From contig JABXIM010000001.1 of the NCBI GenBank assembly GCA_013373085.1, positions 1 to 41,926 on the forward strand: a DNA stretch of 41,926 nt, read 5' to 3'. Made by a program: the position numbers and the translations under genes. Source of the DNA: Oceanospirillaceae bacterium. Its GTDB lineage: Bacteria; Pseudomonadota; Gammaproteobacteria; Pseudomonadales; Balneatricaceae. Position 1 is the stretch's first letter, and each line of letters begins with the position of its first letter. Below, piece after piece: positions 1-41,926 of this stretch. The notes under the pieces were generated by a model. That model was not told the origin of the DNA, did no database searches, and saw nothing but the letters and a program-made list of their open reading frames with translations.

Positions 1-865
1 CGCGGTGCTGCCGAGCCAGGAAGAGTTCCCGTACACCATCCGCGTGGTCTCCGAGATCACCGAGTCCAACGGTTCCAGCTCCATGGCCTCCGTCTGCGGC
101 GCGTCGCTGTCGATGATGGACGCGGGTGTGCCGCTGAAGGCGCCGGTGGCCGGTATCGCCATGGGTCTGGTCAAGGAAGCCGATCGCTTTGCGGTCCTGA
201 CCGACATCCTGGGTGACGAAGACCACCTCGGCGACATGGACTTCAAGGTTGCCGGTACCGAATCCGGTGTCACTGCGCTGCAGATGGATATCAAGATCAC
301 CGGTATCACCGAAGAGATCATGGAGATCGCGCTGGAACAGGCCTACCACGCCCGTAAGCACATCCTCGGCGAAATGGCCAAGGTAATCGGTTACGCCCGT
401 CCGGAACTGCCGGACAACGCGCCGGCGATGACCCTGCTGAAGATCAACCCGGAGAAGATCCGCGATCTGATCGGCAAGGGCGGCGCCACCATCCGCGCGC
501 TGACCGAAGAAACCGGTGCGATGATCGACATCGAAGACGACGGTACCGTCCGCATCTACGCCGACAGCAAGCTCAAGGCAAAACAAGCCATCGAGCGCGT
601 CCAGGCGATCACTGCCGAGGCGGAAGTCGGCAAGGTCTACGAAGGCAAGGTGGTCCGTATCGAGGACTTCGGTGCTTTCGTTAATATCCTGCCGGGTAAG
701 GACGGTCTGGTGCACATCTCGCAGATCGCCGACAAGCGCGTCGAGAAGGTCACCGATTACGTCAAGATGGACGACGTCATCAAGGTCAAGGTGCTGGACG
801 TCGACATGCGCGGTCGCATCAAGCTGTCGATGCGTGATCTGGTCGAGGACGAGTCCGCTTCCTGA
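1..865 (+). CDS. pnp: Polyribonucleotide nucleotidyltransferase (PNPase), 3' part
   Basis: The reading frame is open from the window edge, so only about the last 287 residues are visible. PNPase is a phosphorolytic 3'-5' exoribonuclease and a partner of the RNA degradosome. The visible part starts inside the second RNase PH domain (motif [17 protein letters not shown]). A KH domain follows at about fragment residues 140-200 ([16 protein letters not shown]), then an S1 RNA-binding domain at about 205-280 ([18 protein letters not shown]). The C-terminus is short and typical. A strong intrinsic terminator follows 13 nt after the stop, so this is the end of its transcription unit. Identification is secure; the N-terminal half lies outside the window. 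Confidence 0.98.
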
Positions 866-878
866 GCGGCTCCCTGAG

Positions 879-914
879 ACACGAAAAACCCGGCGTTTGC
901 CGGGTTTTTCGTGT
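879..914 (+). terminator. Rho-independent terminator after pnp
   Basis: Perfect 16-bp inverted repeat (879-894 with 899-914) around a GTTT loop. The stem core is CCCGGC/GCCGGG and its outer part carries an A5/T5 pair, so the T-tract lies within the 3' arm. It sits directly after the pnp stop codon. Confidence 0.93.
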
Positions 915-930
915 CTGAAGGGTGGCTATC

Positions 931-1048
931 TGTGGGAGCCCGCTCCGCGGGCGAATCTCAGCGAAACGACGCCGAACTGCCCCTCTTTCGTAGGAGCAAC
1001 GCCCCGTTGCGAACCCGGATTTATTCGCTACGAGGCGCAGCTCCCACA
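931..1048. repeat. REP cluster, Pseudomonas type (three copies)
   Basis: Three short imperfect palindromes have the GTRGGAGC head and GCGAA tail typical of Pseudomonas REP sequences. Copy 1 is at 931-956 (+), with stem CCCGC/GCGGG. Copy 2 is at 990-1013 (+), with stem GCAAC/GTTGC. Copy 3 is at 1023-1048 in inverted orientation. Copies 2 and 3 face each other as in a BIME. Such elements are spread by RAYT (TnpA-REP) transposases encoded elsewhere. The third copy runs into the end of the minus-strand gene at 1021-1713. Confidence 0.8.
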
Positions 1049-1713
1049 GCCTCTTCCTTCATCAGACAATAGACGCGGAAACCGTAGATGGTCACCAGCG
1101 TACCGAGCAGGTCTAACAGAATGCCCAGCACGGGATTGAGCGGCGCCAGGCTGACCACATTCCGGTCGATCAGTGTGAACAGCATCTCCATCAGGAACAG
1201 GCCGCCGAAGATGATCAGCATGCCGTTCAGCAGCAGCCAGAAATACTCGCGGGTATCTCCCCAGCTCTGGCGCAGTGACTCGCCAGCCTTGCGGTTCTCC
1301 AGCACGCAGACATAGTCGGCGAAGGCCAGACGCACGCCGGCAACGATGCCCGGCACGATAAACAGCAAAAGCCCCAGGGTGACGGCAACGGCCATCATCA
1401 GGTATGTCAGCAGCAGCCGGCGCCAGTATTTGAGGCTGGAGCGAATCGCTGTCAGGGCACCGAGGGGGCGGTTGTCGACGACCGACTGCAGGAACAGGAT
1501 GGTGGCCCCCCAGTAGATCGGCAGCAGTGTCAGGTTCAGCAGCATCAGCAGTGCGCCAGCGTTGCGCACTGCCTGAGTCTCGGGATCCAGTGTCGACTGG
1601 ATCAACCATCCGACCAGATTCAGCAGGATGATGAAGGGCAGCTGGATACGGGCGATAACGCCGAAATTGCGGCGGAAGAAAAACAGGCTTTGGCGGATAT
1701 ATTCGAGCGTCAT
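1021..1713 (-). CDS. YciC-like multi-pass inner membrane protein
   Basis: A 230-residue protein with about five or six hydrophobic segments (near residues 15-40, 55-85, 100-130, 160-185 and 195-215), most like the YciC/UPF0259 family. Function is unknown. The start MTLEYIRQ is chosen because its ATG overlaps the stop of the upstream methyltransferase gene as ATGA (1710-1713). An upstream in-frame start at 1737 would lie inside that gene. The last eight or so residues (GAAPRSE) and the TAA stop are read from an inverted REP sequence, so the native C-terminus was probably rewritten by the repeat. It is the last gene of rsuA-rsmC-this gene. Confidence 0.75.
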   Translation of the reverse strand: MTLEYIRQSLFFFRRNFGVIARIQLPFIILLNLVGWLIQSTLDPETQAVRNAGALLMLLNLTLLPIYWGATILFLQSVVDNRPLGALTAIRSSLKYWRRLLLTYLMMAVAVTLGLLLFIVPGIVAGVRLAFADYVCVLENRKAGESLRQSWGDTREYFWLLLNGMLIIFGGLFLMEMLFTLIDRNVVSLAPLNPVLGILLDLLGTLVTIYGFRVYCLMKEEAVGAAPRSE

Positions 1714-2771
1714 GGGAACAGTCGGGACTCCGGGCAAATGGCGTCGGCCAGCAGCACCAGTTTGAAGCTGCCATTCTCGGCGAGGGTTTCAATTCGGCGA
1801 AAGCGGCCGGCGGCGCGGCGCTCCAGCATGATATGGCGGTTGACGACGAAGCCGGCGATACCGCCAGTTTCGAGCAGCCGGGCGGTGGCGTCGAGAAAGC
1901 GCTCTGTGAGGTCGTCCTCGACGCTGAAACCAGCATGAAACGGTGGGTTGCACAGAATCAGCGCGAACCGCTGTTTGATGCCTTCGCCGCAGCTGGCCGG
2001 CACGACCTCGGCATCGATGGCGTACTCGGCGATGTTGCGCCTGCAGGCGGCGACCGCCGCAGCGTTGTTGTCGGTGGCGACGATGGGCGCGCCGAACCGG
2101 GCCGCCTTGAGTGTAAGGTAACCATAGCCGCAGCCGAGGTCGAGGATACGGTCGGGCGGTGCCGCCAGTGCCGCGACGAAGTCGTCCAGGTGGTCGATCA
2201 GGAAGGCACTGCCCTTATCGACCTTGTCCCAGCCGAAGACGCCGGGCTTGCTCCAAAAGGTATGTTCCTGATCGCGGCAGGCCGGGCGCAACTGTTCGTA
2301 TTCTCGATCATCCAGCCGTGTGCCTGTCTGTTCGGTGCGGATGAAGCGCCCGCGCCAGCAATTGCCGCTAACCTTTTCGAGCTCACCGTCGCCAAACAAT
2401 TTCTTTGCCCGGTCGAGGTAACCCTTGACGCCTTCCGACTTGTCGCCGCTGAGGATCAGCTCGCCACCAGTGCGGAGTACGCGCCAGGCTTCATTGATGC
2501 AATGATGCACCAGGGGCTTCTCCTTGGAGACGCGGTAAACGATACGTGCGACGGAGCCGTCGGCCCGGCCCGAGAGGTCGAAATCGGACCAGTCGGCGCG
2601 CCAGCCGATCGCCCGCGCAGCGTCCACCAGGTCCAGGCGGTTGCTGATCATGGTCACGCTCGGCGTGGGATGCAGTCGACTGCCGATCAGGTTCTCGTCG
2701 GCCAGCCAGAGGGTCGGTTCCGGCGCGTTCTGCAGCCAGGGGCGCAGCAGCTCGAAAGAGGGATCGCTCAT
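1710..2771 (-). CDS. rsmC: Ribosomal RNA small subunit (guanine-N2) methyltransferase, RsmC type
   Basis: A 353-residue SAM-dependent methyltransferase of the RsmC/RlmG family. The N-terminal half (1-175) is the degenerate methyltransferase-like domain of these proteins. The C-terminal half is catalytic, with SAM motif I DLGCGYGYL at about 210-218 and the catalytic NPPFH motif at about 276-280. RsmC modifies G1207 of 16S rRNA; RlmG modifies G1835 of 23S rRNA. Length and layout fit RsmC better, but the two are close relatives. Its ATG overlaps the rsuA stop (ATGA, 2768-2771), so the two 16S-modifying enzymes are probably translationally coupled. Confidence 0.88.
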   Translation of the reverse strand: MSDPSFELLRPWLQNAPEPTLWLADENLIGSRLHPTPSVTMISNRLDLVDAARAIGWRADWSDFDLSGRADGSVARIVYRVSKEKPLVHHCINEAWRVLRTGGELILSGDKSEGVKGYLDRAKKLFGDGELEKVSGNCWRGRFIRTEQTGTRLDDREYEQLRPACRDQEHTFWSKPGVFGWDKVDKGSAFLIDHLDDFVAALAAPPDRILDLGCGYGYLTLKAARFGAPIVATDNNAAAVAACRRNIAEYAIDAEVVPASCGEGIKQRFALILCNPPFHAGFSVEDDLTERFLDATARLLETGGIAGFVVNRHIMLERRAAGRFRRIETLAENGSFKLVLLADAICPESRLFP

Positions 2772-3472
2772 GAAAATATGCTGTTGATCTCGGATTCAGT
2801 GAGAAAGCGGTATTCGCCGGGTTCCAGCGCCGGGTCGAGATCGATATTGCCGATCCGATCCCGGTGCAGAGTCAGGACACGGTTGCCGAGTGCCGCGAAC
2901 ATGCGCTTGACCTGGTGATAGCGTCCTTCGGCGAGCTCGACGATCGCCTCACGGGCGGACAGGATTTCCAGTTTCGCCGGCCGGGTCCGTTTCAGCTCGC
3001 CATGCAGCTTGAGGCCCTCCTCGAACGCCTGCACCGCCGTTGCGTCGATCGGGTCGGCGGTCCGGACCCGGTAGCGCTTCGCCAGCTTGTGACGCGGCGA
3101 GGTGATGCGGTGCGACCACTGGCCGTCGTCAGTCAGCAGCACCAGGCCGGTGGCGTCGATATCGAGACGTCCGCAGCAGTGCAGCTGCTCGGCCCGCGGC
3201 AGGTCGACCAGGCTGTTGACGGTCGGGTGCGTCGGGTCATCGCTGGCACTGACGTATCCTTCGGGCTTGAAGACCATCAGGTAACGCGGGCCGGGCGCAC
3301 CGACCGGCTCGTCGTAGAGGCAGACTACGTCGGTTTCAGGATCGACGTGCAGTGCCGGATCGTGGGCCGGCTCGCCGTTGACGCTGATCTCGTCGCGCCG
3401 CATCAGGCGCCGGATATCCTTGCGCGAAATGCCGGTCGCCTGGGAGAGATATTTGTCCAGTCGCATGCTCAT
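2768..3472 (-). CDS. rsuA: 16S rRNA pseudouridine(516) synthase
   Basis: A 234-residue RsuA-family pseudouridine synthase. An S4 RNA-binding domain covers about residues 1-60 (RLDKYLSQATGISRKDIRRL). The catalytic domain carries GRLDIDATGLVLLTDDG at about 102-118, with the active-site aspartate in RLDIDATG. RsuA makes pseudouridine 516 in 16S rRNA. The start at 3472 is preceded by AAGG about 7 nt upstream; a second ATG two codons later is possible. It is first in a three-gene coupled unit with rsmC and the membrane protein. Confidence 0.93.
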   Translation of the reverse strand: MSMRLDKYLSQATGISRKDIRRLMRRDEISVNGEPAHDPALHVDPETDVVCLYDEPVGAPGPRYLMVFKPEGYVSASDDPTHPTVNSLVDLPRAEQLHCCGRLDIDATGLVLLTDDGQWSHRITSPRHKLAKRYRVRTADPIDATAVQAFEEGLKLHGELKRTRPAKLEILSAREAIVELAEGRYHQVKRMFAALGNRVLTLHRDRIGNIDLDPALEPGEYRFLTESEINSIFS

Positions 3473-3772
3473 ACTGCAGCCTTGAACCCCGTTGCGGCAA
3501 AAGCGCCCAGTATACCCGAGCCATGCACCCTTGTGCCCACTATAGCAAAAGCCTGTTTCATCCAGTCATCGCCATCTAAAACCCTTTTTATTTGGTGGTG
3601 AAAGAGGCCTCAGGCTAGACTTCTCCTTGGCATTCCATTCTATTGTTGATTGCGCTGCCGGGCGGCATCAGTCAACAGGGTACGCCATTCTTCGCCTCTC
3701 CCCGTACACCGGAAATCATCATGACCCCTTGTGGCTACGGCTACACCGGATAGTGAAGCGCGGAGGAACACC
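3473..3772. other. Intergenic region between rsuA and the CoA-transferase gene
   Basis: Three hundred bases separate divergent genes. On the minus strand a TATACT hexamer (3509-3514) about 37 nt before rsuA could be its -10 box, but no good -35 is evident. On the plus strand the clear signal is the GGAGG ribosome binding site at 3762-3766. I see no stable hairpin, RNA gene or repeat. Confidence 0.5.
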
Positions 3773-5740
3773 ATGATGGAAGTAGTCAGCGCGTTGGGCG
3801 CACGAGAAAGCAAGGTCGTGAGCGCCGAGGAGGCGGTGCGTCTGATTGCTGATGGCGACACGATCGCGACCGGGGGATTTGTCGGGATTGGCTTCGCGGA
3901 AGGTCTGGCCGTGGCGCTGGAGCAGCGTTTCCTGAAATCCGCAAGCCCACGAAATCTGACCCTGATCTATGCAGCCGGTCAGGGAGACGGCAAGGGGCGC
4001 GGACTCGATCACTTCGGCCATGACGGGATGCTGTCGCGCGTGGTTGGCGGTCACTGGGGGTTGGTGCCCAAACTCCAGAAGCTGGCGCTCAACAATTGCT
4101 TCGACGCGTACAACTTGCCCCAGGGCGTGATCTCGCACCTGTTCCGCGACATCGCCGCCGGCAAGCCCGGCACCTTGACCCATGTCGGGCTGGGGACATT
4201 TGTCGATCCGCGCAATGGCGGTGGGCGCGTCAATGAGCGCACCACCGAGGACATCGTCCGGGTGATGGAGATCGACGGGCGGGAGTATTTGTTCTATCGG
4301 GCGTTTCCGATCAATGTTGCGATGCTGCGCGGAACCACGGCGGACAGTAAGGGTAATGTCACCATGGAGCGGGAGGCGCTGACGCTGGAAGCGTTGGCAA
4401 TCGCTACCGCGGCGCGCAACTCCGGGGGCATCGTCATCGTGCAGGTGGAACGGATTGCCGAGTGTGGGACACTGAGCCCCCGCGACGTCAAGATACCCGG
4501 CGCCCTGGTGGATTGTGTGGTCGTGGCCGAACAGGCGGAGCATCACTGGCAGACATTCGATACCCCCTACAGCGCGGCCTTCAGCGGCGAAATCCGCGTG
4601 CCCATGCAATCGATCAGCCCGATGCCGCTTGACCAGCGCAAGATCATAGCCCGCCGCGCGGCGCTCGAGTTGGACGCCAACAGCATCATCAATCTCGGTA
4701 TTGGCATGCCCGAAGGCGTCGCGAGTGTGGCCAATGAAGAGCGTATTATCGATTTGTTCACGCTAACCGCAGAGCCCGGCGTCATTGGAGGGGTTCCCGC
4801 GGGTGGGCTGAGTTTTGGGGCGGCATCGAATACCGATGCCATCATCGATCAGCCGAGCCAGTTCGATTTCTACGACGGCGGCGGTTTGGACGTGGCGATA
4901 CTGGGGCTGGCCCAGGCCGATCGTCAAGGCAACGTCAATGTCAGCCGATTCGGGTCACGGCTGGCCGGCGCGGGCGGTTTCATCAATATCAGCCAGAATG
5001 CCCGCAAGGTGGTATTCGCGGGCACCTTCACTGCAGCGAAAGGGCCCTATGATGTCGCGGCCGGGCGGCTCAGCGTGCCACCCGGCGGTGGCCGCAAGTT
5101 TCTGGCCGAGGTCGAGCAACGCACGTTCAGCGGCGAGCTCGCGGTTGCCAGAGAGCAGCCGGTGCTGTTCGTGACGGAGCGCTGTGTTTTCCGGCTGAGC
5201 GCCGTCGGTATGGAGTTGATCGAAGTCGCCCCGGGCGTCGACCTGGAACGCGATATTCTGGCCTGCATGGATTTCGCCCCGGTCATCAGCGGGGAGCCAG
5301 CGCTCATGGATGCGCGCATATTCGAGGAGGGACCGATGGGGCTGCGGGAGTCCATGCTCAGCATGCCGATGTCGAAACGCTTTAGCTACGACCCCGAAAC
5401 CAACCTGTTCTTTCTCAATTTCGCCGGCTTGGCGGTGGAAACTTCGGAGCAGGTGACCGAGATTCAAAACAACGTGGAACAGCACATGGCAAGAGTCGGT
5501 CACAAGGTGTATGCGATCGTGAACTACGACAACTTCCACATCATTCCTTCCCTGCTGGACGAGTATACGGCCATGGTCAAGCATGTGGTTGACCATTACT
5601 ACCAGGGTGTCACCCGCTACACGACAAGCACTTTCCTGAGGATGAAACTGGGTGAGGCCCTGTCCTCGCGCCGCGTGGCGCCGCATATCTACAAGAGCCG
5701 CGAGGAAGCGCGAAGCCATCTGTCACGTCCGCAGGACTGA
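3773..5740 (+). CDS. Family I CoA-transferase (propionate/acetate or acetoacetate type) with C-terminal extension
   Basis: A 655-residue protein. Residues 1-520 hold both the alpha- and beta-like halves of a family I CoA-transferase in one chain, like Pct and YdiF. The catalytic glutamate is about E334 in [19 protein letters not shown], followed by [19 protein letters not shown]. These enzymes move CoA between short acyl-CoAs and carboxylates via a glutamyl-CoA intermediate; the substrate cannot be read from sequence. Beyond about residue 525 is an extra domain of some 120 residues not present in the 530-residue relatives. The start at 3773 is chosen for its GGAGG six nt upstream, over a GTG at 3731 that lacks a good site. 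It stands alone on the plus strand; a thiolase gene lies 3.5 kb away. Confidence 0.85.
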
Positions 5741-6053
5741 GCGTTTGCTGTCGTCGGTGCCGGGGCTCCGCCAACGCTGGGAGCTTGCGCGTGATTTATA
5801 CGGCTGTTATTGGCGCCTGGTATCAGGTTCAGGTGGCAGCAGCCTGCCGGGCGCAACACTGATCGCGTCGGCGGTTTGCACCCGGTAGAACTTGGCCCGC
5901 TTGGCGCGGCATGAAAATTGGCGGCGCTTGAGCTACTATAGCGCCCACTATCCAACCCCATTCCCGCTACCGGGCGTCACAACCGACGCTCCGGGCGGAT
6001 CGTCATTGGCCGCGTGCCGGTGCCGGTTACATCAACAGGCCAATGGAGCCCAA
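5741..6053. other. Intergenic region between the CoA-transferase and PTPS-like genes
   Basis: 313 bases. There is no convincing terminator after the CoA-transferase; a small GGCAG/CTGCC hairpin at 5835-5848 lacks a T-tract. TACTAT at 5934-5939 could be a -10 box for the next gene, without a good -35. The frame of the downstream gene is open back to 5892, but that stretch is compositionally unlike the protein family and is taken as leader. GGAG at 6045-6048 serves the GTG start at 6054. Confidence 0.45.
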
Positions 6054-6890
6054 GTGAAACTCTTTGTCGATAACCTGACCAACGTCGATTTCTCCTACCT
6101 GCATCCGCACCGTGGCTTGCTGGGTGAGTCCTGGCTGGTGCAGCTGGTGCTGGATGGCCGGCTCAATGAGCAGGGTATGATCTGCGACTTCGGCATCGTC
6201 AAGAAAGCGGTCAAGGCCTGGATGGACACGCATATCGACCATGCGCTGCTGGTGCCGACTGGCATGCCGCGGCTGGCACACCGACTGAACGACGGTGAGA
6301 GCGAAGTCGAGTGGCGCTATCCCGATGGCCGCAGCTTTCATTGCCGCTCGCCCGAGCAGGCCATCACGCTGGTGGGCGAACCGGAAATCACGGAACACAG
6401 CCTGGCGCGCTGGTGCCGCGAACAGCTGCTGGCACTTTTCCCCGGTGAGGTCGAGGGGCTCGAGCTGGCGTTCGTGCCGGAACGCATCGATGGCGCTTTC
6501 TACCATTACAGCCACGGCCTGCATCAGCACGAGGGCAACTGCCAGCGCATCGCCCACGGCCACCGCTCGCGTATCGAGATCCACCTCAACGACCAGCGTG
6601 ATGAAGCCTTAGAGGCGGTCTGGGCCGAGCGCTTCAGGGACATCTACATTGGCACCCGTTCCCACCTGGTGGATACCGCCGGGGGCATGCATCGCTACTG
6701 CTACCAGGCCCCCCAGGGCGAATTCGAGCTGCGGCTGCCGGCCGGCTGCTGTTACCTGATCGACACCGAGAGCACCGTCGAGCAGATCGCCGTGCACCTG
6801 GCGACTGAGATCAAGCGCGAGCATCCGAACGACGATGTGCTGGTGCGTGCTTACGAGGGGGTTGGCAAGGGCGCGATTGCAACGGCCTGA
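6054..6890 (+). CDS. Tandem-duplicated 6-pyruvoyl-tetrahydropterin synthase/QueD-like protein
   Basis: A 278-residue protein related to 6-carboxy-tetrahydropterin synthase (QueD) and PTPS, but twice the normal length. Residues 1-145 form one PTPS-like repeat, with the GMICDFGIVKKAV segment, DHALL, and an EPEITEHSLARW segment equal to the usual C-terminal PTAE helix. Its expected metal motif HGH is replaced by GES (24-26). Residues 146-278 form the second repeat, with HYSHGLHQHEGNC, an intact HGH (168-170) and a final STVEQIAVHLATEI helix. GTG 6054 with GGAG 5 nt upstream is the start. Whether it makes a pterin or preQ0 precursor is unknown. It is convergent with the DUF6351 gene. Confidence 0.75.
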   Translation: MKLFVDNLTNVDFSYLHPHRGLLGESWLVQLVLDGRLNEQGMICDFGIVKKAVKAWMDTHIDHALLVPTGMPRLAHRLNDGESEVEWRYPDGRSFHCRSPEQAITLVGEPEITEHSLARWCREQLLALFPGEVEGLELAFVPERIDGAFYHYSHGLHQHEGNCQRIAHGHRSRIEIHLNDQRDEALEAVWAERFRDIYIGTRSHLVDTAGGMHRYCYQAPQGEFELRLPAGCCYLIDTESTVEQIAVHLATEIKREHPNDDVLVRAYEGVGKGAIATA

Positions 6891-6910
6891 TGGCGGGTTG
6901 CTGACGAGTG

Positions 6911-6981
6911 CGTAGGGACGAAGCCTCGACGCGAGCCTGCAAGGAGTCGTCATCATTTATGGCGAGGCGCCGCTCCCGCAA
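6911..6981. repeat. Possible degenerate REP pair
   Basis: Between two convergent genes, 6911-6934 (GTAGGGACGAAGCC... head) and the inverted segment around 6958-6981 (GCGAGGCGCCGCTCCCGCA) resemble diverged facing copies of the REP type seen at 931-1048. The match is partial. Confidence 0.35.
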
Positions 6982-6990
6982 ACGCCGCGC

Positions 6991-9159
6991 CTACGGAGTC
7001 ACCTGACCCAGCCCCGGCATGCTGTAGTCGCAGACGCCATCGGGGAAGATGCGCTGCAGCCGGTTACGGTAGCCGCTCATGTCCACAGCGCCATAGAGTC
7101 CCCTGTTCAAAGCATCGTCGATGCTGATCAGGTGGCACTTGAACAAATCCCCACGCAGATCCTCACCCGCCACCGTACGCGGCGTGCCATAAATCGGGTA
7201 GTGCTGCATGCACGCGCCATCGGGTCGATGGTTCCAGGTTCCATCCCAGACGTCCGCGCCCTCGGCCAGCAACTCGCCCGACTTGCTGAAACAGGCATCC
7301 TGCGCCGTTTCCGGCCGGTGCCCGGCGTCGAGCCACTGCAGCAGCAGGTCGAATGCCTGGTCGGTGGGGTCGAACGGTTTGGGCGCCATCCAGATCAGCT
7401 GGTTGTCGGCATAACCGTGCAGTTGCAATCGCATCCGGGTGCTGAAGGCGGCGCTGGCGTGGTGCATGTCCAGTGCCGGTTCCAGGTAATGACGCAGGTC
7501 GATGATCGGTATCGGCAGTTCGCCGCTGAAAACCAGTCCCGCCCGCACGGCTGCCCGAATCGCCTCCGGATCTCCATGGCTGCGTGGTGCCGGTGTGCGC
7601 CCGCCATCCGGCGACAACTGCATGTTGTGGTGGCTCCAGGGACTGAAATCAAACAGGTCGTCGTCGCCGTTCAGATGCCAGAAGCGCTCCTGCTTCATTT
7701 GTTCCGGTGGCTTCCAGCCGCCGATGTTGGCGTTCAGGTGCAGAAAGGTTCGTGGACTCAACTGACCCTCGCGCAGTGCTTGCAGGCCATACTGGACGCC
7801 GACGTTGTCCCAGGTCTGGCGGGCATAGCCATTCTCGTCGGCGCCGTAAATGCTGCGCAGGTCCTGCCAGTGGGTCCAGTGCACCTGGCGCTGGACTTCG
7901 GGTGCGAAGCGCGGCGAGAAGTAGACGAAACGCGGATTGTTTACCAGCGGCGTCAGGCCTCGCCAGGCGTGACTGCATTCGCTGCCGCCCAATGGCCACC
8001 TTGGTGCCCGTCCCTGCACGACCATGGCCAGTTCGTAGAGCCAGGTACGGGTGTCGTGGATGCCGTTGCGGCTATTCAGACCCGCGACCAGGCGGCGCGA
8101 AGGCCAGCTCCAGGTATCGGACGCCTGCTGATCGAAGTAGTACTCCAGCAGCTCGCAGTCGAAGGCGTAGATCGTCTGCGTCAGCATGTCGGGATAGGCG
8201 TAAAGCGCGAGTCCCGCATCGAGCAGTCCGGAGCCGTTCTGGGCGATCAGGTACTGCTGAATGGCGCCACCTGAACCGCCGACGCCAAGGGTGTAGCGGG
8301 GTTCATCATAGAGGGCGCTGAACTGACGCTTGACCCGCAGGGCGGTCTCCTCAGCCCGCCAGATATTGTAGTGGTTGGAGGTCTGGTTGCCGGTGGAATA
8401 GGCGACGGCAAAACCACGTCGCAGCTGCTCGTAGCGTCGCTCCGGCAAATCGGTCTCGCGCAGTCGACCCTGGCGGTGGCCAATGCCGACGCCGCCGCGG
8501 AACTGGTAGATCAGATTGCGGTTCCAGTAACTCAGGTCTGGTCTGTCAGCCCGGTCGTCAGGTCCCTTTAGCATGACGATGCTGTAGATGAAGCGGTTGA
8601 TGGTACCGGTTTCGACTCGCACCACGAAGTCGATCTCGCGGCCGTCGAGGCTGATGCGCTCGATGTCGCCATCCGCCTCATCCAGCGGGAAGAACTCCCG
8701 GGTGCCGGCGCGATTGTAGTAGTAGCGTACCCGTGTCGGATGCAGGCAGTCCTTGCTGTAGCCGATGACCTCGTCGGTATGTCGCCCCTTGGCGTCCGTC
8801 GCATAGATACGGATACCAAAGCCATCCTGGTTGTCGATCAGCGGCTGGCCGAGCCCGGAATCTTCCCCGTCGCAGGCAAAGGGATACTGCAGTGGACCTG
8901 CGTAGAGCGGCTCGTACGGGCCGACCTGGCCGGGCTGGATGGGGTAGGGGAAAGGGTCTTGCGGACGTATCCACTCGCTCGGTGGCGGCCCCTGGTAGCT
9001 CGGTTGTGGCGCGTAGACGACCGGCGGAGTGCCGACCACACGGGGCATCTCGAGGTAGCGCCGGTTACTCGGAAGGTAATCGGGAAGCTGATACCAGAAC
9101 CAGGTCGCCAGACCCAACAACGGAACCAGGATCAGTACTGCAATTTTGGGGGTTTTCAT
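6991..9159 (-). CDS. DUF6351 family protein, alpha/beta-hydrolase-like, membrane-anchored or exported
   Basis: A 722-residue protein that I place in the DUF6351 family; no function is established to my knowledge. Residues 6-22 form a hydrophobic segment (signal peptide or anchor) followed by a proline-rich stretch to about 95, so the rest is probably periplasmic. GVGGSGGAIQQY at about 292-303 looks like the nucleophile elbow (GxSGG) of an alpha/beta hydrolase. Histidine- and aspartate-rich segments follow but I cannot assign the rest of a triad. The start has GGAGG six nt upstream. It is a single gene between convergent neighbours. Confidence 0.7.
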   Translation of the reverse strand: MKTPKIAVLILVPLLGLATWFWYQLPDYLPSNRRYLEMPRVVGTPPVVYAPQPSYQGPPPSEWIRPQDPFPYPIQPGQVGPYEPLYAGPLQYPFACDGEDSGLGQPLIDNQDGFGIRIYATDAKGRHTDEVIGYSKDCLHPTRVRYYYNRAGTREFFPLDEADGDIERISLDGREIDFVVRVETGTINRFIYSIVMLKGPDDRADRPDLSYWNRNLIYQFRGGVGIGHRQGRLRETDLPERRYEQLRRGFAVAYSTGNQTSNHYNIWRAEETALRVKRQFSALYDEPRYTLGVGGSGGAIQQYLIAQNGSGLLDAGLALYAYPDMLTQTIYAFDCELLEYYFDQQASDTWSWPSRRLVAGLNSRNGIHDTRTWLYELAMVVQGRAPRWPLGGSECSHAWRGLTPLVNNPRFVYFSPRFAPEVQRQVHWTHWQDLRSIYGADENGYARQTWDNVGVQYGLQALREGQLSPRTFLHLNANIGGWKPPEQMKQERFWHLNGDDDLFDFSPWSHHNMQLSPDGGRTPAPRSHGDPEAIRAAVRAGLVFSGELPIPIIDLRHYLEPALDMHHASAAFSTRMRLQLHGYADNQLIWMAPKPFDPTDQAFDLLLQWLDAGHRPETAQDACFSKSGELLAEGADVWDGTWNHRPDGACMQHYPIYGTPRTVAGEDLRGDLFKCHLISIDDALNRGLYGAVDMSGYRNRLQRIFPDGVCDYSMPGLGQVTP

Positions 9160-9255
9160 AACCGCCTCCGCATCACTGAACCGATAGCTTTAGAGTAGCC
9201 AAAAAAAATGGTTCGGCGCGGGGGACGATCGCTTGCAGTGGAAAAAGCGGAAGGA

Positions 9256-9279
9256 GACCGCCCCGGAGGTGGGGCGGTC
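9256..9279 (-). terminator. Probable terminator after the thiolase gene
   Basis: A nine-bp G+C-rich stem (GACCGCCCC at 9256-9264 with GGGGCGGTC at 9271-9279) 10 nt after the thiolase stop, read on the minus strand. A short T5 tract follows about 10 nt beyond the stem, so termination strength is uncertain. Confidence 0.6.
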
Positions 9280-9289
9280 CGGGGAGAGG

Positions 9290-10471
9290 TTAGTCGCGCT
9301 CGATGGCGAGGGCAGTGCCCATGCCGCCGCCGATGCACAGGGTCGCCAGACCTTTCTTGGCATCACGCTTGATCATCTCGTGAACCAGGGAAACCAGGAT
9401 ACGGCAACCGGAGGCGCCGATCGGGTGTCCCAGAGCGATGGCGCCGCCATTCACGTTGACGATATCGGTGTTCCAGCCCAGGTCCTTATTGACGGACATT
9501 GCCTGGGCGGCAAAGGCTTCGTTGGCTTCGACCAGTTCCAGATCGTTGACGCTCCAGCCGGCTTTTTCCAGCGCCTTGGTGGTGGCGCAGATCGGGCCAG
9601 TGCCCATGATAGCCGGGTCGACGCCTGCGGATGCGTAGGCCTTGATGCGGGCCAGCGGCTTCAGACCCAGGGCTTCGGCTTTTTCCGCAGAGCACAGGAT
9701 GACCGCCGCAGCACCGTCGTTGATGGTGGAGCTGTTACCGGCGGTCACGGTGCCGTCGCGCTTGAAGGCCGGACGCAGCTTGCCCAGGGACTCGGCGGTT
9801 ACGCCGAAACGCGGCTGTTCGTCAGTGTCGAACACAACCGGATCACCCTTGCGCTGCGGGATGCTGACCGGAATGATTTCGTCTTTGAAGCGGCCAGAGG
9901 TCACAGCGGCTTCGGCCTTGTTCTGCGATGCAGCGGCGAAGGCGTCCTGCTCCTCGCGGCTGAAACCGTACTTCTCGACGATGTTCTCGGTGGTGATGCC
10001 CATGTGGTAGTCGTTGAAGGCGTCCCAGAGGCCGTCCTTGATCATGGTATCGACCATCTTCCAGTCGCCCATACGTGCACCGTTACGGGAGTTCGGCAGT
10101 ACGTGCGGAGAGGCGCTCATGTTTTCCTGGCCGCCGGCGATGATAACGTCGGCGTCGCCGCAGCGGATCGCCTGGGTGGCCAGCTGCAGGGCCTTGAGGC
10201 CAGAGCCGCATACCTTGTTGATGGTCATGGCCGGCACTTCGGATGGCAGTCCGCCGTTGATCGCCGCCTGACGGGCCGGATTCTGGCCGACGCCGGCAGT
10301 CAGGACCTGACCGAGGATCACTTCGTCGACTTCGGACGGGTTTAGGCCGCTCTTTTCCAGAAGGGACTTGATGACGGTAGCGCCCAGGTCGGCAGCAGAA
10401 ATGCCAGCCAGGGAGCCGTTGAAGGTGCCGAGTGCCGTGCGGCCGGCAGCTACAATTACAACATCGCGCAT
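9290..10471 (-). CDS. Acetyl-CoA C-acetyltransferase (biosynthetic-type thiolase)
   Basis: A 393-residue thiolase that joins two acetyl-CoA into acetoacetyl-CoA, or cleaves the reverse. The acylated cysteine is in [14 protein letters not shown] (about C88), the histidine in GHPIGASG (about H349), and the second catalytic cysteine in [15 protein letters not shown] (about C379). Length matches AtoB/PhaA. AAGAGG lies about 8 nt before the ATG. It stands alone, with a terminator-like stem after it. With the CoA-transferase at 3773-5740 it could serve acetoacetate or ketone-body use, but they are separate units and this is only inference. Confidence 0.93.
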
Positions 10472-10934
10472 AGGTAAGCCTCTTGATTTTTTAATATCGA
10501 CTTCGGGTGCTTTCAGGCATCCGCCAGTGGGAATTAGGCCGTTTATTTTGTGAGGCTGCTGTCGTTATGAGCGCTTCGTTCGTCGAGGTGTCGCGAAATT
10601 GCCTTTCGTTCGCATGCAGGCGTGTGGGCTGTTGCTTGACCGGTAATAGCACCGGCATTCAGACACCGCTGCGCTGGCCCTGACGGGCGCAGATCGAGAA
10701 AGCTGCTTTGCGTCGCACTTCGACAATGCCTCTTATGGGTCGGCCTGACTGAACGAATTCCTGGGCCCAGCATAACGGAGAAATTTTACTCCGATATTGC
10801 AGGCGCAGCACGGCGTTAATCGGAATGTCCAGTTATCTGCCACGCTGCGGGGGGGCCTTATCGCCTTGTAGTGTTTTAGTTGGCGACCGAACCAGTCTGC
10901 GCGAGCGCTTCGTCTCTTGTCAAGCTTGGGAGTT
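10472..10934. other. Intergenic region upstream of the thiolase gene
   Basis: About 460 bases between the thiolase start and the stem after panC, both genes on the minus strand. It contains an interrupted dyad CGGAG-N8-CTCCG (10776-10793) around an AT-rich centre, which could be a regulator site or small hairpin. No open reading frame has family-like sequence and no RNA gene was recognised. In Pseudomonas aeruginosa panD lies after panC; no panD-like sequence is present here. Confidence 0.5.
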
Positions 10935-10960
10935 CGGGGACGGCCTGCAGGCCGTCCCCG
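10935..10960. repeat. Perfect 26-nt palindrome just after panC
   Basis: A perfect self-complementary sequence centred on CTGCAG, with outer arms CGGGGACGG/CCGTCCCCG, ends 5 nt from the panC stop. As RNA it would make a very stable hairpin. There is no T-tract on either strand, so it is not a standard intrinsic terminator; it may instead protect the 3' end or pause transcription. Confidence 0.6.
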
Positions 10961-10965
10961 GGGGA

Positions 10966-11814
10966 TCATCGACTGACTTCGATGTTGTCGATCAGGCGGG
11001 CGCCACCCAGGTAGGCGGCGCTGAGGATGACCAGTTCGCGGTCAGCGTTGGTGGCTGGCGCCAGGTCGCTGCGGCGCACAATACGGACGAAGTCCCGGCG
11101 AAAGCCGGCTGTCTCCAGCTGTTGCTGTGCGGTCTCGGCGAGTTGCTCGAAATCCGACTCTCCGGCCTCGATGGCCTGGGCGGTTTCGCGCAGTACCCGG
11201 TTCAGCGTCGGCGCAATGGCCAGTTCCGGCTCAGACAGGTAACCGTTGCGCGAACTCAGCGCCAGTCCGCGTGCATCGCGTACGATTGGCACGCCGTGGA
11301 TCTCGATTGGCATGCAGAGATCGACGACCATGCGCCGGATCACCATCAACTGCTGGTAATCCTTGATGCCGAAAAAGGCGGCATCGGGCTGGACGATGTT
11401 GAACAGCTTGCTGACCACGGTGGTGACGCCTCGGAAGTGCCCCGGTCGGGTGGCGCCGCAGTGAAGATTGGAAAGGCCTGGCACCTCGACGATGGTCTGG
11501 TTTTCGCGGCCGTTTGGATACATCTCGGCTTCGCCGGGTGCGAACAGGAAGTCACAGCCTCCGGCCTCGAGTCCGGCCTGATCCTGTGCCAGGGTTCGGG
11601 GGTAGCTGTCGAGATCTTCGTTGGCGCCGAACTGCAGCGGATTGACGAAGATGGTCGCCACAACGATGTCGGCGTCGCTACGCGCGCGCCGAACCAGTTC
11701 CAGGTGGCCTGCGTGCAGGTTGCCCATGGTAGGTACCAGGGCTATGCGCTTGCCGTCCCTGCGGGGCTGGCGCAGCGCATCCCGCAGCTCGGCGATATGT
11801 TGGAGTGTCTGCAT
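10966..11814 (-). CDS. panC: Pantothenate synthetase
   Basis: A 282-residue enzyme that condenses pantoate with beta-alanine using ATP, the last step of pantothenate synthesis. It has the HIGH-like ATP site in PTMGNLHAGHLELVRRA, FVNPLQFGANEDLDSYPRT, the GVTTVV segment, FGIKDYQQL and the KMSKS-like LALSSRNGYLS. The start MQTLQHIAE is used, only one base after the panB stop (TAAGATG), giving the usual length. An upstream in-frame start would overlap panB by about 40 nt. It is the end of the pcnB-folK-panB-panC run. Confidence 0.97.
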   Translation of the reverse strand: MQTLQHIAELRDALRQPRRDGKRIALVPTMGNLHAGHLELVRRARSDADIVVATIFVNPLQFGANEDLDSYPRTLAQDQAGLEAGGCDFLFAPGEAEMYPNGRENQTIVEVPGLSNLHCGATRPGHFRGVTTVVSKLFNIVQPDAAFFGIKDYQQLMVIRRMVVDLCMPIEIHGVPIVRDARGLALSSRNGYLSEPELAIAPTLNRVLRETAQAIEAGESDFEQLAETAQQQLETAGFRRDFVRIVRRSDLAPATNADRELVILSAAYLGGARLIDNIEVSR

Positions 11815-11815
11815 C

Positions 11816-12610
11816 TTACTCGAACCCATGCTCGGTCGTCGGGAAGGTTCCGGCATGAACTTCGTCCGAATAGGCCTGGATGGCGCCGCGGATATCGCCG
11901 GCTCCGGCCATGAAGTCTTTTACGAAGCGTGGCTTGCGGCCGGGGGAAATGCCGAGGATATCGTGCATGACCAGTACCTGGGCATCGGTATCGGGACCGG
12001 CGCCGATGCCGATCACCGGGATGTCGACGGCGCGGGATATTTCGCCGGCCAGTAGCGACGGTACGCATTCCAGCAGCAGCAAGCTGGCGCCGGCCTGCTC
12101 CAGGCGAACGGCATCCTCGATCATCTGCTTCGCGCTTTCGCGATCGCGTCCCTGGACGCGGTAGCCACCGAGCTTGTTGACGGCCTGAGGTGTGAGTCCC
12201 ATATGGGCGCAGACCGGTACGCCGCGATCCGCCAGCAGGCTGATGGTGTCGGCAAGCCAGGCGCCGCCTTCGATCTTGATGATATGGGCGCCGGCCTGCA
12301 TCAGTGCTGCCGAGCTGCTCATCGCCTGTTGCGGTGTACCGTAGGTCATGAACGGCAGATCGCTCATGATCATCGAACCTTTACTGCCGCTGGCTACGCA
12401 GCGTGTGTGGTAGACCATTTCATCGAGTGTCACCGGCAGGGTGCTGTCGTGGCCCTGGAGGACCATCCCCAGCGAGTCGCCCACCAGAATGACCTCTACA
12501 CCGGCTTCGCTCACCAGTTGTGCGAAACAAGCATCGTACGAGGTTAGCACCGCGAACTTTTTACCATCCCGCTTGAGAGTGGTCAGGGTATGCAGAGTGA
12601 CGTTCTTCAT
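11816..12610 (-). CDS. panB: 3-methyl-2-oxobutanoate hydroxymethyltransferase
   Basis: A 264-residue enzyme that transfers a hydroxymethyl group from methylene-tetrahydrofolate to 2-oxoisovalerate, the first committed step to pantothenate. The family segments are clear: [68 protein letters not shown] and the final [17 protein letters not shown]. It acts as a homodecamer with Mg2+ in the cytoplasm. It lies 38 nt after folK and one base before panC, so these are surely co-transcribed. Confidence 0.97.
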
Positions 12611-12648
12611 AGGGCGTTTGTCGCGTCAGTGGTTTTCACGGTATCGGA

Positions 12649-13140
12649 TTATACCGGCATCCGCTCCAGAGTGCCCATTGGACACTGCTCGAGCATGTTA
12701 TCCAGCAGGCGGCCATCGGGCAGCTTCAGCCCGGGTGCAATCTCTGCCAGCGGCCAGAGTACGAACTCGCGCTCGCCGAGATAGGGATGAGGCACCTGCA
12801 GTCGTTCGCTGTCGATCGTCTGTGTACCGTACAGCAGGAGATCGAGATCCAGGGTCCTCGGCCCCCAACGCTCGAGCCGGACTCGCTGGTGGAGCCGCTC
12901 GAGGGCCTGAAGTTCATCCAGCAGCGCGTGGGCTTCCAGGTAGGTGTCGAGGCAGACGACGGCGTTGATGTAATCCGGCTGGCCCGGCGGACCCACCGGG
13001 TCGGAACGGTACAGGCTCGAATGCGCCACCTGTTCCGTCTCGGGCAGGTGAGCCAGTTCCCGCAGCGCGCGTTCGACCTGAGCCCGCGGATCGTCGAGGT
13101 TGCTGCCAAGGCCGATATAGCAGCGTATCAGCTCAGTCAT
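12649..13140 (-). CDS. folK: 2-amino-4-hydroxy-6-hydroxymethyldihydropteridine pyrophosphokinase
   Basis: A 163-residue enzyme that transfers pyrophosphate from ATP to 6-hydroxymethyl-dihydropterin in folate synthesis. It has the YIGLGSNLDDPRAQVERAL start, YRSDPVGPPGQPDYINAV, and the signature RWGPRTLDLDLLLYG. The start MTELIRC is chosen because it matches the family N-terminus and overlaps the pcnB stop by only 8 nt; the frame is open further upstream inside pcnB. Its neighbour panB uses a folate cofactor, and the order pcnB-folK-panB is conserved in Pseudomonas. Confidence 0.96.
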   Translation of the reverse strand: MTELIRCYIGLGSNLDDPRAQVERALRELAHLPETEQVAHSSLYRSDPVGPPGQPDYINAVVCLDTYLEAHALLDELQALERLHQRVRLERWGPRTLDLDLLLYGTQTIDSERLQVPHPYLGEREFVLWPLAEIAPGLKLPDGRLLDNMLEQCPMGTLERMPV

Positions 13141-14569
13141 TGCGGGGGCGGGTCCGCGGACGGCGGCGCCGGGAGCGGCGGGGCTTTTGGCTACCCGGCG
13201 CCACCTCCCCCTGGAGGGAGGCACGGTCGTCCTGGTTGGCGGCCTGGTAGTCGGTCCACCATTGGCTTAGCCCGCCGAGGTCCTCGCCGCTGCTTTCGCG
13301 CAGTAGCAGAAGATCATAGGCGGCGCGGAAACGTGGGTGCTCCATCAGCCGAGCGGCCCGGTGGCCCTGGCGCCGCGGCAACCGCAACTGCAGTTCCCAA
13401 ATTTCCCGTAGCGGGGTGGAGAAGCGACGCGGAATGGCGGTTTGGCGGACCTGGGCACCAATCACCTCGTTGGCGGCCTCGTGCAGCGCCGGTATCGCCG
13501 GCATGCCGTCCTGCATCAGCCTGTCCATGCGCAGTTGCATCGGGTACCAGAGCAGCGCAGCGAACAGGAACGCCGGGGTGACGCTCTTGTGCTGAGCCAG
13601 GCGTCGGTCGGTGTTACGCAGTGCCTTGAGGATCAACGCCTCGACCGGGTATCCCTGAGCCTGACCGGCTTTGATGGCGTGCTGAACCTGCGGGAACAGC
13701 GGTTCGAACAGGTCGTAAGCCTGCATCAGCTGAAAGGCACTGACACCATGGCCCGACTGCAGAAGCTTCAATACCTCGTCGAACATGCGTGCTGCGGCGA
13801 TATCGCGCAGCAGTGGTGCCAGCTCACGAATCGGCGCCGCTGTTGCCGGCTCGATCTCGAAGTCCAGCTTGGCGGCGAAGCGAACCGCGCGCAGCATCCG
13901 TACCGGGTCTTCGCGATAGCGGGCGTCGGGGTCTCCGATCATGCGGATGGTGCGACGGCCGATATCGGCAAAGCCGCCGACGAAGTCGTGGATGCTGTGA
14001 TCCTTGGGGCAATAATAGAGGGCGTTGATGGTGAAATCGCGCCGCAGAGCGTCCTCTTCCATCGAGCCATATACATTGTCTCGCAGAATCAGGCCGCTGG
14101 CGGCCTGACGACCATGCTCGCCGTTTTCGTTTTCGTCGACATTGTGGCCGGCGCGGAAAGTCGCGACTTCGATCACATCGCGCCCGAAGCGCACATGTAC
14201 CAGCTTGAAGCGCCGACCTATCAGGCGGGCGCGCCGAAACAGCTCTTCCGCCTGTTCCGGCAGAGCGGAGGTGGCAACGTCGAAGTCCTTGGGCTTCAAG
14301 CCCAGTAGCAGGTCGCGAATGCAGCCACCGACCAGATAAGCGTCATGGCCGTCGTCATTGAGACGGTGTACCACTTTGAGCGCATTATCGTCGAGGTGTT
14401 GGCGGGGAATCTGATGTTCGTCGCGGCTGATGATGCGAAGCTTGTTGCCGCCCTTGGTGGCGGCGGTGTCTGTTTCCGGCTTGGAGGCCATATGTCGTCT
14501 ACGCAGCAGTAGGATGGCGCCAATCAGAATAACCGCAATCACTGCGGCCAAGAACAGGCTCATATCCAT
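13133..14569 (-). CDS. pcnB: Poly(A) polymerase I
   Basis: A 478-residue nucleotidyltransferase that adds 3' poly(A) tails and so promotes RNA decay. The catalytic motif is YLVGGCIRDLLLGLKPKDFDVATSA at about residues 78-102, with two metal-binding aspartates in DFD; RRDFTINALYY and EDPVRMLRAVRFAAKL follow. The C-terminus is Arg/Lys-rich (RRSRRRRPRTRPR), as usual. Unusually, residues 3-24 form a strongly hydrophobic segment followed by RRRH, which looks like a membrane anchor. A start at M27 (MASKPETD) would remove it; neither start has a strong ribosome binding site. The leader just before the first ATG is A-rich and could bind Hfq/Crc. Confidence 0.94.
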   Translation of the reverse strand: MDMSLFLAAVIAVILIGAILLLRRRHMASKPETDTAATKGGNKLRIISRDEHQIPRQHLDDNALKVVHRLNDDGHDAYLVGGCIRDLLLGLKPKDFDVATSALPEQAEELFRRARLIGRRFKLVHVRFGRDVIEVATFRAGHNVDENENGEHGRQAASGLILRDNVYGSMEEDALRRDFTINALYYCPKDHSIHDFVGGFADIGRRTIRMIGDPDARYREDPVRMLRAVRFAAKLDFEIEPATAAPIRELAPLLRDIAAARMFDEVLKLLQSGHGVSAFQLMQAYDLFEPLFPQVQHAIKAGQAQGYPVEALILKALRNTDRRLAQHKSVTPAFLFAALLWYPMQLRMDRLMQDGMPAIPALHEAANEVIGAQVRQTAIPRRFSTPLREIWELQLRLPRRQGHRAARLMEHPRFRAAYDLLLLRESSGEDLGGLSQWWTDYQAANQDDRASLQGEVAPGSQKPRRSRRRRPRTRPRND

Positions 14570-14571
14570 AA

Positions 14572-14591
14572 GTGTTCGTTTTTTATTCGCC
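14572..14591 (-). promoter_or_regulatory. A-rich (CA-like) motif before pcnB, possible Hfq/Crc site
   Basis: Reading the minus strand, the bases just before the pcnB ATG are AATAAAAAACGAACA, matching the AAnAAnAA pattern bound by Hfq with Crc in Pseudomonas. Its place over the ribosome-binding region would suit translational repression. Based only on motif resemblance. Confidence 0.3.
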
Positions 14592-14632
14592 CAGGCGTTG
14601 AAAGTCGCGCATCATAACACTGTTGCCTGTTC

Positions 14633-14638
14633 AGTATA
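14633..14638 (-). promoter_or_regulatory. Possible -10 box for pcnB
   Basis: TATACT on the minus strand about 64 nt before the pcnB start. The expected -35 position reads CAACTG, a poor match, so this is tentative. The gene may instead be read from the sRNA promoters upstream. Confidence 0.25.
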
Positions 14639-14639
14639 A

Positions 14640-14919
14640 GTAGGCAGGATTTATGCAGTTGAGCGACGATGGGGCCAGAATAATGGGGGGAAAGGAGCGG
14701 GTTAGCTGATCGTCGCCGTTGGAGTCGCGCCTGTTTGTTATTTTTATTCAGACGCTCATCCGGTGAATCTCGGGTTTGGGGACCATCGTGACATCGGTCG
14801 ACGATCAGCTACAGGCCTCGTTGTTATTTTTATTCGAGGCGGAGACTCTGCGACGCGGGCCGGTTGTTATTTTTATTGCTGGCCTGCCGCGCGGTCTTAT
14901 TGTTTGAGTTGTTGTTCGG
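14640..14919 (-). ncRNA. CrcZ-like small RNA, copy A (next to pcnB)
   Basis: Non-coding minus-strand transcript inferred from position and sequence. In Pseudomonas crcZ lies between cbrB and pcnB, as here. CrcZ-type RNAs carry several A-rich CA motifs that bind Hfq (with Crc) and free repressed mRNAs. Copy A has four such blocks on the minus strand: 14894-14916 (AACAACAACTCAAACAATAA), 14862-14881, 14819-14835 (AATAAAAATAACAAC) and 14730-14750. Its 5' end is placed about 12 nt after the sigma54 promoter at 14930-14945. The 3' end is approximate; I see no clear terminator. It aligns over most of its length with copy B. Confidence 0.78.
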
Positions 14920-14929
14920 GCGTTATAAA

Positions 14930-14945
14930 AGCAGGCTTCGTGCCA
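14930..14945 (-). promoter_or_regulatory. Sigma54 (-24/-12) promoter of sRNA copy A
   Basis: Minus strand reads TGGCACGAAGCCTGCT, with the invariant GG and GC separated by ten bases as sigma54 requires; consensus is TGGCAC-N5-TTGCW. Transcription would start near 14919, just before the A-rich 5' block. The presence of a sigma54 activator gene (cbrB) upstream supports it. Confidence 0.82.
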
Positions 14946-14987
14946 ATTATCTTAACTTATTGATAATTAATAGAAATAAATGTTGTT

Positions 14988-15068
14988 GTTACCGCTTGTT
15001 ACCCTGCGTGCGGATGGTGGGTGTTACCGATGGGAACGGTCGGGTAGCACTATGTGTGTGTCGGTAAC
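14988..15068 (-). promoter_or_regulatory. Upstream activator sites for copy A (probable CbrB binding)
   Basis: GTTACC occurs at 14988-14993, 14998-15003 and 15023-15028, GGGAAC at 15032-15037 and GGTAAC at 15063-15068. The core GTTACC-N3-GGGAAC is a near dyad lying about 78 bp above the sigma54 promoter. The same arrangement recurs above copy B. Assignment to CbrB is inference from gene context. Confidence 0.65.
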
Positions 15069-15309
15069 AGAACAGCGGGATGCAAAAAAATGGCTGGTTG
15101 AGAACGGGCGCTGTTGGTTTGGGCAAAACGCAGTCGCGCACGCAGTGACGGATATCGCGCCGGGGGCGTTGCGGATCAGTGGCATCGCGGAACCCGCCAT
15201 GTTGATCGCATTGCAGAACGATGGATTGGATCGGCGCGATCATTGCGTTGTAACTCGGTGATCCGTCTCCCAGGCTGCGCCTAACGCCTCTAAGCGATTG
15301 ACCGGAAGG

Positions 15310-15576
15310 CTGGTTGTGATGAAGGAGAAACGGTGAAAAAGAGGAGGGACGGGTGGCTGACCACTGATCCGGAATAACGTGACTGCCTGTTTGTTATTTT
15401 TGTTCAGGCCTTCGGGTTTGGGGACCATCGTGACACCGCTCAGCGGTCAGCACAGGCCTCACTTGTTATTTTTGTTAGAGGCGGATTACGCATCCGGCCG
15501 CACCGTTTTTATTTTTATTGCTGGTGGGCAGGAGGTAGTGTCTTGTTGTTGTTCTTGCTTCTTGTTTTTCTTGTTA
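15310..15576 (-). ncRNA. crcZ: CrcZ-like small RNA, copy B (next to cbrB)
   Basis: Second CrcZ-like minus-strand RNA, directly after cbrB. The predicted 5' end (near 15576) begins AACAAGAAAAACAAGAAGC, an extended A-rich block at 15541-15576. Further blocks lie at 15503-15523 (AATAAAAATAAAAAC), 15460-15478 (AACAAAAATAACAAG) and 15386-15407. The segment 15413-15437 is nearly identical to 14771-14796 of copy A. A T5 run on the minus strand at 15336-15340, preceded by a small GTGG/CCAC stem (15353-15364), may mark the 3' end, but this is weak. Since it is immediately downstream of cbrB, this copy has the position of the Pseudomonas gene. Confidence 0.8.
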
Positions 15577-15586
15577 CTTAATAGAG

Positions 15587-15602
15587 TGCAGTCATTGTGC
15601 CA
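15587..15602 (-). promoter_or_regulatory. Sigma54 (-24/-12) promoter of sRNA copy B
   Basis: Minus strand reads TGGCACAATGACTGCA: perfect TGGCAC, ten bases between GG and GC, and CTGCA in place of TTGCA. It lies 137 nt after the cbrB stop and just above the A-rich 5' block of copy B. Confidence 0.85.
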
Positions 15603-15652
15603 CTGTCTATAAGCTATTGTTTTTAATATATTTATACTTTTGCTGCTGATCT

Positions 15653-15725
15653 GTTACCGCTGAAAAGGCGACTTTCTGTTACCCCTGGGAACGTTACCGC
15701 GCGCATTGCTGGGTGCTTAGGTAAC
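15653..15725 (-). promoter_or_regulatory. Upstream activator sites for copy B (probable CbrB binding)
   Basis: GTTACC at 15653-15658, 15678-15683 and 15693-15698, GGGAAC at 15687-15692 and GGTAAC at 15720-15725. The core GTTACC-N3-GGGAAC (15678-15692) lies about 76 bp above the promoter, matching copy A. The outermost site ends 14 nt from the cbrB stop codon. Confidence 0.68.
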
Positions 15726-15738
15726 ACCTGCCTGCCGT

Positions 15739-17142
<1,404 letters not shown>

Positions 17143-17182
17143 TCGGTTCGACCTTGTTTTCTGCAAACGGAACCCGCCGGTG

Positions 17183-20086
17183 TCAAAGCTGCGACATCGG
17201 AAGTCCAGGTAAGGTGATTACCACTAGAGTGCCTTTATTCTGTTTCTTGTTGGCTGGGCTTATGATTTCGATATTACCATAGTGCTCTTCGATAATATTG
17301 TAGACGAGCGGTAAACCCAAGCCGGTACCCTTGCCCGGATCCTTGGTGGTGAAGAACGGCTCGAACAGGCGGTCCTGCAATTCCGGTGGAATGCCCGAGC
17401 CTTCATCCTGGACCCGGATGATGACCTTTTCATCCTCCTGCTCCGCGCTAACGCTGATCAGTCCCTGGTCGGGCGAGGCGTCGCAGGCGTTGTTCAGCAG
17501 ATTGATGAATATCTGCAGCAATTGCTGCGGGTCGCCCATGACCTGCAGCTCCGGCGGCACCTCGTTGCGGTATCGGGGATTGCGGCCGCGGCTGTCGAGC
17601 GAAACCAGGTGTATCGCCTCGGCGATGCAGTCGTGCAGCGGCATCGGTTCGTGCTGGGCGCTGTTATCCTGGCGGCCGGCGTGGGCGAAGCGCACCAGAG
17701 ACTGAACGATGCGGGTGATGCGTTTGGTCTGATCGAGGATCTGCACGCCGGTTTCGAGCACCGGCTCTTCGTCGGACTCCAGTTTCAGGTTTTGCGCCAG
17801 GCAGGCGATGCCGGTGACCGGATTGCCAATCTCGTGAGCGACGCCGGCGGCGAAGCGGCCGATCGATGCCAGGCGTTCGTTGTGGGCTAGCTTGTCGGCC
17901 AGCAGCAGCGTTTCGGTTTCGTCCTCGAGCAGGATCACCATGCCGGCGTGGGAGGCCTCCTCGCTGAGCTCGGCCTTGTGCAGGCTGAACCAGCGCGGGT
18001 GGCCCTTGAGTTCCAGCCGATGGCTGGGCTGATGGGAAGCGCTGCCCTCGGCAAACTCGGTCAGCAGTTGCCCCCAGGGGGCCGGCAGCGACGTCGGGCG
18101 CCAGTTCAGGACATCGTCTGCGCGTAGCCCGGTGTAGTGTTCGATTTCTGCGTTCCAGAACAGAATGCGGCCGTCGCTGTCCAGCGTGCAGACGCCGACG
18201 GGCAGTTTCTGCAGCGTCAGTCGATGGTAACGCCGCAGCTCGTCGAGCTCGGCGGCCAGGCCACCGAGACGCCGGTGATACTGTTCGAGCTGGGACTCCA
18301 GCAGGTGGACATCGCGGGCGCGGAACCCCTCGATGGTATCCTGGCGTTCCAGCGGTTCCAGCAGCGTGGCGGCCTCGACCGGCCCGAGCAGCCCCGACAG
18401 GTGCTGCTCGAGCTGGGTGCGCATCCGCAGCAGGTCCAGCGGCGACAGCACCTCGTGGCTGATACCGAGCTGTGCCAGTACGGCCTGTAGTTCCCGGTGG
18501 GCGGTTTCGGCACCGAGCCGGGGCCGCAGCAGTGCTTCGAAGTCCTCGACACGGGTGGCGTTCAGACGCACGCCAACCGGTTGCTGCATCACGTTGAGCA
18601 TGCAGGCGTCACCGGCGCGTCTTTCCTCCTCGGTTGTCGGGAACAGACGTGATCCGAGGATCATCATGATGCAGTTGAGCAGCAGTGACAGCACCGCCGG
18701 CCCGTGCCAGCTGTCGGAAAACAGGTTGAAATTCTGCTGTCGCAACTGGTCGTCGAAGTACATCGTCAGCTGCCAGGTGCCGATGCCGCTGCACAGTCCC
18801 AGCACGAACCCCCAGCGGTTGATTCCGGCCCAGAACAGCGTCGCCAGCAGGCCCGGCAGAAAGTGCAGAAACGAGACGAAGGACAGCAGGCCGATCAGGT
18901 AGAGGGCGTCCGGCCGGTTGAGCAGGGTGTAGCAGAGGTAGCTGCCGGAGATCAGCACCAGGATCAGGATACGCCGCAGCCACAGCAGCCAGTTGTAAAA
19001 GCGCACATTATCGGGCACCTGGGTGATGGGCAGCAGCAGGTGGTTCTGCAGCATCGATGCCATCGATACCGTCGCCACGATAATGATGCCGCTGGCGGCC
19101 GACAGGCCGCCGATGAACGCCAGCAGCGTCAGCACGTTCGATTGCTGGGCGATGCCGATGTGCAGCACGAAGAAGTCGCGTGAACCGGCGAAATCCAGCT
19201 TCAGCGCCGCCCATACGATCGGGGGGACCGCAAGCGCCAGCAACAGCAGGTAGAAGGGCATCATCCAGGACGCCTTCTGCAGGCTGAGCACCGAGGAATT
19301 TTCGGTGAACGCGAGGTGGAACATGTGCGGCATCAGAATGGCACTGGCGAAAAAGGCCAGCAGCAGGGTATGCCAGTTGTCGCTGTCCGGCAGTTGCTGC
19401 ACCAGGTCCAGCGCGTTCGGGTTTGCTGCAAGCCACTCCTGCAGTCCGGTCGGCCCGCCGAAGATGACGAAGACGGCATACAGGGCGATCGCCAGCAGCA
19501 CCAGCACCTTGACCGCGGACTCCACGGCCATTGCCACCACGAGGCCGGTATTGCGGTTGCGCAGCGAGGCGTGACGTGCGCCGAAGAGAATGGCGAACAG
19601 CGCCATCACGGCGCAGAACAGGGCTGCCAGCAGCTTGCGTGGCGCTTCTGGGCTCAGCAGATGGAGGGTATCGGCCACCGCTTGGATCTGAATGGCGATC
19701 AGGGGCAGCGTCGCCGCGACCACCAGGGCCGATGTCAGGGCACCGATCGGGCCGCTGCGAAAGCGAAAGGCGAAAAGGTCGGCAAGCGAACTGAGCTGGT
19801 GGGTGCGGGTGATGCGCAGGATCGGCACCATGATCGCCGGCGCCAGCATGAAGGCGAAGCTGGCGCCGAGGTAGGACGACATGTAGGCCATGCCGGCGTC
19901 GAGGATGATGCCGAACACGCCATAGAAGGTCCAGGCGCTGGCGAAGACGCCCAGCGACATGGTGTGCACCAGCGGATGATTGACCAGGCGGCGCGGCAGC
20001 AGGCCGCGTTCGGTCATCCAGGCGGTACCGAACAGGCACAGCAGGTAGAAAATGCCGGCAGCGAAGAGTCCCTGAGCGCTAAACAT
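17183..20086 (-). CDS. cbrA: Sensor histidine kinase CbrA with transporter-like domain
   Basis: A 967-residue membrane sensor kinase. Residues 1 to about 500 contain around a dozen hydrophobic helices of the sodium/solute symporter (SLC5) type. A linker follows, then a PAS domain at about 610-730 ([23 protein letters not shown]). The HisKA domain has the phospho-accepting histidine near 750 ([14 protein letters not shown]). The HATPase domain has its N box near 863 ([11 protein letters not shown]) and G boxes DEGSGIP and [12 protein letters not shown]. It phosphorylates CbrB. Its start overlaps the preceding small gene by 8 nt, so it is probably translationally coupled to it; cbrB follows after 40 nt. 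Confidence 0.96.
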
Positions 20087-20255
20087 CCCGTTGGCCCCGC
20101 TGCAGGTCCAGCAACAGGCAGCAGGCGATCAGCAGCAGCCAGATCAGGAAGGGGCGATACCAGAGCTCGGTTGGCCTCAGCCACCAGTCCAGCAGGACCG
20201 GTACCGTCAGGAAGCAGCCCAGTATCATCAGCAGCGCGGTTCGATGCAGGAACAC
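20079..20255 (-). CDS. cbrX: Small inner membrane protein overlapping cbrA (CbrX-like)
   Basis: A 58-residue protein with two hydrophobic helices (about 6-24 and 34-52) joined by a short loop (DWWLRPTELWYRPF). It begins at GTG 20255, with GAGG about 9 nt upstream overlapping the gluQ stop. Its TAG stop lies 8 nt inside cbrA. A small membrane gene occupies this place in Pseudomonas, and translational coupling to cbrA has been described there under the name cbrX, as I recall it. The symbol rests on position, size and topology. Function is not established. Confidence 0.75.
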   Translation of the reverse strand: MFLHRTALLMILGCFLTVPVLLDWWLRPTELWYRPFLIWLLLIACCLLLDLQRGQRDV

Positions 20256-20266
20256 AGGCGTTTTCC

Positions 20267-21151
20267 TCAGTCCAGGGGCGCGGGTTTCGACAGGGTAGGT
20301 GCAATACGGGCGGGTTGCCAGTGCACCACCGCCCAGCTCAGAAGTTCGCCGGGCGTGCCGTCGTGAAGGCTTGCATCCGGCGCCTGACCCAGAAACTCGA
20401 GTGCCTGAATCAGCGCCGGCAATGGCTGCTTGTTGTCCAGCGGCGCGGCGAAGGTCTGCTTGCTGAGCTTCTGGCCATCTGGCGCTGCAGCAACCGGGAT
20501 ATGGCTGTAGCGGGGTTCGGCAAAGCCGAGGTAACGCTGCAGCTGGATCTGTCGCGGGGTTTCGTCGAGCAGGTCGCTGCCGCGCACGATATGGGTAATA
20601 CCCTGGTCGGCATCGTCGACCACGACCGCCAGCTGGTAGGCGTAAAGTCCATCGCGGCGGCGTATCACGAAATCGCCGGAGCAGTCGTCGAGCCGGTACC
20701 GGCGAGGGCCCTGGATACTGTCTTCGAAGTGGATTTCGCCGGCCTCGCAGTGAGCCCGAATGGCGCAGCTGCTCTCGCTCAGGGGTGGGTTCAGCAGGCA
20801 ATAGCCATCGTAACGACTACTGCCCGTGCGTTCGAGCAGCTGTTTGCGCGAGCAGTCGCAGTAGTAGGCATGGCGCTGAGCAAGCAGGCGTTGCAGGGCA
20901 TCCCGGTAGGCCGGGTGGCGCTGACTCTGGAAGCGGACCTCGCCATCCCACTCGAAACCGAAAGCCTCCAGGGAGGCGAGGATCTGCCTGCTGGCGCCGG
21001 GTTGCTCCCGTGGCGGGTCGAGGTCTTCGATGCGGACCAGCCAGCGGCCCTGGTGGGCGCGGGCGTCGACATAGCTGGCCAGTGCTGCCAGCAAGGAGCC
21101 GAAGTGGAGCGGTCCGGTCGGGGAAGGAGCGAATCGTCCGATGTACTGCAA
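20267..21151 (-). CDS. gluQ: Glutamyl-Q tRNA(Asp) synthetase
   Basis: A 294-residue truncated glutamyl-tRNA synthetase that glutamylates queuosine in the anticodon of tRNA(Asp); it lacks the anticodon-binding domain. The signatures are FAPSPTGPLHFGSLLAAL (HIGH-like HFGS), RIEDLDPPRE, zinc-ligand cysteines in YYCDCSRKQL and YDGYC, and KLSKQT (KMSKS-like). The only start that fits is TTG at 21151, because an in-frame TGA lies two codons upstream and no ATG or GTG occurs before the IGRFAPSPTG core. It lies 58 nt after dksA with a hairpin in between, as in Pseudomonas. Confidence 0.94.
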   Translation of the reverse strand: MQYIGRFAPSPTGPLHFGSLLAALASYVDARAHQGRWLVRIEDLDPPREQPGASRQILASLEAFGFEWDGEVRFQSQRHPAYRDALQRLLAQRHAYYCDCSRKQLLERTGSSRYDGYCLLNPPLSESSCAIRAHCEAGEIHFEDSIQGPRRYRLDDCSGDFVIRRRDGLYAYQLAVVVDDADQGITHIVRGSDLLDETPRQIQLQRYLGFAEPRYSHIPVAAAPDGQKLSKQTFAAPLDNKQPLPALIQALEFLGQAPDASLHDGTPGELLSWAVVHWQPARIAPTLSKPAPLD

Positions 21152-21174
21152 GGGTCAGAATCCCAAGCCATATG

Positions 21175-21199
21175 CCGGCCACGCGGTTGTCGTGGCCGG
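21175..21199 (-). other. Hairpin between dksA and gluQ
   Basis: A perfect 9-bp stem (CCGGCCACG with CGTGGCCGG) and 7-nt loop, about 10 nt after the dksA stop. There is no T-tract, so it is more likely a partial terminator or RNA-stabilising stem that lowers gluQ expression relative to dksA. Confidence 0.55.
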
Positions 21200-21209
21200 A
21201 CTGCAGCGG

Positions 21210-21638
21210 TCAGCCGCCGAGCTGCTTTTCCTTGATTTCAGCCAGGGTTTTGCAGTCGATGCAGAGGGTGGCTGTGGGGCGTGCTTCCAGACGGCGGATG
21301 CCGATCTCGATGCCGCAGGCGTCGCAGAAGCCGTAGTCGTCTTCGTCGATGCGCTCGATGGCTTCGTCGATCTTGCGGATCAGCTTACGCTCGCGGTCGC
21401 GGGTGCGCAGCTCGAGGCTGAATTCCTCTTCCTGGCTGGCGCGGTCGCTGGGATCGGCGAAGTTGGATGCTTCTTCCTGCAGATGGTGGATGGTGCTGTC
21501 GACCTCCTCCATCAGCTGGCGTTTCCATGCATTCAGAATCTGTTTGAAATGCTCGCGATGAGCCTCACACATGTACTCTTCGCCCGAATCGAGATCATAG
21601 GGCTCAAAGTGCGTAAACTGAGAATCGTTTGTTGGCAT
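21210..21638 (-). CDS. dksA: RNA polymerase-binding transcription factor DksA
   Basis: A 142-residue secondary-channel regulator that works with ppGpp on rRNA and amino acid promoters. A coiled coil occupies about residues 30-105, with the tip acidic pair in the ADPSDRASQEEE segment. The four-cysteine zinc finger CDACG...CIDC is intact near 105-130, so this is the zinc-containing form. Length and ends match DksA of gammaproteobacteria. It heads dksA-gluQ-cbrX-cbrA. The leader has a small hairpin (21660-21672) before the ribosome binding region. Confidence 0.97.
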   Translation of the reverse strand: MPTNDSQFTHFEPYDLDSGEEYMCEAHREHFKQILNAWKRQLMEEVDSTIHHLQEEASNFADPSDRASQEEEFSLELRTRDRERKLIRKIDEAIERIDEDDYGFCDACGIEIGIRRLEARPTATLCIDCKTLAEIKEKQLGG

Positions 21639-21805
21639 AGTCTTGCCTCACTTCTCCGAGTCCTCCGGACTGTGTGGCCCGGAACGGTTTTTCCTGCAAC
21701 CTTATCCTGGCGCTGGCGAAGGCTGCGAAGTTACCAGAAGCCCGTTCATTAGGCTAGCCTTTATGGCCGATTTCGCCAGTACCGCGCAGTGCGCGGCTTC
21801 CGGGG

Positions 21806-21811
21806 TATACT
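21806..21811 (+). promoter_or_regulatory. Possible -10 box for the aminotransferase gene
   Basis: TATACT 35 nt before the ATG at 21846. The -35 position is not a good match. The surrounding sequence GGGTATACTGGSCGC also occurs, inverted, before rsuA (about 3505-3518), suggesting a common promoter style. Confidence 0.4.
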
Positions 21812-21845
21812 GGCCGCCTTTTAGCATGCGAGACGGAAATCCAAG

Positions 21846-23012
21846 ATGACCAAAGACTGGAGCAGCAGAGCTCTGGACATCGAGTCCTTCAAGGTCATGG
21901 ACCTGCTCAAGCGGGCCCGCGAGCTGGAGGCAGCCGGGTGTGACGTGGTGCATATGGAAGTCGGTGAGCCGGACTTTCCCACCGCGGCGCCGGTCGCCGC
22001 GGCGGCCCGGGAGGCGATCGATCGGGGTTTGACGCAGTACACGCCGGCTGCCGGCGTGCCCGAGCTGCGCCAGGCAATCGCCGGCTTCTATCGGCAGCGT
22101 TACGGGCTCGACATCGCTCCCGAGCGCATCATCGTCACCGCCGGTGCTTCAGCGGCACTGCTGATGGTGTTTGCACTGCTGGCGGACGCGGGACAGCAGT
22201 TCATGATGGCGGATCCGGGCTATCCCTGTAACCGGCAGTTTCTGCGCCTGGTGGAGGCGCGCGGCCAGCTGGTACCGGTCGACGCCGACAGTAATTTTCA
22301 GCTTACGCCGCGTCTGGTCGCCGAGCACTGGCGGCCGGCGACGGCGGGTGTGCTGCTGGCATCGCCGGCCAATCCCACCGGCTCGGTATTGCACGAAGCC
22401 GAGCTGCGGGCCCTGGCGCAGTCGGTCAGGGCACAGGGCGGGCGGCTGGTGGTCGACGAGCTCTACCATGGATTGACCTATGGCATGGATGCGCCGACGG
22501 TGCTGCAGGTTGACCCGCAAGCGTTTGTAATCAACAGCTTCTCGAAGTACTTCGGCATGACCGGTTGGCGTCTCGGCTGGATCGTGGCGCCGGAGGATGC
22601 CATTCCGCACCTGGAACGCCTGGCGCAGAACCTCTACATTTCGCCGACAACTGTTTCCCAATACGCGGCGCTGGCGGCGTTCGAGCCGGAGGCACTGGAG
22701 ATTTTCGAGGCCCGGCGCCGCGCGTTCGGCGAACGGCGTGACCTGTTGCTCAAGGGCCTGCGCGCGCTGGGCTTCGGCGTCCCCGTAGCGCCTGAGGGGG
22801 CTTTCTACATTTACGCCGACGTCAGCGCCCTGACCGACAATGCCTTCGATTTCTGCTGGGACCTGCTGGAGCGTGACCACCTGGCGGTGACGCCGGGTCT
22901 CGACTTCGGGCGCCACCGCTGCAACGAGTTCGTGCGATTTTCATACACCACCAGCCTCGAGCGCATAGAACTGGGCCTCGAGCGGCTGCGGCGGCGCCTG
23001 AAGGCCAGCTGA
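21846..23012 (+). CDS. PLP-dependent class I aminotransferase
   Basis: A 388-residue fold-type I aminotransferase. The N-terminal substrate/dimer region has VHMEVGEPDFPT; the PLP-phosphate loop is TAGASAALL. The PLP-contacting Asn is in ASPANPTGSVL, Asp/Tyr are in VVDELYHGL, and the Schiff-base lysine is in NSFSKYFGMTGWRLGW (about K234). The Arg that binds the substrate carboxylate is in the C-terminal FVRFSYTTS. The exact amino donor cannot be assigned; Pseudomonas carries an aspartate-aminotransferase-like gene here beside dksA. It is divergent from dksA and overlaps no neighbour; sfsA follows after 3 nt. Confidence 0.9.
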   Translation: MTKDWSSRALDIESFKVMDLLKRARELEAAGCDVVHMEVGEPDFPTAAPVAAAAREAIDRGLTQYTPAAGVPELRQAIAGFYRQRYGLDIAPERIIVTAGASAALLMVFALLADAGQQFMMADPGYPCNRQFLRLVEARGQLVPVDADSNFQLTPRLVAEHWRPATAGVLLASPANPTGSVLHEAELRALAQSVRAQGGRLVVDELYHGLTYGMDAPTVLQVDPQAFVINSFSKYFGMTGWRLGWIVAPEDAIPHLERLAQNLYISPTTVSQYAALAAFEPEALEIFEARRRAFGERRDLLLKGLRALGFGVPVAPEGAFYIYADVSALTDNAFDFCWDLLERDHLAVTPGLDFGRHRCNEFVRFSYTTSLERIELGLERLRRRLKAS

Positions 23013-23015
23013 GGC

Positions 23016-23720
23016 GTGTATCTAGGGGAGCTGATCGAAGGGCGGCTGCTTCGCCGCTACAAGCGCTTTCTCGCCGATGTCGAACTTGCCGACGGCCGCC
23101 AGGTGACGGCGCACTGCCCCAACACCGGATCGATGCGTAACTGCGCTGAGCCCGGCAGCCGGGTATGGCTATACGACAGCGCTAATCCGGCGCGCAAGTA
23201 TCCGCTTGGATGGAGGCTGGTCGAGGTCGGTGGCCGTCACTTGGCGTGCATCGATACCGGACTGGCCAATGGGCTGGTGGCCGAGGCGGTCGAAGCGGGC
23301 GTTATTGCCGAGCTCAGCGGTTACCGACGGTTGCGGCGCGAGGTGCCCTATGGCGAAGAGCGCAGCCGTATCGATCTCTTGCTGTGCGACGGCGAGCGCC
23401 CCGACGCCTGGGTCGAGGTCAAGATGGTGACGTTGCTGGAGGCCGATGGCTGGGGCAGTTTCCCCGACGCCGTCACCAGCCGCGGCCAGAAACACCTGCG
23501 CGAACTGATACTATTGGCCGCAACCGGGCAGCGGGCCGTGCTGTTGTTCTGCGTCCCCCACCAGGGTATCCGGCGGGTGCGGCCGGCCGATGCTATCGAT
23601 CCCGACTACGGGCGTCTGCTGCGGCAGGCCGTTTCTGCCGGTGTGGAAGTGCTTGCTTACTCGGCGGCGATCACTACCGAAGAGATTCGTCTGGCAGGGT
23701 GCCTGCCGGTCATACTTTGA
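23016..23720 (+). CDS. sfsA: Sugar fermentation stimulation protein homologue SfsA
   Basis: A 234-residue SfsA family protein, normal length. It has the N-terminal [20 protein letters not shown], the [11 protein letters not shown] core, and [19 protein letters not shown] and [16 protein letters not shown], which form a nuclease-like active site (D, E-x-K). The E. coli gene was linked to maltose use and DNA binding; the true role is unclear. The start is GTG at 23016, only 3 nt past the aminotransferase stop, so the two are coupled. Confidence 0.93.
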
Positions 23721-23753
23721 CGACGTCGCCGGGCGCGCCTTCCGGCGTTCCGC

Positions 23754-24071
23754 TCAGGCGCTCAGAACCAATTCGTCACCGACCCGCTGAAACGGCACCG
23801 CCGCGAGGTGCTTTCCATTGCAGGGGCCGGCGATGCACTGGCCGTCATCGATCTTGAACAGCGCCCCGTGTGTCGCGCACTGGATGAAGTTGCGCTCGTA
23901 ATCGAGAAACTGGTCCGGCAGCCACTCCAGCTGAACGCCGCGGTGCGGGCAACGGTTCTCGTAGACGAAGAACTGTCCCTGGTGATGCACCGCGAACAGC
24001 GCGCGGCCCTCGATCTCGAACCCCTTCGAGCCTGATTCGGGAATGTCGCCGATATGGCAAAGAACTGTCAT
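23754..24071 (-). CDS. Small Rieske [2Fe-2S] ferredoxin-like protein
   Basis: A 105-residue single-domain Rieske protein. The cluster ligands are CPHRG (about C41 and H43) and CATHG (about C65 and H68), followed by GPC. It resembles the small soluble Rieske proteins near sfsA in Pseudomonas; the redox partner is unknown. The start MTVLCHIGD is chosen to match the family N-terminus; the frame extends 16 codons upstream to a GTG at 24119. It converges with sfsA, with 33 bases between their stops and no clear terminator. Confidence 0.88.
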   Translation of the reverse strand: MTVLCHIGDIPESGSKGFEIEGRALFAVHHQGQFFVYENRCPHRGVQLEWLPDQFLDYERNFIQCATHGALFKIDDGQCIAGPCNGKHLAAVPFQRVGDELVLSA

Positions 24072-24141
24072 GTCCGGTCCAAAATGAATACGGGTGAAGT
24101 GCACTTGAGCGCGGCTCACGCCAGCCCGGCACCGGGCCTAG

Positions 24142-24147
24142 TATAAT
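24142..24147 (+). promoter_or_regulatory. Perfect -10 box upstream of tonB
   Basis: TATAAT on the plus strand, 366 nt above the proposed tonB start. The expected -35 position lacks a clear hexamer. If it serves tonB, the structured element at 24178-24448 lies in the leader. No Fur-box-like sequence was recognised nearby. Confidence 0.35.
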
Positions 24148-24177
24148 GGCGACTAGAGGCTTCGTCATACTGGCGAG

Positions 24178-24448
24178 TAAGGAACCTGCGAATAAGTCCC
24201 AATGTGGCTCTGGCTTGCAGCGCGAACCGGAATCGCGGCGCCGCTTCGAAGGCATGCTGGTGGCCTGTCGAGAAGCGGCAACAAAGAGTCAGGTTCGCGC
24301 TGCAAGCCCCGAAGGGCGTGCCCTGAAGCATGCATCTGCTGTGTTGCAGTGCTTGAAAAGGACAGGGCCATTCCCTGCGCACTGCGCCTTGCAGCCGCAC
24401 GCTTCAGGGCTCGCAGAAACCAAATGGGACTTGTTCGCAGGTTCCTTA
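24178..24448. mobile_element. Structured non-coding element with terminal inverted repeats (MITE-like)
   Basis: About 271 bp bounded by 24-nt inverted repeats (24178-24201 and 24425-24448) with a single mismatch; each begins TAAGGAACCTGCGAA inward. Inside are two nested fold-back arms. Arm 1 pairs GGCTTGCAGCGCGAACC (24212-24228) with 24292-24308, and GCCGCTTC (24240-24247) with 24272-24279. Arm 2 pairs GCCCTGAAGC (24320-24329) with 24401-24410, GCAGTGC (24346-24352) with 24379-24385, and CAGGG with CCCTG. No transposase is encoded. A TA dinucleotide at both outer ends could be the target duplication. Confidence 0.72.
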
Positions 24449-24507
24449 ACGGCTTCGTCGTGCCCGACCTGGGGCAAAGCTTGCCAAACCAGAATCCGGA
24501 AACGCCC

Positions 24508-25263
24508 GTGCAAGATCCGATCGTCCGCCTGATAAAGCGCCCGTTGATGGCGATGCTGCTGCTATCCGGCAGCCTGCACCTGCTGCTGTTCAGTGGCTGG
24601 GCCGCACCGGTGCTGACCCCGGCAGGCGACAGCGTCACGGAGCTGCAGCTCAACCTGCATGCGGTTCAGGCTCATCCGCTCGACAGCGGCGCGACCGTGG
24701 ATTCCCGGGCACCGTTGCCGCCGGTGCCCGATGCGACCGCCCAGGCAGCTCGACCGGCTGTTGCAGCCCCCGCTCCGCGGCCGACACCGAAACTGGCGGA
24801 GAATCCCGCGCCTGTTCCCCAACCGGAGTCTCCGCCCGCCGATCCCGCGCCTGCCCGGCCGACACCGGCACCCGAGCCGGCCCCGGCCCCCCGCTACCAG
24901 CCGCCGGGTCAGGAGCCGGAAGCCGAAGACCCCTTCGAAGAGCTGCTGTCGGATCACCGGGAAGTGGTTGCGGCGGCGGACGCGCCGGTCGAGCGCGACC
25001 CGCAGTGGCGCCGGCCGCCGCAACCGCCGGTCTATCCCCCGCTGGCGCGCCGCCGCGGCCAGGAAGGGGAGGTCATGCTGCGTTTGGATATCGATGCCCG
25101 CGGCGAGGTGACCGGGGCCCGGGTACTGAACTCTTCGGGGCATCCGCTGCTGGACCGGGCGGCACGGGAGGCGGGGCTGGGCTGGCAACTGATGCCGGCG
25201 CGTATCAATGGCATTGCGGTCGCGTCCTATGTGACAATCCCGGTCCAATTCCGTCTTCACTGA
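24508..25263 (+). CDS. tonB: TonB-family energy transducer
   Basis: A 251-residue TonB-like protein. A hydrophobic anchor lies at about residues 13-33 (LMAMLLLSGSLHLLLFSGW). A Pro/Ala-rich periplasmic spacer follows (about 70-140, many PAP/PTP units). The C-terminal TonB domain is at about 170-251 (PPVYPPLARRRGQEGEVMLRL, then GHPLLDRAAREAG). It couples the proton motive force via ExbBD to outer membrane receptors. The start GTG at 24508 has GGA about 8 nt upstream; ATG 24547 is an alternative. The frame stays open back to 24202 through the repeat element, which I do not count. The permease gene follows after 15 nt. Confidence 0.87.
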   Translation: MQDPIVRLIKRPLMAMLLLSGSLHLLLFSGWAAPVLTPAGDSVTELQLNLHAVQAHPLDSGATVDSRAPLPPVPDATAQAARPAVAAPAPRPTPKLAENPAPVPQPESPPADPAPARPTPAPEPAPAPRYQPPGQEPEAEDPFEELLSDHREVVAAADAPVERDPQWRRPPQPPVYPPLARRRGQEGEVMLRLDIDARGEVTGARVLNSSGHPLLDRAAREAGLGWQLMPARINGIAVASYVTIPVQFRLH

Positions 25264-25278
25264 AAACACCGACCCTTG

Positions 25279-26292
25279 ATGACCCAGACCGGACGGCTGT
25301 CACCGCACCTGTTGCGTCGCCTGCTCTTGCTGCTGTTACCTCCGGTGATGCTGTTGTCGCTGCTGGTCGGGCCCGTCTCGCTGACGCCGGAGCAGCTGCT
25401 GATCCCGGGTTCACGCGACTTCCTGATACTGTTCGAACTGCGCCTGCCGCGCCTGCTGCTGTCGCTGTTTGCCGGTGCGCTGCTGGCGCTGACCGGCGCC
25501 TCGATTCAGGCATTGTTCCGCAACCCGCTGGCTGACCCGGGGCTGATCGGCATCAGCGCCGGCGCCGCGCTGGCGGCGGTGGCGGCACTGGTGTTCGGCG
25601 GCCACTGGCTGCTCGGCGCGCTGGGGCCGCTGCTGCTGCCGCTGTCCGCCTTTGTCGGCGGCCTGGCCGTGACCGCACTGGTGGCACGAATCGCCCGTAC
25701 ACCGCAGGGGATTTCCGTTACCACCATGCTGCTGGCCGGCATTGCGCTCAATAGCATCGCCGCGGCGGCCATCGGCGTGATGAAGTATTTCAGCGACGAA
25801 CTCACGCTGCGGCAGGTGACCTTCTGGCTGCTGGGCAACCTCCACCGTACCGACTGGTCGAGCGCGCTGCTGCTGACGGCGCTGGCGCTGCCGGTACTGG
25901 TGCTGCTGCTGCGCGAGGGCCAGATGCTGAACCTGCTGTTGCTGGGCGAGCAGCAGGCTCGCCTGCTGGGGGTGGTCACCCACCGTCTGCAGCGGCGGCT
26001 GGTGCTGCTGGTGGCTCTTGGCGTCGGTGCAGTGGTCTCGCTCGGCGGCCTGATCGGATTCGTCGGCCTGGTGGTGCCACACCTGATCCGCCTGATGTGC
26101 GGGCCGGACAACCGCGCCCTGATGCCGTTGTCGGCAATGATGGGAGCCGTGCTGCTGACGCTGGCGGATGTGGTGTCACGGGTGCTGGTGAGTCCGGCCG
26201 AACTGCCAATCGGCATCGTCACGGCGCTGGTGGGCGGGCCCTTCTTCCTGTTCATGATTCTCTACCGGCAGCGGGGGCGCTTATGGTTCTGA
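25279..26292 (+). CDS. FecCD/BtuC-type ABC transporter permease (hemin, siderophore or corrinoid)
   Basis: A 337-residue permease with about ten transmembrane helices. Family segments are LRLPRLLLSLFAGALLALTGASIQALFRNPLADPGLIGISAGAALAA and the cytoplasmic coupling GLIGFVGLVVPHLIRLMCGPDNR. It belongs with HmuU, FecCD and BtuC. The linked ATPase looks most like HmuV, so hemin is my first guess, but cobalamin cannot be excluded. ATG 25279 is used rather than the TTG before it. The ATPase start lies 10 nt inside its 3' end. No substrate-binding protein gene is in this cluster. Confidence 0.88.
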   Translation: MTQTGRLSPHLLRRLLLLLLPPVMLLSLLVGPVSLTPEQLLIPGSRDFLILFELRLPRLLLSLFAGALLALTGASIQALFRNPLADPGLIGISAGAALAAVAALVFGGHWLLGALGPLLLPLSAFVGGLAVTALVARIARTPQGISVTTMLLAGIALNSIAAAAIGVMKYFSDELTLRQVTFWLLGNLHRTDWSSALLLTALALPVLVLLLREGQMLNLLLLGEQQARLLGVVTHRLQRRLVLLVALGVGAVVSLGGLIGFVGLVVPHLIRLMCGPDNRALMPLSAMMGAVLLTLADVVSRVLVSPAELPIGIVTALVGGPFFLFMILYRQRGRLWF

Positions 26293-27065
26293 CCGCGCAG
26301 GGGCTGGGATGGCAGCGACTGGGGCGTCGGGTGCTGCAGGGACTGGACCTGACGCTGGCGCCGGGAACGTTGACGGTGGTGCTTGGGCCCAATGGCGCCG
26401 GCAAGTCGACGCTGCTGCAGCTGCTGTCCGGACTGCAGCTGCCGTCAGCAGGAGCGGTGCTGCTCGACGGCAAAAACCTGTCCAGCTGGAGCGAGCCGCA
26501 GCGCGCCCGCCGTGTGGCGGTGATGACGCAGGATCAGCCGCTGGATTTTCCGTTCACTGTCGAGGAAGTCGTGCGGCTTGGAGCCTGGCCGTTGCAGCTG
26601 CCGAAGCCTGAAGAGCGGGCACACTGTCATCTCTGGCTGGAGCGGCTGGACCTCGACGCCCTGGCGACGCGCAATTACCTGCAGCTGTCCGGCGGCGAAC
26701 GGCAGCGGGTGCAGCTGGCGCGGGTGCTGGCGCAATGCGGCGGTGACACCGGAGCGCTGCTGCTGGACGAACCCGTCAGTGCCATGGATCTGCGCCATCA
26801 ACACCTGTGCCTGCGGCAGCTGCGCCGGCTCGCCAATACCGGCCTGGCGGTACTGCTGATCCTGCATGATCTGTCGCTGGCGGCCCACTACGGCGACCGG
26901 GTGTTGCTGCTGAAGGGCGGGCAGACGCTGGCGCAGGGCCCGGTCGGCGAGGTCATGACCGGTCCGCGGCTCAGCGCGCTGTATGACGTTGGAGTGGACG
27001 TCAGCTTCGCAGACGGAACCCCGCGATTCCGCTCATTCGTCGAGGATGACGCCTTCTTCCAGTAG
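26283..27065 (+). CDS. ABC transporter ATP-binding protein, HmuV/BtuD type
   Basis: A 260-residue ATPase. Walker A is GPNGAGKST at about 34-42, the Q-loop is in MTQDQPLDFPFTVEEVV, the signature is LSGGERQRVQLARVL, Walker B is ALLLDEPVSAMD and the switch histidine is in ILHDLSLAAHYGDRVLLL. It is the partner of the upstream permease, whose stop it overlaps by 10 nt. The similarity is nearest to hemin importers (HmuV). Its last 33 nt overlap the 3' end of the convergent kinase gene. Confidence 0.9.
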   Translation: MVLTAQGLGWQRLGRRVLQGLDLTLAPGTLTVVLGPNGAGKSTLLQLLSGLQLPSAGAVLLDGKNLSSWSEPQRARRVAVMTQDQPLDFPFTVEEVVRLGAWPLQLPKPEERAHCHLWLERLDLDALATRNYLQLSGGERQRVQLARVLAQCGGDTGALLLDEPVSAMDLRHQHLCLRQLRRLANTGLAVLLILHDLSLAAHYGDRVLLLKGGQTLAQGPVGEVMTGPRLSALYDVGVDVSFADGTPRFRSFVEDDAFFQ

Positions 27066-28565
27066 CCGTGTGGTCAGGTGATCGAGCGCCTCGTCGTCAT
27101 CGGTGTAGACGGACAGGGTGTAGCTCAGCTCCCTGTCATCCAGCGGGTGCTGCATTTTTTTCTGCTGGTGCATGACCTTGATGTCCGCGTCCGAGGCATC
27201 GGTGCCGCTGGCCTGGCGGCGCTTGAGGCGAGCCTCGATCAGCTTCTGTTCACAATGGCAGCTGATAATACGGAATGGGACATCCAGTGAGCGGGCCAGC
27301 TCGGCATAGCTCAGGCGCGGTCTCTGGCGGATAAAGGTGGCATCGACGATCACGGTGTAGCCGGCACGCAGCATGGCCCGAGTGGTCTCGAACAGCTGGT
27401 GGTAGGTGCGGATGTTCATCTCCTGGCCGTAGAGTTCCAGCTTTTCGCCCTTGCGGCTCAGTTCCCGGTAGAGGCGCTTGCGCTCGATATCGGAGCGGAT
27501 GCGGATGGCGTCGATGCGTTCGACCAGCTGCGCGCTGATATGACTTTTACCGCTGCCGGAGAGGCCGTGCATCAGCAGCAGCGCCGGTTTGGGATGGCGG
27601 GCATAGAGCTGCGCCAGCCGCAGATAGCGGCGGAAGGTCTCGATGTCCTTGTGTTCGCCGAGCATCGCCACCTTGGCCCGGACCATGGCGCGGTAGGCCT
27701 TGTAAAAGTTCAGCAGCTTCAGGGACTTGTAGTCGCCGGTCAGCTCCAGATAGCGGTTCAGCAGGCGGTGGGCCCAGCGGAACTGGCCATTGGCCTCCAG
27801 GTCCATCAGCAGGAACGCCAGATCGCAGATGGTGTCGATCCAGCGGAACTGCAGGTTGAATTCGATGCAGTCGAACAGCCGCAGCTTGTCGTGGAACAGG
27901 GTGATGTTGGCCAGGTGCAGATCACCGTGACACTCGCAGACGTGGCCCTCGGTCTTGCGCTGGCGGATGACGTCGGTGAGGTCGCGAAACTGTTGTGCGG
28001 TCTGCTGCGACAGTTGCTGCACCGCCGACCAGTCATCGGGGTCTTGCAGCACTTCGCGCAGGTGCATGAAGTTGTCCGAGACCACTTCCCAGATGGTCTC
28101 GGGCTCGCCCCAGGGGCTGTCGGAGGCGACGATGGGCACCTTCTGGTGAAACTCGGCAATCTGCACCGCCAGGGCGTCGATCCAGGCTGGTTCGAAGCGT
28201 TTCTGCTGCAGCAGCAGATCGAGACGCAGCTCGGTGTCGAACTGGCGCATGCGTACGGCGTACTCGAACGGCTCGCCGTCACCGTCCATAAGGGGCTGTG
28301 ACGGGGTGCCGGTGATGGGCACGATCTCGAGGTAGATATCCGGCGCGAGGCGGCGGTTGAGCCGCAGCTCTTCCTCGCAGAAGTGATGGCGCTTGTCGAG
28401 GCTGGTGAAGTCGAGGAAGCCGAAGTCGACGGGCTTCTTCACCTTGTAGGCGTACTCGCCGGTGAGCAGCAGCCAGGAGATATGCGTTTCGATGACGCGA
28501 ATGTCCCCGGTGGCGTGCGAATAAGCCGCCGGATCGCGAAGTGATTGAATAAATTCAGGAAACAT
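27033..28565 (-). CDS. Two-domain kinase: aminoglycoside phosphotransferase-like plus P-loop kinase
   Basis: A 510-residue protein of the bifunctional APH-like/ATP-binding family. Residues 1 to about 320 resemble an aminoglycoside phosphotransferase/choline kinase fold (YAYKVKKPVDFGFLDF; catalytic CHGDLHLANI near 212; metal-binding DCIEFN). Residues about 330-510 form a P-loop kinase like gluconate or polynucleotide kinases (Walker A GLSGSGKS near 335; VDATF). The substrate is unknown. The start MFPEFIQSL at 28565 lies 45 nt from the divergent mrcB start. The same frame stays open antisense to mrcB for over 700 codons, which I reject as coding. Its 3' end overlaps the ABC ATPase gene by 33 nt. 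Confidence 0.85.
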   Translation of the reverse strand: MFPEFIQSLRDPAAYSHATGDIRVIETHISWLLLTGEYAYKVKKPVDFGFLDFTSLDKRHHFCEEELRLNRRLAPDIYLEIVPITGTPSQPLMDGDGEPFEYAVRMRQFDTELRLDLLLQQKRFEPAWIDALAVQIAEFHQKVPIVASDSPWGEPETIWEVVSDNFMHLREVLQDPDDWSAVQQLSQQTAQQFRDLTDVIRQRKTEGHVCECHGDLHLANITLFHDKLRLFDCIEFNLQFRWIDTICDLAFLLMDLEANGQFRWAHRLLNRYLELTGDYKSLKLLNFYKAYRAMVRAKVAMLGEHKDIETFRRYLRLAQLYARHPKPALLLMHGLSGSGKSHISAQLVERIDAIRIRSDIERKRLYRELSRKGEKLELYGQEMNIRTYHQLFETTRAMLRAGYTVIVDATFIRQRPRLSYAELARSLDVPFRIISCHCEQKLIEARLKRRQASGTDASDADIKVMHQQKKMQHPLDDRELSYTLSVYTDDDEALDHLTTRLLEEGVILDE

Positions 28566-28610
28566 AGAATCCCGGTATCGCGCGATTGGGTAAGGAATTA
28601 TACTGAGCCG

Positions 28611-30959
28611 ATGACAAAAAAGAGAGCCTCCGCTAAAAAACCTGGCCCTTCCGGCCGCAAAGGCAAAACCGCACGCAAAGCTCCCAGACGCTCTTTCAGG
28701 TCGGCGCTGTTCGGCTTTCTGCTCAAGCTGACGCTGGTTTTGAGCGTTTTCGCCGCCATCGGGCTGGCCTATCTCGATATGCAGGTCCGCGACAAGTTCG
28801 AGGGCAAGCGCTGGGCCCTTCCGGCCAAGGTCTATGGCCGTCCGCTGGAACTCTACCCGGGGCAGCCCTTGGCAATGGACGACCTCAAGGCCGAACTCAA
28901 GGGCCTCGGTTATCGCTTCGTCAAGAGTGCCAGTGGTCCCGGACAGGCCGAGTGGGCCAGTTCGCGGGTACGCCTGCACACCCGGGGGTTCGTTTTTCCC
29001 GACGGCTACGAGCCGTCCCGCGATCTGCTGCTGGACTTCCGCGGTGGCACCCTGTCCCGGGTCCGCGACGCCAGTGGCAACCTGCCGCTGGCCCGGCTGG
29101 AACCGGTGCTGGTCGGAGGTATCTACCCCAACAGCAACGAAGACCGCGACCTGATCAGGCTGTCTGAAGCGCCGCCCTATCTGGCGGAAGCGCTGATCGG
29201 CATCGAGGACCGCAGCTTCTACGATCACCACGGCATCTCGCTCAAGGGTATCGCCCGTGCCATGTGGGTCAACATTCAGGCCGGTCGTTTCGTTCAGGGT
29301 GGCAGTACCCTGACGCAGCAGCTGATCAAGAATTTCTATCTTACCGCCGATCGCACCCTGGCGCGCAAGCTGCTGGAAGTGCCGATGGCGGTGCTGCTGG
29401 AGCTGCATTACAGCAAGGACGAGATCCTGGAAGCTTACCTCAACGAGGTTTACCTGGGCCAGTCGGGCGCTCGGGCCATTCACGGCTTCGGGCTCGGCAG
29501 TCAGTACTATTTCGGCCGTCCGATCCAGGAACTGCAGTTGCATCAGGTGGCGCTGCTGGCCGGGCTGGTCAAGGGCCCGTCCTACTTCGATCCGCGGCGC
29601 CACCCGGAACGCGCCAAGCAGCGTCGTGACCTGGTGCTGTCGATACTGGCCGAACGTGGCCAGATCACGCCGCAACAGCTGGCTGAGGCGCAGGCCCGCG
29701 GGCTCGACGTCGTTCAGTCCAAGAGCCTGCAGAAGGGGGCTTATCCGGCTTACCTCGACCTGGTGAAGCGACAGCTGCGCGAGGATTACCGCGAGGAGGA
29801 TCTCAGCTCCGAGGGGCTGAGGGTCTTCACCAGCCTGGATCCCATCGTGCACCGGCGTGCCGAAGAGGCGATGGTGGAAACCACCGATCAGCTGGTGAAG
29901 CGGTACGGCAAGAAGCTCGAGGGGCTGCAGGGCAGCATGGTGGTCACCGATCCTCAGACCGGCGATGCGCTGGCGATCATCGGCGGTCGCGATACCCGCT
30001 TTCAGGGCTTCAACCGGGCCCTCGATGCCGATCGCTCCATCGGTTCCCTGGTCAAGCCCGCGGTCTATCTGGCGGCGCTGGAGCAGGGCTATACCCTGGC
30101 CAGTCCGATCGAGGACGAGCCGGTGCGGCTGAAATTGCCCAATGGCGATGTCTGGGCGCCGGACAACTTCGATCACCAGGCCCATGGTGTAGTGCCGCTG
30201 CACCGGGCGCTGGCCAAATCCTACAACCTGGCGACCGCCCACCTGGGCCTCGATATCGGCGTCGACAAGGTTGTCGACATGCTGCACAGGCTCGGTCTGG
30301 AGCGGGATATCAACGCCTATCCGGCGCTGTTGCTCGGAGGGCAGACGATGTCGCCGGTGGAAGTGGCAAACATCTACCAGACACTGGCGGCCAATGGCTT
30401 CCAGACCCCGTTGCGTGCGATCAGAATGGTGACCGACGCCGATGGCCAGGAGCTGTCGCGCTATCCCTTCAAGGTGCGCCAGACGGTGCCGGTGGAGCTG
30501 GTTCACCTGATCCAGTACGCGATGCAGGAAGTGGTGCGCGAAGGGACGGCACGCTACGCCTACAGCCAGCTGCCGGCGGACCTGAATATCGCCGGCAAGA
30601 CCGGCACTTCGAACAATCAGCGTGACAGCTGGTTTGCCGGTTTCACTGGCAACCGCCTGGCGGTGGTATGGCTGGGGCGGGACGACAATGCGCCGATGCC
30701 AATCACCGGCTCCAGCGGTGCCCTGCGGGTCTGGACTGACTTCATGCGCCGCGAACATCCACAGCCGTACCTGGCGACGCGACCCGACGACATCGAATAT
30801 GTCTGGGTCGATGATGCCACCGGCCTGCGCTCGGGACAGTACTGCGATGGCGCACGGCAGCTGCCGTTCCTGGTCGGCACGGCACCACAGCAGGGCATCG
30901 ACTGCGGTGGCAACCCGGTGCAGCAGTCGGTGGACTGGTTCCGTAACTGGTTCCGCTGA
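28611..30959 (+). CDS. mrcB: Penicillin-binding protein 1B (bifunctional transglycosylase/transpeptidase)
   Basis: A 782-residue class A PBP. It has a basic cytoplasmic N-terminus rich in Lys (1-35), one transmembrane helix (about 40-60) and a UB2H-like domain (about 70-155, where the outer membrane activator LpoB docks). The GT51 glycosyltransferase has ALIGIEDRSFYDHHG and GGSTLTQQLIKN. The transpeptidase has the active serine in DRSIGSLVKPAVYL (SxxK), SYN in AKSYNLATAHLG and the KTG motif IAGKTGTSNNQRDSWF. ATG 28611 is chosen as the start; the frame is open upstream but that part overlaps the divergent kinase gene. The lipoprotein gene follows after 74 nt. Confidence 0.95.
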   Translation: MTKKRASAKKPGPSGRKGKTARKAPRRSFRSALFGFLLKLTLVLSVFAAIGLAYLDMQVRDKFEGKRWALPAKVYGRPLELYPGQPLAMDDLKAELKGLGYRFVKSASGPGQAEWASSRVRLHTRGFVFPDGYEPSRDLLLDFRGGTLSRVRDASGNLPLARLEPVLVGGIYPNSNEDRDLIRLSEAPPYLAEALIGIEDRSFYDHHGISLKGIARAMWVNIQAGRFVQGGSTLTQQLIKNFYLTADRTLARKLLEVPMAVLLELHYSKDEILEAYLNEVYLGQSGARAIHGFGLGSQYYFGRPIQELQLHQVALLAGLVKGPSYFDPRRHPERAKQRRDLVLSILAERGQITPQQLAEAQARGLDVVQSKSLQKGAYPAYLDLVKRQLREDYREEDLSSEGLRVFTSLDPIVHRRAEEAMVETTDQLVKRYGKKLEGLQGSMVVTDPQTGDALAIIGGRDTRFQGFNRALDADRSIGSLVKPAVYLAALEQGYTLASPIEDEPVRLKLPNGDVWAPDNFDHQAHGVVPLHRALAKSYNLATAHLGLDIGVDKVVDMLHRLGLERDINAYPALLLGGQTMSPVEVANIYQTLAANGFQTPLRAIRMVTDADGQELSRYPFKVRQTVPVELVHLIQYAMQEVVREGTARYAYSQLPADLNIAGKTGTSNNQRDSWFAGFTGNRLAVVWLGRDDNAPMPITGSSGALRVWTDFMRREHPQPYLATRPDDIEYVWVDDATGLRSGQYCDGARQLPFLVGTAPQQGIDCGGNPVQQSVDWFRNWFR

Positions 30960-31033
30960 GCCGCCATGTCCGAACCGGTTGCAACATGCGCGCTGCGGTG
31001 CAACAGTAGCCCACCGAAGACTTCAGCAACGGG

Positions 31034-31642
31034 ATGATGACGATGTACCGAATGAGACTGGGATTTCTCGCGGGTGTGGCTCTGCTGGCCGGTTGTGCCG
31101 GCCCCGGTGTCTATCAGCCGCCGGTGGAAGATCGCAGTGGCAGCGCCCCGCCGCCTAGGGTGGAGCGCGGTACCGGCGTGACCGTGACGCCCGTCTACGA
31201 CGAGCCGGTCATCAGCCGGCAGCGCCTCGAGGGCGACGCCGGGCTTTCGGTACAGCCCCTGTCTCCGCCGGACGACTCGCCTGCGTCGATTCCGACGCCC
31301 GAGGCCGCGGCGCCGGCATCGAATAACCCCGCCGTCGTTGCGCTGCTTGACAGCGCCCGCCAGCAGCAGGCTTCAGGCTCCCTGGGGGCTGCCCAGAGCA
31401 GTCTCGAGCGTGCGCAGCGTATTGCCCCGCGGGATCCGCAGGTCTATTACCAGCTCGCCGAACTCCAGCGGCAGATGCAGAAATATGATGAAGCCGAGCA
31501 ACTGGCTCGCAGGGGCGTGGCGGTCGCCGGAGGCCAGCCTGATGCATTGCGCCGCCTGTGGCTGCTGATCGCCAATATCCGCAAGGACGCCGGCGACCTG
31601 AATGGAGCGCGGGACGCGCTGGAGCAGGCGCGGCGCTATTGA
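31034..31642 (+). CDS. TPR-containing lipoprotein
   Basis: A 202-residue putative outer membrane lipoprotein. The signal peptide is MRLGFLAGVALLAGC with lipobox LLAGC (Cys about residue 21). A low-complexity Pro/Ser linker (about 30-100) follows, then about two tetratricopeptide repeats (AVVALLDSARQQQASGSLGAAQSSLERAQRIAP and PQVYYQLAELQRQMQKYDEAEQLARRG). Its position directly after mrcB suggests a role near the PBP1B complex or cell envelope, as an inference from context. Three in-frame ATGs (31034, 31037, 31043) are possible starts; the first is shown. Confidence 0.8.
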   Translation: MMTMYRMRLGFLAGVALLAGCAGPGVYQPPVEDRSGSAPPPRVERGTGVTVTPVYDEPVISRQRLEGDAGLSVQPLSPPDDSPASIPTPEAAAPASNNPAVVALLDSARQQQASGSLGAAQSSLERAQRIAPRDPQVYYQLAELQRQMQKYDEAEQLARRGVAVAGGQPDALRRLWLLIANIRKDAGDLNGARDALEQARRY

Positions 31643-31646
31643 TATC

Positions 31647-31698
31647 GGCTTGACCCCGGCGTCGGATCAGGCGCCGGATCAGGCGCCGGGGTCAAGCC
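31647..31698. terminator. Long inverted repeat between convergent genes, likely bidirectional terminator
   Basis: A perfect 15-bp stem (GGCTTGACCCCGGCG at 31647-31661 with 31684-31698) begins 4 nt after the lipoprotein stop. The 22-nt loop holds a tandem repeat GGATCAGGCGCC. Only a short T run follows on the plus strand, so efficiency is uncertain. Confidence 0.6.
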
Positions 31699-31741
31699 TG
31701 CGCCTTTGCTGGTTTGGCACAGGTTGGGTGCAGGCGCAGGC

Positions 31742-32338
31742 TCACGTGCGACGGGCGCTGATACCCAGACTGATCAATGGCAGGCATAAGGCGAGCGCCA
31801 GCAGGTGCAATGTCTCCTGCCGCCAGGCCGGTAGCAGAGTCGAGGGGCCGAACAGCAGCAATGCGACAGCCGCGACCAGGGTACCTGCCAGCGCCAGCAA
31901 CTGCGATCGCCCCCTTTCCCCCCGGATGACCCCCGCCAGCAACGCCAGGCAGATGAGCAGCGCCAGCACCTGGCTGTACTGTTCGCCGGTGCCGAATCTG
32001 CGAAACAGCTCGAACAGCGCGAAACAGCCCAGCAGCCAGCGACCCCAGGTCGCGCGTGACCAGTCGAGGCGGAAACCTCGCGCCGCCACGGCCAGTGCGA
32101 ACAACGGCAGGCCGGCGTAGAACGCCAGGTTCTCCAGCATCAGGCGCAGCGTTTGCTGGTCGGGTCCGCTGCTGGACAGCAAAAGCCGCCCCAGCATCGA
32201 CAGTGCCAGTGCCAGTGCCCCGAGGCTCATCACGCCAAGGGTGGTTGCGGCGCCATCTCCCTGCGACTTGCGATAGAGCAGGGCGGTACTGCCGAGCGCA
32301 CTGCCCAGCAGTACCAGTTGCGACAGCAGCAGTATCAT
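31742..32338 (-). CDS. Hypothetical multi-pass membrane protein after hemL
   Basis: A 198-residue protein with about six hydrophobic helices (near 3-22, 32-52, 70-88, 100-115, 122-138 and 145-190) and a basic end (SARRT). I do not recognise a family. The start ATG overlaps the hemL stop (ATGA, 32335-32338), so it is translated with hemL and is the last gene of the ClC-thiE-hemL run. A role tied to tetrapyrrole synthesis cannot be claimed from sequence. Confidence 0.7.
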
Positions 32339-33618
32339 CCGAGGCGACTGAATACGCGATCGGCCGCCGCCAGGGTGGCCTCGATATCCTGCTGGCTGTG
32401 GGCGGCTGAGATGAAGCCGGCCTCGAACGCCGACGGCGCCAGGTAAACGCCCTCCTCCAGCATGCCGTGGAAGAAGCGACCGAAGCGCTCGGCGTCGCAG
32501 CTGGTGGCCTGGCTGAAGCTGGTCACCTGGGACAGGTCGGTGAAAAAGAGACCGAACATGCCGCCTACCTGGCTGGTGGTGAACGGAATGCGGTGGCTCA
32601 GCGCCACGGCCTCGAGCCCCTGGGTGAGCAGTTCCGCCTTGGCGGCCAGCTGTTCGTGGAAGCCCGGCGTCGAGATGGCGTTGAGCATGGTCAGGCCCGC
32701 GGCCATTGCCAGCGGGTTGCCGGACAGGGTGCCGGCCTGATAGACGGGCCCCAGCGGCGCGATAAATTCCATGATCTCGCGTTTGCCACCGAAGGCCCCG
32801 ACCGGCAGGCCGCCGCCGATAACCTTGCCGAGGGTGGTCAGGTCCGGCGTGATGCCATAGTGTGCCTGGGCGCCGCCCAGGGCGACGCGGAAGCCGGTCA
32901 TCACCTCGTCGAAGATCAGCACGCTGCCATACTGGTTGCAGACCTCGCGCAGCCCTTCCAGGAAACCGGGTACCGGCGGGATGCAGTTCATGTTGCCGGC
33001 GACCGGCTCGACGATGATGCAGGCAACCTGATCGCCAACCTCGGCGAAAGCCTGGCGCACACTGTCGATGTCGTTGTAGTTCAGGGTAATGGTGTGCTCG
33101 GCCAGAGCTGCCGGTACCCCCGGTGAGTTGGGCTCGCCCAGGGTCAGGGCGCCGGAGCCCGCCTTCACCAGCAGCGAATCCGAGTGGCCGTGGTAGCAGC
33201 CCTCGAACTTGACGATCTTGTCACGGCCGGTAAAACCGCGGGCCAAGCGAATGGCGCTCATCGTCGCCTCGGTTCCGGAGTTGACCATGCGCACCATCTC
33301 GATCGACGGCATCAGCTCGCAGACCTTGTCGGCCATTTCGATCTCGATCGCGGTCGGAGCACCGAATCCGGTGCCGTGGTCCAGCGCGGCGCGGATGGCA
33401 TCGATGACCTCGGGGGCGTTGTGGCCGAGAATCATCGGGCCCCAGGAACCGACATAATCGATGTAGCGCTTGTCATCCTCATCGAACAGGTAGGCGCCCT
33501 CGCCATGCTTGAAGAACAGCGGGGTGCCGCCGACGCCTTTGAAGGCACGGACCGGAGAGTTGACGCCACCGGGGATGTGCTGCTGGGCGGCCTGGAACAG
33601 GGCTTCGGAACGGGACAT
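32335..33618 (-). CDS. hemL: Glutamate-1-semialdehyde 2,1-aminomutase
   Basis: A 427-residue PLP enzyme that converts glutamate-1-semialdehyde to 5-aminolevulinate, the start of haem and corrinoid synthesis by the C5 route. It has an N-terminal [16 protein letters not shown], the gating segment [34 protein letters not shown], and the PLP lysine in [18 protein letters not shown] (about K265). Length matches the family. It lies 21 nt after thiE and overlaps the membrane gene downstream. Confidence 0.97.
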
Positions 33619-33639
33619 GCGGATACCTTCCCTCTGAAA

Positions 33640-34266
33640 TTAGAACTGCTGGCTGAAACGTTGCGCCTGGCGGCGGATGTCGGCCGCAGCGAAAAGTGCG
33701 TGAATCACGGCGATCATGCTGGCGCCGGCTTCGGATACCTGGCGGGCATTATCCATGCTAATGCCGCCGATCGCCACCACCGGCAGGCCGACTTCCTGGG
33801 CGGCCCGCGGCAGCAGCGACAGCGGTGCGGGCCTGGCATCGGGCTTGGTTCGGGACGGGAAGAAGGCGCCAAAGGCGACATAGTCCGCCCCCTCGTCCCG
33901 GGCCTGAAGCGCCAGCGCAAGGCTGTCATGACAAGTGGCGCCGATGACTGCATCCGGGCCCAGACGCTTGCGCGCCGCGGCGATGGACCCATCGCTCTGG
34001 CCCAGGTGCACGCCGTGCGCTTCACTCGCCAGTGCCAGCTCGAGGTCGTCGTTGATCAGCAGAGGCCGCTCGAAACGCTCGCAAAGGTCGCGCAGAAGCA
34101 GTGCCTGGCGCAGGCGGCGTTCGGCATCCTGGCTCTTGTCTCGGTACTGCACGATGGCGGCACCGCCTTCGAGCGCGGCCTCGACGCTGGCGACCAGGGT
34201 GCGGTCATCGGGCATCAGGTGGCTGTCGGTGATGGCGTAGAGGCCGTGCAGGCTGTAAGCGGTCAT
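33640..34266 (-). CDS. thiE: Thiamine-phosphate synthase
   Basis: A 208-residue TIM-barrel enzyme that joins HMP-pyrophosphate and the thiazole phosphate into thiamine phosphate. It has GLYAITDSHL, IVQYRDKSQD, LLINDDLELAL, GVHLGQSDG, GATCHDSLALAL, the pyrophosphate loop AFGAFFPSRTKPDA and VAIGGISMDN. The start MTAYSLHG has AGGA 7 nt upstream; an upstream TTG is less likely. In Pseudomonas a thiD gene precedes thiE and hemL; here a ClC channel gene stands in that place, 40 nt upstream. Confidence 0.95.
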   Translation of the reverse strand: MTAYSLHGLYAITDSHLMPDDRTLVASVEAALEGGAAIVQYRDKSQDAERRLRQALLLRDLCERFERPLLINDDLELALASEAHGVHLGQSDGSIAAARKRLGPDAVIGATCHDSLALALQARDEGADYVAFGAFFPSRTKPDARPAPLSLLPRAAQEVGLPVVAIGGISMDNARQVSEAGASMIAVIHALFAAADIRRQAQRFSQQF

Positions 34267-34306
34267 GACGGAATCCTGTGGCAATGGGTGAATGTTCGCG
34301 CCGGCG

Positions 34307-36082
34307 TCACAGCGCCTGCTTGCGCAGGTAATAGGCTTCCAGCTGGGCGCGTGTCAGCAGGCCTATGATCTGGCCGCGGTTACTGCTGACGCAGAGAATA
34401 TCGGTCTCGTGCTGGCGCATGCAATCGGCGGCCTCCTGCAGGGTGGCGCGAAAACTGACAGTGACCGGATCGCGGCGGTGCGCAGGTATGTTCAGCAGGT
34501 TGACCTCGGGCGGCTCATCTTCCTGCTGTTCCAGCCAGAGCGTCAGGTCTGCACGCGGCAGCAGGGCCCGCGGTGCGCCGTCGCTTAACAGGACCCAACT
34601 GGCATCCTGTTGCGCCAGCACCTTGGCGCGATGGCTGCTTTCGGTCACCGATGCCCGGAGAAAGTCGCGCTCCATGAGACTGCCGACGGCGGCGCGGGAC
34701 AGCACCTGCGCCAGCGGTTCCTGACGGTAGTCCAGGCCCTGAGCCTGCAACAGCGACTGAAATATGGATGGCAGGCGGAAAAAAGCACGCACCGTCAGGT
34801 TGCTGATCACGATTGCCAGCATGCCCGGCAGGATGATGTGTGGGTTGCCGGTCAGCTCCAGCAGGGCGATCAGGGCCGCGAGGGGCGCGTTGAGCACGGC
34901 GCCCATCATCGCCCCCATTCCGATCATCGCATACAGACCCGAATGAGACAGTGAGTCCGGGCTGAGCAGCAGGCCGAGCGAGCCGAGCAGGGCGCCGGCG
35001 AGGGCGCCGATGACGAAGGTCGGGCCGATCAGGCCGGCGGGGATACCGAGTCCAAGCACCACCGGTGTCAGCAGCCATTTGGCCAGCAACAGGCCCGCCA
35101 GCCAGAGAAGTTCCTGCTGCCCCAGCAACGTCGCCTGAAGGGTGTCGTAGCCGACGCCCATCACCTGTGGGAAGGCATAGGCGACGGCTCCGGTGAGTAC
35201 ACCCGCCAGTAGCAGGCGTATGTATAGCGGCACCCGGGGCTGCAGTGCGACAGTACCCAGCATCAGGCGGTTGAAGCCCCCCGCCAGCAGGCCTATGAGC
35301 AGCCCCAGCAGCATGACCATCGGAATCTCGCGCAGGTCGCCGATACTGAGCGGCGGCACATTGAGCAGCGTCTGGGTGCCGAGGCTGGCGCTCACCACCA
35401 GGTTGGCGGTCACCGCCGAGACGATGATCGGTGTGAACCCCAGCACGGTGTATTCCAGCAGTACCACCTCCATGGCGAACACGACGCCCGCCAGCGGGGT
35501 GCTGAACGCCGCCGAAATGCCTGCCGCAGTGCCGCAGGCCACAAGCAGGCGCATGGAGTTATTGGGGACGCGCATCCACTGGCCGACAAGGCTGGAACTG
35601 CCGGCGCCGAGGTGGACCGCCGGCCCCTCACGTCCGGCGGACTGCCCACTGAGCAGGGCGATGGACGCGGCTGCAAACTGGATCAGAATATTGATTGCGG
35701 GGAGATGCCCCTGGTGGTAACGCAGCCGTTCGAGCACATGGACGATGCCGACGCTGCGTCGCCGGGGCGCAAGACGCCACAGCAGCAGGCACAGCAGCAG
35801 GCTGCCGGCGATTGGCAGCGCGATCCGTACCGGCGTGGAAAGCCCTTCGAAATTTTCCGGATTGCCGTCCGGCAGGTAGAGGGACAGCGGAATTTCGACC
35901 GCGAGGCGGAATGCCAGGATAATCAGACCCGCAGCCAACCCCGACAGGACACCGAGGATCAGCAGCTGGGGCAGGGAGTCGATATGAGACAGGCGGTCAC
36001 GAAAATGCTCCAGCGACAGGAGGTCCTTGCGAATCAATGGGCTATGGTCCGGATAGTTTTTAGGGTTGGCGCTTTGTATCAT
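34307..36082 (-). CDS. ClC-family chloride channel/transporter with C-terminal CBS domains
   Basis: A 591-residue membrane protein. Residues about 30-430 are the ClC core, with GREGPAVHLGAG (the GKxGPxxH-type helix), the selectivity segment GIPAGLIGPTFVIGALAG, and a final helix NAPLAALIALLELTGNPHIILPGMLAIVISN. A CBS pair occupies about 450-590 (LMERDFLRASVTESSHRAKVL and ILCVSSNRGQIIGLLTRAQLEAYYL), typical of nucleotide-sensing ClC proteins. Whether it is a channel or Cl-/H+ exchanger is not decided. MIQSANPKN at 36082 is the best start though no clear ribosome binding site precedes it. It is divergent from argC and leads the thiE-hemL group. Confidence 0.87.
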   Translation of the reverse strand: MIQSANPKNYPDHSPLIRKDLLSLEHFRDRLSHIDSLPQLLILGVLSGLAAGLIILAFRLAVEIPLSLYLPDGNPENFEGLSTPVRIALPIAGSLLLCLLLWRLAPRRRSVGIVHVLERLRYHQGHLPAINILIQFAAASIALLSGQSAGREGPAVHLGAGSSSLVGQWMRVPNNSMRLLVACGTAAGISAAFSTPLAGVVFAMEVVLLEYTVLGFTPIIVSAVTANLVVSASLGTQTLLNVPPLSIGDLREIPMVMLLGLLIGLLAGGFNRLMLGTVALQPRVPLYIRLLLAGVLTGAVAYAFPQVMGVGYDTLQATLLGQQELLWLAGLLLAKWLLTPVVLGLGIPAGLIGPTFVIGALAGALLGSLGLLLSPDSLSHSGLYAMIGMGAMMGAVLNAPLAALIALLELTGNPHIILPGMLAIVISNLTVRAFFRLPSIFQSLLQAQGLDYRQEPLAQVLSRAAVGSLMERDFLRASVTESSHRAKVLAQQDASWVLLSDGAPRALLPRADLTLWLEQQEDEPPEVNLLNIPAHRRDPVTVSFRATLQEAADCMRQHETDILCVSSNRGQIIGLLTRAQLEAYYLRKQAL

Positions 36083-36157
36083 TAAGGAGTCGGTCGGGAG
36101 CGTCAACTCGTTCGCCGGCGCCAATTCAGGTTTTCGACTCTTGCATGTGAGGTTGAT

Positions 36158-37189
36158 GTGATCAAGGTAGGTATCGTGGGCGGCACCGGATACACCGGCG
36201 TCGAACTGTTGCGGATTCTGGCGAATCATCCTGAGGTTCAGGTGGACGTCATTACGTCGCGATCCGAAGAGGGTATCCGCATCGCGGACATGTACCCGAA
36301 CCTGCGCGGTCACTACGACCTCGCCTTCACGGTGCCGGACGTCGAGCGTCTGGCGGGCTGCGATGCGGTGTTCTTCGCCACGCCCCACGGCGTTGCCATG
36401 AGCATGGCGCCGGAACTGGTCGAGCGCGGCGTCAAGGTGATCGACCTTGGAGCTGACTTCCGCATCAAGGACCTCGAGCTCTGGTCGCGCTGGTACGGTT
36501 TGGAGCATACAGCGCCGGAACTGGCCGCCGAGGCGGTTTACGGCCTGCCGGAAGTGAACCGTGAGCAGATTCGCAACGCCCGCATGATCGCCTGCCCGGG
36601 CTGCTATCCGACAGCGGTGCAGCTGGGCTTCCTGCCGTTGATCGAGAATGCGCTGGTGGATCATCGCCGGCTGATCGCGGACTGCAAGTCCGGCGTCAGC
36701 GGAGCCGGTCGCGGCGCCAGTGTCGGCTCGCTGCTGTGCGAGGCCAGCGAAAGCTTCAAGGCCTATGGTGCGGCGGGGCATCGCCACCTGCCGGAGATCA
36801 AGCAGGGGCTGAGTGGTGCCGCCGGTCGTCCGGTGGGGCTGACGTTCGTACCGCACCTGACGCCAATGATCCGCGGGATCCACGCCACCCTTTACTCGGT
36901 ACTGAAGGATCCGACCGACGGTCTGCAGGCGTTGTTCGAAGAACGCTACGCCGACGAGCCGTTCGTCGACGTCATGCCGGCTGGCAGCCATCCGGAAACC
37001 CGTAGCGTCAAAGGGGCCAATATGTGCCGTATCAGTGTCGTGCGGCCGCAGGACGACGACACCGTGGTGGTGCTGTCGGTCATCGACAACCTGGTCAAGG
37101 GCGCAGCGGGTCAGGCGGTGCAGAACCTGAACATTCTGTTCGGTCTGGATGAGCGTGCCGGCCTCAACCTTGTGGGCCTGATGCCCTGA
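36158..37189 (+). CDS. argC: N-acetyl-gamma-glutamyl-phosphate reductase
   Basis: A 343-residue NADPH enzyme, third step of arginine synthesis. It has the nucleotide loop [18 protein letters not shown], the active cysteine in [14 protein letters not shown] (about C149), [11 protein letters not shown] and the catalytic His region [12 protein letters not shown]. Start is GTG 36158 with GAGG 5 nt upstream. It lies 75 nt from the divergent ClC gene. argC followed by erpA is the Pseudomonas order. Confidence 0.97.
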
Positions 37190-37202
37190 TTGGCTGTAAT
37201 AC

Positions 37203-37232
37203 TTGACTACTTTTGTCGGTTAAGAAAGAATA
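37203..37232 (+). promoter_or_regulatory. Probable sigma70 promoter of erpA
   Basis: TTGACT (37203-37208) and AGAATA (37227-37232) with an 18-bp spacer, about 30 nt above the erpA ATG. The -35 is a near-consensus match; the -10 is moderate. Confidence 0.5.
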
Positions 37233-37261
37233 GCGGCCAGTTTTAATATGCGGGAGTGGGT

Positions 37262-37612
37262 ATGACTGAGTCCTTTGAGCAGAATCCTCCGCTGGTGTTT
37301 ACCGAAGCGGCGGCTGCAAAGGTGAAAAGCCTGTTGGAGGAGGAGGAAAACGACAACCTCAAGCTCCGGGTCTATATCACCGGAGGGGGTTGTGCCGGCT
37401 TTTCCTATGGCTTTACCTTCGACGAATCGATGGCGGAAGACGACACTGCGGTCGACAAAGACGGCGTAACGCTGGTCGTGGACGCGATGAGCTTTCAGTA
37501 CCTTGCGGGCGCCGAAGTGGACTACAGGCAAGGTCTGCAGGGTTCGCAGTTCGTCATCAACAACCCCAACGCCACCACCACCTGCGGTTGTGGCTCGTCC
37601 TTCTCGATCTGA
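37262..37612 (+). CDS. erpA: Iron-sulfur cluster insertion protein ErpA
   Basis: A 116-residue A-type Fe-S carrier that delivers clusters to apo-proteins such as IspG. The three conserved cysteines are present: one in [11 protein letters not shown] and two in CGCGSSFSI at the C-terminus. The start ATG 37262 has GGGAG 5 nt upstream; an upstream GTG at 37256 overlaps that site and is rejected. It lies 72 nt after argC with its own probable promoter and converges with anmK. Confidence 0.96.
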
Positions 37613-37675
37613 TCGACTTTCGGGGCGGCCGTTTCGGGCTGCCCCGGCCTTCCCTTGGGTGACTTGACGCGGCTA

Positions 37676-38779
37676 TCAGGGCTGAAAGACAGCTCCTAGG
37701 ATGCGTGCGCCCGCAGCGCCGGTTACGGCGGCCAGGTTGCCGCTCAGGCCGTCCAGCGTCCGCGCCGCCAGCCAGGCGAATGCGCAAGCCTCAACCCAGT
37801 CCGGGTCCTGCCCCAGGGCCGCGGTGGTATTGACCTTATAAGGTTTCAACAGGGTGCTCAGGCGATCCAGTAGCTGTTTGTTATGGCTACCGCCGCCACA
37901 GACGAACACCTCGCCGCCTGAACCCAGTTCCCGCTGTATCTCCTGGCTCAGCGAGCGGGCGGTCAACTCCAGCAATGTGGCTTGAATATCCTCCGGAGCA
38001 GCGGTTTCGCATGCGCTTGTCCGGATGCATTCGCTTAGCCAGTCCAGGTTGAACTGCTCCCGGCCCGTGCTCTTGGGTGCGGGGGCTGCGAAGAAGGCCA
38101 GGTCCAGCAGTCGTTCGAGCAGCGCCGGCACTACCGTTCCGGATGCCGCCCAGGCGCCGGCGCGGTCGTAATTGAGTCCCCTCTGCTGGTGTATCCAGCC
38201 GTCGAGCAGCACGTTGCCGGGACCTGTATCGTAGCCGGTGACCGGGCGCGAGCTGTCGGCAGGCAATAGCGTGATATTGGCCATGCCGCCGATATTGACG
38301 ATGACCCGGTCGCTGGTTTCGGTCCGGAACAACGACTGATGGTAGGCGGGTACGAGTGGTGCACCCTGGCCGCCTGCCGCCATGTCGCGGCGGCGGAAAT
38401 CTGCGACCACCGTCAGCCCGGTGCGCTCGGCGATCAGGTTGGGGTCGCCAATCTGCAGTGTGAAACCGGCTTCCGGCCTGTGACGCACGGTCTGTCCATG
38501 ACTGCCGATCGCCCGAATCGAGGCGCGATCGAGGCGGGCGCTGTCTATGAGATTGTTGGCTGCGGTTGCAAACAGTTCGCCGAGTGCAAGATCGAGTCGG
38601 CCGAGGCGCTCGATCTCGTCGTCGCCCGGATGCATCAGCGCGAGGGTCTGGTGTCGTAGGTCGCCTGGCAGCGGCTCGCTGTGGCTGGCGACAAGAGAGA
38701 GGCTGCGGCCATCGTATTCGACGACGACCGCATCGATGCTGTCGAGACTGGTGCCCGACATCAGGCCGAGATAGCGCAT
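37676..38779 (-). CDS. anmK: Anhydro-N-acetylmuramic acid kinase
   Basis: A 367-residue sugar kinase that hydrolyses and phosphorylates anhydro-MurNAc, a step in cell wall recycling. It has an N-terminal GLMSGTSLDSIDAVV (phosphate loop), GSHGQTVRHRP, GDPNLIAERTGL, DFRRRDMAAGGQGAPLVPAYH with the catalytic Asp region, NIGGMANIT and VCGGGSHNKQLL. The start MRYLGLMSG is 8 nt after the peptidase gene stop; the frame open further upstream runs inside that gene and is ignored. Pairing with a peptidoglycan endopeptidase fits wall turnover. Confidence 0.95.
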   Translation of the reverse strand: MRYLGLMSGTSLDSIDAVVVEYDGRSLSLVASHSEPLPGDLRHQTLALMHPGDDEIERLGRLDLALGELFATAANNLIDSARLDRASIRAIGSHGQTVRHRPEAGFTLQIGDPNLIAERTGLTVVADFRRRDMAAGGQGAPLVPAYHQSLFRTETSDRVIVNIGGMANITLLPADSSRPVTGYDTGPGNVLLDGWIHQQRGLNYDRAGAWAASGTVVPALLERLLDLAFFAAPAPKSTGREQFNLDWLSECIRTSACETAAPEDIQATLLELTARSLSQEIQRELGSGGEVFVCGGGSHNKQLLDRLSTLLKPYKVNTTAALGQDPDWVEACAFAWLAARTLDGLSGNLAAVTGAAGARILGAVFQP

Positions 38780-38786
38780 GGCGCGC

Positions 38787-40214
38787 TTACTCGGCCAAAG
38801 CGACCTGGGTGGAAGCGTATTTGTCGAGCTGTGCCAGCAGGGTCTGGGAGACGGACTGGAAGGCGGCGCGTTCGCTCTTTGGTACCGGGTCCGCATGTGG
38901 CAGTTTCACGGTCATGGGGTTCTTGTGCGCGCCATTGATGCGGAATTCGTAGTGCAGGTGAGGGCCGGTGGCGAGACCGGAACTGCCGACGTAGCCGATC
39001 AGCTGGCCCTGCTGTACGCGACTGCCTACCGAGAGGCCTTTCTTGAAGCGGGACATATGGGCATACAGGGTGGTGATGCCCTGGCCATGCTGCAGGATGA
39101 TCACATTACCGTAACCGCCCTTGACGCCGCGGAAGATGATCTTGCCATCGCCGGCAGCCTTGATTGGCGTACCGGTGCCGGCGGCATAGTCGACGCCCTT
39201 ATGCGCACGGATCTTGTTCAGTACGGGGTGCTTGCGGCTGAGGTTGAACGGTGAGCTGATGCGGGCGAAATCGACCGGGGTACGCAGGAAGGCCTTGCGC
39301 ATGCTGTTGCCGTCCGGCGTGTAGTAGCTGGTGTTGCCTTTGGAGTCGGTAAAACGCAGGGCGCGAAATACGTTGCCCTGGTTGACGAACTCGGCGGCGA
39401 CGATGTTGCCGGTGCCGATGTTTTCGCCGTCCAGCATTTTTTCTTCGTAGATCACCCGGAAGGTGTCGCCTTTGCGAATGTCGAGCGCGAAATCGATGTC
39501 CCAGCCGAAGATGGCCGCCAGCTGCATGATGGTGTTATTGGACATGCCGGCGCGGGAGCCGTCGAGGAACAGTGAATTCTCGATGGTGCCCTGGGCGAAC
39601 TGATGCTGGATACTGGGCTCGCGCTCGAGGGACTCGGTGCGGTAGCTGTCGCCATCGCGCTCCAGCAGAACCTGCTTCAGCGGGCTGACGATATGCTTGA
39701 GCTTCTTGAGCTCGCCGCCCTCGATCAGGAACGAGAGGGTTTCGCCCGGGTAGATGCGGGACAGCGCCTTGTTGTCCTTGGTGGCCTGGATGACCTGGTG
39801 TACGTCGAGGGCGGTAAGGCCGGCGCGCTTGAACAGGGTGCTCAGGTTGTCGCCACTGGTGACCTTGTAGTCGACCCAGTTTTCGACCGGCTCGGCGGGT
39901 ACTTGGGTAACCGTCGGGTCTTCGGGCTGTTCGTTGGCTTCGCTGCTGGTCGCGTCGCTCGGGAGGCGCTCGTCCTGCAGGGTTGGCAGCAATTCGGTGT
40001 CGGTTTCCTCGTCGAGCTTCAGTTCGAGCTTGACCGTATCCTGCTGCAGGGTGCCGGACTCGGGACGGTCGCCACGGGTGGCGGACACCTTCTCCGACGG
40101 AACCAGCATCAAGGTGATGCCGATAATGACGACACAGATGGAAACGGCGACCAGATGGACGGTCGGCAGGCGGCTACCGATGTTCTTTATGACATTAAAC
40201 ACTATGCTACCCAT
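38787..40214 (-). CDS. M23 family peptidoglycan endopeptidase with LysM/OapA-like domain
   Basis: A 475-residue envelope protein like MepM (YebA). There is one transmembrane anchor at about 18-38, an acidic linker (45-105), and an OapA/LysM-like domain at about 110-200 (WVDYKVTSGDNLSTLFKRAGL). The M23 zinc peptidase domain is at about 320-440, with zinc ligands in HKGVDYAAGTGTPI (HxxxD) and HLHYEF (HxH). It would cut peptide cross-links to let the wall expand. anmK follows after 7 nt. Two TATTCTATTTT copies lie in its upstream region. Confidence 0.92.
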   Translation of the reverse strand: MGSIVFNVIKNIGSRLPTVHLVAVSICVVIIGITLMLVPSEKVSATRGDRPESGTLQQDTVKLELKLDEETDTELLPTLQDERLPSDATSSEANEQPEDPTVTQVPAEPVENWVDYKVTSGDNLSTLFKRAGLTALDVHQVIQATKDNKALSRIYPGETLSFLIEGGELKKLKHIVSPLKQVLLERDGDSYRTESLEREPSIQHQFAQGTIENSLFLDGSRAGMSNNTIMQLAAIFGWDIDFALDIRKGDTFRVIYEEKMLDGENIGTGNIVAAEFVNQGNVFRALRFTDSKGNTSYYTPDGNSMRKAFLRTPVDFARISSPFNLSRKHPVLNKIRAHKGVDYAAGTGTPIKAAGDGKIIFRGVKGGYGNVIILQHGQGITTLYAHMSRFKKGLSVGSRVQQGQLIGYVGSSGLATGPHLHYEFRINGAHKNPMTVKLPHADPVPKSERAAFQSVSQTLLAQLDKYASTQVALAE

Positions 40215-40279
40215 AAAATAGAATACCCGTACAGTGGCCTATTTAACCGCAAACCATAAGGGGTTGGCAAAATAGAATA
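40215..40279 (-). repeat. Direct repeat AAAATAGAATA upstream of the M23 peptidase gene
   Basis: The 11-mer occurs at 40215-40225 and 40269-40279, 54 bp apart. On the minus strand each reads TATTCTATTTT and includes a TATTCT that could be a -10 box, so tandem promoters or two regulator half-sites are possible. The -35 matches are weak. Confidence 0.4.
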
Positions 40280-40325
40280 TCGGCATCAGCCGAAAAAAGT
40301 TAACAGTCTTTTCATCGACACGAAT

Positions 40326-40354
40326 TTGTTCGCAGCCCGGTGCGGCGGTAGAAT
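40326..40354 (+). promoter_or_regulatory. Sigma70 promoter of tyrS
   Basis: TTGTTC (40326-40331) and TAGAAT (40349-40354) with a 17-bp spacer, 45 nt above the tyrS ATG. Both hexamers are close to consensus. Confidence 0.65.
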
Positions 40355-40398
40355 ACGCGTCCTTTAGTCAATAGCCGTTTCAAGGGTATTCGAAAGCA

Positions 40399-41700
40399 AT
40401 GAGCGACATGACACTGTTACAGGATCTCAAAGCCCGCGGGTTGATCGCGCAGATGACCAGCGAGGAAGAACTTGAGCAACATCTGGCAGAGAACAGTGTC
40501 ACCCTTTATTGCGGCTTCGACCCGACCGCGGACAGCCTGCATCTGGGGCATCTGGTACCGCTGCTGATGCTCAAGCGTTTCCAGGAGTATGGCCACCGCC
40601 CCATCGCGCTGGTCGGCGGCGCCACCGGCATGATCGGTGATCCCAGTTTCAAGGACCAGGAACGCTCGCTGAATTCGGCAGATATCGTGCAGCAGTGGAG
40701 TGACTGTCTCAAGGCCCAGATCAGTCGTTTCATCGACTTCGGCGACCAGGAAGGCGGCGCGATTCTGGCCAACAACTTCGACTGGACCTCCAGTGTCGAC
40801 GTACTGTCGTTTCTGCGTGATATCGGCAAGCACTTCACCGTTAACGCGATGATCGCCAAGGAGTCCGTCCGCCAGCGCATCGAGCGCGAGGGCTCGGGTA
40901 TCTCCTTTACCGAATTCACCTACCAGATCCTACAGTCCTACGATTTCCAGTACCTTAACAAGGCGTATGGCTGCTCGCTGCAGATTGGTGGCTCCGATCA
41001 GTGGGGCAATATCGTTGGTGGTATAGATTTGTCTCGGCGGATGAATGGAGCCCGTGTATACGGACTGACATTGCCGTTGATCACCAAGTCGGACGGTACC
41101 AAGTTTGGCAAAACCGAAAGCGGTGCGGTCTGGCTCGACGAGAAGAAAACCTCGCCCTATGCCTTCTATCAGTTCTGGCTGCAAACCCCCGATGCGGACG
41201 TCTACCGTTTCCTGAAGTTCTTCACTTTCCTTCCGGTCGCCGAGATCGATGCGATCGAGAAGGCCGATGCCGAGCGTGAAGGCCGTCCGGAGGCGCAGGC
41301 TATCCTGGCGCGTGAGGTCACCCGTCTGGTGCATGGCGAGGAAGGCTTGGCGGCCGCGCAGCGTATCACCGAAGCGCTGTTTTCGGGCGATCTGTCGACC
41401 CTGGGCGAGAATGACTATGCCCAGCTGAGCCTCGACGGCTTGCCGTCCTCTGGGCTGATCGTGTCTGAGCTTGCGGAAAGGCCGCTGACCACATTGCTTG
41501 CAGACGCGGGGCTGGCCGCCTCCGGCAAACAGATCAAAGATGCGCTGCAACGCAATGCTGTGGTGGTCAATGGTGAGGCTTACGGCGTTGAAGACAATAT
41601 GAAGGCTCCGGAGGTGTTTGCCGCCGATCGAGCTCTTTTCGGCAAATACTTCCTCGTTAAGCTCGGCAAGAAAAAGCATCACCTGTTCGTGGCAGCCTGA
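40399..41700 (+). CDS. tyrS: Tyrosyl-tRNA synthetase
   Basis: A 433-residue class I synthetase that charges tRNA(Tyr). It has [21 protein letters not shown] (HIGH as HLGH), the tyrosine site region [11 protein letters not shown] and [19 protein letters not shown], and KMSKS as [15 protein letters not shown]-terminal S4 domain lies at about 365-425 ([27 protein letters not shown]). The KFGKT signature marks the E. coli-like TyrS form rather than the TyrZ form. It has its own promoter and ends in an intrinsic terminator. Confidence 0.97.
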
Positions 41701-41729
41701 ATGCGCCGACACGAAGAGTGATAATGAAG

Positions 41730-41764
41730 TAAAAGAAAGGGCGCCAATGGCGCCCTTTCTTTTA
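41730..41764 (+). terminator. Rho-independent terminator after tyrS
   Basis: A 16-bp inverted repeat (41730-41745 with 41749-41764), core GGGCGCC/GGCGCCC, AAT loop, and a T-rich 3' arm running into TATAT. It lies 29 nt after the tyrS stop and separates it from the rRNA promoter. Confidence 0.93.
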
Positions 41765-41836
41765 TATATGCGCGGGTATGGATGGATAAGAGAGAACTCT
41801 GGTTGCTAAATGCTCAGATGTTCTCTTTTTGGTGGT

Positions 41837-41896
41837 TTTCAAAAAAATGTCACAAAGGTTGTTGACTCTCCCGCTGGGGTCTGTAGAATTCGCCTC
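41837..41896 (+). promoter_or_regulatory. rRNA operon-type promoter (P1), with A/T-rich upstream element
   Basis: TTGACT (41862-41867) and TAGAAT (41884-41889) with a 16-bp spacer and G+C-rich discriminator CGCCTCC. The A/T-rich stretch TTTTCAAAAAAATGT just upstream would be an UP element. The sequence closely resembles Pseudomonas rrn promoters, and in Pseudomonas a 16S gene follows tyrS/tyrZ. The rRNA gene itself is beyond the window. DksA, encoded at 21210-21638, would be expected to regulate this promoter. Confidence 0.85.
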
Positions 41897-41926
41897 CTCG
41901 CTTGAGACGACGGCCTGAAACGGCTC

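Follow-up and report, generated by a model that had tools for sequence, protein, structure and literature searches.

Results

Two CrcZ-Type RNA Units in Tandem Between cbrB and pcnB

The 1.17 kb between cbrB and pcnB contains two minus-strand RNA units and, judging from the sequence, both copies are probably CbrB-activated sponge RNAs for Hfq and Crc that belong to one family and have their own promoters. The gene order on the minus strand is cbrA-cbrB-[RNA B]-[RNA A]-pcnB (Table 1), with both copies in the place of a CrcZ-type RNA gene, between cbrB and pcnB. A preliminary description of the locus had called the units CrcZ-type and both apparently CbrB-activated, in agreement with what we found for the locus, the sigma-54-type promoters, the CbrB-type sites and the A-blocks; the strand, coordinates, block order and offset that it gave for the two segments were correct on re-examination.

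The A-block pattern AAYAAAAATAAMAA, with at most one mismatch, matches six times in the window (the whole stretch of DNA analysed, 41,926 bp) against 0.02 matches expected, and all six matches fall within the RNA units, three in copy A and three in copy B. The conserved spacer described earlier as common to both copies was found again as a 22-nt core that occurs twice in the window with up to three mismatches (0.00 expected), and the two segments do align with each other, as a direct-repeat search gave a 40-nt stretch within the closing stem that is 88% identical between the copies at a distance of 642 nt. The offset between copy A and copy B ranges from 642 to 657 nt (642 for the core, 651 for the ends of the model matches, 657 for the promoter), and alignment of the two 400-nt units gave 56% identity over the aligned positions.

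Read along the minus strand, each unit comprises TGTTAC and GTAACA sites, an IHF-like site, a GG-N10-GC promoter and a 5′ A-rich tract, followed downstream by H1 and H2, two hairpins whose loops each hold an A-block, and by a long closing stem that encloses a small hairpin and H3, which has an A-block in its loop as well. A pyrimidine-rich stretch comes after each closing stem; a terminator scan of the locus found no canonical terminator behind copy A or copy B, and the scan of the cbrB-pcnB locus for sigma-70 promoters and terminators gave nothing beyond chance. By eye, pcnB may have a separate promoter at 14611-14639.

An assembly artefact behind the tandem pair was ruled out, because the copies differ and the pair is present in 7/7 genomes of the genus, two of which (G001 and G002) are single-contig.

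Table 1. Features of the cbrA-pcnB locus, in the order in which they are read on the minus strand.
Feature	Position	Strand	Remarks
cbrA, sensor kinase, transporter-like N-terminal part	17183..20086	minus	967 aa
cbrB, sigma-54-type response regulator	15739..17166	minus	475 aa counting from listed start
Copy B CbrB-type sites: TGTTAC 15721-15726; GTAACA 15677-15682, 15652-15657	15652..15726	minus	sequence and spacing
Copy B IHF-like site	15610..15622	minus	one mismatch to WATCAANNNNTTR; by eye
Copy B sigma-54-type promoter TGGCACAATGACTGC	15588..15602	minus	sequence pattern
RNA B (cbrB-proximal)	15350..15577	minus	5′ end placed from promoter; 3′ end putative
Copy B 5′ A-rich tracts	15541..15576	minus	two runs of A-R-N triplets
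Copy B A-block in H1 (CACC/GGTG)	15506..15519	minus	
Copy B H2 (GCCTC/GAGGC)	15456..15482	minus	loop A-block 15463-15476
Copy B closing stem	15356..15451	minus	arms 15440-15451 and 15356-15367
Copy B conserved core GTGTCACGATGGTCCCCAAACC	15415..15436	minus	predicted GGU-CCCCAA-ACC hairpin
Copy B H3	15385..15409	minus	loop A-block 15391-15404
Copy A CbrB-type sites: TGTTAC 15064-15069; GTAACA 15022-15027, 14997-15002, 14987-14992	14987..15069	minus	
Copy A IHF-like site	14953..14965	minus	perfect to WATCAANNNNTTR; by eye
Copy A sigma-54-type promoter TGGCACGAAGCCTGC	14931..14945	minus	sequence pattern
RNA A (pcnB-proximal)	14700..14920	minus	5′ end predicted; 3′ end putative
Copy A 5′ A-rich tract	14894..14916	minus	weak: without a run of four strict A-R-N triplets
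Copy A A-block in H1 (GGCC/GGCC)	14864..14877	minus	
Copy A H2 (GCCTCG/CGAGGC)	14815..14840	minus	A-block 14821-14834
Copy A closing stem	14703..14811	minus	arms 14799-14811 and 14703-14715, 13/13 paired
Copy A conserved core	14773..14794	minus	1 mismatch vs copy B
Copy A H3 (GCGTCTG/CAGGCGC)	14727..14755	minus	A-block 14735-14748
Candidate pcnB promoter TTATAC-N17-TATGAT	14611..14639	minus	by eye; similar in same-genus gaps compared; sigma-70 scan gave no flag
pcnB, poly(A) polymerase	13133..14569	minus	TIGR01942 552 bits, cut-off 306

Each Unit Carries a Sigma-54-Type Promoter and CbrB-Type Sites

A sigma-54-type promoter with CbrB subsites upstream, recognised from sequence alone and absent from the preliminary description, precedes each of the two copies. 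The IHF-like sites of copies A and B were scored against WATCAANNNNTTR, which we take to be the IHF consensus. Exact TGTTAC and exact GTAACA were each found in the expected slots in 19/19 units of the genus, and among 39 fetched units of other genera in 26 and 38, respectively, compared to 0.6% (TGTTAC) and 1.4% (GTAACA) of shuffled upstreams. The IHF-like site (at most one mismatch) was found in 33/39 units of other genera, in 7% of shuffled upstreams and in 10/19 genus units, and is therefore not general in the genus. These upstream statistics cover 58 fetched units out of more than 100 family matches, leaving out G028 (no promoter position) and the G013 copy on contig C19.

The GG-N10-GC pattern is weak by itself, with four matches in the window where 0.79 are expected and as many in 1/100 shuffles. 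In each unit, promoter and CbrB-type sites stand at a near-fixed distance, and the promoter-plus-A-tract pattern gave at least one unit in 51 of the 62 cbrB-pcnB gaps found across the order and none in 1240 shuffled gaps. TGTTAC and GTAACA are the CbrB subsites published for P. putida, in which IHF is placed between the CbrB sites and the promoter of crcZ and crcY (excerpt of PMC6296734).

Hairpins Around the A-Blocks, a Covarying Closing Stem and a Conserved Core

Several A-R-N stretches of the Hfq type are present in both copies; strict runs of at least four A-R-N triplets number five in copy B (two of them in the 5′ tract) and three in copy A. Of the A-rich blocks reported earlier for each copy, the 5′ one of copy A is the weak one. 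The predicted fold of copy A has a z-score of -3.6 (0/200 shuffles as good) and that of copy B a z-score of -2.6 (4/200 shuffles as good).

From 28 copies in a plain MAFFT alignment, RNAalifold predicted a closing stem of nine pairs, eight of which are changed on both sides at least once; from this alignment only the closing stem was obtained and H1-H3 were not recovered, and on the 12 copies from outside the genus H2 and the closing stem were predicted. In the MAFFT alignments H2 and H3 are out of register between lineages, so we limited the covariance model R1, built from the 28 copies with those of the window included, to H1, H2 and the closing stem, and measured the hairpins also copy by copy. 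Among hairpins flanking A-blocks in the 28 copies, 64/83 scored at least 8, compared to 20% with shuffled flanks; shuffled flanks served as the control, an arm-swap comparison being unfair to stems that had been picked for their pairing. Furthermore, 24 of the 31 invariant columns of the 28-copy alignment lie inside A-blocks. The spacers had been described as diverged, which had suggested selection on the Hfq-binding parts. This picture is incomplete: the stems flanking the A-blocks are conserved and the closing stem covaries, so that the spacers are not subject to mere drift and selection reaches beyond the Hfq blocks.

The core GTGTCACGATGGTCCCCAAACC is exact in copy B and in both unlinked copies of the source genome, and one base off in copy A. 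It has been kept in all four despite divergence elsewhere, which could be explained by gene conversion or by a second function. The most conserved stretch of the unit is outside the A-blocks, a fact that a pure sponge leaves unexplained. The copies might be CbrB-activated base-pairing RNAs, in which the core acts on mRNAs and the A-blocks merely recruit Hfq as a chaperone. The identity of the 40-nt stretch that contains the core, together with its exact conservation in copy B and the unlinked copies, speaks for such RNAs, but in five genomes of the genus the first, B-type copy lacks the core at up to five mismatches, and by eye an alternative hairpin is possible at the same position; it was not found, at up to four mismatches, in the scanned loci of other genera; and the A-blocks hold most of the invariant columns. 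On balance we regard base pairing through the core as an unlikely account of the two copies.

A Covariance Model From Other Genera Recovers Both Copies

A second model, R2, was made from 12 copies that belong to other genera, with none from the source genus. Its only matches in the window up to E 1 are those at 15354-15526 (E 2.3e-17, copy B) and at 14703-14884 (E 3.8e-16, copy A). On 19 further loci R2 recovered all 17 other known copies of the genus at E 6e-9 or better, together with two weak places in L130, and it gave no match in the three loci where the Rfam CrcZ model exceeds its cut-off.

The comparison with the Rfam CrcZ model (RF01675), suggested in the preliminary description, went against membership: no match reached the curated cut-off in the window, copy B scoring 20.1 bits against a cut-off of 95 and copy A giving nothing up to E 5. 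In the control, run on 20 sources, the same model gave 350 for L008, 307 for L110 and 272 for L013, and none in the other 17. We therefore call the units CrcZ-type by their locus, promoter and A-blocks, and not members of the Rfam family. Rfam matches to sR2 and WT1-AS_5 were far below cut-off and were regarded as chance.

The Duplication Dates Back at Least to the Origin of the Genus

The search of related genomes proposed earlier was positive, as two to three tandem copies were found in 7/7 genomes of the genus: at least two copies lie between cbrB and pcnB in each, and three in G005. A local duplication did make the pair, as had been supposed, but the pair is no local oddity, since all seven genomes share it. 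R1 matches number four in the source genome, five in G005 and two in each of the other five. The two unlinked copies of the source genome (L158, G000:C42:29000-33500, and L159, G000:C58:1-4000) each have CbrB-type sites and a sigma-54-type promoter, without cbrB alongside. Contig C6 of G005, the nearest relative, carries a second pair of copies (L209:2145 and L209:3669, about 1.5 kb apart); the gene downstream of this pair is, by eye, the one that neighbours the C58 copy of the source genome.

Across the family, 97/116 genomes have an R1 match at E 0.001 or better, 80 of the 97 with a single match (five of these weak, E 1e-5 to 8e-4), and two or more matches were found in 17/116. Among the 62 cbrB loci of the order, 11 have two or more units by pattern, and 12 once the second copy of G004 is counted, which the promoter-plus-block pattern missed and the model recovered. 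Outside the genus, tandem copies occur in the same family in G011, G026 and G129, in two genera (by model and pattern), and in two other families in G046 (by pattern only) and G040 (by pattern and weak R1 matches). No unit was found by pattern in 11/62 cbrB loci; two of these (L118 and L007) break off shortly behind cbrB, in two (L123 and L010) pcnB was not found, and two (L109 and L015) show candidate promoters once the rule is relaxed. In genus g8 the cbrB-pcnB gap is 223 nt in G013 (L107) and 164 nt in G027 (L105), with no unit there and three R1 matches elsewhere in each genome; a third genome of that genus, G078, has one unit in the gap.

In an unrooted tree of the 28 copies (support as SH-aLRT/bootstrap), the copies of the genus are split from those of two other genera (98.9/99). 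The seven first (B-type) copies of the genus group together (90.2/85), as do, with modest support, the seven last (A-type) copies (86/61), which makes the duplication at least as old as the genus. A third type comprises the middle copy of G005, the C42 and C58 copies and the C6 pair of G005 (99.9/100) and is, on this tree, the type located at new loci; the branching among the three types has a support of 41.8/33. In G011 and in G026/G129 the duplication took place separately from that of the genus.

Only one copy might be active and the other a decaying relic of the duplication, given that identity between the units is no more than 56% and that most genomes of the family with any match have just one. 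We consider this very unlikely, as both units are present in all seven genomes of the genus, CbrB-type sites of both kinds stand before all its 19 units, and the paired stems and A-blocks have been kept in both copies. A single long transcript without separate RNAs, through read-through from cbrB or as a leader of pcnB, would fit the read-through from cbrB into crcZ reported in P. putida and A. vinelandii (excerpts of PMC8871633 and PMC6292655) and the failure to find a canonical terminator at the locus, but it is highly improbable, considering the promoter and sites at a near-fixed distance in each unit, the promoter units kept by the C42 and C58 copies away from cbrB, and the possible promoter of pcnB itself.

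CbrA, CbrB, Hfq and Crc of the Source Genome

Over residues 14-960, CbrA shares 48% identity with the ORF upstream of cbrB in Pseudomonas fildesensis, and its residues 8-577 match PDB 10ed ("histidine kinase") at E 4e-149; its Pfam domains are HisKA, HATPase and PAS, with no Pfam transporter family at E 0.001. CbrB has the Pfam domains Response_reg and Sigma54_activat, and it has matches at E 6e-129 or better in 49/57 genomes (its own included), the next being at 8e-97 or worse. Among the matches listed, named relatives are 59-63% identical to CbrB (three Pseudomonadaceae 61-62%, Gilvimarinus up to 63%, Halomonadaceae 59%), with few true CbrB loci among the 80 matches listed; the identity to CbrB of G055, whose locus carries Rfam CrcZ, is 65%. 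The CbrB tree separates the source family from Pseudomonadaceae, Halomonadaceae and Cellvibrionaceae. Pseudomonas as the host was ruled out by the CbrB identity and the CbrB tree.

The source genome has one match for hfq (L166:1483-1722), and 69/75 aligned residues of its product are identical to P. aeruginosa Hfq. Position 25, a distal-face Tyr in P. aeruginosa, is Phe here, which we judge to be a mild change; P. aeruginosa Hfq with Asp at this position is defective in CrcZ binding (excerpt of PMC4063720). The Crc candidate, of 258 aa, is encoded between rph and pyrE (neighbours identified by eye) and matches Crc 4jg3 at E 4e-77 and the nuclease 2jc5 at E 2e-66. At the active-site positions where 2jc5 has E, D, N and D, which we take to be catalytic, the candidate has N, T, H and E, and 4jg3 has D, S, Y and Q. 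Its top match, 2myi, is labelled exodeoxyribonuclease III and, we presume, may be a Crc; the NCBIfam label of the candidate is likewise exodeoxyribonuclease III. On these comparisons the candidate is closer to Crc than to the nucleases, with, by sequence, an exonuclease-III fold in which the nuclease active-site residues are replaced, and Hfq and Crc are encoded in the same genome. Among the genomes of the family, 109/116 have one Crc match each at E 1e-20 or better.

An RNA Without CbrB in Genus g3, and a Weakly Matching Element in Genus g2

The genomes of genus g3 are of 1.5-3.4 Mb, and no match at the CbrB level was found in the 3/3 tested. In G023 the order is, by eye, gluQ, then the RNA directly, then pcnB; pcnB follows the RNA in 5/6 genomes and in the sixth the contig ends there. 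The sequences upstream of the RNA (L227, L228, L231-L234) contain neither a sigma-54 element nor an exact CbrB site in 6/6 genomes, and in all six they contain TTGAA[ACT] and TATATT or TATAGT, 17 nt apart, at a near-constant position before the RNA. Crc has been kept in 6/6. The simplest reading is that the g3 RNA would be a constitutive orphan RNA behind a sigma-70-type promoter.

In genus g2, two A-blocks in possible hairpins are followed by a strong terminator-like stem and a T run (L229:1765-1866 and L230:1791-1895). This element is a weak R1 match (E 3e-5 and 1e-5), with no pcnB in the fetched stretch.

Discussion

When preferred carbon is low, CbrA-CbrB would activate both RNAs via their CbrB/sigma-54 promoters. 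Each RNA, of a predicted 220-260 nt or so, would offer three loop A-blocks and an A-rich tract at the 5′ end, the latter long in copy B and weak in copy A; these would hold the distal face of Hfq together with Crc, and this titration would lift repression from mRNAs for less preferred substrates. P. aeruginosa CrcZ, with six A-rich stretches, binds the distal face of Hfq (excerpt of PMC4063720). For the two copies described here we infer transcription, CbrB binding, Hfq/Crc binding and an effect on catabolite repression. The tandem duplication would have raised the gene dose of the sponge, and the third copy type would later have settled at new loci.

As a more speculative extension, possible but rather doubtful, the array could be a seedbed of new sponge genes, with duplication, dispersal of the third type and a division of labour in which copy B is basal and copy A inducible. 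Copy B, next to cbrB and with the longer 5′ A-rich part, might then be fed also by read-through, and the conserved non-A hairpin might give a second activity to some copies.

The RNA class is already known; what is new to us is its arrangement in tandem and in multiple copies, its distinct structure and the range of hosts. None of the papers among the matches listed in our literature search dealt with crcZ in tandem or with Crc-type RNAs from outside Pseudomonadaceae, which is not proof of novelty. CbrAB has been called exclusive to Pseudomonadaceae in a research paper (PMC6296734) and a review (PMC8871633), both seen as excerpts, and a marine metatranscriptome reports cbrA and cbrB transcripts, with neither the hosts nor any RNA named in the excerpt (PMC5073097). 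The cbrA-cbrB-RNA-pcnB module does occur outside Pseudomonadaceae, where its RNA goes unrecognised by Rfam, and such RNAs, known from Pseudomonas and Azotobacter, form repeated arrays here in a different branch. With 0 to 5 matches per genome, these bacteria offer a natural dosage series for how much sponge RNA titrates Hfq/Crc, and natural experiments in the tandem arrays with unlinked offshoots and in a CbrB-less clade that keeps the RNA behind an apparently constitutive promoter.

The two copies resemble CrcZ (RF01675) of Pseudomonas and Azotobacter in their position between cbrB and pcnB, in the sigma-54-type promoter with CbrB-type sites, in the several A-rich stretches and in the presence of crc and hfq in the genome. 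They differ from it in their own hairpin architecture, in escaping the Rfam model, in their occurrence as two or three in tandem, and in length, since CrcZ of P. aeruginosa has 407 nt (excerpt of PMC4063720) and the predicted RNAs are shorter. Two related small RNA genes in tandem are also found in prrF1-prrF2 of P. aeruginosa, which, in the excerpts available, are iron-regulated and repress iron-protein mRNAs, and are of another family and function. The paralogues CrcY and CrcX lie apart from crcZ, whereas the extra copy here adjoins its partner and a further two lie at unlinked loci. With CrcY/CrcX of P. putida, A. vinelandii and P. syringae the present RNAs share the presence of several Crc-type RNAs controlled by a common activator, and with RsmX/Y/Z under GacA the sequestration of an RNA-binding protein by multiple RNAs that answer to a single response regulator (both from an excerpt of PMC8871633); the protein target of RsmX/Y/Z is a different one.
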